From NCBI RefSeq assembly GCF_024691275.1, contig NZ_JAILNU010000009.1, forward strand, positions 29,502 to 93,501: DNA of 64,000 nt, given 5' to 3'. This document shows, in pieces, positions 1 to 64,000 of the stretch. The position numbers were made by a program, and so were the translations under genes. The notes under the pieces were generated by a model that ran no database searches, was not told where the DNA came from, and was given only the letters and a program-made list of their open reading frames with translations. Within the stretch, counting starts at the first letter, position 1; every line of letters starts with the position of its first letter. Source of the DNA: Ruminococcus sp. Lineage in GTDB: Bacteria > Bacillota > Clostridia > Oscillospirales > Ruminococcaceae.

Positions 1-4
1 ACAC

Positions 5-217
5 ATGATACTGTTCAGTCTTAACATCGAAGCATTCAACGGCATCAAGCAGTCTATCATTGATCTCAACTGTCCGCTTTCGCTTCTCTCACCTATCAAT
101 GCAGGCGCATTTGCAATGATCGTGTCACTTATTATAGTACCTATCGTAAGCAGCTTTACGAAGGCTCCCGAGCAGAAGGTCGTTGACAACGCTTTCAGTT
201 CACTTACATCAAAATAA
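5..217 (+). CDS. C-terminal part of an integral membrane protein, possibly a sodium:solute symporter (gene begins upstream of the window)
   Basis: ORF open to the window edge; hydrophobic C-terminal TM segment; followed by a terminator hairpin. Confidence 0.45.
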   Translation: MILFSLNIEAFNGIKQSIIDLNCPLSLLSPINAGAFAMIVSLIIVPIVSSFTKAPEQKVVDNAFSSLTSK

Positions 218-222
218 ACAAA

Positions 223-258
223 CAGCCCGAAAGCTCAAAAGCTTTCGGGCTTACTTTT
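223..258 (+). terminator. Rho-independent terminator
   Basis: agcccgaaagctcaaaagctttcgggct stem followed by a T-rich tract. Confidence 0.75.
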
Positions 259-263
259 ATATT

Positions 264-406
264 AAAAAATACCGGGCAATAAGCAAGGAACTTATACAGA
301 AGTTTTTACGTGAGATATTGAGGAGAACCTTTCCTCAGAAAGATTTCCCCCGATAATTTCGTGTAAAGTTTCTATATGAGTACGTCGCTTAAGCTCGGTA
401 TTTTTT
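264..406 (+). repeat. Long imperfect inverted repeat / candidate structured RNA
   Basis: AAAAAATACCGGGC (264-277) pairs with GCTCGGTATTTTTT (393-406) with one G-U; nested complementary arms inside. Confidence 0.55.
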
Positions 407-435
407 ATTATTTGAACTGACTTGCAGTTAATTGC

Positions 436-1326
436 TTATTTCTTTCCCTTAATGAAATTATTAAGGCTTATAATGTCATCATCTTTAGTTGTTGAAGCAT
501 AAGCATAGTAAGCAAGTATCTTACTTGCATCAACAGAATCTATCTTGCCATCACCGTTTACATCAGCACAAGCAGTCTGAGCTGCTGTAAGACCTGAATC
601 CTGATTGGAAGAGTTCTTTGCATAAGCCTTCAGTACATTAGATGCATCATTTGAATCAATACGTGAATCATCATTTAAATCGCCGAGCTTTCTGTCGCTG
701 ACATTTAAAGGAAGAGCCTCGCTATTCTCAGCAGGGAAAACTTCCTTGAACTTACCATCACCTGTAGGACGGCAAACAACGCTGGTGAAATATGTATTAT
801 CATTGATTACATCAATGCTGTAGCTTCCGCAAGCAGCGTCCTTTGTTAAAACAGCATCAAAGCAAGCCATCGGATAAGCATCAGATTTTTCAGCTGTATA
901 AGCCATCGGTTTAGCTGAGGATATTGAAGAATAATTTGCTCCCATACCGTTGATCTCAGTATATGTTGCAAGATTCATAGAATCATCAGATGTGAATTCC
1001 TTGTAAGGAGTTGCGCCGTACTTAGCAACAGGACCTGTAATATTCTTGAGTTCAAGGCTCTTGTTCTTGCTAGCCCACTTAACGAATACCTGACCTGCTA
1101 CCTTGTCCTCATCCTTGATGTAGATAGCAGCAGGAATAGTGGAAGACTTCTTCTGGTTTACATAGATAAGACCTGATAAAAGCTCCTCAACGCCATCGGT
1201 TTCAACACCCTTGAAGTAGAATGTAGGCTCTTTGAATGAATTAGCATCAGCAGCATTAGTGCAGAATGCAGCTGATAAAGTGGCTGTTATAGCCATAGAA
1301 GAAATGATTGAGATAAATTTTTTCAT
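436..1326 (-). CDS. Secreted dockerin protein with a cohesin-like N-terminal domain
   Basis: Signal peptide; C-terminal duplicated DLNDDSRIDSNDASNVLKAYA / DVNGDGKIDSVDASKILAYYA dockerin type I repeats. Confidence 0.8.
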   Translation of the reverse strand: MKKFISIISSMAITATLSAAFCTNAADANSFKEPTFYFKGVETDGVEELLSGLIYVNQKKSSTIPAAIYIKDEDKVAGQVFVKWASKNKSLELKNITGPVAKYGATPYKEFTSDDSMNLATYTEINGMGANYSSISSAKPMAYTAEKSDAYPMACFDAVLTKDAACGSYSIDVINDNTYFTSVVCRPTGDGKFKEVFPAENSEALPLNVSDRKLGDLNDDSRIDSNDASNVLKAYAKNSSNQDSGLTAAQTACADVNGDGKIDSVDASKILAYYAYASTTKDDDIISLNNFIKGKK

Positions 1327-1338
1327 GAGTTACTCCTT

Positions 1339-2016
1339 TCACAGCAGTTCAGCCATACGCAGAACGACCTCTGCTACGCGCTTAGCTGCGATCTTTTCAA
1401 ATTCGTCAAATGACATCGCACCTTCGTCGTCCGCATTATCTGATATACAGCGAACACTGACATAAGGTGTCTTGTTGAGGTAACAGCAGTGCCCAACTGC
1501 TGCACTCTCCATATCCACGGCATACGGATCGAATTTTTCCTGAATAGCACTCTTTACAACATTGCTTGTAATGAATGCATCACCCGAAACGATACGTCCT
1601 CTGAATGACTCTATACCGAATTCTCCGCATACCTTTTCAGCTGTATCCATAAGCACGCCATCAGCCTGGAATACGCCGCAGTACGGCGGATAATCCTTGA
1701 GGAAATGGAGATCGAGATCATGTGGAAGTACCTCTGTGGAAATAACGATATCACAAACCTTAACTGCCCTGTTCATTCCGCCTGCAATACCTGTATTTAT
1801 CACACAATCGGGGTGGAAATTATCTATCATAACCTGTGTACAAACGGCTGCATTCACCTTAGCGATGCCGCAGCAAGCGTTTATAACAGTTTTGCCGTTT
1901 ATATTATTTATGTAAAAATCAAAGCCTGAAAAATGCTTTATCTCGCTTTCACCGAGTATTTCTCTTATGTCCTTTAATTCTGAAGGCATTGCTCCGATAA
2001 TAGCTATAGTATTCAT
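1339..2016 (-). CDS. mtnN: 5'-methylthioadenosine/S-adenosylhomocysteine nucleosidase
   Basis: MNTIAIIGAMPSEL, INTGIAGG, SGDAFI, VDMESAAVGH motifs. Confidence 0.9.
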   Translation of the reverse strand: MNTIAIIGAMPSELKDIREILGESEIKHFSGFDFYINNINGKTVINACCGIAKVNAAVCTQVMIDNFHPDCVINTGIAGGMNRAVKVCDIVISTEVLPHDLDLHFLKDYPPYCGVFQADGVLMDTAEKVCGEFGIESFRGRIVSGDAFITSNVVKSAIQEKFDPYAVDMESAAVGHCCYLNKTPYVSVRCISDNADDEGAMSFDEFEKIAAKRVAEVVLRMAELL

Positions 2017-2119
2017 AAAATCACTCCTGAAATAATATTATGTTATTATTATATCACACAAATATTAATAAATCAAGTATAAAAAAAGACCGTACCAAAT
2101 TAACCAGCATTTGGCACAG

Positions 2120-2659
2120 TCATCTTTTTTTGCGGAAGCGCGGCATAAGTCGTTTTCTGTACAGTCTGAGCATAAAATCAAGATCAAGGTCATATACAAG
2201 GAAAATGACATTGGTTATTCCGAGCATTATGTACCCGCCGAAGCTGCCGAAATCATCAAGCTGTTCAAGCAGCTCCTTCAGTCCCAGAAGGTATACCGTT
2301 ACATAGAAATATGAGATTATACATACGTTGAATATTGCAAGCTTTACAAGTATCCTTGTTAATTTCAACGGTATTTTCTGGATATAGGCTCTGAGTATGG
2401 GGTAATGTCCGAAAAGCATTATAAAAATAAGTGCTGCTTCTTTATCAAAAGTTATAAAAAGCGAAAGCAGGCTTACCGCAACATAGGTAAGCAGTGCCCA
2501 TGGAGTATTGACCTCAACTGCGATTATCATGAGCAGTATGCCTGCTATTCCGGGAAGCAGCAGATAGAGCGCAGGGAGAACGCCCGCAAGGAACATTGTA
2601 ACGAGACATAGTGCAGAAACGATGCCTCCCAGCGCAACTCTGTAGCTGATATCTCTCAT
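2120..2659 (-). CDS. Multipass membrane protein of unknown function
   Basis: 179-aa ORF with several TM segments, co-directional and abutting the neighbouring gene. Confidence 0.65.
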   Translation of the reverse strand: MRDISYRVALGGIVSALCLVTMFLAGVLPALYLLLPGIAGILLMIIAVEVNTPWALLTYVAVSLLSLFITFDKEAALIFIMLFGHYPILRAYIQKIPLKLTRILVKLAIFNVCIISYFYVTVYLLGLKELLEQLDDFGSFGGYIMLGITNVIFLVYDLDLDFMLRLYRKRLMPRFRKKR

Positions 2660-3438
2660 TATTTAAGAGCCTTTTCCTTTCCGTCAGAAGTTTTTTTCGC
2701 CTGCTGGATATTATACACTATTGCAGCAAGGAGCTTGTTCGGAACGAATCTTGAACCTATAGCTCCCAGCTTTACAGTAAGTCCCGGGAGAGCAAAAAGC
2801 TTGCCCGCAAATGCCTTTCTGAGAGCATATTCCGCCGCCTGATCCGCTGAAATAGGCTTTACCGAGAAGCTGACACCTGCACGGTTATTGAAATTGGTAT
2901 CAACAGGTCCGGGACAGAGTACGGTTATGGAAACATTTGACCTGTCTCTGCGAAGCTCCTCATAAATTGCAATAGAAAGCTTCAGGACATAATTCTTTGA
3001 AGCATAATACGACGACATGAGAGGTCCTGCCATAAAGCCTGCGGCAGAAGCAACATTTAGTATGATACCGCTGTCTTTTTTCTTGAAGTCCCTGAGAAAG
3101 AGCTTTGTGAGGATATGGAGAGCAGTGATATTCAGGTCGATCATGTTCAGCTCATCTTCCATATCTGTCTCGTCGAATTTACCGAACAGACCATAGCCTG
3201 CATTATTGACGAGCATATCGACATCTTTGTCCCTGCAAAGCTCATAAACGCGGAATACCTCCTCGCGCTTTGAGAGATCGGCTGTGATTATCTCGGTATC
3301 ATTTCCGAAAGCTGCCTGCATCTTTTTAAGGACAGCTTCATTTCTGCCTGTAAGTATGAGCTTCCAGCCTCTCTTAGCAAGCTTTTTTGCAATACTTTTT
3401 CCAATGCCTGATGTTGCACCTGTAACAAGAGCCTTCAT
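2659..3438 (-). CDS. SDR family NAD(P)-dependent oxidoreductase
   Basis: VTGATSGIG, NNAGYG, SSYYASK motifs; likely start MKALVTG. Confidence 0.88.
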   Translation of the reverse strand: MKALVTGATSGIGKSIAKKLAKRGWKLILTGRNEAVLKKMQAAFGNDTEIITADLSKREEVFRVYELCRDKDVDMLVNNAGYGLFGKFDETDMEDELNMIDLNITALHILTKLFLRDFKKKDSGIILNVASAAGFMAGPLMSSYYASKNYVLKLSIAIYEELRRDRSNVSITVLCPGPVDTNFNNRAGVSFSVKPISADQAAEYALRKAFAGKLFALPGLTVKLGAIGSRFVPNKLLAAIVYNIQQAKKTSDGKEKALK

Positions 3439-3443
3439 AAACC

Positions 3444-4586
3444 TCAATTCCTTTCAATTATTTTAGTAAGATCGGATCTGCTGCTGAGATCCTCGATGCC
3501 GAACAAGAAAAGTGTCTGTCCATATTCATTGATGTCAAGCTCTTCCGTCAGCGGTCTGTCCAGTTTCTCAGGAGAAACCACAGCGATCTCGCTGTAATGC
3601 TGCATGAGAAACGGAACAAAGCAGTCCGCATAGCTGTCCTTTATCACAAGGAGCTTTTTTTCGTTGTTTACACTGGTCTTTATCTTCATAACAGGTGCAG
3701 CTTCGCCCAGATACATAGAGTACATATTACTTGTACCGAGCCTGCTCCTGTCGAATACAGTGCCCTTTGAAACTTTACCGTCATTGCCGATACATTCACA
3801 TACAACGTCATCAGCCGCATCTTTATATCTGTAGATATCAAGGATATCAGCCTTTGTACGTTTCGAGAGAGTTTTGTTGTAGAGATTCCCTCTGAATCTG
3901 TCGGTAACGTGTTCTATGGAGAATTTATCATACAGTGTCGGCTGAAAACCCAGCTTCTGAACGACAGTCTTATAAACACAATATGCCCCATAGCAGGTCC
4001 ACTTAGTATCGTTGCGATAAAAAATATAGTTATCCTTCATCATTTTAAGGATATCATAAGCGTCGATCTTTCTTATGTCATTGCCAAGAGCGTCATAAAG
4101 ATCGTTTATCTGCTGCTTCTCTGAATTGATTATCATATGCGACGGCAGTACATCGCCGTAAACACCTGCTGATGTAGGTATAGCAGCGAAATAGACCGTG
4201 CCGTCATATTTCACCGAAAAACTGTTGACAGCTGCTGCATCGTCCATGACTTCCTCTGAACTCCTCTGTGAGCTTTCCACATAAAGCATTCTGTCATCAC
4301 TTATATAAACTCCATTGACAATGCTCTCCGAAAGCTCTGTCTGCAAGGCTGTCTTGGCAGCGACCCACAAATGCCTGCCTGCAAAATGATCGGCAACATA
4401 TGAGCCGAGCTCAGCTGTTACGCTGCCGCTGTACAGTCCTTCCGCATCAATACACGGCAAAACTGCGAGCTCTCTGTCCTCGGAAAATGAATCGGGCAGC
4501 TTATGGCTGAACATAGTGATACTTCCGAATACAGCTATAAAAGTGAGCGACATTACAGCAGTGATCTTATTCATACGTTTACTCAT
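3444..4586 (-). CDS. DHHW/AlgX-like protein, probably partner of the adjacent MBOAT acyltransferase
   Basis: N-terminal TM, DHFAGRHLW, LLVIKDSYADCFVPFL; adjacent to MBOAT gene. Confidence 0.75.
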   Translation of the reverse strand: MSKRMNKITAVMSLTFIAVFGSITMFSHKLPDSFSEDRELAVLPCIDAEGLYSGSVTAELGSYVADHFAGRHLWVAAKTALQTELSESIVNGVYISDDRMLYVESSQRSSEEVMDDAAAVNSFSVKYDGTVYFAAIPTSAGVYGDVLPSHMIINSEKQQINDLYDALGNDIRKIDAYDILKMMKDNYIFYRNDTKWTCYGAYCVYKTVVQKLGFQPTLYDKFSIEHVTDRFRGNLYNKTLSKRTKADILDIYRYKDAADDVVCECIGNDGKVSKGTVFDRSRLGTSNMYSMYLGEAAPVMKIKTSVNNEKKLLVIKDSYADCFVPFLMQHYSEIAVVSPEKLDRPLTEELDINEYGQTLFLFGIEDLSSRSDLTKIIERN

Positions 4587-4596
4587 ACGTCCCTCC

Positions 4597-5976
4597 TTAC
4601 AGTTTCAGAAGTATCATATCAGAGCTTCCGTCATACGACATGAGAGCTGTACACACTGCCAGAGCAAGTACAACTATTAAAGGAGTAACAGCGTTCACAA
4701 ACGCCTTAACCTTTTTCCTTCCTGTACGCAGCATCATGTTCCTGAAAAGATCCGTTGCTGCATACATGGAAACAAGCAGCATAACTATATAGGATTTTAG
4801 CAGATAGAATGACTGCGAATCAGCAAAGCTGCCGTTTCCGCCTATCATGGCGAAAAGATACCTGACTGAGTATTCCGTACCGTTTCCTGCAAGGAATACC
4901 GTACAAAAGATAACTACCAAGAACGTATAGATACAGCCTGTGATATTCAGCGGCTTGTTCCTGAGCAGTCTTCCCTCGATAACAACGGCAAGACCAATGA
5001 GGAAGCCCCATAGTGTACCGTTGATACCGACGGTATACCAGAATCCGAAAATTGTCCACCCGAAAACGAAGACAGCTTCCTTCATCCAGCGCTTTGAACA
5101 CACATTATATATAGGCTTCGTAACATACCTTCTCAGCCACTGTATGACCTGCGACTGCCAGCGGGCTGCAAAGTATTTTATCCTGATGCTGAGCAGCGGA
5201 TAATTGAAGCTCTGAGGGAATCTGAATCCGAAAAAGTAAGCTATGCCCATGCCCATATCGGCAACTCCCGACAAAGTATAGTAAAGGCAAAGCACATATG
5301 CTGTAACACCGAGCCATGCGGTCATAGCAGACATCTCACTTAAATTTACAGCTTGAACAGCACAGTACAGCTTGAACAAGCCGTCTGCTGCAATTACCTT
5401 CTTGACCAGTCCCTTTGCAAAGATACCCATTCCCTTTCCTGTTTCCGCAAGGCACTCATTGCGGTTGTCCAGCGCCTTTGTGAAAACGCCGTATCGCAGA
5501 AGAGGTCCCATTATGAGCCTCGGGAAGAACATCATATACAGAGCAAACCTAACAATATTCCCGTCAGCCTTTACCCTGCCCTTGTATATATCTATGAGAG
5601 TACCTATAGCTGCAAGGGTGAAGAATGAGATTCCCACAGGATAGAAGCCTTCAGGAACTTTTATTATTCCCTGAAGCCATGTGAAATATTGGGTACGGAA
5701 TACCAGTATAGTTACAAGATCAAAGGTTATACCGCAAGCAAGCGGGACTGCAACGAGCTTATCGTTCTTCCTGACTTTGCTTATCATATGGGCAAATCCA
5801 TAGTTTACTGCGGTATACACGAGCATAAATACGAGAAAATACAGGCTTATCATGCCGCAGAACACCATGCTCAGAACAAGGAGAGTCAGCTCCCTGAACC
5901 TTTTTGGCGTAAGATAAAACAGCAGCAGTGATATCGGCAGGAACCCGTATATAAACAGCAGGCTGCTATATACCAT
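4597..5976 (-). CDS. MBOAT family O-acyltransferase (AlgI-like)
   Basis: Multipass protein with GLVKKVIAADGL, FFGFRFPQSFNYPLLS, WQSQVIQWLRRYV, GFWYTVG. Confidence 0.85.
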   Translation of the reverse strand: MVYSSLLFIYGFLPISLLLFYLTPKRFRELTLLVLSMVFCGMISLYFLVFMLVYTAVNYGFAHMISKVRKNDKLVAVPLACGITFDLVTILVFRTQYFTWLQGIIKVPEGFYPVGISFFTLAAIGTLIDIYKGRVKADGNIVRFALYMMFFPRLIMGPLLRYGVFTKALDNRNECLAETGKGMGIFAKGLVKKVIAADGLFKLYCAVQAVNLSEMSAMTAWLGVTAYVLCLYYTLSGVADMGMGIAYFFGFRFPQSFNYPLLSIRIKYFAARWQSQVIQWLRRYVTKPIYNVCSKRWMKEAVFVFGWTIFGFWYTVGINGTLWGFLIGLAVVIEGRLLRNKPLNITGCIYTFLVVIFCTVFLAGNGTEYSVRYLFAMIGGNGSFADSQSFYLLKSYIVMLLVSMYAATDLFRNMMLRTGRKKVKAFVNAVTPLIVVLALAVCTALMSYDGSSDMILLKL

Positions 5977-6565
5977 TGTATTCCTCCTTAATTTTCTGAG
6001 TTATACGCGCAAGCTCAGCACTGTCCATCATAGTACACAGCACCTCTACAAGAGCACCGGCGGAGAGCTGCTTTGGCAGCCCAAGACTATGCTGTAATCT
6101 TTCACGGAGCTCACGGCTGTTTTCACCGCCGCTCAGCCCCAGCTCATAAAGGGTCATCTTAGTGATATCCGAGCGCTTTCCGCCCTGTGAAGCGGTTATT
6201 CCGGACTTTTCAAAAGCGCTCAGCAGAGTTTGTACATCAATGCCCTCAACACCCAGCTTGCCCTCAGCGGAAGGCTTGACCTTTCGTTTTTCCTTGCCGA
6301 AAACATCGGGGATATAAACATTCGTGACCTTTCCGCTGCCGACAGCACCTTTTATATAGCCTCTTATCTTCCGACCTGCCGCATCGGAATCGGTGAGGAT
6401 TATTATACCTGTTTTTTTAGCGTAATAGCGGATAAGCTCCAGCTTTTCGCTGTCTTTGAAAATACCGAAACCATTTGTAATGATTATGACTGCATCAACG
6501 ATAGAAGCGAGCTTTATCTTGTCATATTTGCCCTCAACTATGATAGCTTCATCTATTTTTATCAT
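5966..6565 (-). CDS. rnmV: Toprim-domain ribonuclease M5-like protein
   Basis: IDEAIIVEGKYDKIKL, IILTDSDAAGRKIR toprim motifs. Confidence 0.75.
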   Translation of the reverse strand: MIKIDEAIIVEGKYDKIKLASIVDAVIIITNGFGIFKDSEKLELIRYYAKKTGIIILTDSDAAGRKIRGYIKGAVGSGKVTNVYIPDVFGKEKRKVKPSAEGKLGVEGIDVQTLLSAFEKSGITASQGGKRSDITKMTLYELGLSGGENSRELRERLQHSLGLPKQLSAGALVEVLCTMMDSAELARITQKIKEEYNGI

Positions 6566-6576
6566 GATATCCTCCG

Positions 6577-7659
6577 CTAATTTTTTGTCATGAGCATTTT
6601 TGTGACCGTCTGTTCGAGAATGATCTTCTCGTCACCGCCGCCCGAATTAAGCTTCACATTGGTATCGCGCAGTATCCCGATGCACTCACGCAGCCTCCGT
6701 ATGCTCATGCGGGAGCTGTCACGGAAGGCATTTTTGACCTTGAATTCCCAAACATAGCCAAAATCATTTTTCACGTCTATGATCTGTTTGCCGCACTTCC
6801 TTGCACAGGCTGCGCGGTACATATCCACAAATGATGCAGTTATATTTGCAAGAACGGCGCCGCGGTTTTCCTTATCCTGCATAAGCTCGTCAAGAGCATC
6901 GAAAGCGGCACGTTTGTTGAAAGCCGCAACAGCGTCTGCAAGCTTGAAGAACGTGACATCGCTCTGTCTGTGAACGAGATTGTGAAGTATCTCAGGCGTT
7001 ATCTCATTTTTCTGCGCATATGAGCACAGCTTGTCTATCTCATTTTTGATTGTGAGAGTGTCCGACTGACACATTTCAGCGAGCTCACGGGCAGTATCAA
7101 GGGATATCAGCCCTCCCCTTGCCGAAACACTTGCCGCGATATCTTTGGCAAGCTCAGCCTCGGTCTTTATGGCACATTCAACAAGTTCGCCGATCTTTGC
7201 AGCATAGTCAGCCAGCTTTTTATTCTTGTCCTTGATTATGCTTTTGCCTGTCTTGTAATCAGCCTTAGCAGCTATCTCAAAGCCCGTGACATTGAATATG
7301 ACAACTGTCTGAGGCGGTATATCCTTCAGGACTTCCATGAGCTTTTTATTGAGATCGTCCGCTCTCAGCCCAGCCATATTTTCACGAGGCTTTTCGCAGT
7401 TGTAGTCATTGATGAGGATACAGTTGTGCTCCGCAATCATAGGCATCATCTGTATCATATCGTAAAGCTCCGAGGTATCAAGGTATCTGCCGTCCAGCTT
7501 ATTGAGGGCGAACTCCTCATTATCGCCGACAGCTTCTTTGATTATGAGCTTTGTTATCTTTTCGACTTCGGGGATATTTTTACCGAAGATATAGTACAGA
7601 TTTTTCAGCTCGCCCTTTTTGAGCTGAACCTTAATGGATTTAGGATCTGTCTGTGGCAT
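6577..7659 (-). CDS. holA: DNA polymerase III subunit delta
   Basis: LKNLYYIFGKN..., C-terminal helical domain; adjacent to comEC as in many Firmicutes. Confidence 0.82.
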   Translation of the reverse strand: MPQTDPKSIKVQLKKGELKNLYYIFGKNIPEVEKITKLIIKEAVGDNEEFALNKLDGRYLDTSELYDMIQMMPMIAEHNCILINDYNCEKPRENMAGLRADDLNKKLMEVLKDIPPQTVVIFNVTGFEIAAKADYKTGKSIIKDKNKKLADYAAKIGELVECAIKTEAELAKDIAASVSARGGLISLDTARELAEMCQSDTLTIKNEIDKLCSYAQKNEITPEILHNLVHRQSDVTFFKLADAVAAFNKRAAFDALDELMQDKENRGAVLANITASFVDMYRAACARKCGKQIIDVKNDFGYVWEFKVKNAFRDSSRMSIRRLRECIGILRDTNVKLNSGGGDEKIILEQTVTKMLMTKN

Positions 7660-9704
7660 TACAGCCTCCTTATATCAAATCTGCCGCTATCCGACAGCAC
7701 TATCTCAAAATTATTGTTTCCGCTGATATACAGCGTATTATCTGGAACATCGGCATCGTGCGGAGAATTTCCGCATATAACGGCAAGAACGCCGCTATCC
7801 TTTACAGCTTTTATGCTATCGGCAAAGCATACCGAGCTGCCGCTGTCTTCCACACGTACTGCTCCGTCATCGAAGGAGATCCTCAGATCACCGCATCTTA
7901 TCTCCGCAGAGCATCCTACAGCAGAAATACCCATATCTTCCCCGACAAATTCATCTTCACACACAGCAAGCCAGTTTTCCACATCGGTATAACTCAGCTC
8001 CTTGTCATATGAAGCAAAAGCCGCATTGACCTTTTCCGTGAGAACAACATTATCAACTCTGCCGATACCGTTCTTTGAAAGGTACTTTTTCACATATGCA
8101 GCCGAACGGTAATGACCGCTCAGGTCAATGACCTCTGCCGTACCGTTTGAACTCACAACAATCGCTGCATTGTTTCCTTTGCCTAAAACAGCAACTATAG
8201 TCTGTTCACTGCGCTTCATCTGTGAAATACCGCTTACGGCAAAAAGAAATGCAACAGCCGCAGCTGCTGAAATACATATATAACGCCTGTTTCTGAATAT
8301 GGCAACGGCGAACGCGACACATATCGCACATATTATCAGTCCGCCTCTTACCGCCCTGCTGTCACATGCAAAATGAGTGTACCTTATATGAGCAGCGGCA
8401 TCTGATATGCGCAGCACCATATCGTTCACAGCCTTTGCAAACGGCAGAAGATCAACAACACCTGCTGTCAGAGCATAAATAAGTCCTATGACCATTGACA
8501 GCGAACAGAACGGAACGATAATTATATTTGTCAGCGGTGAAACAAGTGACGTTTCATCAAAGTACATAAGCGAAAACGGCAGTATACAGACTGTCGTACA
8601 CAGCATTACCGCAAAGTTTACTGCTGCTTTCCGAAACAAAGTATCTCTCGGCATATCTTTTGTCATGTACGGTGCAAAAACCGCGATTCCGAAAGCACCT
8701 GCAACTGACAGAATAAATCCGCTGTCATAGACCGCATATGGCTGACAAATACATATAAGCAGAACAGCACCAGCAAGTGCATTGAAGGAGTCGTTCTGCC
8801 GTCGGAAAAGCCCTGCCGCATAAAAGAAATTCATCATTATTGCAGCACGTATCGCGGAAACAGGATAATTCGCAAGAGCTGTAATAAATATTATCAATAT
8901 TTCCATGACAGCAAAGGAAATGTATTTATTCACTCTGCAAATTCTGAGAAGTCCCATGAGAACAAGCACAGCCACCGAAACATGAAGTCCCGACACTGCC
9001 AGAATATGACCTATCCCGCAGCGGTATAAAGCAGTTTTCACACCCTGATCCATGCCGCGTTTCTCTCCGAAAACCATACCTGCCATCAGGTCGCCGCTGT
9101 CATCTCCGAGCTTAACGCGGAAATCCGAAATAATGCGTTCACGGTAGGAAGCTGCCGCCCTGCTCAGCTTTTTGGCATCAGTATGCTCGATACTGATATC
9201 CTTTGCGCTATCCAGTGCAAGGAAGACTCCATCTGACTTGTAATACCGCTCACTATCGAACAGATAATCACAGGACTGGCGTGAAAATTCACATTCGCCT
9301 ATACTGATGATATCTCCAAGCTCGGCATATTCACCCTGCGTGTAAAAACTTACCCTCGCAGGAATATCGCCGTTTATGCGTCCGCTGAGGATATAGTTCG
9401 ATTTTTCTCCGCTGTACCGTACAGCATCGGTGACCTCGCCGCGGAAGCTTCCCTTACACTCCTCCATAGTCATGCATCTGTCATAATCTGCGGCAGTATA
9501 AACACTGAATACTATCACCGCAGCTGCAAAGAATACCGACATCATTCCGTAGTCAAAAGCTTTAAAGCTATACCTCCTGCCCACGACAGCCGCTGCTGCG
9601 ATAACAGCTGCGAAGCCAACGATCAGGGCAGGACTTGTAAAAAATGAAGCGAAAAATAATCCCGCCATATACGCTGCCGCAGCTCCAATCATTTTTCGCT
9701 TCAT
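7659..9704 (-). CDS. comEC: ComEC/Rec2 family competence protein
   Basis: CGIGHILAVSGLHVSV signature, multipass ComEC domain, C-terminal metallo-beta-lactamase-like region. Confidence 0.88.
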   Translation of the reverse strand: MKRKMIGAAAAYMAGLFFASFFTSPALIVGFAAVIAAAAVVGRRYSFKAFDYGMMSVFFAAAVIVFSVYTAADYDRCMTMEECKGSFRGEVTDAVRYSGEKSNYILSGRINGDIPARVSFYTQGEYAELGDIISIGECEFSRQSCDYLFDSERYYKSDGVFLALDSAKDISIEHTDAKKLSRAAASYRERIISDFRVKLGDDSGDLMAGMVFGEKRGMDQGVKTALYRCGIGHILAVSGLHVSVAVLVLMGLLRICRVNKYISFAVMEILIIFITALANYPVSAIRAAIMMNFFYAAGLFRRQNDSFNALAGAVLLICICQPYAVYDSGFILSVAGAFGIAVFAPYMTKDMPRDTLFRKAAVNFAVMLCTTVCILPFSLMYFDETSLVSPLTNIIIVPFCSLSMVIGLIYALTAGVVDLLPFAKAVNDMVLRISDAAAHIRYTHFACDSRAVRGGLIICAICVAFAVAIFRNRRYICISAAAAVAFLFAVSGISQMKRSEQTIVAVLGKGNNAAIVVSSNGTAEVIDLSGHYRSAAYVKKYLSKNGIGRVDNVVLTEKVNAAFASYDKELSYTDVENWLAVCEDEFVGEDMGISAVGCSAEIRCGDLRISFDDGAVRVEDSGSSVCFADSIKAVKDSGVLAVICGNSPHDADVPDNTLYISGNNNFEIVLSDSGRFDIRRL

Positions 9705-9714
9705 AAATTATACC

Positions 9715-10263
9715 TTATTTAAAGAAAAGCGGAAGCTTTTCAAGGAAGATTATATCCTTCCTGTCAGCAGCATCGCCCTCAGCAAGAACGGCTGCCTTAC
9801 CTGTGATCTCTCCGCCTGCCTCATTGACAAGCTTTTCCAGTGCGAGAAGTGACTCACCTGTGCTGATAACGTCATCAACTATGAGAACCTGCTTGCCTCT
9901 GAGCAACTCGGCTTTTTCCTGTGAGAGGTAAAGTGTCTGCTCAGCCGCAGTAGTGATGGACTTTACTGTAACAGCGATAGGATCTGTCATGTAGAGCTTT
10001 ACAGACTTTCTTGCTACTACATAAGGCTTTCCGCTCTCTCTTGCCATTTCGTAAGCAAGCGGGATACCCTTTGACTCAGCTGTCACTATCACATCAAAGT
10101 AAGGAGACTTTGCGAGAAGCTGATTTGCAACAGCCATAGTAAGCTCCACATCTGAGAACATAACGAAAGCAGCAATATCCAGCTTATCATTAAGAGGACA
10201 GATAGGAAGCTCTCTCTCAAGACCTGCAACCTTTAACTTATAAGTATTTTCCACGATCAACAC
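9715..10263 (-). CDS. Adenine phosphoribosyltransferase-like protein
   Basis: VLIVDDVISTGESLLALEKLV PRPP-binding motif. Confidence 0.82.
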   Translation of the reverse strand: MLIVENTYKLKVAGLERELPICPLNDKLDIAAFVMFSDVELTMAVANQLLAKSPYFDVIVTAESKGIPLAYEMARESGKPYVVARKSVKLYMTDPIAVTVKSITTAAEQTLYLSQEKAELLRGKQVLIVDDVISTGESLLALEKLVNEAGGEITGKAAVLAEGDAADRKDIIFLEKLPLFFK

Positions 10264-10266
10264 TCC

Positions 10267-10620
10267 TTATTCAGTTTTGCCGAGGGATTCAGGACCCCAG
10301 CCCATTTTTACGCCTGCAAGCATATGGAAATGCAGATGCTTTACGGTCTGACCTGCATCGTCGCCGCAGTTATTGATGATACGATAGCTCTCGATACCCT
10401 CAGCCTTTGCGATCTTTGCAGCAGCCTCGAACACCTTGGCTACAGATGAGGAATTTTCCTCGGTTATCTCGTTAGCAGAGGAGATATGCACCTTAGGGAT
10501 TATAAGATAATGAACAGGAGCTATAGGAGCGATGTCCTTGAAAGCATAGACAAACTCGTCCTCATAGACCTTAGTGCTTGGAATCTCGCCGTCGATAATT
10601 TTGCAGAATAAACAATCCAT
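10267..10620 (-). CDS. HIT family protein
   Basis: CLFCKIIDGEIPS ... VKHLHFHMLAG. Confidence 0.93.
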   Translation of the reverse strand: MDCLFCKIIDGEIPSTKVYEDEFVYAFKDIAPIAPVHYLIIPKVHISSANEITEENSSSVAKVFEAAAKIAKAEGIESYRIINNCGDDAGQTVKHLHFHMLAGVKMGWGPESLGKTE

Positions 10621-10676
10621 ACTGATTCTCCTTTACAATATTTTTTATATCAGGGCGGACTCAGCCGCCCTTAGAA

Positions 10677-13307
10677 TTACTTAACAGTGTCTGCAACAAC
10701 GTCCGCAAATTTAGCAAGTGCATCGTCGATCTTAGCGATATCGCCTGCACCTGCCATAGCTCCGTCAGGCTTTCCGCCGCCCTTACCGCCTGTTACAGCA
10801 GCTATCTCGCGGACGATCTTGCCTGCGTTGGCACCCTTCGCAACAGCTTCCTTTGTACATACGCAGTAGAATGTGCCCTTTTCGCCGACAGTGCCTGCAA
10901 AGAGAGCTATAATAGCTTCGTCCTTGTCCTTGACGCTGTCGCCCAGCTTTCTGAGAGCATCAGGAGCAGAACCTTCCATACGTGCGGAAACGATCTTCAC
11001 GCCGTTTACTTCCTTAGCGTTGTCGAAGAGAGCAGCTGTCTTGGAGTTAGCTATCTGCTGTGTAAGGCTTTCCAGCTTCTTGTCCTTCTCCTTTGACTCA
11101 GCAGCAATTGCAGCGCACTTCTCGGGGAGTTCTGTGATATTTGCAAGCTTGAGAGCCTTTGCTGACTTGATGATAGTATTCTTGAACTCGTTGAGGAGAT
11201 TGATAACGTTCATACCTGTAACAGCTTCGATACGTCTTACGCCTGCTGCAACAGAGCTCTCGGAAACTATCTTGAAAAGACCGATCTGAGCAGTATTTGA
11301 TATATGAGTACCGCCGCAGAACTCAACTGACTTGTTAGCAGTTACAACGCGGACAGTATCACCGTACTTCTCGCCAAAGAGAGCCATAGCGCCCAGCTTT
11401 CTTGCCTCGTCGATAGGCATTTCCTTCATAGTAACAGGGAAAGAAGACATTATCTCAGCATTTACGATGTCCTCGACTCTTGCTATCTCCTCCTCAGTCA
11501 TAGCGCTGAAGTGGTTGAAGTCGAAACGGCAAGCCTTTTCGTTAACGAGCTGACCGGCCTGATGAACGTGGTCGCCAAGCACCTGTCTGAGTGCGTGCTG
11601 GAGAAGATGTGCAGTTGTATGGTTGCGCATGATAGCCATTCTGCGATCCTTCTCTATCTGAGCGAGGACTTTGTCTCCCTTGGAGATGCTTCCCTGCTCA
11701 ACTGTAGCGATATGGAGGAAATGTCCCTCTGACTTTATAGTATCATCAACAGAAGCGATATTAGCGCCGTTGATGAGCATACCTGTGTCGCCGACCTGTC
11801 CGCCGCTCTCAGCGTAGAAAGGAGTAACATCGAGAACGATAACAACATCGTCGCCCTCAACAGCTGTTTCAACTTCCTTGCCGTCCTTGTAGATAGCGAG
11901 TATCTCAGCGTCCTCAGCCTCGAAGTCGGTATAACCTGTGAATATAGTTGCCGGAGCATCTACCTTGATGCTGTTGTCAGCCCATGACGAACCTGCCTTT
12001 GCAGCGTGGTCAGCCTTAGCTCTTGCTCTCTGCTCCTTAGCAAGCTCTGTGAAGCGCTCGCGGTCAACTGTGTAGCCCTTCTCCTCGCATATTTCCTCTG
12101 TGAGGTCTATCGGGAAGCCGTATGTATCGGAAAGCTTGAATGCGTCGTCGCCCGAGAGTACCTTACCGCCCTCAGCAGCAAGCTTTTCTGTGAACTGATT
12201 GAGGAGCTCTGTGCCCTTGTCGATAGTCTTTGCAAAAGCTTCTTCCTCAACGCCTATTATCTTCTTGATATAGTCGCGCTTTTCAGCAAGCTCAGGATAA
12301 GCATTTGCGTTCTCGTTGATAACTGTATCGCAAACCTCTGTGAGGAAAGGTCTCTTAACGCCTAAGAGTCTGCCGTGACGGGCAGCTCTTCTGAGGAGGC
12401 GGCGGAGAACATATCCGCGTCCCTCGTTTGAAGGAAGGATACCGTCGCCTACCATGAAGGTAGTGCTTCTGATGTGATCTGTGATAACACGAAGCGAAAC
12501 GTCCTTCTTAGCGTCTTTCTTATATTCAACACCTGCAATGGAGGAAATGTGCTTCATGATATTCTGAACAGTATCTACCTCGAAGATATTGTCAACACCC
12601 TGCATTACACAAGCAAGTCTTTCAAGACCCATACCAGTGTCGATGTTCTTGCTCTTCATCTCAGCGTAGTGACCTTCACCGTCACTGTCGAACTGGCTGA
12701 AAACGAGGTTCCATATCTCAATAACTCTGTCGCAGTCGCTTGCCTGCTCGAAGCTCTCGAAAGGACCATAAGCCTCTCCGCGGTCAAAGTGTATCTCAGA
12801 ACATGGACCGCAAGGACCTGAACCGTGCTCCCAGAAGTTGTCCTTCTTGCCGAGACGGATTATCCTGTCGTGAGGGATACCGATATGGTTCTCCCAGATC
12901 TGCTCAGCCTCGTCATCGCTCTCGAATATTGTGATCCAGAGCTTTTCAGCAGGGATCTCAAGTGTCTTTGTGAGGAACTCCCAAGCCCAATCGATAGCCT
13001 CTGTCTTGAAGTAATCGCCGAAAGAGAAATTGCCGAGCATCTCGAAATATGTACCGTGACGAGCAGTCTTGCCAACGCTCTCGATATCGGGAGTTCTGAT
13101 ACATTTCTGGCAGGTAGTTACTCTCTTGTTCGGAGGAGTAGCCTGTCCGAGGAAAAACTTTTTAAGAGGAGCCATACCTGAATTGATAAGAAGGAGGCTC
13201 TTGTCACCCTGAGGTACAAGTGAAGCGCTCGCCATTCTTGTATGGTTCTTACTTTCAAAGAATGAAAGATACTTTTCACGAAGATCATTAAGACCTGTCC
13301 ACTGCAT
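10677..13307 (-). CDS. alaS: Alanine--tRNA ligase
   Basis: Full-length 876 aa; GNFSFGDYFKTEAI, HTTAHLLQHALR, FCGGTH; RBS AAAGGAG. Confidence 0.97.
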   Translation of the reverse strand: MQWTGLNDLREKYLSFFESKNHTRMASASLVPQGDKSLLLINSGMAPLKKFFLGQATPPNKRVTTCQKCIRTPDIESVGKTARHGTYFEMLGNFSFGDYFKTEAIDWAWEFLTKTLEIPAEKLWITIFESDDEAEQIWENHIGIPHDRIIRLGKKDNFWEHGSGPCGPCSEIHFDRGEAYGPFESFEQASDCDRVIEIWNLVFSQFDSDGEGHYAEMKSKNIDTGMGLERLACVMQGVDNIFEVDTVQNIMKHISSIAGVEYKKDAKKDVSLRVITDHIRSTTFMVGDGILPSNEGRGYVLRRLLRRAARHGRLLGVKRPFLTEVCDTVINENANAYPELAEKRDYIKKIIGVEEEAFAKTIDKGTELLNQFTEKLAAEGGKVLSGDDAFKLSDTYGFPIDLTEEICEEKGYTVDRERFTELAKEQRARAKADHAAKAGSSWADNSIKVDAPATIFTGYTDFEAEDAEILAIYKDGKEVETAVEGDDVVIVLDVTPFYAESGGQVGDTGMLINGANIASVDDTIKSEGHFLHIATVEQGSISKGDKVLAQIEKDRRMAIMRNHTTAHLLQHALRQVLGDHVHQAGQLVNEKACRFDFNHFSAMTEEEIARVEDIVNAEIMSSFPVTMKEMPIDEARKLGAMALFGEKYGDTVRVVTANKSVEFCGGTHISNTAQIGLFKIVSESSVAAGVRRIEAVTGMNVINLLNEFKNTIIKSAKALKLANITELPEKCAAIAAESKEKDKKLESLTQQIANSKTAALFDNAKEVNGVKIVSARMEGSAPDALRKLGDSVKDKDEAIIALFAGTVGEKGTFYCVCTKEAVAKGANAGKIVREIAAVTGGKGGGKPDGAMAGAGDIAKIDDALAKFADVVADTVK

Positions 13308-13335
13308 AAATATATCTCCTTTAAAATATTATTGC

Positions 13336-13449
13336 GGTGTACCGTACAGGATTTTAACCTGTGCCCTCCGACGTGGAACAGTTATGCTGTTACCGTCTTT
13401 GGCAAGACGGAGTTTTACATCGGCGTTCTGAACGCTGAACTAACGGTAC
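13336..13449 (-). ncRNA. tRNA-like element 2 (expanded, non-canonical)
   Basis: GTACCGT/ACGGTAC acceptor-like stem, TA, GTTC..GAAC D-arm, ACAGG-TTAAAAT-CCTGT T-arm, A+CC at 3' end; enlarged central region with CCGTCTT-GCCA-AAGACGG and AACAG-CATAA-CTGTT hairpins within CCGATG/CGTCGG. Confidence 0.7.
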
Positions 13450-13460
13450 GTATACATATA

Positions 13461-13555
13461 GGTGCGCCGTGCGGGATTTGAACCTGCGGATCATAAAATG
13501 CTGAACCTCTCTTATACAAGACAGTGATTTGCTCTGCCAACTGAGCTAACGGCGC
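13461..13555 (-). ncRNA. tRNA-like element 1 (long-arm, non-canonical tRNA or pseudo-tRNA)
   Basis: GCGCCGT/ACGGCGC acceptor-like stem, GCTC-AGTTGGCA-GAGC D-arm, GCAGG-TTCAAAT-CCCGC T-arm, A+CC; central hairpin CTGTCTT-GTAT-AAGAGAG gives no good 7-nt anticodon loop. Confidence 0.75.
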
Positions 13556-13556
13556 A

Positions 13557-13776
13557 TAAATAAAAACACCTCCGCCGCCAAATGGGACGAAGGCTCTCGT
13601 GGTACCACCCAAATTTAAGAAAACAGCTGTTTTCTCCTCATACATCTTTAACGCAGAAATACGCCTCGGTTTCCCGAAGAAGCTCAGGGGTAGCACCTGT
13701 CCGTCATGTAAAAGCTCGCACCGTCCGCTTTTTCTCTGAGGCATAACGCATACAGTCAGTCCCGTCAATGCTATAC
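13557..13776 (-). promoter_or_regulatory. T-box leader of alaS (Ala specifier GCT) with terminator
   Basis: T-box GGGTGGTACCACG on the minus strand; candidate specifier ...GGT-GCT-ACC...; terminator stem CCTTCGTC/GGCGGAGG then TGTTTTTATTT; upstream of alaS. Confidence 0.9.
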
Positions 13777-13782
13777 CTCTAT

Positions 13783-13811
13783 ATTATAACGCTGTTTCGT
13801 TCAAAAGTCAA
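13783..13811 (-). promoter_or_regulatory. Sigma-A-type promoter for the alaS T-box transcript
   Basis: TTGACT - 17 nt - TATAAT on the minus strand just upstream of the T-box. Confidence 0.85.
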
Positions 13812-13847
13812 TGGGTTTGAAAAGATTTCTGCAAAAATGCTGCTTTA

Positions 13848-15455
13848 TTATTTCTTTTTAATGTTGAGTTCCCTTATCTTCTCTGCGATCTCCCGAAAAA
13901 CAGGAGCAGCTGCTTCGTTGCCGTAGCCGCCGTTCTCAATGAGCACCGTTACTGCGTATTTCGGCTTTCTTGACGGAAAAAAGCCTGTTATCCATGCATG
14001 GCAAAGCTCCTCCCCTTTCTCGTCCAGCTTTCCTGTCTGCGCTGTTGAGGTCTTCGCACCCAAACTTATCACATTTGACCGTGCTTTTGAGTTTTCGTTG
14101 TCCCGAACCGCAGATATCATCATTTTGCGAAGCTGCATTGCCGTATCACTGCTCATTGCCGTTGAATAGCGCGTAGGCTTTTCGTCCGCAACTGCCTCAC
14201 CGTCAGCTGTAATACCTTTGATAAGCCGAAGAACAGGCATATCTCCGCCATTGCATATCCCGCAGGTGAGCTGTGTTATCTGTAACGGTGTTGCAGCGAG
14301 CTTACCCTGACCAAAGGAAAAATTCGCACGTTCAGCAGGTACCGAAAGCTGCTTTTCCGTGGGAAGAACTCCTCCCGAACCTGTAACTCCTGCGCAGAGA
14401 TAGTTTTCCTTTCCGAATCCGAGATACTCTGCCATTTGCCTGTATTTCCCTATATCAAGGCTCCTCGCAAGATCTATGAAATACGTGTTGCAGGAATTTG
14501 TCATTGCCTCAGTCATATCCTGCAATCCGTGACCGTCAAGCTTGTGGCAGTTGAATATCTTGCCTTCGATGTCTGTACTCCCTGTGCAGGCGTATGTCCT
14601 TCCGCCAAAGCCCTCCTCGATAGCTGCTGCCGCTGTAACAAGTTTGAAGACCGAACCGACACTGTACGAGTACAGTGCGCGGTCTATAAGCGGACACCTG
14701 CGGTCTTTCATCGCTTTTTCAATATCACTCGTTTCGTAGCACGGGAAACTGGCAAGTCCCAGAATATCACCTGTTTTTACATCTGCACAAACTATCGCTC
14801 CTGTATCAATGCGGCTGCCGCAGTCCTCGCATATCTTCTGGATATCGCTGTCAAGAGTCAGAACTACACCTGTTTTATATGAGCTGCTGCGAAAGACCTT
14901 CTTGCCGTCACCTATCAGTATACGTCCCATGCCGTCCTTTTTGTAGGAAACGCTGTTAGACGGAAAGTTGTTTCGCAGAATATCATCATAGGCATATTCT
15001 ATGCCGTCAGCTCCCTTATCATCGGATAAATAGCCTATTATGTGCTGAGCGGTCTGATGCTCGGAATAGCGTATCGGCACTTCAAATATGGTAAGCCCGT
15101 CGGATTCAAGCGCCTTGTCGCTGCAATCAAACACAAACGGCTCGCCTTTATCAAACTGCTCGTAAAAGCTGTCCTTATCAATGGCATATTCGGCAGTCTG
15201 TTCCCTGTCAAGTGCGGAAGGCACCGCGGCTGCGATATGCTTTTTTTCCGCATTGATGAGCGGACGCATATTCCTGTCGTAGATAGTTCCCTGACACCGC
15301 CCCGCTTCAATAGTCAGTGTGCTTTCGAGCTGTGCCGCCGGAACGTCCTTCTGCTCAACCGCTATGCGATAGTAATTCAATGCTATGAATGTAAAGCTGA
15401 TGAAAAAAGCTGCCGTAAGTATCAGTACTCCGTGCTCGCCGCGTTTTCGTACCAT
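13848..15455 (-). CDS. Penicillin-binding protein (transpeptidase; PBP2/FtsI-like)
   Basis: YSVGSVFKLVTAAAAIE (SxxK), SNSCNTYF (SxN), KTSTAQTG (KTG-like). Confidence 0.9.
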   Translation of the reverse strand: MVRKRGEHGVLILTAAFFISFTFIALNYYRIAVEQKDVPAAQLESTLTIEAGRCQGTIYDRNMRPLINAEKKHIAAAVPSALDREQTAEYAIDKDSFYEQFDKGEPFVFDCSDKALESDGLTIFEVPIRYSEHQTAQHIIGYLSDDKGADGIEYAYDDILRNNFPSNSVSYKKDGMGRILIGDGKKVFRSSSYKTGVVLTLDSDIQKICEDCGSRIDTGAIVCADVKTGDILGLASFPCYETSDIEKAMKDRRCPLIDRALYSYSVGSVFKLVTAAAAIEEGFGGRTYACTGSTDIEGKIFNCHKLDGHGLQDMTEAMTNSCNTYFIDLARSLDIGKYRQMAEYLGFGKENYLCAGVTGSGGVLPTEKQLSVPAERANFSFGQGKLAATPLQITQLTCGICNGGDMPVLRLIKGITADGEAVADEKPTRYSTAMSSDTAMQLRKMMISAVRDNENSKARSNVISLGAKTSTAQTGKLDEKGEELCHAWITGFFPSRKPKYAVTVLIENGGYGNEAAAPVFREIAEKIRELNIKKK

Positions 15456-15514
15456 GATATCACCTCACGTATAGCATTGACAGGAACAGAGCTAATATTC
15501 AGTCATCATAAAAT

Positions 15515-15540
15515 AGAAAGGACGACCATTGGTCGTCCAA
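15515..15540. repeat. Short perfect palindrome, possible terminator or protein site
   Basis: ggacgacca-t-tggtcgtcc in the intergenic gap. Confidence 0.5.
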
Positions 15541-15590
15541 ATTAAGTATTTTCGTTTGTTGATTCAGTGTAAGTATAATCCATCAATACA

Positions 15591-16439
15591 TTATACCTCA
15601 GAACTCGCCATTTTATTTTCATCATACTCTATTGTATCAGGAATTGTTTTTGATAAATCATATATTGTAAGACGAGGAAGCACTAATGGTTCGTTTTTAA
15701 TTTGAATTAACTTATATGGCGTAAACCAAAATAAATAATCAATTCCTTTATTATAAAAGCTGTCCAAAAAAGCTTTATCTACAAAAAACAAGTGTGGAAA
15801 ACATAATACTTCCTGTCCTTCGTAAAACTGAGTTTTAGGTGAAATATCTTCTTCTAATTTTAGATATCCTGTTGATTCATCATATACAATAAAAATTGTC
15901 TTATAATTCGGGTGATTCTTTTTATATAATGGAATATTCGCTATATGTTTATTTATAACACGAGCAAAATTTTTTTTATAGAAAACATAATTATGATCTT
16001 CATACGTAGATAAACCTGTATCCGCATTTATAAAAATTTTAGCTTTAGGATAACTTTTAATACTACCTTTATCTTTTAGTTCTCTATATAATTTACGTTC
16101 TCGCATAATTGTAGGATTATGCAACTTTCCTTTTTTCCCTTTTCTTTCAGTATCATTAACTCGCATAACATCTATCATCATTCTATATTCATCTGAGTAG
16201 AAATCTGGTGGTGGATCTGATTTTCCTGAACTATCAATCCATTTGTTCCAGTTATATTTTGAATGTATCATCTCAAGTACTTCTATAGCTTCACTTGATT
16301 CAACTGGAAAACAAATTTCTGGATTAGTACATTTTTGCAAGTGTTCGATTATATCTAATTCCTTATCTCCAAAAAGCATACTCGTCTCCTTAAAATCACG
16401 CGACTCCTTGCAAGGTTTAGAATCAAGCTGTATCTTCAC
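15591..16439 (-). CDS. Hypothetical protein in AT-rich DNA
   Basis: 282-aa ORF, Lys/Asn/Tyr/Ile-rich composition unlike its neighbours; no family recognised. Confidence 0.65.
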   Translation of the reverse strand: MKIQLDSKPCKESRDFKETSMLFGDKELDIIEHLQKCTNPEICFPVESSEAIEVLEMIHSKYNWNKWIDSSGKSDPPPDFYSDEYRMMIDVMRVNDTERKGKKGKLHNPTIMRERKLYRELKDKGSIKSYPKAKIFINADTGLSTYEDHNYVFYKKNFARVINKHIANIPLYKKNHPNYKTIFIVYDESTGYLKLEEDISPKTQFYEGQEVLCFPHLFFVDKAFLDSFYNKGIDYLFWFTPYKLIQIKNEPLVLPRLTIYDLSKTIPDTIEYDENKMASSEV

Positions 16440-16475
16440 ATTATCACTCCCAAAACAATTGCTACCAGCTAACAG

Positions 16476-16910
16476 CTACTCCAGTATTACCGTAAAAGGT
16501 CCGTCATTGAGCAGTTCCACCTTCATATCAGTGCCGAACGAACCTGTCTCAACGTGCTTGCCCTTGCTGCGGAGATACTCCACAAAATACTCATACAGCG
16601 CATTTGCCTTGTCGGGCTTTGCAGCCTGTATGAAATTGGGACGATTTCCCTTGCGGCAGTCCGCATACAGCGTGAACTGCGGAACAACAAGCAGTGAACC
16701 GCCCACGCTGTCAAGGTCAAGATTTATCTTGTCATTCTCGTCGGAGAATATCCTCAGTCCGCATATCTTATCGCCCAGTCTGCGGCAATCCTCCTCGGTA
16801 TCTTCGTGACCTACCCCGAACAGCAGCAGGAAGCCTGTTCCTATCTTGCCGATGACTTCACCGTCTACTGTAACACTTGCAGAGGTCACTCTCTGTAAAA
16901 CTATCCTCAT
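16476..16910 (-). CDS. dtd: D-aminoacyl-tRNA deacylase
   Basis: [36 protein letters not shown], [22 protein letters not shown]. Confidence 0.96.
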
Positions 16911-16916
16911 TTATGC

Positions 16917-18887
16917 CTACTTTCTGACTACGTCCATATCAAACGGCTTCAAAGTGAAATTATCACGCTCTCCGCCGTCGATTATGCTGAACATCGCCTT
17001 CGGAAGCGTTATCTCCACTTCCTGCTCTGAATTATTGAAGAAGAATATATAATCATCAAGACCATTTGTACGGGTCGTTACTTCCACGCCCTTCGGCAGG
17101 TCCTTCAGACGCGGTATGCCTGTCTGCTTCATTATGTTGCCTGCGAAGCTCTCATAGAACTCCCTGCTGCACACAGTTCCCACATAATATGCAACTCCGC
17201 TGCAATAGCGATTCATTGTCACCGCAGGACTTCCGCTGTAGAAGCAGTCTTCATATTCCGCATAAGCACGGGCTGTAGTAAGCTCCATTATATCACACCA
17301 CTTGGAACATCTGAACTCATTGCCTGCAAAGTCCTTGATAGTCTGCTCCATATCGCCAATTGGATCATACTCTACTATCTCAGCACCGATAAGCTCTCTG
17401 TATACTGTTGGCAGCGGCTCCATGATGCAGTTGTTGAATGCATCTTTTACACCGCTGCGGTTCGTCATAACAACTGTTCCGCCCTTTATAACATAACGGT
17501 AGATATTTTCAGCCGCATTCTGATCGTACACGTACATTTCGGGAGCTATTACCGCCTTGTACTTGGTAAGATCAGCCGTAGGCGATATTATATCCACGTT
17601 TACTCCATAGCGAGTGAATGCAGCATGGAATAGCTTCAGCTGCTCAAAATACTCAAATCCGCTGGTCTGCGGCTGTATACCGAACGCCCAGTCATTGTCG
17701 GGAGAGTAGAGTATCGCTATGTCCGATACCAGCTCCGTTGTCTCTATTGCAGTGAGCTTCATTGCCGTCCTGCAAAGGTCTGCAAACTCTATAAAACGAC
17801 GGGACGGAACATTGCTGTGGTCGATAAGTCCGTGCCAGTACATCTCTGCGCCCTTATTGGCTGTTCTCCAGCGGAAATGTATCACGGTATCGGCTCCGTG
17901 CGCCATTGCCTGCAATGCATAGCCCTTTATCTGTCCCGGACGCGGAGTCGGGCTCATGGGCATCCAGCAGCCCGTCGGACCGCTTAACTGCTCCATTACC
18001 CAGAAGTTCTTCTGCTTTACACCGCGCATAAGGTCGAGATAAAATGCGTGTGAGTATATCTCGTCATCATCTTCGGGGAGCATGATCGGCGGATAATTGT
18101 CATACGCAACAAAGTCAAGCAGCTCATACATACGATAATAATCAGGCTTATTCTCTGAAAAATAGGTGTTCGTAGTTACCTTTGCCTTTGGATAGTGTCT
18201 CCTCACTATCATAGTCATATCATTGACGAACTTCACAGCCATATCCGAAGCAAATCTGCTGTACTCCAGACAAAGCGAAGGGTTCTGCCACGCCTTCGGG
18301 TAGGCTGTCGGAGGCTGTATTTGTGATATATCACTGTATTCACCGCTCCAAACGCTGTTTCCGAACGCCGAATTGATATTTTCAAGGTTATCATACTTGT
18401 CTATCAGCCAGTCTCTGAACAGTCCGCGGCAAACCTCACAGGTACATGGGTAGGCTTCGATCTCGTTATCTATCTGCCAGCCCACTACAGCCGTTGTCCT
18501 TGCATATCTGTGAGCGAGCTGCTCGGTGATACGCTTTGCATAATACAGGAACATCGGCGCATTCAGACACCTGTGTGCTCTTATTCCTGTCTGGATACGC
18601 TTTCCGTCAGGTCCTACCTGAGTTATGTCAGGATAAGTCTCATACATCCATAAAGGCGGACAGCTCGTGGGAGTACAAAGTATCACGCCTATGGAATGCC
18701 GTGCAAATATGCTTATGGCTTCATCGAGCCATGCAAAGTCAAACTGTCCGTCACGCGGTTCAAGTCTTGACCATGCAAATTCGCCCATTCTCACAAGCTT
18801 TACGCCTGTTTTTACCATAAGATCAGCGTCCTTCTGCCACATTTCCTTGTCCCACTGCTCGGGATAGTAATCTACGCCTATTCTCAT
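16917..18887 (-). CDS. Glycoside hydrolase family 42 beta-galactosidase
   Basis: GVDYYPEQW, VRMGEFAWSRLEP, GWQIDNEI, WVMEQLSGPTGCW. Confidence 0.93.
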   Translation of the reverse strand: MRIGVDYYPEQWDKEMWQKDADLMVKTGVKLVRMGEFAWSRLEPRDGQFDFAWLDEAISIFARHSIGVILCTPTSCPPLWMYETYPDITQVGPDGKRIQTGIRAHRCLNAPMFLYYAKRITEQLAHRYARTTAVVGWQIDNEIEAYPCTCEVCRGLFRDWLIDKYDNLENINSAFGNSVWSGEYSDISQIQPPTAYPKAWQNPSLCLEYSRFASDMAVKFVNDMTMIVRRHYPKAKVTTNTYFSENKPDYYRMYELLDFVAYDNYPPIMLPEDDDEIYSHAFYLDLMRGVKQKNFWVMEQLSGPTGCWMPMSPTPRPGQIKGYALQAMAHGADTVIHFRWRTANKGAEMYWHGLIDHSNVPSRRFIEFADLCRTAMKLTAIETTELVSDIAILYSPDNDWAFGIQPQTSGFEYFEQLKLFHAAFTRYGVNVDIISPTADLTKYKAVIAPEMYVYDQNAAENIYRYVIKGGTVVMTNRSGVKDAFNNCIMEPLPTVYRELIGAEIVEYDPIGDMEQTIKDFAGNEFRCSKWCDIMELTTARAYAEYEDCFYSGSPAVTMNRYCSGVAYYVGTVCSREFYESFAGNIMKQTGIPRLKDLPKGVEVTTRTNGLDDYIFFFNNSEQEVEITLPKAMFSIIDGGERDNFTLKPFDMDVVRK

Positions 18888-18899
18888 ATCTTCCTCCGA

Positions 18900-19439
18900 T
18901 CAAACAACTGTATACTCTATAAGTCCGCAGTTATCCATGAACCAGTTTGCAAATTTCTCTGTACTCATGTCATTGAAGTAAGTCTCTATTACTCTGCACA
19001 CACCGCCATGACTTACGATAAGTACGTTCTTGTCGCTGAACTTCGATATTATCTCGTCAAGTGCAGTATATACCCTGTGTGAGAGCTGCAAAAGAGATTC
19101 TCCGCACCTTCCCATACGCACACCGAAATTCACCTTATTATCCGCAAATCCCTCAGTATATCGGCTCTTACCCTCATACTCGCCGTAATCCCATTCACGA
19201 AGTCTGTCATCTGTTATCATTTCGATGCCGCAGCGCTCTGCAACTGCGCGGGCAGTCGTCATCGCTCGTTTCATGGGTGATACGATCATAAGATCAATAT
19301 TTCCCATCTCAGCCACCTTCTCCGCAAGTTCATGAGCCTGCCTTACCCCTGTTTCATCAAGCTCAATATCGGTTATGCCTAAAATGATATCCTGTTTATT
19401 GTACGAGGTCTGTCCGTGTCGTGTTGAATATATCTTCAA
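18900..19439 (-). CDS. Histidine phosphatase family protein
   Basis: IYSTRHGQTSYN, VSPMKRAMTTA, VLIVSHGG. Confidence 0.9.
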   Translation of the reverse strand: MKIYSTRHGQTSYNKQDIILGITDIELDETGVRQAHELAEKVAEMGNIDLMIVSPMKRAMTTARAVAERCGIEMITDDRLREWDYGEYEGKSRYTEGFADNKVNFGVRMGRCGESLLQLSHRVYTALDEIISKFSDKNVLIVSHGGVCRVIETYFNDMSTEKFANWFMDNCGLIEYTVV

Positions 19440-19452
19440 ATCAATGCCTCCA

Positions 19453-21114
19453 TTAAAGCTCCGCAGCTTTTGCTATCTCTGCGCGGGCATTGTCGAGCAT
19501 CAGTGCGCTTGGGTCTTCTCCGCCCATGATACGCGCTATCTCTGCGACCCTGCCTTCCATATCCAGCTGCATTACGTGAGTTTCTGTTCGGTCTTTCACT
19601 ATCTGTTTCTCGATGAGGAGATGATTGTCCGCCATTACAGCTATCTGCGACAGATGGGTAACGCATATCACCTGTCTCACCTTGCCTATCTCACGCAGCT
19701 TTATGCCTATTTTCTGCGCAGCCTTACCGCTTACGCCTGTATCTATCTCGTCAAATATCATTGTGGGGATCGAGTCCTTGTCCGCGATAACGCTCTTCAG
19801 TGCAAGCATTATCCTCGATAGCTCACCGCCCGATGCTATTTTCGATATGGGCTTCGGTTCTTCACCCCTGTTGGCTGATATGAGGAACTTCACAGTATCC
19901 ATGCCGTTTACTGTGAGCTTTCCCTTTTCATGGCGGACTGCTATGATAACTCCAGCCATATTCAGGAATTCCAGCTCATCTGTAACGCGCTTTGTAAAGC
20001 GCTCCGCCACCTGTCCGCGGTACTCATACAGTGCCTTTGCCTGCTCCGTTACCTTATGGAGAAGCTCGTCACGCTTTTCCGCAAGCGCCTTTATCTCACC
20101 GCCTGCGCTTTCAAGCTGCATTGTTTCTCGGCAGGCATCATCGTACAGCTTTACCAGACCTTCACAGTCGGTTGCGTACTTACGCTTCAGCTTATTTATG
20201 CTGCCCAGTCTCGTTCCGAGGTATTCAAGTCTCTGACCATCAAGCTCCACCTTATCCGCAAAGGCTTCCAGCTCCGAGGAAATATCAGCAAGCTCTATCT
20301 CCGCAGCCGACAGCCGCTCATACAGCTCGCTCAGCTTCGTGCTGTTATCGGTATACTGTGCGATCTCAGTTTCCGCCGACACTATCATATCATTTGCGGC
20401 TTCCTCGCCGGTTATCGCACTGACAGCATTCTTTATGGCGATAAGAGTCTTTTCGGAATTTTTCGCTGTTTCGTATTCCTTTTCGAGTTCTTCATCTTCG
20501 CCTTCGCGGAGTTCAAGCTCGCCTATATCGTCAATTATCTCACTGAGGTATCGGCTGCGTTCAATTCGATTCTGCTCCTGCTTTTTCAGCTCACCAAGCT
20601 TACGTGCGGTATGCTGGAGCTCACGGAAGGTCACTCTGTACTCATTGAGCAGGGTATCATCTCCGCCGAAATCATCAAGGATCTGCAAATGCTTATCGCT
20701 GTCAAGGAGTATCTGATTATCATGCTGTCCGTGGATATTGATAAGGAGAGCTCCTATTTCCTTGAGAAGCGCGGCTGAGGCAGTCCTGTGATTTATCCTT
20801 GACACACTTCCGCCGTCTGCACTTATCTCACGGGTGACTGTCATCTCATCACCGTCGTGTGATATTCCCAGTTCGTCGAGCTTTTCGCAGACCTCCGCAG
20901 ACAGCTCCGTAAAAAGCGCCGTTATAACAGCCTTGTCACAGCCTGTACGCACTATATCCTTAGTGCAGCGCTGTCCGAGCACAGCATTGATGCCGTTTAT
21001 AAGTATGGACTTTCCTGCGCCTGTTTCGCCTGTGAATATATTCAGCCTGTTATTGAGAGGTATAACTGCTTCTTTTATTACTGCAAGATTCTGTATATAT
21101 ATTTCCTTTAACAT
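19453..21114 (-). CDS. recN: DNA repair protein RecN
   Basis: FTGETGAGKSILINGI, IHGQHDNQ, IASGGELSRIMLALK, FDEIDTGVSG. Confidence 0.96.
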   Translation of the reverse strand: MLKEIYIQNLAVIKEAVIPLNNRLNIFTGETGAGKSILINGINAVLGQRCTKDIVRTGCDKAVITALFTELSAEVCEKLDELGISHDGDEMTVTREISADGGSVSRINHRTASAALLKEIGALLINIHGQHDNQILLDSDKHLQILDDFGGDDTLLNEYRVTFRELQHTARKLGELKKQEQNRIERSRYLSEIIDDIGELELREGEDEELEKEYETAKNSEKTLIAIKNAVSAITGEEAANDMIVSAETEIAQYTDNSTKLSELYERLSAAEIELADISSELEAFADKVELDGQRLEYLGTRLGSINKLKRKYATDCEGLVKLYDDACRETMQLESAGGEIKALAEKRDELLHKVTEQAKALYEYRGQVAERFTKRVTDELEFLNMAGVIIAVRHEKGKLTVNGMDTVKFLISANRGEEPKPISKIASGGELSRIMLALKSVIADKDSIPTMIFDEIDTGVSGKAAQKIGIKLREIGKVRQVICVTHLSQIAVMADNHLLIEKQIVKDRTETHVMQLDMEGRVAEIARIMGGEDPSALMLDNARAEIAKAAEL

Positions 21115-21123
21115 TTTGAGAGG

Positions 21124-21567
21124 TTACCTCCTCTGGAAAAGCTCGCTGCGAAACTTCTTTGAGAGCTTCTTGGCATCGGCTTCGCTGCGCACCAATATAA
21201 ATATGGTGTCATCACCTGCTATAGTGCCCACTATTCCCTGATGCTCCACCGAGTCTATGGCTGCACACGTTCCCTGAGCCATTCCTGCACGGCATTTCAG
21301 CACTATGGTGTTCATCGCATAGTCCACCGATATAACAGCTTCTTCAAACAGCGATTTCTCTGCGGTAGCAGCTGCGGGCATGGAATAGCGGTAAACGCCG
21401 TTCTCGTCACGCTGCTTCACCAGAGACAGCTGCTGTATATCCCTGGATAAAGTTGCCTGCGTCGTGTTTATGCCCCTCTCTGCAAGGAGCTTTATGAGCA
21501 GCTCCTGTGTTGCAACAGGCTGCTCCGTGATTATTTCAAGTATTACTTCATGTCTGCGGTTTTTCAT
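21124..21567 (-). CDS. argR: Arginine repressor
   Basis: NTTQATLSRDIQQL HTH, GIVGTIAGDDTIFIL. Confidence 0.95.
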   Translation of the reverse strand: MKNRRHEVILEIITEQPVATQELLIKLLAERGINTTQATLSRDIQQLSLVKQRDENGVYRYSMPAAATAEKSLFEEAVISVDYAMNTIVLKCRAGMAQGTCAAIDSVEHQGIVGTIAGDDTIFILVRSEADAKKLSKKFRSELFQRR

Positions 21568-21583
21568 GATACCACCGTATTCC

Positions 21584-22438
21584 TTATTTTATGGGCTTGC
21601 ACATCTTTTTGCACAACGACTCATGGAATGAGTTTCCTATAAGATCTATGAAATTGATGTTGTTCTTTCCGCGGCATATCTCTATGCTCTCGCCGCTGCG
21701 GAGAGTTACATAATTCTCTCCGTCAACATTTATCACCATACTGTCATCACGCCGTGTCGTATCCTTCATGCACAGTTTCCTGCACGGCGAAAACATTGTC
21801 GCTCTTGAAAACAGTGAATGAGGGCATATCAGCGTCATCTCGATACATTCAAGATCAGGCTCGATAATAGGTCCGCCTGCCGAAAGTGCATATGCTGTCG
21901 AGCCCGACGGTGTACTGAAAAGCACTCCATCCGCACGATAGCGTCCTACAAGATATTCGTCGGAGTAGACTTCAAAATCGCATATGTGAAAGCTGCCTGA
22001 CCGAGCCGAGACTTCATTCAGAGCAGTGGCAGTCACATCACCGTCCTTGCCGCGGTATACGACGTCCAGTGTCATTCTCTGCGATATCTCGTACTTACCG
22101 TCTTTAAGCAGACTCAGCTTATCGAGCTGGTCGGCTTCAAGTCCTGCCATAAAACCGAGAGTTCCCGTATTTATGCCGAGAAGCTTTGTATCGCTGCCCA
22201 TGAGCAGCTTCGCACAGCGCAGTATAGTGCCGTCGCCGCCAATAGCGATAACTACATCTGCGGTCTTTGCGGATTCTCTTATATCCTCAAATACTACCTG
22301 CGGCTTGTCGGAAAAATCATGCCTGAATATCTCGCTTACCGTTACATCTATCCCGCTCTCAGCAAGCACATCGCAGGCTTCACGGGCACAGCTGAGTGCA
22401 TTTGGCTTCTGAAAATTCGGGTACAATGCTGCCTTCAT
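21584..22438 (-). CDS. nadK: NAD kinase
   Basis: IGGDGTILRCAK, GINTGTLGFM, ADGVLFSTPSGSTAYALSAGGPI. Confidence 0.95.
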   Translation of the reverse strand: MKAALYPNFQKPNALSCAREACDVLAESGIDVTVSEIFRHDFSDKPQVVFEDIRESAKTADVVIAIGGDGTILRCAKLLMGSDTKLLGINTGTLGFMAGLEADQLDKLSLLKDGKYEISQRMTLDVVYRGKDGDVTATALNEVSARSGSFHICDFEVYSDEYLVGRYRADGVLFSTPSGSTAYALSAGGPIIEPDLECIEMTLICPHSLFSRATMFSPCRKLCMKDTTRRDDSMVINVDGENYVTLRSGESIEICRGKNNINFIDLIGNSFHESLCKKMCKPIK

Positions 22439-22449
22439 ATACGTACTCC

Positions 22450-23235
22450 TTATAATTTATTGAACGAGCTGTCTGCAAGCTCTCTGAAATCATGTTCCGC
22501 GGACTCTCCCGACCTCTTGCACAGCTTCACCAGATACTCTATATTGCCGCTTCCTCCGCGGACAGGCGAATAGGTATACTTCTCGGTCACAAAGCCTATT
22601 GACTGTGCAAAAGCGTCGATCTCGGAGAGCACTCTAATATGCACCTTCCTGTCCTTTACCACTCCGCGCTTTCCTATGTCGCTTCGTCCTGCCTCAAACT
22701 GCGGCTTTATGAGAACTGCCGCATATGCTCCATCACTGAGGAGCTCATATACCTTTGGCAATATCTTCGTAAGGGAGATGAATGATACATCGACCGAAAT
22801 GAAATCGGCAGTCCCGCCGATCGCCTCAGCGGTGACCTCACGTATATCAGTTCCCTCCATATTTACTACTCTCGGATCGGCTGCAAGCGCCTGTGCAAGC
22901 TGTCCGTGTCCAACATCAACAGCATACACCCTTGCTGCTCCGCGCTGAAGCATAAGATCGGTGAATCCACCTGTGGAAGCTCCTATATCAAGACATACCT
23001 TCTCTTCAAAATCGAGCCCGAACTCCTCCGCTGCCTTTTCAAGTTTAAGTGCGCCCCTGCCTACGTACACCTCAGATTCAGCCGATTCGATAACATCTGT
23101 TTCCGCAACCTCGTCAGACGGCTTTTTGGCTGCTTTACCGTTCACGGTTATACTTCCCGAGCGTATCATTTCCTTTGCACGCTCACGGCTCCGCGCGATA
23201 CCTCTCGAAACAAGCTCACTGTCAAGCCTTGCCAT
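22450..23235 (-). CDS. tlyA: TlyA family rRNA methyltransferase/hemolysin
   Basis: MARLDSELVSRGIARSRERAKEMI S4 domain; CLDIGASTGGFTDLMLQRGA. Confidence 0.94.
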   Translation of the reverse strand: MARLDSELVSRGIARSRERAKEMIRSGSITVNGKAAKKPSDEVAETDVIESAESEVYVGRGALKLEKAAEEFGLDFEEKVCLDIGASTGGFTDLMLQRGAARVYAVDVGHGQLAQALAADPRVVNMEGTDIREVTAEAIGGTADFISVDVSFISLTKILPKVYELLSDGAYAAVLIKPQFEAGRSDIGKRGVVKDRKVHIRVLSEIDAFAQSIGFVTEKYTYSPVRGGSGNIEYLVKLCKRSGESAEHDFRELADSSFNKL

Positions 23236-25120
23236 TTTCTTTACTCCTGCTGATAATATACTCTGCCATTTTTTCGCTTGTAAGCCCAAGCTTTTCCAGA
23301 CATGACATGACTGATGCCTGCTTTACGAAGCCCTCTGCCGTTACTCGGCTGTAATCGCCGCTGTAACCGAGCTCTGCCAGTATTTCTCCAACTTTTTCGG
23401 AAATACTTCCCTCGCCCATAGACTCTTCAAAAAAGACTATGCACTTGTATTTGCTTATCTCACTTCCCAGATCGTCATCAAGGGGATATATTCTCGTAAG
23501 CTTCAGTATATCACACTTCAGCCCCGAATCTCTGAGCTTTTTCTGGGCATTATAGGCTTCGTTGTAGAGCCTGCCGTATGTTATTATAAGAGTCTCGCTG
23601 CCGTCCTCACGGATATACAGATGCTCCGTAGTCAGATGGAAGCTGCTGAAATCGACCTTTTCCGAACCTCTCGGATATCTTACTGCAGCAAGTCCCTTCT
23701 CGTCGTATAAAGCCCTTTTCATGCACATCTTCATCTCGGAATAGCATGACGGCGAATATATTACAGTATTTGGGATAGATGTCAGCATCGGCACATCAAG
23801 CAATCCCTGATGAGTTTCTCCGTCCTCTCCGACTATTCCTGCGCGGTCAACTCCGAGAACTACGTGGAGCTTTCCTATTGCCACATCATGTACGAGCTGG
23901 TCGTAAGCTCGCTGTATAAACGTAGAATATACTGCAAACACGGGGATCATTCCCATGGAGGCAAGTCCTCCCGCAAAGGTCACGGCGTGCTGTTCGGCTA
24001 TTCCCACGTCAAAGAAGCGGTTCGGATACTTGAAGTGGAAGAACTGCAAGCCTGTTCCGTACTTCATTGCCGCGGTTATGGCACATATCTTATCGTCCTT
24101 GTCCGCAAGGCGAACGAGCTCCTTACCGAACACTGTGGAATAGCTGTCCGCGGGCGCTATCTCGGGATTTCCCGTAGCTATGTCAAACTTTGAGATACCG
24201 TGATACTCTCCCGGATTCTGCTCAGCAGGCGCATAGCCCTTGCCCTTCACGGTCTTGACGTGAATAAACACGGGCTGGTGATATGACTTGGCAACATGAA
24301 GCACTTCTTCCAGCTCCGAAAGGCTGTGTCCGTTGACAGGTCCGAGGTAAATGAAGCCCATGTCCTCAAACATGGTGCTCTGTTCAAGAATATTCGATTT
24401 AACCGAGTCCTTGACGTTCTTGATACCTCTTGCAACGCTGTTTCCGACTATCGGAATCTTTCCCAGTCCGCGTTCTACCGCACGCTTGGTATTTACATAC
24501 TTTTCGGTAGTACGCAGTGTTGTAAGGTACTTTGAAAGTGAGCCTACGCTCTTGGAAATAGACATATTATTGTCGTTGAGTATGACTATAAGATTGTTCT
24601 TATGATCTCTGCCGCAGTTGTTCATGGCTTCATAGAACATACCGCCGGTCATTGCTCCGTCACCGATGACCGCAACTGCATAGTTGTCCCTGCCCTGAAG
24701 TTTCATTGCTTCAGCTATGCCGCAGGCTACGGATACAGATGTACTGCTGTGACCGCTTATGAACGTATCATGCTCTGACTCCTCGGGCTTGGGGAAGCCT
24801 GATATTCCGTCCTCCTGACGAAGTGTAGAGAACCTGTCAAGTCTGCCTGTAAGTATCTTATGTGTATACGCCTGATGTCCTACGTCCCACACGATCTTGT
24901 CCTCAGGCGAATTGAAGTTCCTGTGCAGCGCCATTGTCAGCTCAACTGAACCGAGATTCGATGCAAGATGTCCGCCGTTTTTGGAAACAGTGGAGATAAG
25001 GATATTCCTTATCTCCTTGCACAGTGCTGTACACTGTGCTATAGTAAGCTTTTTAAGGTCCTGCGGGAGCTGAAGCTCCTCGAGTGTGACCTTGTCATTC
25101 ATACTTATATTTTCCTTCAT
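23222..25120 (-). CDS. dxs: 1-deoxy-D-xylulose-5-phosphate synthase
   Basis: VWDVGHQAYTHKILTGR, GDGAMTGGM, FDVGIAEQHAVTFAGGLA. Confidence 0.97.
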   Translation of the reverse strand: MKENISMNDKVTLEELQLPQDLKKLTIAQCTALCKEIRNILISTVSKNGGHLASNLGSVELTMALHRNFNSPEDKIVWDVGHQAYTHKILTGRLDRFSTLRQEDGISGFPKPEESEHDTFISGHSSTSVSVACGIAEAMKLQGRDNYAVAVIGDGAMTGGMFYEAMNNCGRDHKNNLIVILNDNNMSISKSVGSLSKYLTTLRTTEKYVNTKRAVERGLGKIPIVGNSVARGIKNVKDSVKSNILEQSTMFEDMGFIYLGPVNGHSLSELEEVLHVAKSYHQPVFIHVKTVKGKGYAPAEQNPGEYHGISKFDIATGNPEIAPADSYSTVFGKELVRLADKDDKICAITAAMKYGTGLQFFHFKYPNRFFDVGIAEQHAVTFAGGLASMGMIPVFAVYSTFIQRAYDQLVHDVAIGKLHVVLGVDRAGIVGEDGETHQGLLDVPMLTSIPNTVIYSPSCYSEMKMCMKRALYDEKGLAAVRYPRGSEKVDFSSFHLTTEHLYIREDGSETLIITYGRLYNEAYNAQKKLRDSGLKCDILKLTRIYPLDDDLGSEISKYKCIVFFEESMGEGSISEKVGEILAELGYSGDYSRVTAEGFVKQASVMSCLEKLGLTSEKMAEYIISRSKENGKA

Positions 25121-25159
25121 TTTTATGAAATGCGGATAACCCTCCGCAGCTCCTTCATA

Positions 25160-26050
25160 TTATTTCTTTCTTCTCAACAACATTTCTGTAAGCTCTGTAA
25201 GAAATGCATCGTTCCCGAATACTTTAAGGCATCCAAGTGCTTCTTCTGTCACCGAATTGGCTATTTCCTGAGCCTTTTCGACTCCGTAAAGGGTAACAAA
25301 GGTAGTCTTGTTCTCCTCTGCGTCGCTGCCCACAGGCTTGCCGAGCTCCTCAGTAGTGCTGGTAACATCAAGAATGTCATCTATTATCTGGAACGCAAGT
25401 CCAAGCTTGAAGCCGTAATCAGCGGCTGCCTGTATCTTTGCTTCATCTGCTCCCGCACATATACAGCCCATCATGCAGGATACCGCTATGAGCTGACCTG
25501 TCTTGTGGCGGTACATATTTCGGAGATTAGCTTCGTCAACGTCTGTGCGCTCCTCGTTCTCCATATCTATGACCTGACCGCCTATCATGCCTTCTCTGCC
25601 CACTGCCTTCGCAAGACATGAGATTATCTTCACTTTCTGCTCAGCAGTAAGACTGCCATCATTGGCAATGATCTCGAAGGGCTGAACCGAAAGGGCATCG
25701 CCTGCAAGTATCGCCATTGCCTCGCCGTAAGCCTTATGGCAGGAGAGCTTTCCGCGGCGGTAGTCGTCATTATCCATTGCGGGAAGGTCATCGTGAATAA
25801 GCGAAAAGGTATGTATCATCTCTATTGCCGCAGCAGGTGCTTCTGCTTTTCTGTAGTCGCCGCCGAGTGCATTGCAGAAAGCATACACCAGCACGGGACG
25901 TATCCTCTTTCCGCCTGCTTCAAGTGAATAATTCATTGCATCAATGAGATTTTTCTGAGCCTCCATGCTGTCGGAATGTGCATTGTATTTCTTGAGGTTT
26001 TCCTCGGTAAAAGCTATATATTCATTAAGTTTTTCTTTGATATCTGCCAT
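25160..26050 (-). CDS. ispA: Polyprenyl (farnesyl) diphosphate synthase
   Basis: GGKRIRP, LIHDDLPAMDNDDYRRG, FQIIDDILD. Confidence 0.94.
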   Translation of the reverse strand: MADIKEKLNEYIAFTEENLKKYNAHSDSMEAQKNLIDAMNYSLEAGGKRIRPVLVYAFCNALGGDYRKAEAPAAAIEMIHTFSLIHDDLPAMDNDDYRRGKLSCHKAYGEAMAILAGDALSVQPFEIIANDGSLTAEQKVKIISCLAKAVGREGMIGGQVIDMENEERTDVDEANLRNMYRHKTGQLIAVSCMMGCICAGADEAKIQAAADYGFKLGLAFQIIDDILDVTSTTEELGKPVGSDAEENKTTFVTLYGVEKAQEIANSVTEEALGCLKVFGNDAFLTELTEMLLRRKK

Positions 26051-26054
26051 TTTC

Positions 26055-26258
26055 TCACTCCTCCGACGGTGCTGAACCGTCGTCCTCAGTTATCTTTATC
26101 TGTGCTTCGTCAAGCTGTCTGCGGCAGGCTGCGGAAAGCTTCACTCCCTCGCCGTAAAGCTCGACTGCTTTTTCAAGGGGGATATCGCCCTTTTCAAGCT
26201 CAGTAACTATTTTACTCAGCTTGCTCATATTATCTTCAAAGGTCACTTTTTCTTCCAT
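26055..26258 (-). CDS. xseB: Exodeoxyribonuclease VII small subunit
   Basis: FEDNMSKLSKIVTELEKGDIPLEKAVELYGEGVKL. Confidence 0.93.
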   Translation of the reverse strand: MEEKVTFEDNMSKLSKIVTELEKGDIPLEKAVELYGEGVKLSAACRRQLDEAQIKITEDDGSAPSEE

Positions 26259-26262
26259 TTTA

Positions 26263-27453
26263 TCACCATTTATCTGTTATCTCGGCTTCTGCACCGCCGC
26301 TGCCGAATCTTATCTGTATCCTGTCGCCCTTTTCGAGACTGTCAGACGCACTGAGCAGCTTCTCGTCCCTGTATACCAGCGAATAGCCGCGTGAAAGGAC
26401 TTTCAGCGGACTCAGGCTGTCAAGACGCGCCGCCTTTTCACTGAGCTGACGTTCAAGCTTGTCCATGTACCGCAAAAAGGCTGTTTCACAGCGCTTGTCA
26501 AGGGAAGCAAGACGCTCGCCGCTGAGTTTCAGCCTGTTCTCGGGAGACTGTCCTATAAGACGTGCATTGAGAGCTGTAAATCTGTCCGTCGCCTTGTCGA
26601 GCACTGCATACGCCGAGCGCTCTGCTCTGCGTTCAAGAAGGTCTATGCGCTCATAAAGGCTTGCTATATCGGGAGCTGAAAGCTCCGCTGCTGCTGACGG
26701 CGTAGGCGCACGAAGGTCGGCTGCAAGGTCGGCTATGGTGAAGTCGGTCTCGTGTCCAACAGCCGATATCACGGGTACCTTGCAGTTATATATGGCATAT
26801 GCCACTTTTTCTGTATTGAATGCGCTGAGGTCTTCGCTTGAACCGCCGCCGCGTCCGACTATGATAACATCACAGCCTGCGGCTTCTGCTCTGAGTATGC
26901 CTCGGCATATGGACTCAGGAGCCGCTTCGCCCTGTACCTGCGCATTGACAGCATACAGCTCACACAGCGGATAACGCCTCGACAGTACATTTATGATGTC
27001 GCGCACTGCCGCACCGCTGAAAGAGGTAACAGCTCCGATCTTTCGTGGCATTGACGGTATCGGACGCTTATGCGCCGTATCAAATATGCCCTCCTTTTGC
27101 AGCTTCTTTTTCAGCTGCTCAAGAGCAGCTCCTGCCGCTCCTGCTCCCTCGGGAATAATGTCATTTACATAGAGCTGATACGCTCCGTCGCGCTCATATA
27201 CTCCGATACTGCCCGAAACTATCACGGACATACCGTCCTCGGGAGCGAATTTCAGACGCGCTGCCGCATTTGCGAACATCACCGCCTTGACTGCGCTTTC
27301 GCTGTCTTTGAGGATAAAATATACGTGTCCGCTGCGGTAATGCTTCACGTAGTTGGATATCTCACCGCGAACCATAACGCCCTGAATGTTCCTGTCATTT
27401 TTGAGTATCGAGCCTATATATCTGTTTATCTGTGTGACTGTTATTACAGGCAT
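26263..27453 (-). CDS. xseA: Exodeoxyribonuclease VII large subunit
   Basis: VRGEISNYVKHYRSGHVYFILKD, GRGGGSSEDLSAFN, SAVGHETDFTIADLAADLRAPTPSAAAE. Confidence 0.96.
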   Translation of the reverse strand: MPVITVTQINRYIGSILKNDRNIQGVMVRGEISNYVKHYRSGHVYFILKDSESAVKAVMFANAAARLKFAPEDGMSVIVSGSIGVYERDGAYQLYVNDIIPEGAGAAGAALEQLKKKLQKEGIFDTAHKRPIPSMPRKIGAVTSFSGAAVRDIINVLSRRYPLCELYAVNAQVQGEAAPESICRGILRAEAAGCDVIIVGRGGGSSEDLSAFNTEKVAYAIYNCKVPVISAVGHETDFTIADLAADLRAPTPSAAAELSAPDIASLYERIDLLERRAERSAYAVLDKATDRFTALNARLIGQSPENRLKLSGERLASLDKRCETAFLRYMDKLERQLSEKAARLDSLSPLKVLSRGYSLVYRDEKLLSASDSLEKGDRIQIRFGSGGAEAEITDKW

Positions 27454-28400
27454 TTCTTCTCTCCTGCACTTTTAAGATAGCCGTATATCGCCACTCCTGC
27501 CGCATTGTCGCACGAAAACTGCGGCTCTGCGAACTCAGCTTCGGGAAATCTGGAAATTATCCTGTCGCGGATAATAACGTCCGACATAACTCCGCCTGCA
27601 AAAATAAGCGGGAGCTCACCATGCTCCTCAACTGCATGAGCTGTCATAGCAATAATAGTCTCGGCTATGTAGTCGAGGCAGTACTTCGCAATATTCTCGT
27701 GGCTTTCGCCGCTGTCCAGCATATTTCCGCACTTGTTCTCCAGTCCCGAAAGGCAGCAGTTCCCGCCCTTCAGCACAGGCTTTGCCTTGAAGTGCTTGTT
27801 GGCATTAACAGCAAGCTTTTCGAGCTCAGATCCACACGGGAATCTAAGTCCCAGCATCACCCCTGTACGGTCCACAGCCTGTCCTGCTTTAAGGTCCAGC
27901 GATGTACCGACTTCGGTAATTTTCAGGACATTTTCGCTGTCAGGCTCACAGAGCAGACAGTCTGTTGTACCGCCGCTGACATGAAATGCGATAAAGCGCT
28001 CATTCACAAGTTCAAGCCGTCCTGACGAATAAAGCGCTGCGAGGATATGTCCTACCTGATGTGATGTGGTATAAAGTGCTGCTCCTGTCACTGCCGCATA
28101 TGAACGTGCAAAGCCTTCTCCGCATAAAAAGCACGGCATATACGAGCCCTCGATATTACGCGGTCTTGCCGATGCTGTTACTGTCTGAGGTATGCCCAGA
28201 CTTTTAGCAGAAAAAAGCTGCTCTATCATATCGGGCAGCTGCTTGGTATGATGAAATACCGCATCGCTCTGACGCAGTCCAAGTTCCCCTTCCTTTACAG
28301 GAAGGAGCTTCTTTGACTGATATACCTTATTCTCCTCGCTGACATAGACTGCCGCGGAGGTGGTATAATTGCTTGTATCAACTCCGAGGAACTCAGGCAT
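27444..28400 (-). CDS. Kae1/TsaD-like glycoprotease-family protein
   Basis: LGVDTSNYTTSAAV, VGHILAAL, HVSGGTTDCLL, FAGGVMSD. Confidence 0.82.
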   Translation of the reverse strand: MPEFLGVDTSNYTTSAAVYVSEENKVYQSKKLLPVKEGELGLRQSDAVFHHTKQLPDMIEQLFSAKSLGIPQTVTASARPRNIEGSYMPCFLCGEGFARSYAAVTGAALYTTSHQVGHILAALYSSGRLELVNERFIAFHVSGGTTDCLLCEPDSENVLKITEVGTSLDLKAGQAVDRTGVMLGLRFPCGSELEKLAVNANKHFKAKPVLKGGNCCLSGLENKCGNMLDSGESHENIAKYCLDYIAETIIAMTAHAVEEHGELPLIFAGGVMSDVIIRDRIISRFPEAEFAEPQFSCDNAAGVAIYGYLKSAGEKKCL

Positions 28401-28809
28401 TGCTTTCCTCGTTTTTCTGATGATCGCGTGAGAATGCTCCGAGAACGCCGTTGATGAATGCTGTATCCTCCTGATAAGTGTACATCATCGAGAGCTTTAT
28501 AGCTTCGCTGATAGCTGCATTCATAGGTGTATTCTCATCGTATATTGATTCGTACATCGCAATACGGAGTATAGCAAGATTCAGCTTTGATATTCTTGCT
28601 ATGCTCCTTGATTTGCTGTAACGCGAGATTATCCCGTCAAGCTCCTCTGCGTGTGCAAGCGTTCCCTCTACGATCTTCTTTACTTCATCGTTTACGGTTA
28701 TCTCCTCGATCTCCTCTGCGATATCGTAAAGCTCGTTTATATCATCATCGCGCAGAAGCTGCTCGAATACCAGCTTGAATGCGCTGTCTCTTATTTCACG
28801 TCTTGTCAT
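28393..28809 (-). CDS. nusB: Transcription antitermination factor NusB
   Basis: MTRREIRDSAFKLVFE, AILRIAMYESIYDENTPMNAAISEAI; start after TAAGGAG. Confidence 0.93.
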   Translation of the reverse strand: MTRREIRDSAFKLVFEQLLRDDDINELYDIAEEIEEITVNDEVKKIVEGTLAHAEELDGIISRYSKSRSIARISKLNLAILRIAMYESIYDENTPMNAAISEAIKLSMMYTYQEDTAFINGVLGAFSRDHQKNEESNA

Positions 28810-28873
28810 GTATACTCTCCTTAATTTTTCTGAGCAGTCCTTATGTATGCTCTTACTTCCATATTTAAACGTT

Positions 28874-29233
28874 TCATTCAAAAACTACTCCGCTTACTGT
28901 TACATTCACTCTCGCTACAGGCACACCTGTCATATTCTGGACATTCTCCTTGACAACAGTCTGTACCTCCTGTGCGATATTGCAGGCTTTTTCGCCGCTT
29001 TTTACTACTATTTTCATGTCGATAGCGGCTACATCGCCCATCATGCTTATCTTGATAGGTCCGTTCTTTCTGAGCTTGCTCATCTTGCCTACCTCGCCGC
29101 CAAGCTTTGCTACGCCTTTCACATCAAGGGCTGCAAGTCTGGCTATTGCGATTATTACATCATCAGATATTTTAAGTCTGCTGGCAGCAGCGGGCTTCAT
29201 CTCGTCAACTTCCATAATGAACCTCCATGGCAA
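28874..29233 (-). CDS. Asp23/Gls24 family protein
   Basis: LKISDDVIIAIARLAALDVKGVAKL; NMTGVPVARVNVTVSGVVF. Confidence 0.92.
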   Translation of the reverse strand: MPWRFIMEVDEMKPAAASRLKISDDVIIAIARLAALDVKGVAKLGGEVGKMSKLRKNGPIKISMMGDVAAIDMKIVVKSGEKACNIAQEVQTVVKENVQNMTGVPVARVNVTVSGVVFE

Positions 29234-29312
29234 TATTTAAGTGTAATATTTAATCAAAGCCGTGTCTACAGCCTTACTATTATATTATACCAAATATTTT
29301 CGTTCAGTTCAA

Positions 29313-29864
29313 CTATTTCACTTCAAAAATTCTGATATTTTCTGCGGCGATGTCTGTTTCTCCGAGAATTATGTCCTTGATCGACGCTGCCTGAGCTTTG
29401 TCAAGACCTTCTGTCTTCACTACGATCTTTGCTGTCTCTCCGTCAAGATATGCCACGCAGTCCTGAAATCCCTGCGATTTTATGAGAGATTCGATTGTAC
29501 CTTCGCTCTCGATCAGCTTTGAGACCTGAACTGCATCAAGAGCATTCACCACCATTTCGTCCTCGGTTATATCCCCGCCGCCAATTATAGATTGGAGAGT
29601 CTGTACTGCTGCATCGCGGTCATTCATCTTATCAAGACGCGCCTGAGCAAAGTAATCATCTGTTTCGGGGGCAGCCTCAGCGTTCACGAATTCAGTTTCG
29701 CCGTACTTTATAGGCTCATCATCGCTCTTTACCGCTGCTGTCCTGCCATCAACAGGTATCTCGGGCGAGGTTGCATAGTTTATGTATACAGCTACCGCCA
29801 GCATAAGTGTCAGGCAGCTCATGATGATCTGTTTCTTTCCTATGATTATTGATGGTTTCTTCAT
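29313..29864 (-). CDS. spoIIIAH: Stage III sporulation protein AH-like
   Basis: Single TM, DDYFAQARLDKMNDRDAAVQTLQSII, position at the end of the spoIIIA operon. Confidence 0.9.
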   Translation of the reverse strand: MKKPSIIIGKKQIIMSCLTLMLAVAVYINYATSPEIPVDGRTAAVKSDDEPIKYGETEFVNAEAAPETDDYFAQARLDKMNDRDAAVQTLQSIIGGGDITEDEMVVNALDAVQVSKLIESEGTIESLIKSQGFQDCVAYLDGETAKIVVKTEGLDKAQAASIKDIILGETDIAAENIRIFEVK

Positions 29865-29877
29865 GATATCTTCTCCT

Positions 29878-30405
29878 TTATCTGAGTTTTGTCACAAATA
29901 TCTTTGATGTGGATATCCCCAGCGCTGCGGCTGTTGATCTATAAAGCTGTTCGCGTACATAAGCGCTGCCGCTTCCGCTGCTGGCTATGACAACTCCCGT
30001 TATCTCGGGAGCTTCAACTGTTTCCACAAGGGCACTGCGCTCTCCGCTTCCGCTTACGATAACATATTTCTTCTCCTCCTCCGTTTTGCTTTCTCCACGG
30101 CTCAGCCTCCCCTCAGAAGCGTAAATATACCTCTCGCTGCTTCCGACTGTCAGGTACACTCTCACATCACCTGCACCGTCTATACTGCTCAGAAATTCCT
30201 CAAGCCGCTTTTCAGTTACCCGACAGTAATCAGATGTATCGGTGATGCTGATTTTTTCTTCTTTTATAGTTTCAGTTCTTTCCTTGTCAGCTGTCAGCAG
30301 TGATGAGAGCATTATCAGCAGCATTCCCGCTATTCCGCATACGGTCATAAATACAGCCCACTTCCTGTCCTTTATCAGTGCCCTTAGTCTTTCAACCATT
30401 TCCAT
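29878..30405 (-). CDS. spoIIIAG: Stage III sporulation protein AG
   Basis: LEEFLSSIDGAGDVRVYLTVGSSERYIYA; VTGVVIASSGSGS-type region; synteny. Confidence 0.9.
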   Translation of the reverse strand: MEMVERLRALIKDRKWAVFMTVCGIAGMLLIMLSSLLTADKERTETIKEEKISITDTSDYCRVTEKRLEEFLSSIDGAGDVRVYLTVGSSERYIYASEGRLSRGESKTEEEKKYVIVSGSGERSALVETVEAPEITGVVIASSGSGSAYVREQLYRSTAAALGISTSKIFVTKLR

Positions 30406-30847
30406 CTATGACCTCCGTTTCCTGTCCGAGACTTTCACGGATCAGCCGTGCTGCTGCATCAAACTCTTCTGCTTCAACAATGACCTTATTAATTGATATG
30501 CTGCGATCCTGTGAAATATTAACCTCAGTCCTTATATTTTCAACGGCGATACCTGCCGCTTTCAGCTGAGCACTAAGTACGTCGGAGATGTTCTGACCTG
30601 TCTGCGCGGCAAGCTCCTGCTGATAAATATCGGTGTAGTCCTCGGCTTCCGCGATGCTGTTTATGCTTATGTCAGAGAGATCAAAGCTGCCGCTGACAAA
30701 AGGTGCTGCGATCGCTGCTGCTAATACCAGCTTCAGAATGAATTCCATCCGGGTTCGCAGTTTAGTACCCGATGTGATATTTTCCAAAAATCCTATACCG
30801 GCTGCCATAAGGCATATTGTACGAACCGTCGTTGTTAAATCCGACAT
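30392..30847 (-). CDS. spoIIIAF: Stage III sporulation protein AF
   Basis: Two TM N-terminus and C-terminal domain; synteny. Confidence 0.82.
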   Translation of the reverse strand: MSDLTTTVRTICLMAAGIGFLENITSGTKLRTRMEFILKLVLAAAIAAPFVSGSFDLSDISINSIAEAEDYTDIYQQELAAQTGQNISDVLSAQLKAAGIAVENIRTEVNISQDRSISINKVIVEAEEFDAAARLIRESLGQETEVIDGNG

Positions 30848-30851
30848 ATCA

Positions 30852-31931
30852 TCACCCCGCTGAACGCATCATGATCCCTGTACACAGCACGAACATCACT
30901 CCGTAACATACAAGTACGCTCTGAGCGATGGCAAGTCCGCTGTCCAATGAGCCGAGAAGCTTTTTCATGCTATTTTCACCCAGAAGCTCCGCCGCGGCAC
31001 TTCCCGTCCACATGACCACGCGCATAAGAAGTATCTGCACCACCGTCGGCAGCAGCAGGAGCACTATAGCTATGCAGCCGCCTGTGCCTACTGTTCCGCG
31101 CACGATGTCAAAGCTGCTCCTGACAGTGGCATAAGCATCTGAAACAGCTCCGCCAACAACAGGCACAAATCCAGAGATAACAAGCCTTGCGGTCTTTGTA
31201 GCAGCTCCGTCCATCTTGCCTGCAAGGGTACATTTCAGTGTCAAAAAGCCTGTGAAAAGTGTCATAACTATAGTCATTCCCCACGTTATGAGCTTCTTTA
31301 TAAGCCGTACTATGCCGCTCAGGTCACTTTTGGTGAATACGCTCCCTGTGACCGACAATACAGTCGAAGCACTGACTATCGGCATAAGATAACCTGCTGA
31401 AAGCTGCACTATGAGCTCCGATGCCGCAAGCAGCGATATATCATATACTCCTGCGGCAGCAAGTCCGCCTGATGCCGCTGTAATTCCTGCAAATACAGGT
31501 ATGAAAACTGCAACGAAGCTTCCGCTCAGCTCGACAGCTCTGACTGCGCGCCCGAACAGCTCCAGAAGATGAGGAAGTATCAGCATGACGGCTGCAAGCG
31601 CTCCCACTGAATTGAAAATGCTGTCGGCGTTGTTTATAAAGCTGCCGCCTGTACTCCTCACGAGCGCACAGAGCACCGTCACCAGCAGAATTGAGCCCAA
31701 AAGCTTCAAAGGCTGCCTTCCACCATCGGGAACTCTTTCCCGAAGCTTCTCCACAAGGCTTCCGAAGGTGATGCCGCTGACTTCGCTGTATGAATACCCT
31801 GCCTCGCTGTCGTCAAGGATCTCGTCAAATCTTTCTATCACCTCTGCTCCTGTTTCTTCTGCCGAAGCTCTCAGTGGGCAGACAAATACCAAAAGCAATA
31901 TAGTTATAATCAGTACTTTTATCGTTTTCAT
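30852..31931 (-). CDS. spoIIIAE: Stage III sporulation protein AE
   Basis: Multipass protein, GFVPVVGGAVSDAYATV; synteny. Confidence 0.9.
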   Translation of the reverse strand: MKTIKVLIITILLLVFVCPLRASAEETGAEVIERFDEILDDSEAGYSYSEVSGITFGSLVEKLRERVPDGGRQPLKLLGSILLVTVLCALVRSTGGSFINNADSIFNSVGALAAVMLILPHLLELFGRAVRAVELSGSFVAVFIPVFAGITAASGGLAAAGVYDISLLAASELIVQLSAGYLMPIVSASTVLSVTGSVFTKSDLSGIVRLIKKLITWGMTIVMTLFTGFLTLKCTLAGKMDGAATKTARLVISGFVPVVGGAVSDAYATVRSSFDIVRGTVGTGGCIAIVLLLLPTVVQILLMRVVMWTGSAAAELLGENSMKKLLGSLDSGLAIAQSVLVCYGVMFVLCTGIMMRSAG

Positions 31932-31938
31932 ATTCCAC

Positions 31939-32328
31939 CTACAGCAACTTATCAATAAGCAGCAAAAAGTTTTTCATTATGGGCAGGCTCAACACTGTGA
32001 CTGCTGCTCTTCCCCACAGTTCCGCTGCAGCTCCCATTGCTCCTTCTCCGCTGTCACGGCAGAGCTCCGCTGAAATATGCGTTATACAGCATATTCCAAG
32101 GGCTTTGAACACCAGTGAGATGCTGCTCTCGGGAACTCCTGCCGACACGAATATCTCCCTTATCTCATTGAGAGGTACATCTAACATAACCACCGCCGCA
32201 AAAAACACAGCTGTGCATACCGCAGTTGATATCAGCAGTGACTGTTCAGAGCAATATTGTTTCAAAAGCACCGCAAGGAGAGCTCCGCAGACACAGAATA
32301 CTCCCACTGTAAAGCAGCTGCCTACCAT
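31939..32328 (-). CDS. spoIIIAD: Stage III sporulation protein AD
   Basis: Small multipass protein, FKALGICCITHISAELCRDSGEGAMGAAAELWGR. Confidence 0.9.
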   Translation of the reverse strand: MVGSCFTVGVFCVCGALLAVLLKQYCSEQSLLISTAVCTAVFFAAVVMLDVPLNEIREIFVSAGVPESSISLVFKALGICCITHISAELCRDSGEGAMGAAAELWGRAAVTVLSLPIMKNFLLLIDKLL

Positions 32329-32519
32329 AACCCGAAAACTGACTTGACCTTTTCAAAAAGGTCGCCTATTTCTTCAACTATCACAACAAGGACTACTATC
32401 AGTCCTGCAAGCGTCGTCATCATCGCCTGTTCCTCACGTTCTGCACGTTTCAAAACAAGATTCAGGACTGCCACGATTATGCCTGTACCTGCGATCTTGA
32501 ATATAAGATCTATTTTCAT
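32322..32519 (-). CDS. spoIIIAC: Stage III sporulation protein AC
   Basis: 65 aa, IDLIFKIAGTGIIVAVLNLVLKRAEREEQA. Confidence 0.92.
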   Translation of the reverse strand: MKIDLIFKIAGTGIIVAVLNLVLKRAEREEQAMMTTLAGLIVVLVVIVEEIGDLFEKVKSVFGLW

Positions 32520-32528
32520 TCTTCCTCC

Positions 32529-33032
32529 TCATATCACTGCAATGCCAACTGTAAGACCTGCAAGCATTCCAAGACTTCGGTACAATTTTCCTTTTTGGCG
32601 GTATTCCGCAAGACGCTGCTGATATATCCCATGCATACATTCCAGCTGCATCGCTATCCCGTCCAGCTGTCCGCTAATATCCGTCGAGCCAAGGAAGCTC
32701 CCGAAATCCGTAAGTACACGTTTTTCCTCATCGCATATATCCCTGCTCTCACTCACCGCAGCGCTCCATTTTTCTCTGAAATTTTCATGAGCACTGTAGC
32801 TTTCCGGCAGCCCATCTATGAACCTGAGCACAGTGTAGCTTTCACTTTTCAGCCTGTCAACAAGCTTGTACACTTCCGTGCCGCTGCTCCTTATCATTAT
32901 CTCGCAGAGCTGCATCATCTTCTCTGCTTCACTGCAAAATGTGACACGCTTTTTGAGCATTTCCGAATAGTTTATACCGCAGAATGTTCCGCAGAGCATT
33001 ACCATTATAACTGCAAAAACTCTAATAAGCAT
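32529..33032 (-). CDS. spoIIIAB: Stage III sporulation protein AB
   Basis: N-terminal TM, FGSFLGSTDISGQ, C-terminal TM; synteny. Confidence 0.88.
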   Translation of the reverse strand: MLIRVFAVIMVMLCGTFCGINYSEMLKKRVTFCSEAEKMMQLCEIMIRSSGTEVYKLVDRLKSESYTVLRFIDGLPESYSAHENFREKWSAAVSESRDICDEEKRVLTDFGSFLGSTDISGQLDGIAMQLECMHGIYQQRLAEYRQKGKLYRSLGMLAGLTVGIAVI

Positions 33033-33939
33033 TTCCCAGCCTCCTCACTTCCCGTACCACGGAAGGTGAATGACCGCCTTCGAGAAAAACAGCTCCGTCG
33101 AAATACCCGCTGTCAATGAGAACGGCAGTTTCATGCCGTTTTAAAAGATCGGAAAAGCTTTTTCCGTGAGCTGTCAGCACAAATTTTACTCCGCAGGCAA
33201 GTCCGCACATGATAGCCTCTGCATCAGCCATCGAAGCTATCTCATCACAGAATATTACATCGGGAGAAAGAGTCCTCACCGCATTGATTATGCCCTCAGA
33301 ACGGCTGATATTGCTGAGTATATCAGTCATCAGTCCAACATTATTCTGCGGAGCTCCGTTCATAAGGCAGGATATCTCATTACGCTCGTCAACAATGGTG
33401 ACCTTGCGGAAATTTCCCGTAAGACGGCAAAGCTCACGCAATACTGTAGTCTTGCCTGAATTTACTCCGCCGCATATGATTATGCTCTTGTCAAAAAAAC
33501 GTGAGAAAATATCGTCAGCACAGCCCTCAACTGCTCTGGATATGCGGAAGTTGAGCGATGTAAAATCGCAGAGCGCAGGTTCTGTTCCCGAGGAATATGC
33601 TCCCGATAAACCTACACGAACACCGCCTTCCAGTACAAAGTATCCTTCCGCAAGCTGTTTATGACAACTGTGTATGGAAAAATGACACAGCCGCTCAACG
33701 ATACTTCTTACAGCTGATACACTGACAGGACAGACGTTTTCGCTGTACGCCTCCGACAATTGGCCGTTTTTCATAAGATACGCGGTCTTATCCGAGTAAA
33801 CAAAATACACACCGCTTCCAACACGCAGCCGTACTTCCATAAGTCCCGAAAGCTTCTCACGAGGCAATGCCACCAGCATCTCCCTGAGCTTTTCGGGCAT
33901 ATAGCTTATTATTACTTCATAGCTTGTACTACCATTCAT
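33022..33939 (-). CDS. spoIIIAA: Stage III sporulation protein AA (ATPase)
   Basis: IICGGVNSGKTTVLRELCR Walker A; VTIVDERNEI; RBS AAGGAG before MNGSTSY. Confidence 0.93.
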   Translation of the reverse strand: MNGSTSYEVIISYMPEKLREMLVALPREKLSGLMEVRLRVGSGVYFVYSDKTAYLMKNGQLSEAYSENVCPVSVSAVRSIVERLCHFSIHSCHKQLAEGYFVLEGGVRVGLSGAYSSGTEPALCDFTSLNFRISRAVEGCADDIFSRFFDKSIIICGGVNSGKTTVLRELCRLTGNFRKVTIVDERNEISCLMNGAPQNNVGLMTDILSNISRSEGIINAVRTLSPDVIFCDEIASMADAEAIMCGLACGVKFVLTAHGKSFSDLLKRHETAVLIDSGYFDGAVFLEGGHSPSVVREVRRLGNAY

Positions 33940-33991
33940 TTTAATCATCTCCTTACACTTCATAATATGCTGTAAGGAGTACGGTTAGAAC

Positions 33992-34016
33992 AAAAAACGG
34001 ACGCAAAAGCGTCCGT
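33992..34016 (-). terminator. Terminator hairpin (second of a tandem pair)
   Basis: acggacgcaaaagcgtccgt flanked by A/T tracts. Confidence 0.65.
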
Positions 34017-34021
34017 ACATA

Positions 34022-34055
34022 AAAAAACAGCACACCGAAGTGTGCTGTGATTTTT
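34022..34055 (-). terminator. Terminator of the ABC transporter operon
   Basis: cagcacaccgaagtgtgctg with flanking A/T tracts. Confidence 0.75.
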
Positions 34056-34057
34056 TA

Positions 34058-34957
34058 TTATTCCTTTACACCGCCGAGTGCTACACCAGCAATGATAAAT
34101 CTTGAAAGTGCAACATATGCAACGATGATAGGAATGATAGAAAGCGCAATTGCAAGGTAGATAGCGCCGTAGTCATTGAACTTATCTGATGACTGAAGGG
34201 CAGATACCATCATAGGAAGTGTCTTCTTATCAAGCTTAACATTGATGAGGATCATGTTAGGTGTATAGAAGTTGTTCCAGCTTGCGATGAATGCGAAGAT
34301 AGCCTGTACAGCTATAGCCGGCTTCATCATAGGAATTGCGATAGATACGAATGTTCTGAACTCGCTGCATCCGTCGATACGTGCAGCTTCAACGATTTCA
34401 AGCGGGAATGATGACTTCATGTAAGAACGCATGAAGTATACAACCGCAGGAGCTGCAAGTGATGGAATGATAAGAGGCCAGTATGTATTTGTCAGTTTGA
34501 GGTCTGACATGAACTGTACAAAACCAGCAGATGTTACCTGCATAGGTACCATCATTACAAGGAGGATAACTGAATAAGAAAGCTCCTTGATCTTAAAATC
34601 ATATACGTGTATTCCGTAAGCAGTTAGAGCTGAGAAGAATACAGTAAGGAATGTTGAGCAGCAAGTAATGAACAAGCTGTTCTTATATCCGTGTAATGCA
34701 TTGTAGGAAAGCTTGAATGTCGGGTCAGAGAATATCTTATGGAAGTTGTTTCCGAGATTCTTACCCATTACGAAGCTGAGTCCGTTTGCTATATCCGTAT
34801 GTGTACGTGTTGCGTTAATAATAAGGATATAGATAGGAAGCAGACATATGATTGTCAGTATAACGAACCAGACAACAAGGATAGTTGACTTCATCTTGAT
34901 CTTGAATGAGTAATTATCCTTTGCCTTTCCATAAACAGATTTCATGTTATCACTCAT
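34058..34957 (-). CDS. Carbohydrate ABC transporter permease (MalG-like)
   Basis: EAARIDGCSEFRTFVSIAIPMMKPA EAA motif; six TM. Confidence 0.92.
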   Translation of the reverse strand: MSDNMKSVYGKAKDNYSFKIKMKSTILVVWFVILTIICLLPIYILIINATRTHTDIANGLSFVMGKNLGNNFHKIFSDPTFKLSYNALHGYKNSLFITCCSTFLTVFFSALTAYGIHVYDFKIKELSYSVILLVMMVPMQVTSAGFVQFMSDLKLTNTYWPLIIPSLAAPAVVYFMRSYMKSSFPLEIVEAARIDGCSEFRTFVSIAIPMMKPAIAVQAIFAFIASWNNFYTPNMILINVKLDKKTLPMMVSALQSSDKFNDYGAIYLAIALSIIPIIVAYVALSRFIIAGVALGGVKE

Positions 34958-36006
34958 ATGCTGATACCTCCGAACTGCTTACTTTCCCTTTTTGCCTGCT
35001 GAGCGATCTTTTTGCGCTGTTTCTTCTTAGCGATCTCATCCTTATCACGAGTCATGTAGAATGCGATAAGACCGAGGATAAGAGTTATGAAGAACAGAAG
35101 TACAGATACAGCACCTGCGTATCCCATCTTATTTTCGTCAGCCTGTGCATGGAAATACTGGAAGATCATTACAGCCATGGTCTTGAGATGATCCTTTACG
35201 TTTCCTGTCTTTGTGTAAAGGAAAGGAATATCGAACATCTGAAGACCACCGATCATGGAAGTGATAAGAGTATATGCCATGATAGGTGTAAGAAGCGGAA
35301 GTGTGATCTTTCTGAATACCTGTCCGGAGCTTGCACCGTCGATACTTGCAGCTTCAAACAGTGATGGGTTGATACCCTGGATACCTGACATGAGCATGAT
35401 CATTGTATTACCAAACCACATCCATGTCTGGATAAACATTACAACAATTCTTGACTGCCATACACCTTCAACAAGCGGAATCGAATCATACAGACCCGAA
35501 GCGGAATCCTTTGTGACTATGCCCATCTTATACAACATATAGTTGATAGCACCCGGGTTAGTCTCAGACTGACCGCAAAGCTGAAGGAAGAGAACAGCTA
35601 CTGAAGCAGCTGTGATGATGTTTGGAAGATACATAACTACCTTAAAGAAGCCCTTTCCCGGGATCTTTAACTGTGCTTCTGTAAACCAAACAGCCAGTGA
35701 AAGTGAGAGAGCAAGCTGAGGGATAAAGTTACCTATCCAAAGGATAAGGGTATTCTTGAAGCACTCAAAAAAGCTCTCGTGAATAACTCGTACTTTACGT
35801 GAACCGCCAAATAAAATGTCCTTATAATTCTGAAGTCCGACCCACTCTTCAACGAATTTACCGTTGCCGTGGAAACTTAAAATAAAGGTGTTAATCAACG
35901 GCCATAATTGGAAAAAGAAATAAACAAGAAAAAATGGCAATATAAACATATAGCCATACTTAGCATAGCTAATTGATTTTATGCGTCGCTGCGCACCTGA
36001 TGCCAT
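34954..36006 (-). CDS. Carbohydrate ABC transporter permease (MalF-like)
   Basis: EAASIDGASSGQVFRKITLPLLTPI; TM segments; start MASGAQRR. Confidence 0.92.
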   Translation of the reverse strand: MASGAQRRIKSISYAKYGYMFILPFFLVYFFFQLWPLINTFILSFHGNGKFVEEWVGLQNYKDILFGGSRKVRVIHESFFECFKNTLILWIGNFIPQLALSLSLAVWFTEAQLKIPGKGFFKVVMYLPNIITAASVAVLFLQLCGQSETNPGAINYMLYKMGIVTKDSASGLYDSIPLVEGVWQSRIVVMFIQTWMWFGNTMIMLMSGIQGINPSLFEAASIDGASSGQVFRKITLPLLTPIMAYTLITSMIGGLQMFDIPFLYTKTGNVKDHLKTMAVMIFQYFHAQADENKMGYAGAVSVLLFFITLILGLIAFYMTRDKDEIAKKKQRKKIAQQAKRESKQFGGISI

Positions 36007-36112
36007 AACACACACCCTCTCGGAAGAATAGTATAAATAAATATACACCTACGGAATACATAAGTACTCCGTAGGTATATTTATTACATTGTAATAGTCA
36101 GACTATTATAAA

Positions 36113-37579
36113 TTAGTCATCCCACTCGAGATCAGGTACAGATTCAGCAACCTTGTCCTTGAACTTATCCATAGCCTCTTCATAAGACTTGCCACCGTCG
36201 AGGAACTCATCCTTTATAGCGTTAGAGAATGCGCCCTTGATAGAAGCATCGTAAGGAGTGATAAGTCCACCGAAGTCGATTTCCTTAGCGTTCTTAGCAA
36301 GCTCAGCGAAGTAGTTCTGGCCATCCTTGAAGTTGCCGGAGATCTTCTCGTTGAATACTGTGTTGCTTGAGATAAGGTCGTCCATAACCTTAGAGTTGTT
36401 TACATACTCAGGCTTAGCCTTTGCGTACTCAGACATCTGCTTCTCATCAGATGTAGCTGAGAGGATGAAGTCACGAGCCTCTTCACCGTTATCAGTACCT
36501 GGGTTAACAACCATCCAAGTACCGCCCCAGTAGAATGGAGTTGGTCCCTGGCATACGTTCCACTTACCGTACTGCTCGCCGCCTTCGCCGCCAACAGCAT
36601 CGAGGAAGAATCCGCCGAAGCCCCATGTAGATACGAAGTAACCCATGCACTTGCCGCTTACGCCAGCAGCTGTCCACTCATCTGTCCACTGTGTATTCTT
36701 TGTTACGCCGCCGCAGTCCCAAAGAGCCTTAACTGTATCAGCGAACTCCTTGCAAGAATCATCAATAACGAGCTTGTTATCAACAACCCATGGCTGTGTA
36801 CGTCCGCAAGCGAATGCCTGCCAGAGACCACCGAGTGTATCAGCAAGAGCAACACCGCCGCTTGTCTTGTCAGAGATTGTCTTTGCAGCATCTACAAAGA
36901 GATCCCAGTTGTCGATCTTAGCCTGCATCTCTTCAGGTGTCTTAACTCCGAGGTACTCCTCAGCGAGGTCAGCTCTGTAAGCGAATCCGCCTGCTGCAGC
37001 CTGCCATGAAACACCCTTACGAACGCCGTTGGAATCCTTACCAACTTCGTCTGTGTAGCTGTAGATGTTAGAGAAGTCCTTGTCGCCAAGACCGAGCTTG
37101 CTGAGTGCAAGTGTCTTGCTGTCATCGTTGATATACTTGAGTGCCCAGTCTGCCTCTACGAGGTAAACGTCGATATCTGAACCGTCATTGAAGAGCTGGT
37201 CGTACTTCTCAGAAGCCTGACCACCCTGTACGTTGAGGATGTTTGCGTTTACGCCTTCAACCTTGCCGTCAGCGAGATCCTGTACGATTGTGTCGTAGCT
37301 AAGACCCTTCCACTGTGCGATGAGGTAAGGAATGTCGTCTGCATTCCAAGCAACAACTGTGAATTCCTTGCCGCCTGTCTTTACTGAAGAATCAATTGAA
37401 CCGTCGTTCTCAGGCTCAGCTGTTGTCTCTTCAGGAGCCTCTGTCTCCTGCTGTGCAGCTGTTGTAGTCTCTGCGCTCTTATCGTCCTTCTTCTCTTCTT
37501 CCTTGCCGCAGCTAGCAAATGCTGTTGCTGTCATAGCAAGAGTAGCCACTAAAGCTAATGTTCTCTTAAGTGTGTTCAT
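36113..37579 (-). CDS. Carbohydrate ABC transporter substrate-binding lipoprotein
   Basis: Lipobox TATAFASCGKEEE; solute-binding protein fold; adjacent permeases. Confidence 0.9.
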   Translation of the reverse strand: MNTLKRTLALVATLAMTATAFASCGKEEEKKDDKSAETTTAAQQETEAPEETTAEPENDGSIDSSVKTGGKEFTVVAWNADDIPYLIAQWKGLSYDTIVQDLADGKVEGVNANILNVQGGQASEKYDQLFNDGSDIDVYLVEADWALKYINDDSKTLALSKLGLGDKDFSNIYSYTDEVGKDSNGVRKGVSWQAAAGGFAYRADLAEEYLGVKTPEEMQAKIDNWDLFVDAAKTISDKTSGGVALADTLGGLWQAFACGRTQPWVVDNKLVIDDSCKEFADTVKALWDCGGVTKNTQWTDEWTAAGVSGKCMGYFVSTWGFGGFFLDAVGGEGGEQYGKWNVCQGPTPFYWGGTWMVVNPGTDNGEEARDFILSATSDEKQMSEYAKAKPEYVNNSKVMDDLISSNTVFNEKISGNFKDGQNYFAELAKNAKEIDFGGLITPYDASIKGAFSNAIKDEFLDGGKSYEEAMDKFKDKVAESVPDLEWDD

Positions 37580-37603
37580 GAGATTTTTCCTCCTTAAATA
37601 TGT

Positions 37604-37629
37604 ATATTATACATTTCCGTGTATAATAT
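37604..37629. promoter_or_regulatory. Operator-like palindrome upstream of the solute-binding protein gene
   Basis: ATATTATACA-tttccg-TGTATAATAT, perfect 10-bp arms. Confidence 0.55.
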
Positions 37630-38056
37630 TCTTGAATAATAGTTAATGCGGGTAACATTGCGGTTTTAAACTTCCGATGATTGTGCTCACCGCTCATGTC
37701 CTGCAACCGTCATGCGTTCCCTTGCTTCTGTTCATGAAAGCTGTAACAATGACTTGCGTCTTGTTTTGTTTTTTTGCAGGCAATGTCTTTTTGGCTGCCG
37801 ATGTATTTTACCTGAGCGGCATCAGCCGTGAATGTACTTCATCAGCTTTTGTCGTTATGCCCGATAACTTACACTGTCAGTCAGCACAGCCAAGACTGTG
37901 CAACAATTGCTTTTGCATTTACAAATATACCGTATTTTGCGGTTAAAGTCAATATTTTGTATCGTTCCTTAATCTTTTTTGAGCGGTTTGTACATTTTCA
38001 ACACTATTTTTTTAGCAATAATCACACAAATAGCTACTGTCAAAACGAAAAGTTAC

Positions 38057-38076
38057 AAAACGGTAAAACCGTTTTT
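38057..38076 (-). terminator. Probable terminator of the dockerin peptidase gene
   Basis: AAAACGG-taaaa-CCGTTTT with flanking A/T. Confidence 0.5.
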
Positions 38077-38193
38077 TACACTTATTACCCAAACAGCAGT
38101 AGTTCTTTTATACCTATTGCCTAACAGATACAAATATCTGCCATTCTATTGTACACTTTTTAGCAGTTTTGCAGAACACTTGTTCTTGCATTA

Positions 38194-41100
38194 TTAATCT
38201 ACTGCTCTCTGCGCGTAAAGTATCAGTATTGCCGATGCGTCAAGAGCATCTATCATGCTGTTTCCGTTCATATCTGCAAGGAGCTGCTGCTCCTCGTCAA
38301 GCACTCCTGCTTTATCGGTAGAGCTCAGGGCATAATGCTTCAGCACCGTAGATGCGTCCACCGAGTCTACCAGCCCGTCTCTTGTAACATCGCCCATAGC
38401 ATACTTAGTCGGTACATATACGGCTCTGGAAGCAAACTGTGTATCCGTTGCAGGGTATCTCACAAAGAATCCCCTGCCGTACTCTAAGGCAAAGCTGCTC
38501 TTGAAGTCTGTGCCAAGCAGCTTGACAGCCTTATCAGCATCAAAGCTGTTCGATCTTCCTATTATGCCGATCAGCTCATCTACGCTGTAACCATACTTTT
38601 CCGCCATTTCTTCAAGCACTATATCAGGTACATAGCTATCATACCCCATCTCGCAGCTGTCAGCACCTTCTATCGTGAAATGCGTCGCATCTTTGCCGAC
38701 GATCTTCGCAACATCAGGGATCTCCGCAGGTATATCAGGGATATCATATCTTATGGTCTCACTGGCAAACTTTTCAGAGGTAGCCTTTACTCTTAATCTA
38801 ATGCTCTCTGACGGGATAACGCTTATAAATGAAACGTCATTAAGTTCAGGATCAATATCTATGCCTCTTACTATCCTTCGTTCTGCTGAGATAAATTCCG
38901 AATCATCTGTATCTCCGACAGCTATGACCAGAGCATCGATGTCCTCACTGCTGATACCGCCGAGCAACTCATTTCTGTAATCTATTTTCAGGTCTGAGAT
39001 ATCTGCGCGTTCAGGAACTTTTACGGTTATTTCCTTGTCGTCCTTGAAAACTTTCAGTTCCTTTCCTGCATATTCCAGCACATTTGCTCCGTTAGTCAGC
39101 TCAGTGCCGTCAGGTGCAATGATTTTATCCACCAGCGGTGCGTTCATTGTTCCGCTTTCCGTGTCAAATTTTACAAAGTTTCTCTCTACAATAAGTTTTA
39201 CTGTACCGTCAAGCACATTCTCTCCGCTAAGCTTCAGCTCTATGGTTTTATTAAAGGAGTCCAAAGGGATATTCTCTATCCATGTACCGCTGCTGTATGA
39301 ATTGCCGCCGTACTTGATATCATATGTAGTGCCTGCGAGAATAGCAAGCTTATCGGTATCATAAGGAACTGTGATTCTGTACTCGTTCTTAGCTATCCGT
39401 TCTGCGTAAGCAAGGGCTTCAGTGACCGCTTTTCCGTCTGTGGAATAGCCTATCCAGTTTATCTCAGCCGTTTTCGGTTGAAAACTTCTTCTTGATTTCA
39501 CAGAGGAAACTATACCTCCGCGCAAAAGCTCTGCTGTTATGGTCACTGCCGATGAAATTCCTATCGGCTCCTCATATGCGGCTGTGTCATTGCTTCCATC
39601 TATGGTATAGGTTATGCCTTCGCCGCTTCCGGCATATGACAGCTCCACCTTTTCATTCAGCGGAACTTCGCCTGCATGATGTGAGTATCTCACCTTGCCG
39701 ACAGGATCGCCGTAGACTTTAAGGGTGAAATTTCCGAATGATGTCTTTATATCGCCCATAGCAAATGTTTCTTCGTAATCCTTCTCCTGCAAAGCCGCTG
39801 CTTCGAGAAGCGCTGTGTCATCATCTTCAAGTCCTTCATACAGCTGACTGATGAACGATTCCTTCAGCTCTTTTTTTTCTTCTTCGGTATATGTTACATC
39901 TTCTGTACATACATCTGTCCAGCTGCTGCCGTCAGGACTGATAAAGCTTTCACCCTCAGCCGTGAACTCGGATATCTGGCTCTGTGCAGCATATGTACTG
40001 AGATCCTTTATCTTGCCATCCTCGCTCTCAGCATAAAGGCTGCTCTCAACAGGCAGCACAAACGGCGTATCGGGACAGTACATCTTTACAACTACGCTGA
40101 ATTTATCTTTGCCCGAATACAGTACCGGTTCATCAAGATCAATGGTGATAAATCCCGTAAGGTCTGACTTTCCCTTGGTCGTATGCGAAGGTTTGCCTGA
40201 GGTCGGGATATGCTCATCTGTAAGATCTGTATAAACAGTTACTTCATACTCTGTACCTGCGTTGTATATATATGTGCCTACAGCACTGATCTCGCACTTC
40301 TCCGTGCCGTCGTATATGTCTGCCATATAAGACGGTCCGTTCGTGTCGGGAGATTCATACGCAGAAAGAGTCTGTATCGGGATAAAGCTGTCATGCTGAT
40401 ACAGTATGCTGTGTTCATCGGCATCATCGAGCTCATAAACCATAAGGTCGCTTATGGACTTGTCATAATACGAAATCCACAAATAGCCGTTCGCGCCGTC
40501 TTCTGTTCCCCAGCTGTTCTTACACAGCCATGCACCGTTGCCCTCAGGGGGAATAATAAAGTTGTCTGACGAGAAATCATCGTCCCAGCCCACTATTGCC
40601 ACAGCATGGTTCGCAAAACGCGGGAGCCTGTTGGAATTTGAGGAGTTGTAAAGGCTGTTCCAGTACTTGATTTTGCTTGACATATACGACACATTTACCG
40701 CTCTGCCGTTATATACAAAATCCTTTACAAGCGAATTGATCTCATCAAAATTGCTTCGTGTTTCATCGTAATCAAGGCTGTAAGCATTGCGCAGAATGTA
40801 ATCATGCTGTCTGCGCATCGTTTCAATCTCAGCTGACGATCTGTCAAAGAAATCCACGTCCGAATACGGCAGCCGTGTCTCATTAACAGGTCCGATCCAC
40901 TGCGACCACAGATTTGCGACCATTCTCGCTGTTCCGCCCTCGATAAGTAGGTCTTCCTTGTCTTTGCTCTTCAGCTGAAGCTGATCGTCGCCGTAATATG
41001 TAAAATATGCAGTATGCAGCTCGGACAGATCTATGAAAGGATCGGATGCCAAGAGACTCGTCTGTGCGCTTTCAACAGCTGAATGAGCCCAGCAAGTTCC

Positions 41101-41433
41101 ATATCTTCCCTGTGTTTTTATCGGTGTTGAACCGTATACTTTACACATATCAAATGAGGAAGGCAGAGCCTTTGGGTCAGCGGCTCCTACGGCAGTATAT
41201 TTCTTTATGGGAGTATACGCTGCCGTCGGTGCAAGCTCTGCACACGCCCCACCTGCAACCTTCCTGAGAACAGGCATTGACACACAGCCTGTCTGCGCAG
41301 GGACAGATGTCCTCTTTTTTTCGATACTGTTATTTAAAACATAATGTCCTGTTTCTGCATTAACTGTCGATGGTACGTATGCTGCTGACATTATAACCGC
41401 AGACAGGACAGCAAATAGTTTTTTTAATTTCAT
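38194..41433 (-). CDS. Secreted C1-type cysteine peptidase with C-terminal dockerin
   Basis: Signal peptide; LPSSFDMCKVYGSTPIKTQGRYGTCWAHSAVES, NHAVAIVGWDDDF, KNSWGTEDGANGYLWISYYD; dockerin repeats at C-terminus. Confidence 0.92.
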   Translation of the reverse strand: MKLKKLFAVLSAVIMSAAYVPSTVNAETGHYVLNNSIEKKRTSVPAQTGCVSMPVLRKVAGGACAELAPTAAYTPIKKYTAVGAADPKALPSSFDMCKVYGSTPIKTQGRYGTCWAHSAVESAQTSLLASDPFIDLSELHTAYFTYYGDDQLQLKSKDKEDLLIEGGTARMVANLWSQWIGPVNETRLPYSDVDFFDRSSAEIETMRRQHDYILRNAYSLDYDETRSNFDEINSLVKDFVYNGRAVNVSYMSSKIKYWNSLYNSSNSNRLPRFANHAVAIVGWDDDFSSDNFIIPPEGNGAWLCKNSWGTEDGANGYLWISYYDKSISDLMVYELDDADEHSILYQHDSFIPIQTLSAYESPDTNGPSYMADIYDGTEKCEISAVGTYIYNAGTEYEVTVYTDLTDEHIPTSGKPSHTTKGKSDLTGFITIDLDEPVLYSGKDKFSVVVKMYCPDTPFVLPVESSLYAESEDGKIKDLSTYAAQSQISEFTAEGESFISPDGSSWTDVCTEDVTYTEEEKKELKESFISQLYEGLEDDDTALLEAAALQEKDYEETFAMGDIKTSFGNFTLKVYGDPVGKVRYSHHAGEVPLNEKVELSYAGSGEGITYTIDGSNDTAAYEEPIGISSAVTITAELLRGGIVSSVKSRRSFQPKTAEINWIGYSTDGKAVTEALAYAERIAKNEYRITVPYDTDKLAILAGTTYDIKYGGNSYSSGTWIENIPLDSFNKTIELKLSGENVLDGTVKLIVERNFVKFDTESGTMNAPLVDKIIAPDGTELTNGANVLEYAGKELKVFKDDKEITVKVPERADISDLKIDYRNELLGGISSEDIDALVIAVGDTDDSEFISAERRIVRGIDIDPELNDVSFISVIPSESIRLRVKATSEKFASETIRYDIPDIPAEIPDVAKIVGKDATHFTIEGADSCEMGYDSYVPDIVLEEMAEKYGYSVDELIGIIGRSNSFDADKAVKLLGTDFKSSFALEYGRGFFVRYPATDTQFASRAVYVPTKYAMGDVTRDGLVDSVDASTVLKHYALSSTDKAGVLDEEQQLLADMNGNSMIDALDASAILILYAQRAVD

Positions 41434-41627
41434 GTGGCACACCTCTCAATAAAATATAGACATATTATAACATATAATATGTAATATATCAATATATGCC
41501 AAAATAATCTATCAACAATTTTTTTACGCGAATAAAAGGGACTTTCATCGCAGAGCCCATATATTTTTTTGCATAATGATACAAGTCTTTATGTCATGTC
41601 TTTGTCAGATATCCAATGTAAAATGAA

Positions 41628-41651
41628 AGCCCATACAATGTATGGGCTTCT
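41628..41651 (-). terminator. Hairpin terminator
   Basis: aagcccatacaatgtatgggctt just 3' of the minus-strand CDS. Confidence 0.6.
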
Positions 41652-41655
41652 ATAT

Positions 41656-44184
41656 TTATGCTGTTACTATACTGTCTGCCTTGTGAAGTTTGAGCTTTTC
41701 TACAGCCTGTTCTCTCATCTTGTATTTAAGAATCTTTCCGGCAGCATTCATCGGGAAACCGTCAACAAAGTCGATATACTTAGGACACTTATGCTTTGCC
41801 ATTCTTGCAAGGCAGAAGTCTCTTATCTCCTTCTCTGTAGCTGTTTCGCCTTCCTTGAGAACGATACAAGCCATTATCTCCTCACCGTACTCCTCGTCAG
41901 GAACACCGATGACCTGCACGTCCTTTATCTTTGGATATGTATAGAGGAAGTCCTCGATCTCCTTAGGGTAGATATTCTCGCCGCCGCGGATTATCATATC
42001 CTTGATACGTCCTGTTATCTTGAAGTATCCGTCCTCAGAACGTCTTCTTGCAAGGTCTCCTGTATGCAGCCAGCCCTCGCTGTCGATAGCAGCAGCTGTT
42101 GCCTCGGGCATCTTGTAGTAGCCCTTCATGATATTGTAGCCTCTTGCTACGAACTCACCGTCAACGTCATCAGGCACTTCCTGATTTGTCTCAGGGTCTA
42201 CGATGCGGCACTCAACTCCGAAGATAGGGCCGCCGACCGTATTAACACGCTGCTCGATAGAGTCTGTAGTCTTGCTCATTGTTGTTGCAGGAGAAGCCTC
42301 TGTCTGTCCGTATGTGATGCATATCTCGCTCATGTGCATCTTCTCGATAACTTCTTCCATGGTCTTTATCGGACACGGAGAACCTGCCATGATACCTGTT
42401 CTCATATATGAGAAGTCTGTCTGTGCAAAGTCCTTGTGTCCCAGCATTGCGATAAACATTGTAGGAACACCGTGGAAGCAGGTTATCTTCTCCTTATTTA
42501 TGCAGGCAAGGCCCTTTCTTGGCGAAAAACGTGTGATAGGCGACATCGTTACGCCGTGTGTAACGGAAGCTGTCATGGCAAGTACCATTCCGAAACAGTG
42601 GAACATAGGTACCTGGATCATCATGCGGTCGGCTGTGGAAAGATCCATGCAGTCGCCGATAGCCTTACCGTTGTTTACTACGTTATAGTGTGTGAGCATT
42701 ACGCCCTTCGGGAAGCCTGTTGTACCCGAAGTGTACTGCATATTTGCAACGTCGTGGATATCTATAGTCTTTCTTACGCGCTCTACCTCGCTGTAAGGAA
42801 CATTCTTTGAAAGCTCGACAGCTTCTTCCCATGTAAAGCAGCCGCTGTTCTTTGAATCAATGGTTATGACGTTCTTGAGGTAAGGAAGTCTTACGGAATT
42901 GAGCTTTCCTGCCTCACAGGTCTCCAGCTCGGGGCAGAGCTCCTTGATGATATCAACGTAATTGATATTCTTTATACCGTCGATCATAACGAGAGTCATG
43001 GTATCAGACTGTTTGAGCAGATACTCAGCCTCGTGGATACGGTATTCTGTATTCATGGTAACAAGTACTGCACCGATCTTTGTGGTAGCCCAGAAAGTGA
43101 TATACCACTGAGGAACGTTTGTTGCCCAGATAGCAACATGATCGCCCTTCTTTACGCCCATTGCCAGCAGTGAACGTGCAAAATTGTCAACGTCGTCGCG
43201 GAACTCGGGGTATGTTCTTGTATAATCAAGCTCAGTATAGCGGAACGCATACTGATTCGGGAACTGCTCGCAGATACGGTCGAGGATATCGGGGAAGGTA
43301 TAGTTGAGGATACGCTCCTTCGGCCACGGATACTGTCCGTCACCTCTCATACTTGTCTGGAGAGAGTGCTTGTGGGACTTTCTGTACGGTGCCATATACT
43401 CTGCATACTGAGGTATTACCACACCTGCACTGCTGAGTTCACTTGCCCAGCGCTTTACCCATTCAAGCGATACATAGCCGTTATAGTTGATAGTATCAAG
43501 AGCTGCTATCATATCTTTTACAGGGATATCACCTGTACCCATGATACGGTACTCAACAGTACCGTCCTCACGCATAACGCTGTCCTTGATGTGGGTGTAT
43601 TTTATGTATTCACCGAGGTTTGCAACAGTTGTCTCGGGAGACTCGTTATTGAAACGATATGGGTGATGCATATCCCAGAGTGCTGCGACCTTACGGCTCT
43701 TTACAGAATCAAGCACCTTTGCAAGACGTGCGGTATCGGAGTACACGCCGTTTGTCTCAACGAGAAGGGTAACATTGTATTCCTCTGCGATAGGGGCAAG
43801 CTTTTTCAATGCTTCGATGATATACTCATCGTAGATATCATCGGTCGGCTCAGGACAGAGATCGGCGAGTACTCTTATATAAGATGTACCGAGCTTGTTT
43901 GCAAGCTGAGCATATGCTCTTACCTCATCTTCTGCTGCCTGATACTTGTCCTTAAACTTTAAACAAGCGCCTGATGAAAGACATGGGATTTCAAGACCTA
44001 GAGACTTTAGCTTTTTGATAGTATTAGGTAGCTGTGCTTCTGTAAAGGGTTGTGCCTTGACTGAAAATATCTCATTACCAAGACCTCTGATCTCAATTCC
44101 GTCGAACTTGAAATCCTTTGCCATTGAGTAAATGTCTGTCCACGACCACTCGGGACAAGCAAGTGTTGAAAAACTAATTTTCAC
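41656..44184 (-). CDS. Fusion of sugar-phosphate isomerase/epimerase-like TIM barrel and AMP-forming acyl-CoA ligase
   Basis: N-term VKISFSTLACPEWSW...GIEIRG..., HIKDS; C-term YTSGTTGFPKGVMLTHYN, GWLHTGDLARR, GKILKYKMRE; GTG start with AAAGGA. Confidence 0.9.
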   Translation of the reverse strand: MKISFSTLACPEWSWTDIYSMAKDFKFDGIEIRGLGNEIFSVKAQPFTEAQLPNTIKKLKSLGLEIPCLSSGACLKFKDKYQAAEDEVRAYAQLANKLGTSYIRVLADLCPEPTDDIYDEYIIEALKKLAPIAEEYNVTLLVETNGVYSDTARLAKVLDSVKSRKVAALWDMHHPYRFNNESPETTVANLGEYIKYTHIKDSVMREDGTVEYRIMGTGDIPVKDMIAALDTINYNGYVSLEWVKRWASELSSAGVVIPQYAEYMAPYRKSHKHSLQTSMRGDGQYPWPKERILNYTFPDILDRICEQFPNQYAFRYTELDYTRTYPEFRDDVDNFARSLLAMGVKKGDHVAIWATNVPQWYITFWATTKIGAVLVTMNTEYRIHEAEYLLKQSDTMTLVMIDGIKNINYVDIIKELCPELETCEAGKLNSVRLPYLKNVITIDSKNSGCFTWEEAVELSKNVPYSEVERVRKTIDIHDVANMQYTSGTTGFPKGVMLTHYNVVNNGKAIGDCMDLSTADRMMIQVPMFHCFGMVLAMTASVTHGVTMSPITRFSPRKGLACINKEKITCFHGVPTMFIAMLGHKDFAQTDFSYMRTGIMAGSPCPIKTMEEVIEKMHMSEICITYGQTEASPATTMSKTTDSIEQRVNTVGGPIFGVECRIVDPETNQEVPDDVDGEFVARGYNIMKGYYKMPEATAAAIDSEGWLHTGDLARRRSEDGYFKITGRIKDMIIRGGENIYPKEIEDFLYTYPKIKDVQVIGVPDEEYGEEIMACIVLKEGETATEKEIRDFCLARMAKHKCPKYIDFVDGFPMNAAGKILKYKMREQAVEKLKLHKADSIVTA

Positions 44185-44200
44185 GATTACCATTCCTTTA

Positions 44201-44413
44201 CTATATACTATTAAAAGTGTCTCCCTCAGTCTCCATGGTCTCTTCATGAAGTACTTCAGTTGTGAATTTTTTTCTGTCAAAACCTGATGATGTCATATAT
44301 GTCTCAGCCTGATTCTTTGAATTGAATCGGCGTGAAAACCTTTTATTATAGACGAAAAAGCGCGGTGAGACTGCATACATACCGCTGTGGATATGCTTTA
44401 TCACCCATTTCAC
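44201..44413 (-). CDS. Small hypothetical protein (70 aa, GTG start)
   Basis: AAGGAG 6 nt before GTG; fits between the YdcF stop and the ligase fusion start. Confidence 0.55.
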   Translation of the reverse strand: MKWVIKHIHSGMYAVSPRFFVYNKRFSRRFNSKNQAETYMTSSGFDRKKFTTEVLHEETMETEGDTFNSI

Positions 44414-44423
44414 TGTTTTCTCC

Positions 44424-45185
44424 TTATCCGAAAAGCCTGTAGTAAACGACTCCGAACCATTCCCGTACCCAATATGTCGGGAGGATATACCATGCGGTAC
44501 GTCCTGAAATGCTGTAAGTCTCCATACCCTGCTTTTCTGCAAGCATTTTCGCTCGAAGCTGATGAAAGCTGTCTGTTATCAGGGTCGCCTTTTCGGGCAG
44601 TCCTTCATCTTTTATTATCTGCTGTGAAAAACGAAGATTTTCTTCCGTATTCACGGAACGGTCTTCCATATATATACGCTCAGGGGAAATTCCCTTTCCC
44701 ACGAGCCATTCCTTCATACATTCTGCCTCACTGATCGCCTCGTCGCTGCCCTGTCCGCCCGAGACAACTACGTTTACGCTTTCATGTTCCGAAAGGTAGT
44801 CGTAAGCTGCCTGCAATCTGCGGAAGAGCATCAGGCTTGGTGCGCCGTCCCTAACCTTGCAGCCGAGGACGATCACTGTGGTATTTTCATCTTTTGGCGG
44901 ATCTTTTGCCGCTCTGACCATAGATATACTTATCATCACAGCCAGTACAGCACAAAGAATGAGTCCTATTCCCAGAAAAAGCAATACTGCCTTTCCAATA
45001 GACTTTTCCCAGCATCTTCCTATAAAGGCTGCAAATCTTTCCCAGAAAAGGCATATCACCGCGAGTGACAGCGATAACGCCATTCCCGAACAGTTGCCGA
45101 GATTAATTATCCCGACCGCAGCAGGCATCAGGAACAACAGAAACAGACCTGAAAACAATGCTGTGGGAATAAGCTTTAAACTCAT
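44424..45185 (-). CDS. YdcF/SanA family (DUF218) membrane protein
   Basis: TTVIVLGCKVRDGAPSLMLFRRL, VVVSGGQGSDEAISEAECM. Confidence 0.9.
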   Translation of the reverse strand: MSLKLIPTALFSGLFLLFLMPAAVGIINLGNCSGMALSLSLAVICLFWERFAAFIGRCWEKSIGKAVLLFLGIGLILCAVLAVMISISMVRAAKDPPKDENTTVIVLGCKVRDGAPSLMLFRRLQAAYDYLSEHESVNVVVSGGQGSDEAISEAECMKEWLVGKGISPERIYMEDRSVNTEENLRFSQQIIKDEGLPEKATLITDSFHQLRAKMLAEKQGMETYSISGRTAWYILPTYWVREWFGVVYYRLFG

Positions 45186-45195
45186 TTTACACCTC

Positions 45196-46032
45196 TTACT
45201 TCATACTTGCTGCAAGCTTGAGTATCTTGTCAAGATTTTCCTTTGTTGTTGTTTCACTGCCAAGATGAGTGGGGACTTTATTGTAAAGTCCGTGGAAATC
45301 TGAGCCGCCTGTTTCGATAAGACCATACTTTTCGGCAATTGCCGAAAGCTCCCTGCGGGTGCTCTCATCAGCTGAGAAATGTCCTACCTCAACGCCGTCG
45401 ATCTTGCCTTTTTTAGCAAGCTCTTCCAGCAGCTCGATGTTATTGTACTGAGCGGGGTGTGCCATTACAGCGACACCTTTTGCCGTGTGTATCAGATCAA
45501 TAACAAAGTTTACGTCGGGATATTCACGCTCAACATAGCATGAACCGACCTCAGGATTGAACAACTCGCGGTCAAGATCGCCGTAAAACTCCAGCGCATA
45601 GCCGTAATCTATCAGCGCACGCATAATGTGCTGCTTGAAGATGCTCTTTGATGCAGTAGTGCGCTTGAGAATGCTCTCCTGTGTTATCGGGAATTTCTCC
45701 ATGACCTTTTCGATCATTTCCTTTGAGCATTCCTTTCTTATCTCACAGGATTTCATGCACAGACCTTCAAGTCTGTTAGGCTTTGACGGAGCATAGCACA
45801 GAATGTGTACCTTGCTGTTTCTTTCCTTGTCCCATGCCGACAGCTCAACGCCGTGGAGTATCTTTACTCCTGCACGTTCGCCCAATACATCGGCTCTTGA
45901 AAAAGATGCCATCGTATCGTGGTCGGTTATGGACAGCCAGTCAATATTCATACGTTTCGCCTGAGCAATTACATCTTCTATGCCAAGCGAACCATCTGAA
46001 AGCGTGGTGTGACAGTGCAAATCGCAAATCAT
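45196..46032 (-). CDS. PHP domain-containing protein
   Basis: CDLHCHTTLSDGS, SITDHDT, GGSDFHG. Confidence 0.92.
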   Translation of the reverse strand: MICDLHCHTTLSDGSLGIEDVIAQAKRMNIDWLSITDHDTMASFSRADVLGERAGVKILHGVELSAWDKERNSKVHILCYAPSKPNRLEGLCMKSCEIRKECSKEMIEKVMEKFPITQESILKRTTASKSIFKQHIMRALIDYGYALEFYGDLDRELFNPEVGSCYVEREYPDVNFVIDLIHTAKGVAVMAHPAQYNNIELLEELAKKGKIDGVEVGHFSADESTRRELSAIAEKYGLIETGGSDFHGLYNKVPTHLGSETTTKENLDKILKLAASMK

Positions 46033-46297
46033 ACAGTACCTTCTTTCGCCGCAGTGGGGGGAGTTTGCGGCAGAATAATTTAAAAAATTGTATAGATATG
46101 GCGCGTTTTTGAACACGGTTACATCAAAAAATCAGTAACAGTAATAATAACGCTAATAATTATATCACAAAATCATAACAATTTCAAGTGTCTGTATCCA
46201 ATTTTCACATTCCCATCACTTTTCTATGCTATCAGGCTAAAGCCGTAAATTCATGGCAAACCTGCACAATATCCTCATATTGCTTACATTTTCGGCA

Positions 46298-47122
46298 TCA
46301 TGTCAGCCGAGCATAAAGCTCGCTCTTACGGAATCCTGTTTCTTTCGCAACAGCTTTGCAGGCTTCTGTAGGCTTTTCGCCCATGTCGATAAGCTTCCTT
46401 ACCTGCGCCATAGCTTCTTCTATAGTTAGCTCGCCCTCTGCACTCTCCTGAGCGCCTTCCAGCACGAGAACGAACTCTCCCTTGGGCTCATTTATATTAT
46501 AATACTCCACAGCTTCGGCAAGGGTCAGCCTGAGAACTTCCTCGTGTATCTTCGTAAGCTCACGGCAGAGAGATATCTTTCTGTCGCCGCCGAAGAACTC
46601 CGAAAGATCGGCAAGGGTGGTTTTCAGTTTATGTGGAGCTTCGTAGAATACCATTACCGCAGTCTCTCCGCGGAGCTTTTCAAGGCGCTCGCTGCGTTCC
46701 TTTTTAGGCACGGGAAGAAATCCCTCAAATGTGAAACGCCGTGTACTCAGCCCCGACACGGCAACTGCCGAAACTACCGCGCTCGGTCCGGGAACTACCT
46801 TTACGTCTATGCCGCTCTCGGCACACATTTTTACAAGCACTTCTCCCGGGTCTGATATACACGGCATACCTGCGTCTGTAACTATGCCGCAGTTCTCTCC
46901 TGCAAGAAGTCTGTCTATTATACGCAGTGCGTCAGCCTTTGAGCTGTGCTCGTGGAAGCTGATGAGCTGCTTTTTTATCTCAAAGCGGTTCAGCAGCTTC
47001 AGCGTTACTCTCGTATCCTCGGCACATATAAAATCAACCGCTTTCAGCGTGTCCAGCTGTCTTATCGTAATGTCATCAAGGTTGCCGATCGGCGTTCCTA
47101 TAACGTAAAATGTTCCGCTCAT
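46298..47122 (-). CDS. rsmI: 16S rRNA 2'-O-ribose methyltransferase RsmI
   Basis: GTFYVIGTPIGNLDDITIRQLDTLKAVDFICAEDTR. Confidence 0.96.
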   Translation of the reverse strand: MSGTFYVIGTPIGNLDDITIRQLDTLKAVDFICAEDTRVTLKLLNRFEIKKQLISFHEHSSKADALRIIDRLLAGENCGIVTDAGMPCISDPGEVLVKMCAESGIDVKVVPGPSAVVSAVAVSGLSTRRFTFEGFLPVPKKERSERLEKLRGETAVMVFYEAPHKLKTTLADLSEFFGGDRKISLCRELTKIHEEVLRLTLAEAVEYYNINEPKGEFVLVLEGAQESAEGELTIEEAMAQVRKLIDMGEKPTEACKAVAKETGFRKSELYARLT

Positions 47123-47841
47123 GCCTGCTCCTTTCCTGTGGCGTATATCTTTTGCAGCTCCTCAGTGAAGCCGTTTTCGCTGCGTATATAGAGCTGCGGC
47201 TCGACTTTCATGAAGGGCTTGGATCCCTTTTTACCCTCGATAAGGAAGAGCCATGGAGCTTCATCAGCATTTTTCGATACGAAGCGCAGTCTTTTCGGCT
47301 CTATATCGTGATTTTTCATGGCAAATATCACATCGCTGAGCCTTTCGGGACGGTTGCAGACGCATAGCCTTCCCCCGAATTTGAGCAGCTTCTGAGCTGC
47401 CGCGCACACGTCGTCAATGGTGCAGAGTATCTCGTGGCGGGCTATTTTCTGGGCAGTTATCACGCTCTGAAAGCCTGCGTTGTTCACCTTATACGGCGGA
47501 TTGCAGGTCACGAGGTCGAGCTGTCCCAGTGGAGCGCCCTCCCATAGCTCTTTCAGGTCTGCGCATATGGGAACTATGCCTGTAGTCTCACTTCTTTCAA
47601 GTCCGAGTTTAAGCTGCTCTATGGCACCCTCCTGTATATCCACCGCATAGGTGACCTGCGGCGGCATTTTCTTCTGCATGATGAGCGGTATTATGCCGCA
47701 GCCTGTACCGAGGTCGCAGGCTTTATCCTTTGCGCGGTACTGCGAGAAGTCCGCAAGCAGGAAAGCGTCCGTACCGAAGCGATGGTCGCTGCTGGCACAG
47801 ACGTAAATCTTATCCGTAAGTTTTTCGTATTTGTATTCCAT
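47119..47841 (-). CDS. tRNA1(Val) (adenine(37)-N6)-methyltransferase-like
   Basis: ACDLGTGCGIIPLIM, LVTCNPPYKV; adjacent to rsmI. Confidence 0.9.
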   Translation of the reverse strand: MEYKYEKLTDKIYVCASSDHRFGTDAFLLADFSQYRAKDKACDLGTGCGIIPLIMQKKMPPQVTYAVDIQEGAIEQLKLGLERSETTGIVPICADLKELWEGAPLGQLDLVTCNPPYKVNNAGFQSVITAQKIARHEILCTIDDVCAAAQKLLKFGGRLCVCNRPERLSDVIFAMKNHDIEPKRLRFVSKNADEAPWLFLIEGKKGSKPFMKVEPQLYIRSENGFTEELQKIYATGKEQA

Positions 47842-47867
47842 AGTGTTCCTTTTTCGTAAATAAACGA

Positions 47868-48356
47868 TCAGTTTCTCATCATTACAATATATTCTGTAGT
47901 TCCTTCTTCCAGCTTCCTGTTGTCTGTAAGAAGAAAACCATGTGCTTCATAGAAACGTATAGCATCAGTGTTCTTTTCGATTGTCCAAAGAAAACTGACC
48001 TGAAAGTTTTCTTTGGCATATTCTATTAATTCCGAGCCTATTCCCTGTCCCTGGAAGAAATGATCGACATACAATTCAAGGATCTCATCTTTATCAATGC
48101 GGATAAGTCCTTTTATAATTCCGTCATCATACAGGAACATATTGTCAAGAAAGCCGTTTTCAATGTACTTTTCAGCCACAGTAAGCACCTGAAGTTCACC
48201 AAATGCGTACACATCGTCCTTAAAAATTGAACGATACTTCATTCGTTTTGCAAAAACAAGTATCTCCGCAATTCTCGAAATATCAGCTTCCGTCGCTCTT
48301 CTGATGATATGCATCTCTTTAGTATTTCCTTTTTCAGGCTCGTATTTGTATCCCAT
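47868..48356 (-). CDS. GNAT family N-acetyltransferase
   Basis: RRATEADISRIAEI, FQGQGIGSELIEYA, FYEAHGF. Confidence 0.9.
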   Translation of the reverse strand: MGYKYEPEKGNTKEMHIIRRATEADISRIAEILVFAKRMKYRSIFKDDVYAFGELQVLTVAEKYIENGFLDNMFLYDDGIIKGLIRIDKDEILELYVDHFFQGQGIGSELIEYAKENFQVSFLWTIEKNTDAIRFYEAHGFLLTDNRKLEEGTTEYIVMMRN

Positions 48357-48365
48357 ATTATATCC

Positions 48366-48710
48366 TTATTTCCCGGTATATGTACTTATAACTTCTATTT
48401 TGCCGATAATGTAGCTATTGAATACTTCAAGTTCCTCAGCCGGTATCCACAATTCCTGATGATAGCTCCTGCCGACTGACTGTATTTCAAACCTTGAAAC
48501 ATATTCATCGTCAACTTCAAATCTTGTAACATAGCCTTTTTGATCCGATGTTGAGTTCACGTTCCATTTTTCCGCTATTTCAGATGCATATTTCTCATTC
48601 AGAACAGGATAGAATATAGGCTGTTCAGGTAAACGGGGAGGAAATTTTCTATATCCGCTGTTTTTGATAAGTTCAAGCTCAGCTGTTCCGACAGGTCTGT
48701 ACAGTATCAT
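48366..48710 (-). CDS. Hypothetical protein (114 aa)
   Basis: ORF co-directional and abutting mnmA. Confidence 0.65.
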   Translation of the reverse strand: MILYRPVGTAELELIKNSGYRKFPPRLPEQPIFYPVLNEKYASEIAEKWNVNSTSDQKGYVTRFEVDDEYVSRFEIQSVGRSYHQELWIPAEELEVFNSYIIGKIEVISTYTGK

Positions 48711-49783
48711 ATTATGGTACCTCCGCCGACAACGATATCGCCGTCGTAGAGAACTACCGCCTGACCGCTTGTTACCGCCCTCTGCGGTTCATCGAACTCC
48801 ACCATGTACTCGCCGTTTCCGATGTACGAAACTACCGCAGGCTGCTCCTTCTGACTGTAGCGGGTCTTTGCAGTCACGCGCATGGGAGCTTCAAGCGTTT
48901 CAACGGAGATAAGATTGAAGTCATCGGCAATCAGGCTCTTTGTGTACAGGTCGGATTCAAGACCCAGCGTTACCGTATTGGCTTCGATGTCCTTCTTTAC
49001 AACATATGCGGGGTGACCGAGAGCTATTCCCAGACCCTTGCGCTGACCTATCGTGTAGTTTATGATGCCCTTGTGCTCGCCGAGAACTTTTCCGTCCATA
49101 TCAACAAAGCTGCCGCAGGGTGTACCGCAGCCCGTAAATCTGCGTATAAATGCAGCATAGTCACCGTCAGGCACAAAACAAATGTCCTGACTGTCGGGCT
49201 TGTTGGAGTTTACCAGTCCTGCCTGCTCCGCAAGCTGACGCACCTGTGTTTTTTCAAGCTCACCAATAGGAAAAAGCGTATGCGCGAGCTGCTCCTGAGT
49301 AAGTGCATAAAGCACGTATGTCTGATCTTTACTGCGGTCTTTGGGACGTTTCAGCAGGTATCGTCCGCTCTTTTCATCGTACTCGTTCACCGCATAATGT
49401 CCTGTTGCGATGTAGTCGTATCCCAACTCCAGCGCTCTGCGCAGCATCTTGTCGAACTTAACATGGCGGTTGCACTCTATACACGGATTTGGAGTACGTC
49501 CGCAAAGATAGCTGTCCGCAAAATTTTTCATAACGTGCTCGCGGAAGTTATCCTTGAAGTTGAAAACGAGGTGCTCAAAACCGAGACGGTAAGCCACGCT
49601 CCTTGCGTCCTCAACATCGGAAAGCGCACAGCAGGTCTTGCCCTCCTTTTTGGCTTCCGATATATCTTCGTCAGAGAAAAGCTTTAAAGTTACGCCCATT
49701 ACCTCGTATCCTTTATCACGAAGCAGCATTGCCGCAACAGAGCTGTCAACTCCGCCGCTCATGCCCACCATTACTTTTTTCAT
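48707..49783 (-). CDS. mnmA: tRNA 2-thiouridine(34) synthase MnmA
   Basis: VMVGMSGGVDSSVAAMLL, GRTPNPCIECNRHVKF, DQTYVLYAL. Confidence 0.97.
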   Translation of the reverse strand: MKKVMVGMSGGVDSSVAAMLLRDKGYEVMGVTLKLFSDEDISEAKKEGKTCCALSDVEDARSVAYRLGFEHLVFNFKDNFREHVMKNFADSYLCGRTPNPCIECNRHVKFDKMLRRALELGYDYIATGHYAVNEYDEKSGRYLLKRPKDRSKDQTYVLYALTQEQLAHTLFPIGELEKTQVRQLAEQAGLVNSNKPDSQDICFVPDGDYAAFIRRFTGCGTPCGSFVDMDGKVLGEHKGIINYTIGQRKGLGIALGHPAYVVKKDIEANTVTLGLESDLYTKSLIADDFNLISVETLEAPMRVTAKTRYSQKEQPAVVSYIGNGEYMVEFDEPQRAVTSGQAVVLYDGDIVVGGGTII

Positions 49784-49816
49784 CTGTATGCTCCTTTGAA
49801 AACAGCATGGGCGAAC

Positions 49817-50473
49817 TCAGTTCGCCCTGAATATATTTATTATTTCATCAAGTGATCTCACGTAAAAGTCGGAAAGCTCCTTTATGCGTCCGCTGTCTGC
49901 TTCGGCAACGGGGTCGTACACTCCACACACGGGAAAGCCTGCTGCCTTTGCGGTTTCGATGCAATGAAGCGAATCCTCCACAACAAGCGTTTCGGAAGGA
50001 AGTGCTCCGAGACGCTCTGCTCCGCCTACAAAGATATCTGGAAAGTTCTTGCCGCTCGGATACTCAACGTCCGTAAGCAGGAACCTGAACCTGTCATACA
50101 CTCCGCAGCGTTTCAGCGCCGCTTCTGCGAGTCCCTTGTATGTAGCGGTAGCGATGCCGTAAGGTATGCCGATACTGTCAAGGAAGTCCAGAATTTCAAC
50201 GGCGTGAGGCTTCAGCGGTATCTGATCCTCATAGCGCTGCCGAACCATGTCCTCTATGCGCCAAATGACGTATTCCTTGGTGCAGCTCAGCCCGAAGCGG
50301 TCGATGAAATACTGCGACGACTCGTCCACGGTCATCTTCTTTACAACGTCCGACACCTCGGGAGGCGGGTCGCTTATACCGTTTTCCATGAGGAATTCGC
50401 GGTCGATGCTGCTCCATACCGTCATGGAGTCGAGCAGCGTTCCGTCAAGATCAAAAATCACGCCTTTTATCAA
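49817..50473 (-). CDS. HAD family hydrolase (beta-phosphoglucomutase-like)
   Basis: GVIFDLDGTLLDSM, VVEDSLHCIETAKAAGF. Confidence 0.92.
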   Translation of the reverse strand: MIKGVIFDLDGTLLDSMTVWSSIDREFLMENGISDPPPEVSDVVKKMTVDESSQYFIDRFGLSCTKEYVIWRIEDMVRQRYEDQIPLKPHAVEILDFLDSIGIPYGIATATYKGLAEAALKRCGVYDRFRFLLTDVEYPSGKNFPDIFVGGAERLGALPSETLVVEDSLHCIETAKAAGFPVCGVYDPVAEADSGRIKELSDFYVRSLDEIINIFRAN

Positions 50474-50498
50474 ATCATTTCTGTCCTTCCGCGTTTAT

Positions 50499-51401
50499 TT
50501 ACTGTTCAACCGCTGCCTGACGCTCTGCTTTATTGCGGCTCAGCACGGGAGACTGAGGCTTGTCCTCACGGGGAACGAACTTTCCCTTTGTCTGTGAATC
50601 GCCGCATATCAGCACTGCCTGCTTGCCCATGAGGTCGTACACCTCCGTGAACCTCTGCATATCACAGTTGATATTTCCCGAAAGCGGATCGGCAATACAT
50701 ACAGTATTCTGGTCGATGTCGTAACCGTATACCACTACGCAGTGCTGGAAATCGTTGAACCACATCTCCTCACCGTCATAGGTTGTCCATACATAATTTG
50801 CAGCTGTTTCTATGAGGTCGATGGTACTCCAGACAATGACTGGTCTGCCCTGTGCGACCTGATAGAGCACTTCTTTCAGGGATATTCCCGTAAGGTCAAG
50901 TGCATAGCACGGAGACTGTATCGACTCAAAGTAATCGTCAGCAGTCTGCACGATCACGGGAGCGCTGCAGCCGAAACCCTCCTCCACCTTTGGGTCGCCT
51001 ATGTATGCTTCACGCATAGTATATATGCCATTATTGTCCATTGGCATGAATTCGTCGGAAAGCGTCACCTTGTCGATATCGAAACCAAGGTAGTTCAAGT
51101 CCTCGCAGAGCGCTGTGACCTCGCAGCCCGTAGGCAGCTCGGGTCTCTGCATAACTGCATTGAAGTTCTCGATAATATACCTGTTGGGGAAAGATTCACC
51201 TTCCTTGATGCTGATATCAAGTTCAAACACATCGTCCGACAGCTCTTTTGCGATCTTATTTCCTGCCATTTCCTTGATTTTCGAGTATGAATAGCTTATC
51301 GAACTGTCATTCTCAACAAGTCTGACTCTTGTGCCGCACGATGTAAGTACAGCCAGTGAAACGGCTGCATAAGCCGTTTTGCGTAAAAGATCGCCCTTCA
51401 T
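50499..51401 (-). CDS. C39 family peptidase-like secreted protein
   Basis: LPTGCEVTAL, GRPVIVWSTID, FQHCVVVYGYD; lipoprotein-like N-terminus. Confidence 0.85.
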   Translation of the reverse strand: MKGDLLRKTAYAAVSLAVLTSCGTRVRLVENDSSISYSYSKIKEMAGNKIAKELSDDVFELDISIKEGESFPNRYIIENFNAVMQRPELPTGCEVTALCEDLNYLGFDIDKVTLSDEFMPMDNNGIYTMREAYIGDPKVEEGFGCSAPVIVQTADDYFESIQSPCYALDLTGISLKEVLYQVAQGRPVIVWSTIDLIETAANYVWTTYDGEEMWFNDFQHCVVVYGYDIDQNTVCIADPLSGNINCDMQRFTEVYDLMGKQAVLICGDSQTKGKFVPREDKPQSPVLSRNKAERQAAVEQ

Positions 51402-51406
51402 CCGTT

Positions 51407-52600
51407 CTACTCCATATCTATCATTATTTTTGCTCTGTAATCCTTCTGTGCAGATGTAACGGTCTCAAGTGCAAGACCGTAAATATCTGACGCCCGTATT
51501 TCAAGCTCTGCAAATCGCTCGGCTGCACTGCCCAGCTGCGAGAGCTTGGCAATAGACGAAGCAAACGGTATTTTTGTTGAATCCTTAGCTCGTGCCAGTA
51601 TCTCCCTGCCACGTTCGTTGAAAGCAAGTATCCTGCCATAGGACGGAAGTTTCTTCATATCCTCCTTGGTTATTCCTATCAGCAGCGAAAGCATTATCCG
51701 CCTGATCCTTGCCATGGTGTATCTCTTGGTCTTGACCGTGAACAGCAGCTCATCAAGCGAGCCCGCCATTCTTGCTCCGTAGATCCTGTGTTCAAGTCCC
51801 TGTCCCACATCATATATCTGCGATATCTCCTCAACCGAGCTGCTCCTCAGTTTATAGAGTATCACACGCTCAAGACGACTGAGTGAAGCTATCTCGCCTC
51901 TCGATATGGCGGACTTTATCGCCTCAGCCCACTCAGCTGTCGTAAATTCGTTTACATTTGCTCTTTTCTCTATCCTTTCACGGATATACGACGCGCTTGC
52001 AAAACCGTTCTCGGTCCTGCCGCTGTCATGTTCCGCGCTGACGCGCTTTACCGTAAACGGCTCTATTGAAGAACCGAATCTTTTCAGTGCCCTCAGATAC
52101 TCTATTGCCAGAAGATTGTTCGGCTCGGAGATTATGGACGCTGCTTCAGGGTCGATGCCGTTCACGACTGAACTCAATGCGCGGGGATATGTGTATCCCT
52201 TCTCCATAATGCCCTTTATCTCGTCCGCATGAGACATTGCTGTCACACCAACTGTCTCCATTGCTTTCTGAAGCTTCTGAGTGTCCCCACACTCGCTCCC
52301 GAATGAAAGCTCATCAACTGCGCCGAGGGCGTTAAGAAGGTAGACTGCGCCCGATGCGAAGTTTTCGGCTGACGAAAGGCAATACTGCACAGGCAGCTCT
52401 ATCACGAGGTCTGCACCCGAACGCACCGCAAGACGAGCTCTTTCGAGCTTGTCCATGACAGCTGTATCGCCGCGCTGAACAAAGCTTCCGCTCATTACGG
52501 CGACGATATGGGTAGCACCGTTTTTCCTCGTTTCTCTGATGTGATAGAGATGACCGTTATGGAAGGGATTATATTCACATATGATACCGCTGACTTTCAT
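51407..52600 (-). CDS. tmcAL: tRNA(Met) cytidine acetate ligase-like nucleotidyltransferase
   Basis: MKVSGIICEYNPFHNGHLYHI, VMSGSFVQRGD. Confidence 0.9.
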   Translation of the reverse strand: MKVSGIICEYNPFHNGHLYHIRETRKNGATHIVAVMSGSFVQRGDTAVMDKLERARLAVRSGADLVIELPVQYCLSSAENFASGAVYLLNALGAVDELSFGSECGDTQKLQKAMETVGVTAMSHADEIKGIMEKGYTYPRALSSVVNGIDPEAASIISEPNNLLAIEYLRALKRFGSSIEPFTVKRVSAEHDSGRTENGFASASYIRERIEKRANVNEFTTAEWAEAIKSAISRGEIASLSRLERVILYKLRSSSVEEISQIYDVGQGLEHRIYGARMAGSLDELLFTVKTKRYTMARIRRIMLSLLIGITKEDMKKLPSYGRILAFNERGREILARAKDSTKIPFASSIAKLSQLGSAAERFAELEIRASDIYGLALETVTSAQKDYRAKIMIDME

Positions 52601-52772
52601 TTTACTACCTCTTTTCATAAATTTCAATGATTTTTTCAGATTTTTCATTATGTTCACATTTTAATCCGTGTTTTTCATTCTCTTTTGTTGTATTTGTAAC
52701 AGTCAACAGCAGGCTTTCAACTGCATATCAACGAAAAACATTACAGACGTATGCCTAAATTTGAAAAAAGAC

Positions 52773-52800
52773 TTGCAATTTTCAAAAAATAGTATATAAT
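52773..52800 (+). promoter_or_regulatory. Promoter of ackA
   Basis: TTGCAA - 16 nt - TATAAT. Confidence 0.75.
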
Positions 52801-52837
52801 AATATATGCAAAATTATTTTTGAAAGGAATTGTATGT

Positions 52838-54037
52838 ATGATAATCTTAGTTGTTAATGCAGGAAGCTCTTCCCTTAAATATCAGCTCATCGACATGAGC
52901 GATGAAAGCGTTATCGCAAAGGGCAACTGCGACCGTATCGGTATCGACGGTCATATCAACCACAAAACCGCTGACGGCAGAGTTCTCGATGAGGACTGCG
53001 CTTTCCCGACACACACAGAAGCTTTCATGAAGCTCGTCGAGGCTCTCACTTCAGGTGATGCAAAGGTCATCGACAGCATGGACGCTATCTCCGCTGTTGG
53101 ACACAGAATAGTACAGGGTGCTGATGTTTTCGACAAGTCAGTTCTCGTTACAGATGAAGTTATTGATAAAATAGATGAGCTCCGTGAGCTTGCTCCTGTT
53201 CATAACCACGCTCATGCTCTCGCTCTCAGAGCCTGCAAGAGCGTTATCCCCGCAAACGTTCCTCAGGTAGTTGTATTCGATACAGCTTTCCATCAGACAA
53301 TGCCTCCGAAGGCTTTCATGTTCGGTCTTCCATACGAGGACTACGAGAAGCTCCACGTAAGAAAGTACGGCTTCCACGGTACATCTCACAGATTCGTTTC
53401 CAAGGCTCTTGCTGATGCTATGGGCAAGGACGTTAAGGATCTCAAGATCATCTCATGTCACCTCGGCAACGGTTCTTCCATCACAGCTGTAGACGGCGGA
53501 AAGTCTGTAGATACATCTATGGGATTCACTCCTCTTGACGGCGTTGTTATGGGCACAAGAACAGGTTCTGTTGATCCGTCTGCTGTAACATTCGTTGCTG
53601 ACAAGCACGGCTTCACACCTTCACAGATGAGCGAATACATGAACAAGAAGTCAGGTTTCCTCGGAGTTTCAGGCGTTGGTTCTGATAACCGCGACATTCA
53701 GGAAGCTGCTAACAACGGCAACGAGAGAGCTCAGCTCGTTTCTGATATGCTCACATACGAGATCCAGAAGTACATCGGTGCATACACAGCTGCTATGAAC
53801 GGCGTTGACGCTATCCTCTTCACAGGCGGTATCGGTGAGAACTCATGGGAAGTAAGAGAAGCTGCCTGCAAGAACATGGATTACTTCGGAATCAAGATCG
53901 ACGAAGAGCTCAACCGCTCTATCAGAGGCAAGCTCACAAAGATCTCTACACCTGATTCAAAGATCGAAGTATGGATCGTTCCTACAAATGAAGAGCTCCT
54001 TATCGCAAGAGATACACTCGCTCTCATTTCTAAGTAA
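52838..54037 (+). CDS. ackA: Acetate kinase
   Basis: VNAGSSSLKYQL, FDTAFHQTMPPKAF, GNGSSITAV, FTGGIGENS; RBS AAAGGA before MIILVV. Confidence 0.97.
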   Translation: MIILVVNAGSSSLKYQLIDMSDESVIAKGNCDRIGIDGHINHKTADGRVLDEDCAFPTHTEAFMKLVEALTSGDAKVIDSMDAISAVGHRIVQGADVFDKSVLVTDEVIDKIDELRELAPVHNHAHALALRACKSVIPANVPQVVVFDTAFHQTMPPKAFMFGLPYEDYEKLHVRKYGFHGTSHRFVSKALADAMGKDVKDLKIISCHLGNGSSITAVDGGKSVDTSMGFTPLDGVVMGTRTGSVDPSAVTFVADKHGFTPSQMSEYMNKKSGFLGVSGVGSDNRDIQEAANNGNERAQLVSDMLTYEIQKYIGAYTAAMNGVDAILFTGGIGENSWEVREAACKNMDYFGIKIDEELNRSIRGKLTKISTPDSKIEVWIVPTNEELLIARDTLALISK

Positions 54038-54128
54038 TTATAACATATAATTATTAAAATAGCAACAGACGCATGGTAAACTTTCTGTTATGAACGCTTA
54101 CAATGTGAAAATTGCAGTATTCTTAACG

Positions 54129-54162
54129 GCAAAAACCTGCACTGAAAAGTGCAGGTTTTCTT
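54129..54162 (+). terminator. Rho-independent terminator of ackA
   Basis: aaaacctgcactgaaaagtgcaggtttt followed by cttttatt. Confidence 0.85.
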
Positions 54163-54990
54163 TTATTCACCATAGAAATCAACTTTATCGCCGCTCTGAG
54201 ACTGCTGCAATGTGTCATGCAGGCTCTTGAACAGCTCATCATATCTGAAGGGCCTTGTTTTGTACTTTATCGCACCGACTCTGAATGCTACCGGTATCTC
54301 AGTCCCCTCAAAAACTATCGGCACTCCATTCTGCGCGATCACCTTCTCCACAAAGTTCTCGACTTCACACGGATCGCTGAGACCAGTTATGACCGCAAAT
54401 TCATCGCCGCCTATCCTGAAAGCTGCCATATCGTCAGATGCAGCCTCATCAAGTCTCCTGAACGCCTCAAGAAGCACCGCATCTCTTGCTTTCATGCCGA
54501 AATTATCGTTTATAGGCAGGAGATTCCTGACATCAAAGCATAATACATATGTATCAGACTTTGAACGCAGAAAATCATATAATTCGGTAATATCAACTTT
54601 TCTTCCCATATATTTTCCTCCTGTACATCTGCTATCTGCTATAAAACGCGGAAAAAGTCCTGAATTTCTCCATTTTTCCCTGAATTTTGATGGTGGTACT
54701 TCCCACATTTTAGCAAATGCTCTCGTAAAGACTTCGGGGGAATTATACTGATACATGAAGGCTATCTCAGTTATGCTCTTCTCGCCGTTTAACAGCTCTT
54801 TAGCATTGTTGGCAAGTCTGCGGCGCGATATGTACTCTTTTATGCTCGTATGCGAGCAGCAGCGCCATATCTTCTGCAATGCAGAAAGCGAGCAATAACA
54901 CGCATCAGCTATTTCCTGCTGAGTTATTTCCTCGCACAGCCGCTGTTCGATATATTCAAGCGCGTCTGCAAATATACAGAAATTCTTCAT
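54163..54990 (-). CDS. AraC-type HTH regulator fused to a GGDEF domain
   Basis: ITQQEIADACYCSLSALQKIW..., ITEIAFMYQYNSPEVFTRAFAKMWEVPPSKFR; AFRIGGDEFAVITG. Confidence 0.9.
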   Translation of the reverse strand: MKNFCIFADALEYIEQRLCEEITQQEIADACYCSLSALQKIWRCCSHTSIKEYISRRRLANNAKELLNGEKSITEIAFMYQYNSPEVFTRAFAKMWEVPPSKFREKWRNSGLFPRFIADSRCTGGKYMGRKVDITELYDFLRSKSDTYVLCFDVRNLLPINDNFGMKARDAVLLEAFRRLDEAASDDMAAFRIGGDEFAVITGLSDPCEVENFVEKVIAQNGVPIVFEGTEIPVAFRVGAIKYKTRPFRYDELFKSLHDTLQQSQSGDKVDFYGE

Positions 54991-55097
54991 GCATCTTCTC
55001 TCCCTTCACACTCATCTGTCCGGACAGGAAGTCTTCCCTCTGTATCTATAATATCATATTTGCGCAGAAATGTCTTGACTTTTTGAGCAAATTTAAA

Positions 55098-55123
55098 GAG
55101 CGCTCACATAGAACGCTCTTTTT
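55098..55123. terminator. Bidirectional hairpin terminator
   Basis: agagcgctcacatagaacgctctttttt. Confidence 0.6.
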
Positions 55124-55144
55124 TCCGATCATTTTGCTGCGGAA

Positions 55145-56002
55145 TTATTCTCCGCAGATTATCTTTGTCCTCGATACGTCAACATTCTCGATCTCAAGTA
55201 TGGTCTCGCCGATAGAGTCTGCCTTGATAAGTCCGCCCGCAGGATTCTTTACACTGTCGATATTGCCGATTATCTCGGCATTTACATTTGAATACTCAAA
55301 GGCAAGGTCTGTATTCGGGAGCGTACATTTCTTCAGCACAAGATTCTTCACAAAGCACATTCCCTGATGACTTTCAATGGTACAGTTCACAAATGTGATA
55401 TTGCGCGAATTCCAGCCCAGACACTCACTGGTTATCTTTGAATCGTACACGACTATATTCTCACAGTTCCAGAAAGCATCCCTTGACGTTATGACAGAAC
55501 CGCGGAGAGTAAGGTTTCTTGCACTTTCAAAGGCAAAATCACCTTTGAGATCAAGCGCGGTGATCTCCATACCGTCACTGTCCATGCAAAAATACTCCCC
55601 CATGACCTTAACATTGCTGAGGCGGATATTCTGACATTTCCAGAAGGAATCGTCACCGTTTGTGAAAGTTACGTTTCTGAGGCTTACCCCGTGACAGCGG
55701 CGAAAGCATTTGGGCGCATTTATGGTAGTATCGTTCACGGTCACTTCCGAAGCATACCATACTGCTGCGACACCGTTTTCGCTTATCTCAGAATCAGTGA
55801 GCTTTATCCTCTCGCTGTACCACAGCGGATACATACCGTTAAATCTGCTTTTTTCGATCTCGATATATCTGCTGTGCTTTAGCGGAGATTCACCATTTTC
55901 AAAAACAGTGTTCACGATCCTCAGTCCGCTGGTCTGAAATAGCGACCTTTCCCCCGTCAGGTGCTCGTTAAGTATTTCTTTCATCATCTCACTCCTCATC
56001 AT
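55145..56002 (-). CDS. DUF3737-type beta-helix protein
   Basis: Repetitive right-handed beta-helix pattern (RNVTFTNGDDSFWKCQNIRLSNVK..., ITSRDAFWNCENIVVYDSKITSECLGWNS). Confidence 0.85.
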   Translation of the reverse strand: MMRSEMMKEILNEHLTGERSLFQTSGLRIVNTVFENGESPLKHSRYIEIEKSRFNGMYPLWYSERIKLTDSEISENGVAAVWYASEVTVNDTTINAPKCFRRCHGVSLRNVTFTNGDDSFWKCQNIRLSNVKVMGEYFCMDSDGMEITALDLKGDFAFESARNLTLRGSVITSRDAFWNCENIVVYDSKITSECLGWNSRNITFVNCTIESHQGMCFVKNLVLKKCTLPNTDLAFEYSNVNAEIIGNIDSVKNPAGGLIKADSIGETILEIENVDVSRTKIICGE

Positions 56003-56220
56003 AGTTTTTTCTTATTATAACATATTTTTGTGAATAATGCAATATGTACAAAAAAAATATTTTTGTGAATTTGTTTATAGTAAAAAGTATAGGTTCAGGC
56101 AGGTGTTAAGGTATTATTACAGCTGCAAATTATAAATCATTTGCCGACACATCAGCTTAAAAGTAAAATATTAGCGTGAAAATTCCGCTCTCATGCCCCT
56201 GCTGCACAGTATAATTTGTA

Positions 56221-56249
56221 TTGACAAAGCAACTTGATTGCGGTATAAT
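56221..56249 (+). promoter_or_regulatory. Consensus promoter of the pyridoxal kinase-like gene
   Basis: TTGACA - 17 nt - TATAAT. Confidence 0.9.
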
Positions 56250-56285
56250 CGGTAGTGATGATTAATTACTGAAAGAATGATGTAC

Positions 56286-57122
56286 ATGAAAAAAATCGTT
56301 TCCATACAGGATATTTCCTGTTTTGGCAAATGCTCTCTCACTGTGGCACTGCCTATTATCTCAGCCATGGGCATTGAAACTGCCGTAATACCTACAGCTG
56401 TGCTCTCAACTCATACTGGCGAAGGCTTTAAGAATTACACCTTCCGCGACCTTACAAGTGATATCCCTGCTATAGCCGAACACTGGAAAACTATGGATCT
56501 CCGATTTGATGCGCTCTATACAGGTTATCTCGGATCACAGGAACAGGTGGAGATCGTTTCACGCTTCTTCGATGACTTCGGCAGAAATGACAACTTCATA
56601 ATCGTTGACCCCGTCCTCGGCGATGCAGGCAGGCTCTATGCCGGCTTCACCCCGTCTTTCGTTGCGGAAATGCGCAGGCTATGCTCAAAAGCGGACTTTA
56701 TCATGCCAAATATGACAGAAGTCGCATTCCTGCTCGATATCCCATATACCGAGACCTATGATGAAGCTTATGTAAAAGATGTGCTGAAAAAGCTCGCCGC
56801 TCTCGGTTGCAGGACTCCCGTCATCACGGGTGTGCATTACGATGACAAAAAACAAGGAGCTGCCGCTTATGATTCAGCAGCCGATAAATTCTACTTCTCT
56901 TTCGACAATAACGTGAACTATCGTTTTCACGGTACAGGCGACATCTTTTCAAGCGTTTTCACGGGAGCCTGTGCTCTCGGGAAGGATATCCAGCAGTGTC
57001 TCGATATCGCAGTGCGTTTCACCCTTGACTGCATCGAAGCTACTGTCCCGCATCTTGAAGAAACATGGTACGGCAGCTGCTTTGAGCTATGTCTCGGCAA
57101 ACTCATAGACTACGTAAAATAA
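56286..57122 (+). CDS. Pyridoxamine/pyridoxal kinase (PfkB family)
   Basis: SIQDISCFGKCSLTVALPIISAMGIETAV..., VDPVLGDAGRLY, FHGTGDIFSSVFTGA. Confidence 0.92.
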   Translation: MKKIVSIQDISCFGKCSLTVALPIISAMGIETAVIPTAVLSTHTGEGFKNYTFRDLTSDIPAIAEHWKTMDLRFDALYTGYLGSQEQVEIVSRFFDDFGRNDNFIIVDPVLGDAGRLYAGFTPSFVAEMRRLCSKADFIMPNMTEVAFLLDIPYTETYDEAYVKDVLKKLAALGCRTPVITGVHYDDKKQGAAAYDSAADKFYFSFDNNVNYRFHGTGDIFSSVFTGACALGKDIQQCLDIAVRFTLDCIEATVPHLEETWYGSCFELCLGKLIDYVK

Positions 57123-57133
57123 TTTGATACTTT

Positions 57134-57168
57134 AACGGACAGCAGCTCGGGCTGCTGTTTTTTTGCCA
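57134..57168 (+). terminator. Rho-independent terminator
   Basis: acagcagctcgggctgctgttttttt. Confidence 0.85.
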
Positions 57169-57202
57169 TTTTTTTCCGGTGATTACTTCCCGCCGCAGCG
57201 GC

Positions 57203-57243
57203 AATAATATCCTCATAACCTGTTATCACGGGAGGATATTATT
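57203..57243 (+). promoter_or_regulatory. RBS-sequestering hairpin in the sigG leader
   Basis: AATAATATCCTC (57203-57214) perfectly complementary to GAGGATATTATT (57232-57243), which contains the SD; ATG at 57245. Confidence 0.8.
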
Positions 57244-57244
57244 T

Positions 57245-58018
57245 ATGGCATATAACAAAGTCGTAATCGCAGGCATCAATACAGCGGAACTCACTGTTCT
57301 CAAGGAAGATGAGAAAATTGCACTGCTGAAGGAAATACGCAAAACAGGCAGCAAACAAGCCCGCGACAAACTCATAAACGGCAATCTCAGGCTGGTGCTG
57401 AGCGTAATACAGCGCTTTGCGGGACGCGGAGAGGATATCGACGACCTCTTCCAGATAGGCGTGATCGGTCTTATAAAAGCTATCAATAATTTCGACCTCA
57501 CAAAAGAGGTGCGCTTTTCAACTTACTGTGTTCCAATGATAAGCGGTGAGCTGCGGCGCTATCTCAGGGATTCGAGCCATGTAAAGGTGAGCCGCTCCCT
57601 GCGCGACCTTGCTTACAAGGCTATACAGTCAAAAGAACGCCTTACCATAAAAATGCAGCGAGAACCCCAGATCGAAGAAATAGCTGAGGATATTGGCGAA
57701 AAACGCGCAGATGTCGTAATAGCTCTCGAAAGCATCAGCGACCCTGTTTCTCTGTATGAGCCTGTGTATTCCGACTCGGAGGATAATCTGTTTATTATGG
57801 ATCAGATAAGCGATATGAACGACGTTGAAAGCCGCATGGACGAACTTACTATACGTGACGCTATACGCGGTCTCGGCGACCGCGAAAGGAATATCCTGTA
57901 TCTCCGTTTTTTCCGCGGTAAAACGCAGGTAGAGGTCGCCAATGAGATCGGCATCTCTCAGGCACAGGTGTCCCGTCTTGAAAAAAGTGCTATCAGCAGG
58001 ATAAAAAGCAGTATCTGA
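57245..58018 (+). CDS. sigG: RNA polymerase sporulation sigma factor SigG
   Basis: KVVIAGINTAELTVL, NLRLVLSVIQRFAGRGEDIDDLFQIGVIGLIKAI, VRFSTYCVPMISGELRRYLRD; RBS GGGAGG. Confidence 0.95.
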   Translation: MAYNKVVIAGINTAELTVLKEDEKIALLKEIRKTGSKQARDKLINGNLRLVLSVIQRFAGRGEDIDDLFQIGVIGLIKAINNFDLTKEVRFSTYCVPMISGELRRYLRDSSHVKVSRSLRDLAYKAIQSKERLTIKMQREPQIEEIAEDIGEKRADVVIALESISDPVSLYEPVYSDSEDNLFIMDQISDMNDVESRMDELTIRDAIRGLGDRERNILYLRFFRGKTQVEVANEIGISQAQVSRLEKSAISRIKSSI

Positions 58019-58047
58019 CAAAAAGCTCTCATAAGAGAGCTTTTTTG
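58019..58047 (+). terminator. Rho-independent terminator of sigG
   Basis: aaaagctctcataagagagctttttt. Confidence 0.88.
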
Positions 58048-58068
58048 TTGCTTTTTGCTATTTTTGTA

Positions 58069-58097
58069 TTGATTTTTAACAGATAATGATGTATAAT
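58069..58097 (+). promoter_or_regulatory. Promoter of the ABC/GH88 operon
   Basis: TTGATT - 17 nt - TATAAT. Confidence 0.75.
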
Positions 58098-58131
58098 TAC
58101 ATTACATCATTTATATAGAGGAGCTGAGAGT

Positions 58132-59442
58132 ATGAAAAAGCTTTTCTTAATGACCACGATCCTCTGCTGCACGATCTCGCTCTCTGCCTGCGGGAATAAA
58201 AAAAGCAGCTCTGTTACTGCCCCCGACGGCAAACTCGACAAGTGCTCACTGCGCTTTTCGTGGTGGGGCGGAGATGACAGACACGATGCTACTTTGAAAG
58301 CTATAGAGCTTTGGAGCAAAAAGTACCCCGAGATATCAATCGTCCCCGAGTACGGCGGCTGGGACGGCTGGACCGAAAAAGTCGCATCTCAGGTCAACAG
58401 CAGCACAGAGCCCGATATCATGCAGATAAACTATGACTGGCTCGTAACGCTGTCTCCCGACGGAAAAAGTTTCTATGACCTCGGAACGCTGGGAGCTTTC
58501 CTTGACCTTTCTGCTTTTGACAGCAATGTGCTCGGTTTCGGCAAAGTCAGCGGCATACTTAATGCAGTGACAGTTTCTGTCAGCGGAAGATGCCTTTTCT
58601 ATAACTCTGATGTATTCCGTTCCCTCGGTGTCGGTTATCCCGAAACATGGAACGAACTCATCGCTCTCGGCAATACTTTCGGCTCTGAGGGCATCTATCC
58701 TATCGACCTCGATATCCAGTCAGGCAGCACTGCATGGTATCTCGCTGTTGTCTATGTACAGCAAAAAACAGGCAGACAATTCATATCCCCCGACGGAAGT
58801 CTCGGCTTCTCCGAAGACGATATCAAAACCGCTCTCGACTTCTACAAAGAGCTTGAAGAAAATCATGTGATACGCTCCGTGAGAGCTCGTACAGACGAGG
58901 ACGGCAATGCGGCTTTGTATCAGTCGTCTGAATTTATCAGCGGAAATGTCGCAGGCGTTCTCGAATGGGGAAGCGCCGTCGGAAAGTACGAATCTGTCCT
59001 GCCGGACGGAGTACTTGAAACAGGTCCGCTGCTTGCAGACGAGGACGGCAATAACAGCGGCTGGATGATAAAACCGTCTATCATGTATGCCGTTTCAAGT
59101 CATACAAAATATCCTGACGAAGCCGCTGCCTTTCTCAATTTCATGCTCAACGATGAGGAATGTGCAGAAATACTCGGCACTACACGCGGCATTCCTGCTT
59201 CACATTACACAGAAGCTGCTCTCGAAAAAAGCGGCAGCCTAAACGGTCTCGCAAAGGAGTCCAGCGATATACTCAATGCTGCGGATACCTTTACTATAAG
59301 CCCGTATATGGAACTTCCGCGAATGAAATCGTTCTACAATGCTGCGATCGAATCTGTTTCATACGGCACTGCCGATACAGCCGATGCTGCAAAACTTATG
59401 TACGGCTCTGTCAGCGAGTACCTGGAGAATATCAGAAAATGA
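58132..59442 (+). CDS. Carbohydrate ABC transporter substrate-binding lipoprotein
   Basis: Lipobox ISLSACGNKK; LRFSWWGGDDRHDATLKAIELW. Confidence 0.93.
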   Translation: MKKLFLMTTILCCTISLSACGNKKSSSVTAPDGKLDKCSLRFSWWGGDDRHDATLKAIELWSKKYPEISIVPEYGGWDGWTEKVASQVNSSTEPDIMQINYDWLVTLSPDGKSFYDLGTLGAFLDLSAFDSNVLGFGKVSGILNAVTVSVSGRCLFYNSDVFRSLGVGYPETWNELIALGNTFGSEGIYPIDLDIQSGSTAWYLAVVYVQQKTGRQFISPDGSLGFSEDDIKTALDFYKELEENHVIRSVRARTDEDGNAALYQSSEFISGNVAGVLEWGSAVGKYESVLPDGVLETGPLLADEDGNNSGWMIKPSIMYAVSSHTKYPDEAAAFLNFMLNDEECAEILGTTRGIPASHYTEAALEKSGSLNGLAKESSDILNAADTFTISPYMELPRMKSFYNAAIESVSYGTADTADAAKLMYGSVSEYLENIRK

Positions 59443-60317
59443 AAAAGAATTCATACCGAAATCCCGTCGGAGTAAGCAGAGCCACGGGACTTGTACTCAT
59501 ATCACCTTTCATTGTCGGAGCCTTCCTGTTTATAGTCTACCCTTTCGTTTCGTCGTTCATTACAGGATTCGCAAGCAGCCGCGATCACTCGGTATTATCT
59601 GCATTCCGCAGTATGCTCGGCAATGACGATCTTGGAAAAGCCATTGGCATTACTCTGAAGTATGCCGCTCTGCTCGTCCCGATGAAACTGATAATTTCAC
59701 TGCTTGTGGCTCTGCTGCTGAATGTCGAGCTGAAAGGCATCGGTTTCTTCCGCACTGTCTTCTACATACCGTCCATACTCGGTGCGAACCTTGCTGTTAT
59801 CATTATGTGGAAGTACCTTTTTACAACCGGCGGACTTGTTAATCAGCTTCTGGGAACGGTCGGGATTTCTCCTGTAAGCTGGTACGGCGATCCCGATTCT
59901 TCGCTCTTTATCATCGTGCTTCTGAGACTTTGGGAATTCGGCTCTACTATGGTGATTTTTCTCGCTGCTCTGCGGGATATACCGAAAGAGCTTTACGACG
60001 CAGCAAAGGTAGACGGCTGCGGGAATATAAGGGCATTCTTCTCAATAACCCTCCCCCAGCTGAAAAGCGTTATCTTCTTAAACCTTATACTTCAGATCAT
60101 CGCTGCAATGCAGGAATTCAATGCTCCGTATATACTTACAAACGGAGGTCCCCTCAGCAGCACCAGAACAGTTGGTATGCTGATTTACGACGAAATGTTC
60201 AGATACGGCGATGAAAGCATGGCAAATGCTATTTCATGGCTGCTCTTTGTGCTTATCGCAGCAGTTGTATATGTAATGTACAAGCTCACCGCTAAAATGA
60301 GGGAGGAGCAAAGATGA
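59439..60317 (+). CDS. Sugar ABC transporter permease
   Basis: MKKNSYRNPVGVSRATGLVLISPFIVG; DAAKVDGCGNIRAFFSITLPQLK; ATGA overlap with upstream gene. Confidence 0.93.
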   Translation: MKKNSYRNPVGVSRATGLVLISPFIVGAFLFIVYPFVSSFITGFASSRDHSVLSAFRSMLGNDDLGKAIGITLKYAALLVPMKLIISLLVALLLNVELKGIGFFRTVFYIPSILGANLAVIIMWKYLFTTGGLVNQLLGTVGISPVSWYGDPDSSLFIIVLLRLWEFGSTMVIFLAALRDIPKELYDAAKVDGCGNIRAFFSITLPQLKSVIFLNLILQIIAAMQEFNAPYILTNGGPLSSTRTVGMLIYDEMFRYGDESMANAISWLLFVLIAAVVYVMYKLTAKMREEQR

Positions 60318-61141
60318 AAAAGCTCCTTTTTTACATTCTGCTTGCGGTCATCGGAACGATCATGCTCTATCCGCTTCTGTGGCTGCTGGGAGCTTCCTTC
60401 AAGTCCGATGAGGAGATATTCTCTTCATTGTGTTTCATGCCGAGGGAGCTGGACACGGAAGTATACAAAAATGCATGGAAGACCGTAACACCGTACTCAA
60501 TGGGACATTATTTTATGAATACCTTCATGATCATTATTCCCAAAACTGCCTTCGCAGTCCTGTCCTCTGTCCTCGTTGCATACGGATTTGCAAGATTCGA
60601 TTTCCCATTGAAAAAGTTCTTCTTCTCGCTGCTGATATGCGGTATGTTCATGCCGTCCATCGTCACTGTCATGCCGCTGTATAAGCTCTGGAACTTTCTC
60701 GGGCTTATCGACACATATATACCGCTGACGCTTCCCGCACTCTTTGCAAGCGAGGGGATCTTCGTCTTCATACTTATACAGTTTTTCAGGAATATCCCGC
60801 GTGAATTCGATGAAGCTGCAAGGATCGACGGCTGCGGTACTCTAAAGACTTTATTCTTCGTTCTTGTCCCCTGCATCAGACCTGCTGTCATATCAATCGC
60901 GGTCTTCTCTTTTCTGTGGACTATGAACGACTTTCTCAATCCGCTGATAATAATCAATTCAGTGGAAAAGTACCCTGTCTCACTTGCTCTGCGCCTGTCA
61001 GCAGACAGCACAGGTCAGGGATACGAACAGCGTAAGATAATTGCGATGTCTGTGATAGGACTGATACCGTCCGTCGCCGTCTTCGCCATTGCTCAGAAAA
61101 AATTTGTAAGCGGTATAACCGCAGGAGGTCTCTCAGGATGA
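60314..61141 (+). CDS. Carbohydrate ABC transporter permease
   Basis: DEAARIDGCGTLKTLFFVLVPCIRPA; ATGA overlaps. Confidence 0.93.
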   Translation: MKKLLFYILLAVIGTIMLYPLLWLLGASFKSDEEIFSSLCFMPRELDTEVYKNAWKTVTPYSMGHYFMNTFMIIIPKTAFAVLSSVLVAYGFARFDFPLKKFFFSLLICGMFMPSIVTVMPLYKLWNFLGLIDTYIPLTLPALFASEGIFVFILIQFFRNIPREFDEAARIDGCGTLKTLFFVLVPCIRPAVISIAVFSFLWTMNDFLNPLIIINSVEKYPVSLALRLSADSTGQGYEQRKIIAMSVIGLIPSVAVFAIAQKKFVSGITAGGLSG

Positions 61142-62259
61142 ACAGATCCGAGTCTATAATCAATAAATATATCGACAACCTCATTCTTCAATCAGACCCG
61201 CTCGCACCCAAATGGAACATGGAGAACATTTTATACAACAAAGCTCCCAAATGGAACTATGTTGATAACTGCATGATAACTGCCCTGCTCATGCTTTATG
61301 ACCTCGACAACGATCCGAGACTTCTCGATTACTCCATAAAATTCACCAACGCCTATGTTAAAAAGGACGGCAGCATACCGACTATGAACTGCGCCGACTA
61401 TAACCTCGATAACATCAACGGTGCTAAAAACCTCATGAAGCTTTGGAAGCTCACAGGTGAGGAACGCTATCGCTTCGGCTTTGAAAAGATCTGGAAGGAA
61501 CAGCTTATCCGACACCCTAGACTCAGCTGCGGAAGCTTCTGGCACAAAGCCATATACCCCGAACAGATATGGATAGACGGCGTATATATGGTACTCCCCT
61601 TTATGGCAGAATACGGCAAGCTTTACAATACACGCGGAGTCATCGAGGACGTAAAAAGGCAGTTCTTCGACGTAAGAAAGATCACACGCGACCCTAAAAC
61701 GGGTCTGTACTACCACGGCTACGATGATACCAGCACTATGTGCTGGGCGGACAAGATAACAGGTCTTTCTCCCGAATTCTGGCTTCGTTCAAACGGCTGG
61801 CTGTGTGCAGCTCTCGCCGATGTGTGCGAGATACTGCCTAATGCCGATCTTTGCAGTAATAACCTCAGCGAGCTGCTCCATGATATCACAAAATACTGCG
61901 ATGACGAAGGTATGCTCCTTCAGCTGCCGATACATAAGGATATGAAGGGCAATTACCCTGAAACAAGCGGTTCTCTGCTGTATGCATATTCAGCTTTGAA
62001 AGCTGCAAGACTCGGAGTGTGCGGCGATGATATACGTCAGGCAGGTCTGCGCACTTTCAGCACCGTCACTGAAAAATTCATCGACAATACCAAAGATGTG
62101 CCTGTCCTCAGAAATATCTGCCTCGTCGGAGGCCTCGGCGGAGAAAATCACCGCAACGGCTCTGCGGAATACTACCTGAGCGAAAAAGTCGTTGAAAATG
62201 ACGCAAAGGGCATTGCTCCCTATATCATGGCGTATACAGAAGTTAAAAAAATCATATGA
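61138..62259 (+). CDS. Glycoside hydrolase family 88/105-type (unsaturated rhamnogalacturonyl hydrolase-like)
   Basis: FWHKAIYPEQIWIDGVYMVLPFMAEYG, WLRSNGWLCAALADV, ETSGSLLYAYSALKA. Confidence 0.9.
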   Translation: MNRSESIINKYIDNLILQSDPLAPKWNMENILYNKAPKWNYVDNCMITALLMLYDLDNDPRLLDYSIKFTNAYVKKDGSIPTMNCADYNLDNINGAKNLMKLWKLTGEERYRFGFEKIWKEQLIRHPRLSCGSFWHKAIYPEQIWIDGVYMVLPFMAEYGKLYNTRGVIEDVKRQFFDVRKITRDPKTGLYYHGYDDTSTMCWADKITGLSPEFWLRSNGWLCAALADVCEILPNADLCSNNLSELLHDITKYCDDEGMLLQLPIHKDMKGNYPETSGSLLYAYSALKAARLGVCGDDIRQAGLRTFSTVTEKFIDNTKDVPVLRNICLVGGLGGENHRNGSAEYYLSEKVVENDAKGIAPYIMAYTEVKKII

Positions 62260-62306
62260 TTATACTCTGCGAATAAAAAATATTACCATTTTGTTTCTAA
62301 ACCTAC

Positions 62307-62335
62307 TTGAAAAATTCACACTTTGGTGATATAAT
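62307..62335 (+). promoter_or_regulatory. Promoter of nfeD-SPFH operon
   Basis: TTGAAA - 17 nt - TATAAT. Confidence 0.75.
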
Positions 62336-62383
62336 AATATTCGTAGGGATTACTACAAATTTTTGTGAAAGGGGGATCTTGCC

Positions 62384-62815
62384 TTGAACGTACTGATATG
62401 GGCAATTGCTGTAGTTGCTTTTGTTATTGCGGAAGTCGCCACTGTTCAGCTCGTTTCCATCTGGCTTGCAGCAGGTGCTTTTGTAACAATGATAGTATCG
62501 TATTTCTATGACATTCCTGCGATACTTCAGCTGGGAATATTCATTATTTCCTCAACTGTCTTCCTGTTACTAAGCTTCCCGATGCTCAGAAGCTGGAGAA
62601 ACAACAAATTCGTTGCTACTAATTCCGAGCTCGACGTTGGAAAACACGCCACAGTAATAGAGACCATCAGCAGCAAAAAAGGCACAGGAAGAGTCACTTT
62701 AAACGGGGTCAATTGGAGTGCTGTTCCTGAAAATGAAAGCGAAACGATACCTGAAGGTACTATCGTTATCGTCGTAAAGGTCATGGGCGCTAAATTAATC
62801 GTAAAGCCCGAATGA
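62384..62815 (+). CDS. NfeD family protein (TTG start)
   Basis: Two to three TM, C-terminal OB-fold VGKHATVIETISSKKGTGRVTLNGVNWSAV. Confidence 0.9.
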   Translation: MNVLIWAIAVVAFVIAEVATVQLVSIWLAAGAFVTMIVSYFYDIPAILQLGIFIISSTVFLLLSFPMLRSWRNNKFVATNSELDVGKHATVIETISSKKGTGRVTLNGVNWSAVPENESETIPEGTIVIVVKVMGAKLIVKPE

Positions 62816-62857
62816 TCTTAGACTATTGTATATTTAACGTTTTGGAGGTATTTACAA

Positions 62858-63832
62858 ATGGACATAGGCGGATTTATTATTTTATTTGTTATCATTGCTC
62901 TTCTGATACTTATCATAAGATGCTTCAGAATCGTTCCACAGGCTCACGTTTTCGTTATTGAGCGTCTCGGTTCATTCCATGCTGAATGGGAGACAGGACT
63001 TCACGTTCTTGTTCCTTTCATTGACAGCATTGCAGGCAAGGTATCACTCAAGGAAAAAGTAGTTGATTTCAAGCCACAGCCTGTTATCACAAAGGATAAT
63101 GTTACTATGCAGATAGATACTGTCGTATTCTATAAGGTCACTGACGCAAAGCAGTATATCTACGGCGTTGAAAGACCTCTCGCTGCTATTGAGAATCTTT
63201 CTGCTACAACTCTCCGTAACATCATCGGTGAGCTGGAACTCGACTCAACTCTCACTTCCCGTGACACAATCAATACAAACATCACTGCTATCCTCGACCA
63301 GGCTACAGACCGCTGGGGAATCAAGGTTGAGCGTGTAGAGCTCAAGAATATCATTCCTCCCCGTGAGATCCAGGACGCTATGGAAAAGCAGATGAAGGCT
63401 GAGCGTGAGCGCCGTGAGAAGATCCTTCAGGCTGAAGGTGACAAGAAGTCTCAGATCCTCGTTGCAGAAGGTGAAAAGGAATCACAGATCCTTCGCGCAC
63501 AGGCTAAGAAAGAAGCTCAGATCCTCGAAGCTGAGGCTCAGAAGCAGGCAATGGTCCTCAGAGCTGACGCTGTAAGAGAACAGAAGATACTTGAGGCTAC
63601 CGGTGAAGCAAAAGCTATCGAAATGGTACAGGAAGCTCTCGCAGAAAGCCTTATCAAGCTGAATAACGCTAATCCTAACGAAAGAGTTATCCAGCTCAAG
63701 GCTCTCGAATCCTTCGCTAAGGCTGCTGACGGCAAGGCTACAAAGATCATTATCCCAAGTGAGATACAGGGTATGGCAGGTCTTGCATCAGGTCTTAAAG
63801 CTCTCGTTGAGAAGGAAACACCCGAACAGTAA
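62858..63832 (+). CDS. SPFH domain/band 7 (stomatin-like) protein
   Basis: IVPQAHVFVIERLGSFHAEWETGLHVLVPFID; coiled-coil AEGEKESQILRAQAKKEAQ. Confidence 0.95.
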   Translation: MDIGGFIILFVIIALLILIIRCFRIVPQAHVFVIERLGSFHAEWETGLHVLVPFIDSIAGKVSLKEKVVDFKPQPVITKDNVTMQIDTVVFYKVTDAKQYIYGVERPLAAIENLSATTLRNIIGELELDSTLTSRDTINTNITAILDQATDRWGIKVERVELKNIIPPREIQDAMEKQMKAERERREKILQAEGDKKSQILVAEGEKESQILRAQAKKEAQILEAEAQKQAMVLRADAVREQKILEATGEAKAIEMVQEALAESLIKLNNANPNERVIQLKALESFAKAADGKATKIIIPSEIQGMAGLASGLKALVEKETPEQ

Positions 63833-63841
63833 AAATATCAT

Positions 63842-63867
63842 GAAAGGCTCCCGAACGGGAGCCTTTC
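63842..63867 (+). terminator. Hairpin terminator
   Basis: gaaaggctcccgaacgggagcctttc, perfect stem. Confidence 0.7.
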
Positions 63868-63880
63868 AGCCTGTCCACAA

Positions 63881-63909
63881 AGCCCCTCTGCGAGCAACGC
63901 AGAGGGGCT
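63881..63909. repeat. Strong perfect hairpin without U-tract
   Basis: AGCCCCTCTGCG-agcaa-CGCAGAGGGGCT, 12-bp arms. Confidence 0.6.
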
Positions 63910-64000
63910 AATTACACAGAATATCAGGCAAAAACAAGATCAGAACACAAAAATGGGATATATACAGTATAAAACAACGAAGGCTGACGATCCTTTCTGA

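What the first reader, a model, noticed from the sequence alone, without database searches (positions are those of the whole stretch)
13336..13555. Two tandem expanded tRNA-like elements between the alaS T-box and the alaS start codon
The minus-strand transcript order is sigma-A promoter, Ala T-box, terminator, tRNA-like element 1 (13555-13461), tRNA-like element 2 (13449-13336), RBS, alaS. Each element has a 7-bp acceptor-like stem (GCGCCGT/ACGGCGC and GTACCGT/ACGGTAC), the tRNA-type TA linker, a 4-bp D-arm, a 5-bp-type T-arm with a 7-nt loop (TTCAAAT and TTAAAAT) and a 3' A+CC. Neither has a canonical anticodon arm. Both instead carry a similar hairpin, C(T/C)GTCTT-GNNN-AAGA(G/C)(A/G)G, followed by a second CAGCAT-containing arm. 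They look like paralogues of one another rather than ordinary tRNAs. Because they lie after the T-box terminator, they should be made mainly when the T-box reads through. Possible roles (inference): AlaRS-binding autoregulatory mimics, RNase P/Z processing sites that separate leader from mRNA, competitors for uncharged tRNA-Ala, or decaying tRNA genes. Neither acceptor has the G3:U70 Ala identity pair, which argues against simple AlaRS aminoacylation.
Basis: partly seen in the sequence, partly recalled or inferred. Interest (0 to 1): 0.88.

Follow-up and report, generated by a model that had tools for sequence, protein, structure and literature searches.

The report
tRNAs carrying a Y-RNA-like module
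Between the alanine riboswitch and the alanyl-tRNA-synthetase gene of a rumen Ruminococcus sit two tRNA-shaped RNAs with an extra module that matches small RNAs encoded beside a Ro60-like ring protein and the RNA-repair ligase RtcB, which suggests that part of an RNA-repair system has been wired into a tRNA-synthetase operon.

Summary
Both elements are real, and their family shows strong covariation (13 of 23 pairs changed on both sides, 0/500 shuffles). They are optional: 17 of 125 genomes of the genus carry 1-4 copies between the T-box terminator and alaS; most have none.

They are not decaying tRNAs and show no sign of being AlaRS mimics. Their conserved core is a 7-bp helix, a G after the helix's other strand, and YN-ACAGCA. 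Elsewhere in the same genome the helix with full Watson-Crick pairing was found only in an array of small RNAs between RtcB and a DUF2828/DUF7788 protein (85 AAG-N6-ACAGCA sites examined). That protein is a remote full-length Ro60/TROVE homologue (profile E 1e-9). The same core flanks DUF2828 genes in other families and in phage tRNA clusters (146/261 upstream sites pair; 0/20 on the reverse strand). In the tRNA-embedded forms the module sits on the 5' side of the anticodon arm; deleting it often restores a canonical tRNA.

Best reading: tRNA-embedded Y-like RNAs, partners of a Ro60-like protein, co-transcribed with alaS after T-box read-through and probably cut out by tRNA-maturation enzymes. 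Binding, processing and function are inferred. Element 2 is near consensus; element 1 is degenerate.

The parts
13783..13811 (-). sigma-A-type promoter (TTGACT / TATAAT, 17-nt spacer)
   Evidence: read directly
13580..13777 (-). T-box leader (Ala)
   Evidence: Rfam RF00230, 91.7 bits, E 1e-20
13558..13593 (-). T-box intrinsic terminator (CCTTCGTCC...GGCGGCGGAGG then T-run)
   Evidence: read directly
13461..13555 (-). element 1: tRNA-like RNA with inserted module, degenerate copy
   Evidence: R1 83.3 bits, E 4.5e-16; Rfam tRNA 42.2 bits
13507..13524 (-). element 1 hairpin CTGTCTT-GTAT-AAGAGAG (one G-G mismatch)
13499..13506 (-). element 1 linker GTTCAGCA (consensus TAACAGCA)
13336..13449 (-). 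element 2: tRNA-like (tRNA-Gly-like scaffold) RNA with inserted module, near consensus
   Evidence: R1 94.4 bits, E 1.1e-18; fold z -3.5
13418..13423 (-). element 2 anticodon-stem 5' strand CCGATG
13393..13410 (-). element 2 Y-type helix CCGTCTT-GCCA-AAGACGG (closed form)
   Evidence: only closed-form copy among 85 AAG-N6-ACAGCA sites examined in the genome
13385..13392 (-). element 2 conserved linker TAACAGCA
13368..13373 (-). element 2 anticodon-stem 3' strand CGTCGG; the loop would be GTTCCAC if the insert is skipped
10677..13307 (-). alaS, alanyl-tRNA synthetase, 876 aa
   Evidence: ORF; relatives in 88 of 100 genomes of the genus

Best explanation
The two elements are tRNA-embedded Y-like RNAs. 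Each is a tRNA scaffold whose anticodon arm carries an inserted module: a 7-bp helix closed by a short (mostly GNNN) loop, followed by YN-ACAGCA. The module is the presumed binding site of a Ro60-like ring protein (DUF2828+DUF7788) encoded elsewhere in the genome next to the RNA ligase RtcB. Shown by computation: the elements, their covariation, the shared module, the remote Ro60 homology, the RtcB neighbourhood and the statistical association. Inferred: (1) read-through of the alaS T-box makes a transcript T-box - Y-tRNA - Y-tRNA - alaS; (2) RNase P and RNase Z (or exonucleases plus the CCA enzyme) cut the tRNA-like bodies out, giving RNAs of about 95 and 114 nt and an alaS mRNA with a short 5' end; (3) the released RNAs bind the DUF2828 protein and, as tRNA mimics, tether or gate it for damaged tRNA or decoy tRNA-cleaving nucleases, so that their supply rises when charged tRNA-Ala falls.
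For: Family and covariation. Model R1 separates elements (E<=2e-11) from ordinary tRNAs (E>=6e-8) in 100 genomes, and its hits lie at alaS or at DUF2828 genes. Own genome: RtcB (PF01139, E 9e-109) - Y-like RNA array - DUF2828/DUF7788; of 85 AAG-N6-ACAGCA sites only 4 have an all-Watson-Crick 7-bp partner followed by G: three in that array and one in element 2. Arrays upstream of 34 DUF2828 genes of the genus: 131/186 sites pair, against 1/35 on the reverse strand and 2/35 in the coding body. DUF2828 family vs TROVE family: hhalign prob 96.4%, E 1e-9, 423 columns; RtcB control prob 0.1%. Co-occurrence with DUF2828: 17/20 genomes with elements vs 46/105 without, p 6e-4; among good-quality genomes 11/11. 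Phages: 146/261 upstream sites pair vs 0/20 reverse, tRNA-embedded copies too; annotated 'Ro-like RNA binding protein' in mycobacteriophages. Anticodon loops identical to host tRNAs in array hairpins: 14 vs 0.06 in shuffles. A Listeria phage close to AG20 makes three very abundant unannotated RNAs upstream of an Rsr-like gene (PMC12282133); AG20 has three Y-like RNAs there.
Against: No experiment shows binding or processing. The elements lie on a different contig from the DUF2828 gene. Three genomes with alaS elements (G016, G035, G092; 75-88% complete) have no detected DUF2828. The core differs from the canonical Ro-binding stem of Y RNAs (from my own knowledge). The 3' CCA is not conserved (ACCA, ACCG, ACCT, ACTA, ATTA). 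Presence is patchy on the AlaRS tree (at least 10 changes). Vibrio phage nt-1 has DUF2828 but no motif within 4 kb.
Confidence: 0.68

Rival explanations
1. Cis-acting control: the elements stay in the alaS mRNA and, when bound by the DUF2828 protein (or folded differently), change alaS translation or mRNA decay; no free RNA is needed.
For: Always sense-oriented, between terminator and alaS RBS. In G024, G028 and G060 the T-box is no longer detectable by Rfam, yet 2-4 elements remain, so they may have taken over control.
Against: Copy number (0-4), spacing and insert length vary freely and most relatives have none; the same elements occur in phage tRNA clusters and before DUF2828 genes, away from alaS; no conserved pairing with the alaS RBS was noticed by eye.
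Confidence: 0.2
2. Intron-like tRNAs: the module is removed and the halves joined, perhaps by RtcB with DUF2828 as guide, giving ordinary tRNAs (Lys, Met, Gly and others).
For: Skipping the insert gives 5/5 anticodon-stem pairs with a canonical loop in 20 of 76 elements, against about 0.3 in shuffles, e.g. GTCAC-CTTTTAA-GTGAC (Lys) and CGGGT-CTGTTAA-ACCCG (Asn). RtcB is adjacent in the own genome and in several relatives and near DUF2828 in a Listeria phage.
Against: The insertion point varies (28|29, 29|30, 31|32); many loops lack U33 or part of the loop; the array RNAs show the same anticodon hairpins with no tRNA exons; a Leu-type loop (TTGAGGA) sits in a scaffold with a short variable loop; element 1 would give no sensible tRNA.
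Confidence: 0.1
3. Decaying duplicated tRNA genes caught in the alaS operon.
For: Element 1 has a broken helix and linker; G095 keeps only what looks like a 3' remnant.
Against: The insert is conserved and covaries across paralogues, genera and phages; acceptor stems with different sequences remain fully paired.
Confidence: 0.05
4. AlaRS-binding mimics for autoregulation.
For: Position before alaS.
Against: G3:U70 in only 1 of 23; the same family is associated with DUF2828 genes and not with other alanine genes.
Confidence: 0.03

Closest known systems
YrlA / bacterial Y RNA (Rfam RF02553)
   Same: tRNA mimicry (D, T and acceptor arms); encoded with a Ro60-family protein and RtcB (PMC8394870, PMC7790460); array RNAs in L196, L225 and L428 carry T-arm or permuted tRNA parts inside the terminal helix.
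   Different: In the alaS elements the tRNA is not permuted and the protein-binding helix is an internal hairpin in the anticodon arm; the core is a 7-bp helix + YN-ACAGCA; no Rfam YrlA hit reaches threshold (best 30.5 vs 69 bits).
Ro60/Rsr-YrlA-RtcBA RNA-repair operon of Salmonella
   Same: Ro60-type TROVE+vWA protein, small tRNA-mimic RNAs and RtcB in one locus.
   Different: The protein is DUF2828+DUF7788, a remote homologue; many RNAs per locus, several with anticodon-loop look-alikes; extra copies in the alaS leader.
Putative Y RNAs of Listeria phage CKA15 (PMC12282133)
   Same: Rsr-like protein downstream of phage tRNAs, with three abundant unannotated RNAs.
   Different: Proposed there without a consensus; here the module is defined and found in bacteria, other phages and inside tRNA scaffolds.
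T-box riboswitch of alaS
   Same: Lies directly upstream and should gate transcription of the elements.
   Different: The elements are downstream of the terminator and persist where no T-box is detectable.
tRNA introns
   Same: Insertion in the anticodon arm whose removal restores a tRNA.
   Different: No bulge-helix-bulge or group I/II features were looked for with a model; the insertion point varies.

Membership tests
Bacterial Y RNA (YrlA) | tRNA-like domain with D-, T- and acceptor-type arms | tested here: met
Bacterial Y RNA (YrlA) | large basal stem formed by the RNA's own 5' and 3' ends | tested here: not met
   In the alaS elements the termini form the acceptor stem and the helix is internal; the array RNAs at DUF2828 do meet it
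Bacterial Y RNA (YrlA) | Rfam RF02553 score above gathering | tested here: not met
   no hit in the window; best relative 30.5 vs 69 bits
Bacterial Y RNA (YrlA) | genetic link to a Ro60-family protein | tested here: met
   co-occurrence and shared module; three genomes of the genus and two of other families have tRNA-embedded copies next to DUF2828
Bacterial Y RNA (YrlA) | binding to the Ro60-family protein | not testable with these tools
   needs a binding assay
Ro60/TROVE protein (for DUF2828+DUF7788) | TROVE-type repeat domain plus vWA domain | tested here: met
   remote: hhalign over 423 columns, prob 96.4%; vWA-like DUF7788 with DGSGSM; no PDB hit by sequence
Functional tRNA | 7-nt anticodon loop on a 5-bp stem in the unspliced RNA | tested here: not met
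   the insert interrupts the anticodon arm in both elements
tRNA-Ala / AlaRS substrate | G3:U70 | tested here: not met
   element 1 G-C, element 2 A-U
T-box riboswitch | Stem I, antiterminator with UGGN, terminator | tested here: met
   upstream region only, not the elements

The most novel reading that the evidence does not exclude
The modules are removable: a Ro60-like protein positions them and RtcB rejoins the halves, so bacteria and phages would have a protein-dependent tRNA splicing or cleavage-repair route, with alaS-linked copies as conditional tRNA genes.
Probability: 0.1. Interest if true: 0.96.

Novelty: new variant of a known kind. Interest (0 to 1): 0.86.

Why it matters
It gives a concrete RNA consensus for the barely studied DUF2828 proteins found in 681 phage records and in half of the genomes of this genus, ties them to Ro60 biology and RtcB, and shows a Y-type module built into tRNA scaffolds. 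The anticodon-loop look-alikes make the old question of what bacterial Y RNAs do (tether, gate or nuclease decoy) directly testable. The alaS position suggests a link between tRNA charging and RNA repair.

Tried and rejected
AlaRS mimicry (no G3:U70). Simple pseudogene decay (covariation, conserved insert). Known Rfam family (only tRNA and T-box above or near threshold; the Plastid-ycf2 hit is the reverse strand of a tRNA-like fold). PDB relatives of DUF2828 by sequence: none. NCBIfam and PADLOC gave no name for DUF2828. An exact-pattern scan of viral contigs with the Ruminococcus hairpin found nothing, because the helix sequence changes while pairing is kept; the DUF2828 protein query then found the viral loci. 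Several key papers (Chen 2014, Wang 2018, Sim 2020, Burroughs 2016) are not held.

Full report
What is there. The minus strand of the window carries a sigma-A-type promoter, an alanine T-box (Rfam RF00230, 91.7 bits, E 1e-20, just under the gathering score), its terminator, two tRNA-shaped elements (13555-13461 and 13449-13336), the RBS and alaS. Element 1 is called a tRNA by Rfam at 42 bits with a 26-nt insert and tRNA-??? by ARAGORN; element 2 is called by neither.

Conservation. A DNA search and an AlaRS search of 100 genomes of the genus gave the alaS leaders. Many leaders have the T-box core about 70-100 nt before the start codon and no insert. In 17 of the 125 genomes held for the genus, 1-4 tRNA-like elements lie between terminator and alaS. 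Named records with the exact hairpin include Ruminococcus flavefaciens and unnamed Ruminococcus MAGs from rumen. On an alignment of 23 elements (A1) the acceptor, D, hairpin and T helices pair in 98% of cells; 13 pairs show changes on both sides, reached in 0/500 shuffles; slid controls fall to 33-48% paired. Caveats: the elements are related, and the structure was named from the same sequences. The presence of elements on an AlaRS tree is patchy, needing at least 10 gains or losses (element-bearing genomes were over-sampled). G095 keeps what looks like a 3' remnant.

The core motif. The insert is a 7-bp helix closed by a short loop that usually begins with G, followed by two nucleotides and ACAGCA. 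Element 2 is perfect (CCGTCTT-GCCA-AAGACGG-TA-ACAGCA); element 1 has a mismatch and reads GT-TCAGCA.

The link to a Ro60-like system. Covariance model R1 separates elements (E<=2e-11) from ordinary tRNAs (E>=6e-8). The non-alaS hits lay beside one kind of gene: a protein with Pfam DUF2828 and DUF7788 (vWA-like, DGSGSM). The own genome has that gene on another contig, directly after RtcB (PF01139, E 9e-109), with an array of small RNAs between them. Each array RNA is the same core in open form: strand A (7 nt), YN-ACAGCA, a variable loop, then strand B and G. Upstream of 34 DUF2828 genes of the genus 131 of 186 ACAGC[AG] sites have a full 7-bp partner followed by G, against 1/35 on the reverse strand and 2/35 in the coding body. 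In the own genome 85 AAG-N6-ACAGCA sites were checked; an all-Watson-Crick partner occurs at four: three in this array and one in window element 2 (the Watson-Crick distinction was read by eye from the eight printed hits that allow G-U).

DUF2828 and Ro60. Profile comparison of 17 DUF2828 proteins with 6 TROVE proteins gives probability 96.4%, E 1e-9 over 423 columns, essentially end to end; the same profile against RtcB gives 0.1%. TROVE itself occurs in 1 of 125 genomes, DUF2828 in 63. Elements and DUF2828 co-occur: 17/20 vs 46/105, one-sided Fisher p 6e-4; alaS copies alone 14/17, p 0.004; among genomes at least 90% complete and at most 5% contaminated 11/11, p 0.002. Shared ancestry is not removed from these p-values. 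RtcB lies next to DUF2828 in 8 of the 13 longer loci of the genus that I inspected.

Beyond the genus. In two other families of the order, R1 finds elements beside DUF2828. The protein is PHROG 850, 'RNA-binding protein', with matches in 681 phage records, where mycobacteriophage annotators write 'Ro-like RNA binding protein'. In 80 viral loci the motif pairs at 146/261 upstream and 33/93 downstream sites, against 0/20 and 1/43 on the reverse strand (some of the 80 loci are near-duplicates). Several lie in tRNA clusters, and R1 finds some 50 tRNA-embedded copies. Five of six annotated phages carry paired motifs on the DUF2828 strand; Vibrio phage nt-1 does not. Listeria phage AG20 has three such RNAs immediately before DUF2828, and RtcB and another RNA ligase downstream. 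A transcriptome of the P100-like phage CKA15 reports three highly transcribed unannotated regions within 2 kb upstream of an Rsr-like gene, and its authors suggest Y RNAs (PMC12282133). That the two sets are the same is my inference.

tRNA anatomy. In 76 tRNA-embedded elements (23 alaS, 4 at DUF2828 in the genus, 49 viral or from other families) the module sits on the 5' side of the anticodon arm. Skipping it gives a 5/5 anticodon stem with a canonical loop in 20, against about 0.3 expected from shuffles. Examples: GTCAC-CTTTTAA-GTGAC (Lys), GTCAC-TTCATAC-GTGAC (Met), CGGGT-CTGTTAA-ACCCG (Asn). Element 2 gives CCGAT-GTTCCAC-GTCGG, a tRNA-Gly(UCC)-like arm; element 1 gives nothing sensible. In the array RNAs 14 hairpins have 7-nt loops identical to anticodon loops of the own genome (Phe, Lys, Glu, Asp, Ser), against 0.06 in shuffles and 0 on the reverse strand; related sequences are counted more than once. 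Others hold T-arm hairpins or permuted tRNA halves, as YrlA does.

How it probably works. Y RNAs bind Ro60/Rsr by a stem and present a tRNA-like domain; in Salmonella they are encoded with RtcBA, and tRNA fragments induce the operon (PMC8394870, PMC7790460). I infer that the 7-bp/ACAGCA core binds the DUF2828 ring and that the tRNA scaffold or anticodon look-alike is what it presents, as tether, gate or nuclease decoy. The alaS copies would be made when the T-box reads through and be cut out as tRNAs are. That the elements persist in three genomes where no T-box is detectable argues that they have a role of their own.

Membership. The alaS elements share Y-RNA features (tRNA mimicry, link to a Ro60-family protein) but not the terminal basal stem, and they do not reach the Rfam YrlA threshold; so I call them Y-like and tRNA-embedded, not members of YrlA.

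Limits. No binding, processing or expression was measured. The own genome is 93% complete in 117 contigs. The literature search covers only open-licence papers; the main Y-RNA papers were not held, so priority cannot be excluded.

Noticed in passing
L099, L100, L108 (alaS leaders of G028, G024, G060): No T-box is detected by Rfam, although a terminator-like remnant remains, and 2-4 tRNA-embedded elements follow it.
   Followed up: partly
L225:6208-6690 (own genome contig C4): Array of Y-like RNAs between RtcB and DUF2828, one with a T-arm hairpin; WYL-type regulators are encoded divergently upstream of RtcB.
   Followed up: partly
L428:6420 (Escherichia phage Alf5) and L365: Y-like RNAs whose loop holds a circularly permuted tRNA (T-arm, acceptor 3' strand, then acceptor 5' strand and D-arm), as in YrlA.
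   Followed up: no
L349 and L350 (viral contigs): A Y-type helix that encloses what looks like a complete tRNA gene.
   Followed up: no
L195:2811-2884: Possible HDV-like ribozyme downstream of a DUF2828 gene, 41.4 bits against a gathering score of 50.
   Followed up: no
L071, L077, L084, L095, L143: Palindromic repeats (AATTACGCATTACGAATTA type) flank the elements in several alaS leaders.
   Followed up: no
L254:453-1889 (G086): The only true TROVE protein found in 125 genomes of the genus.
   Followed up: partly
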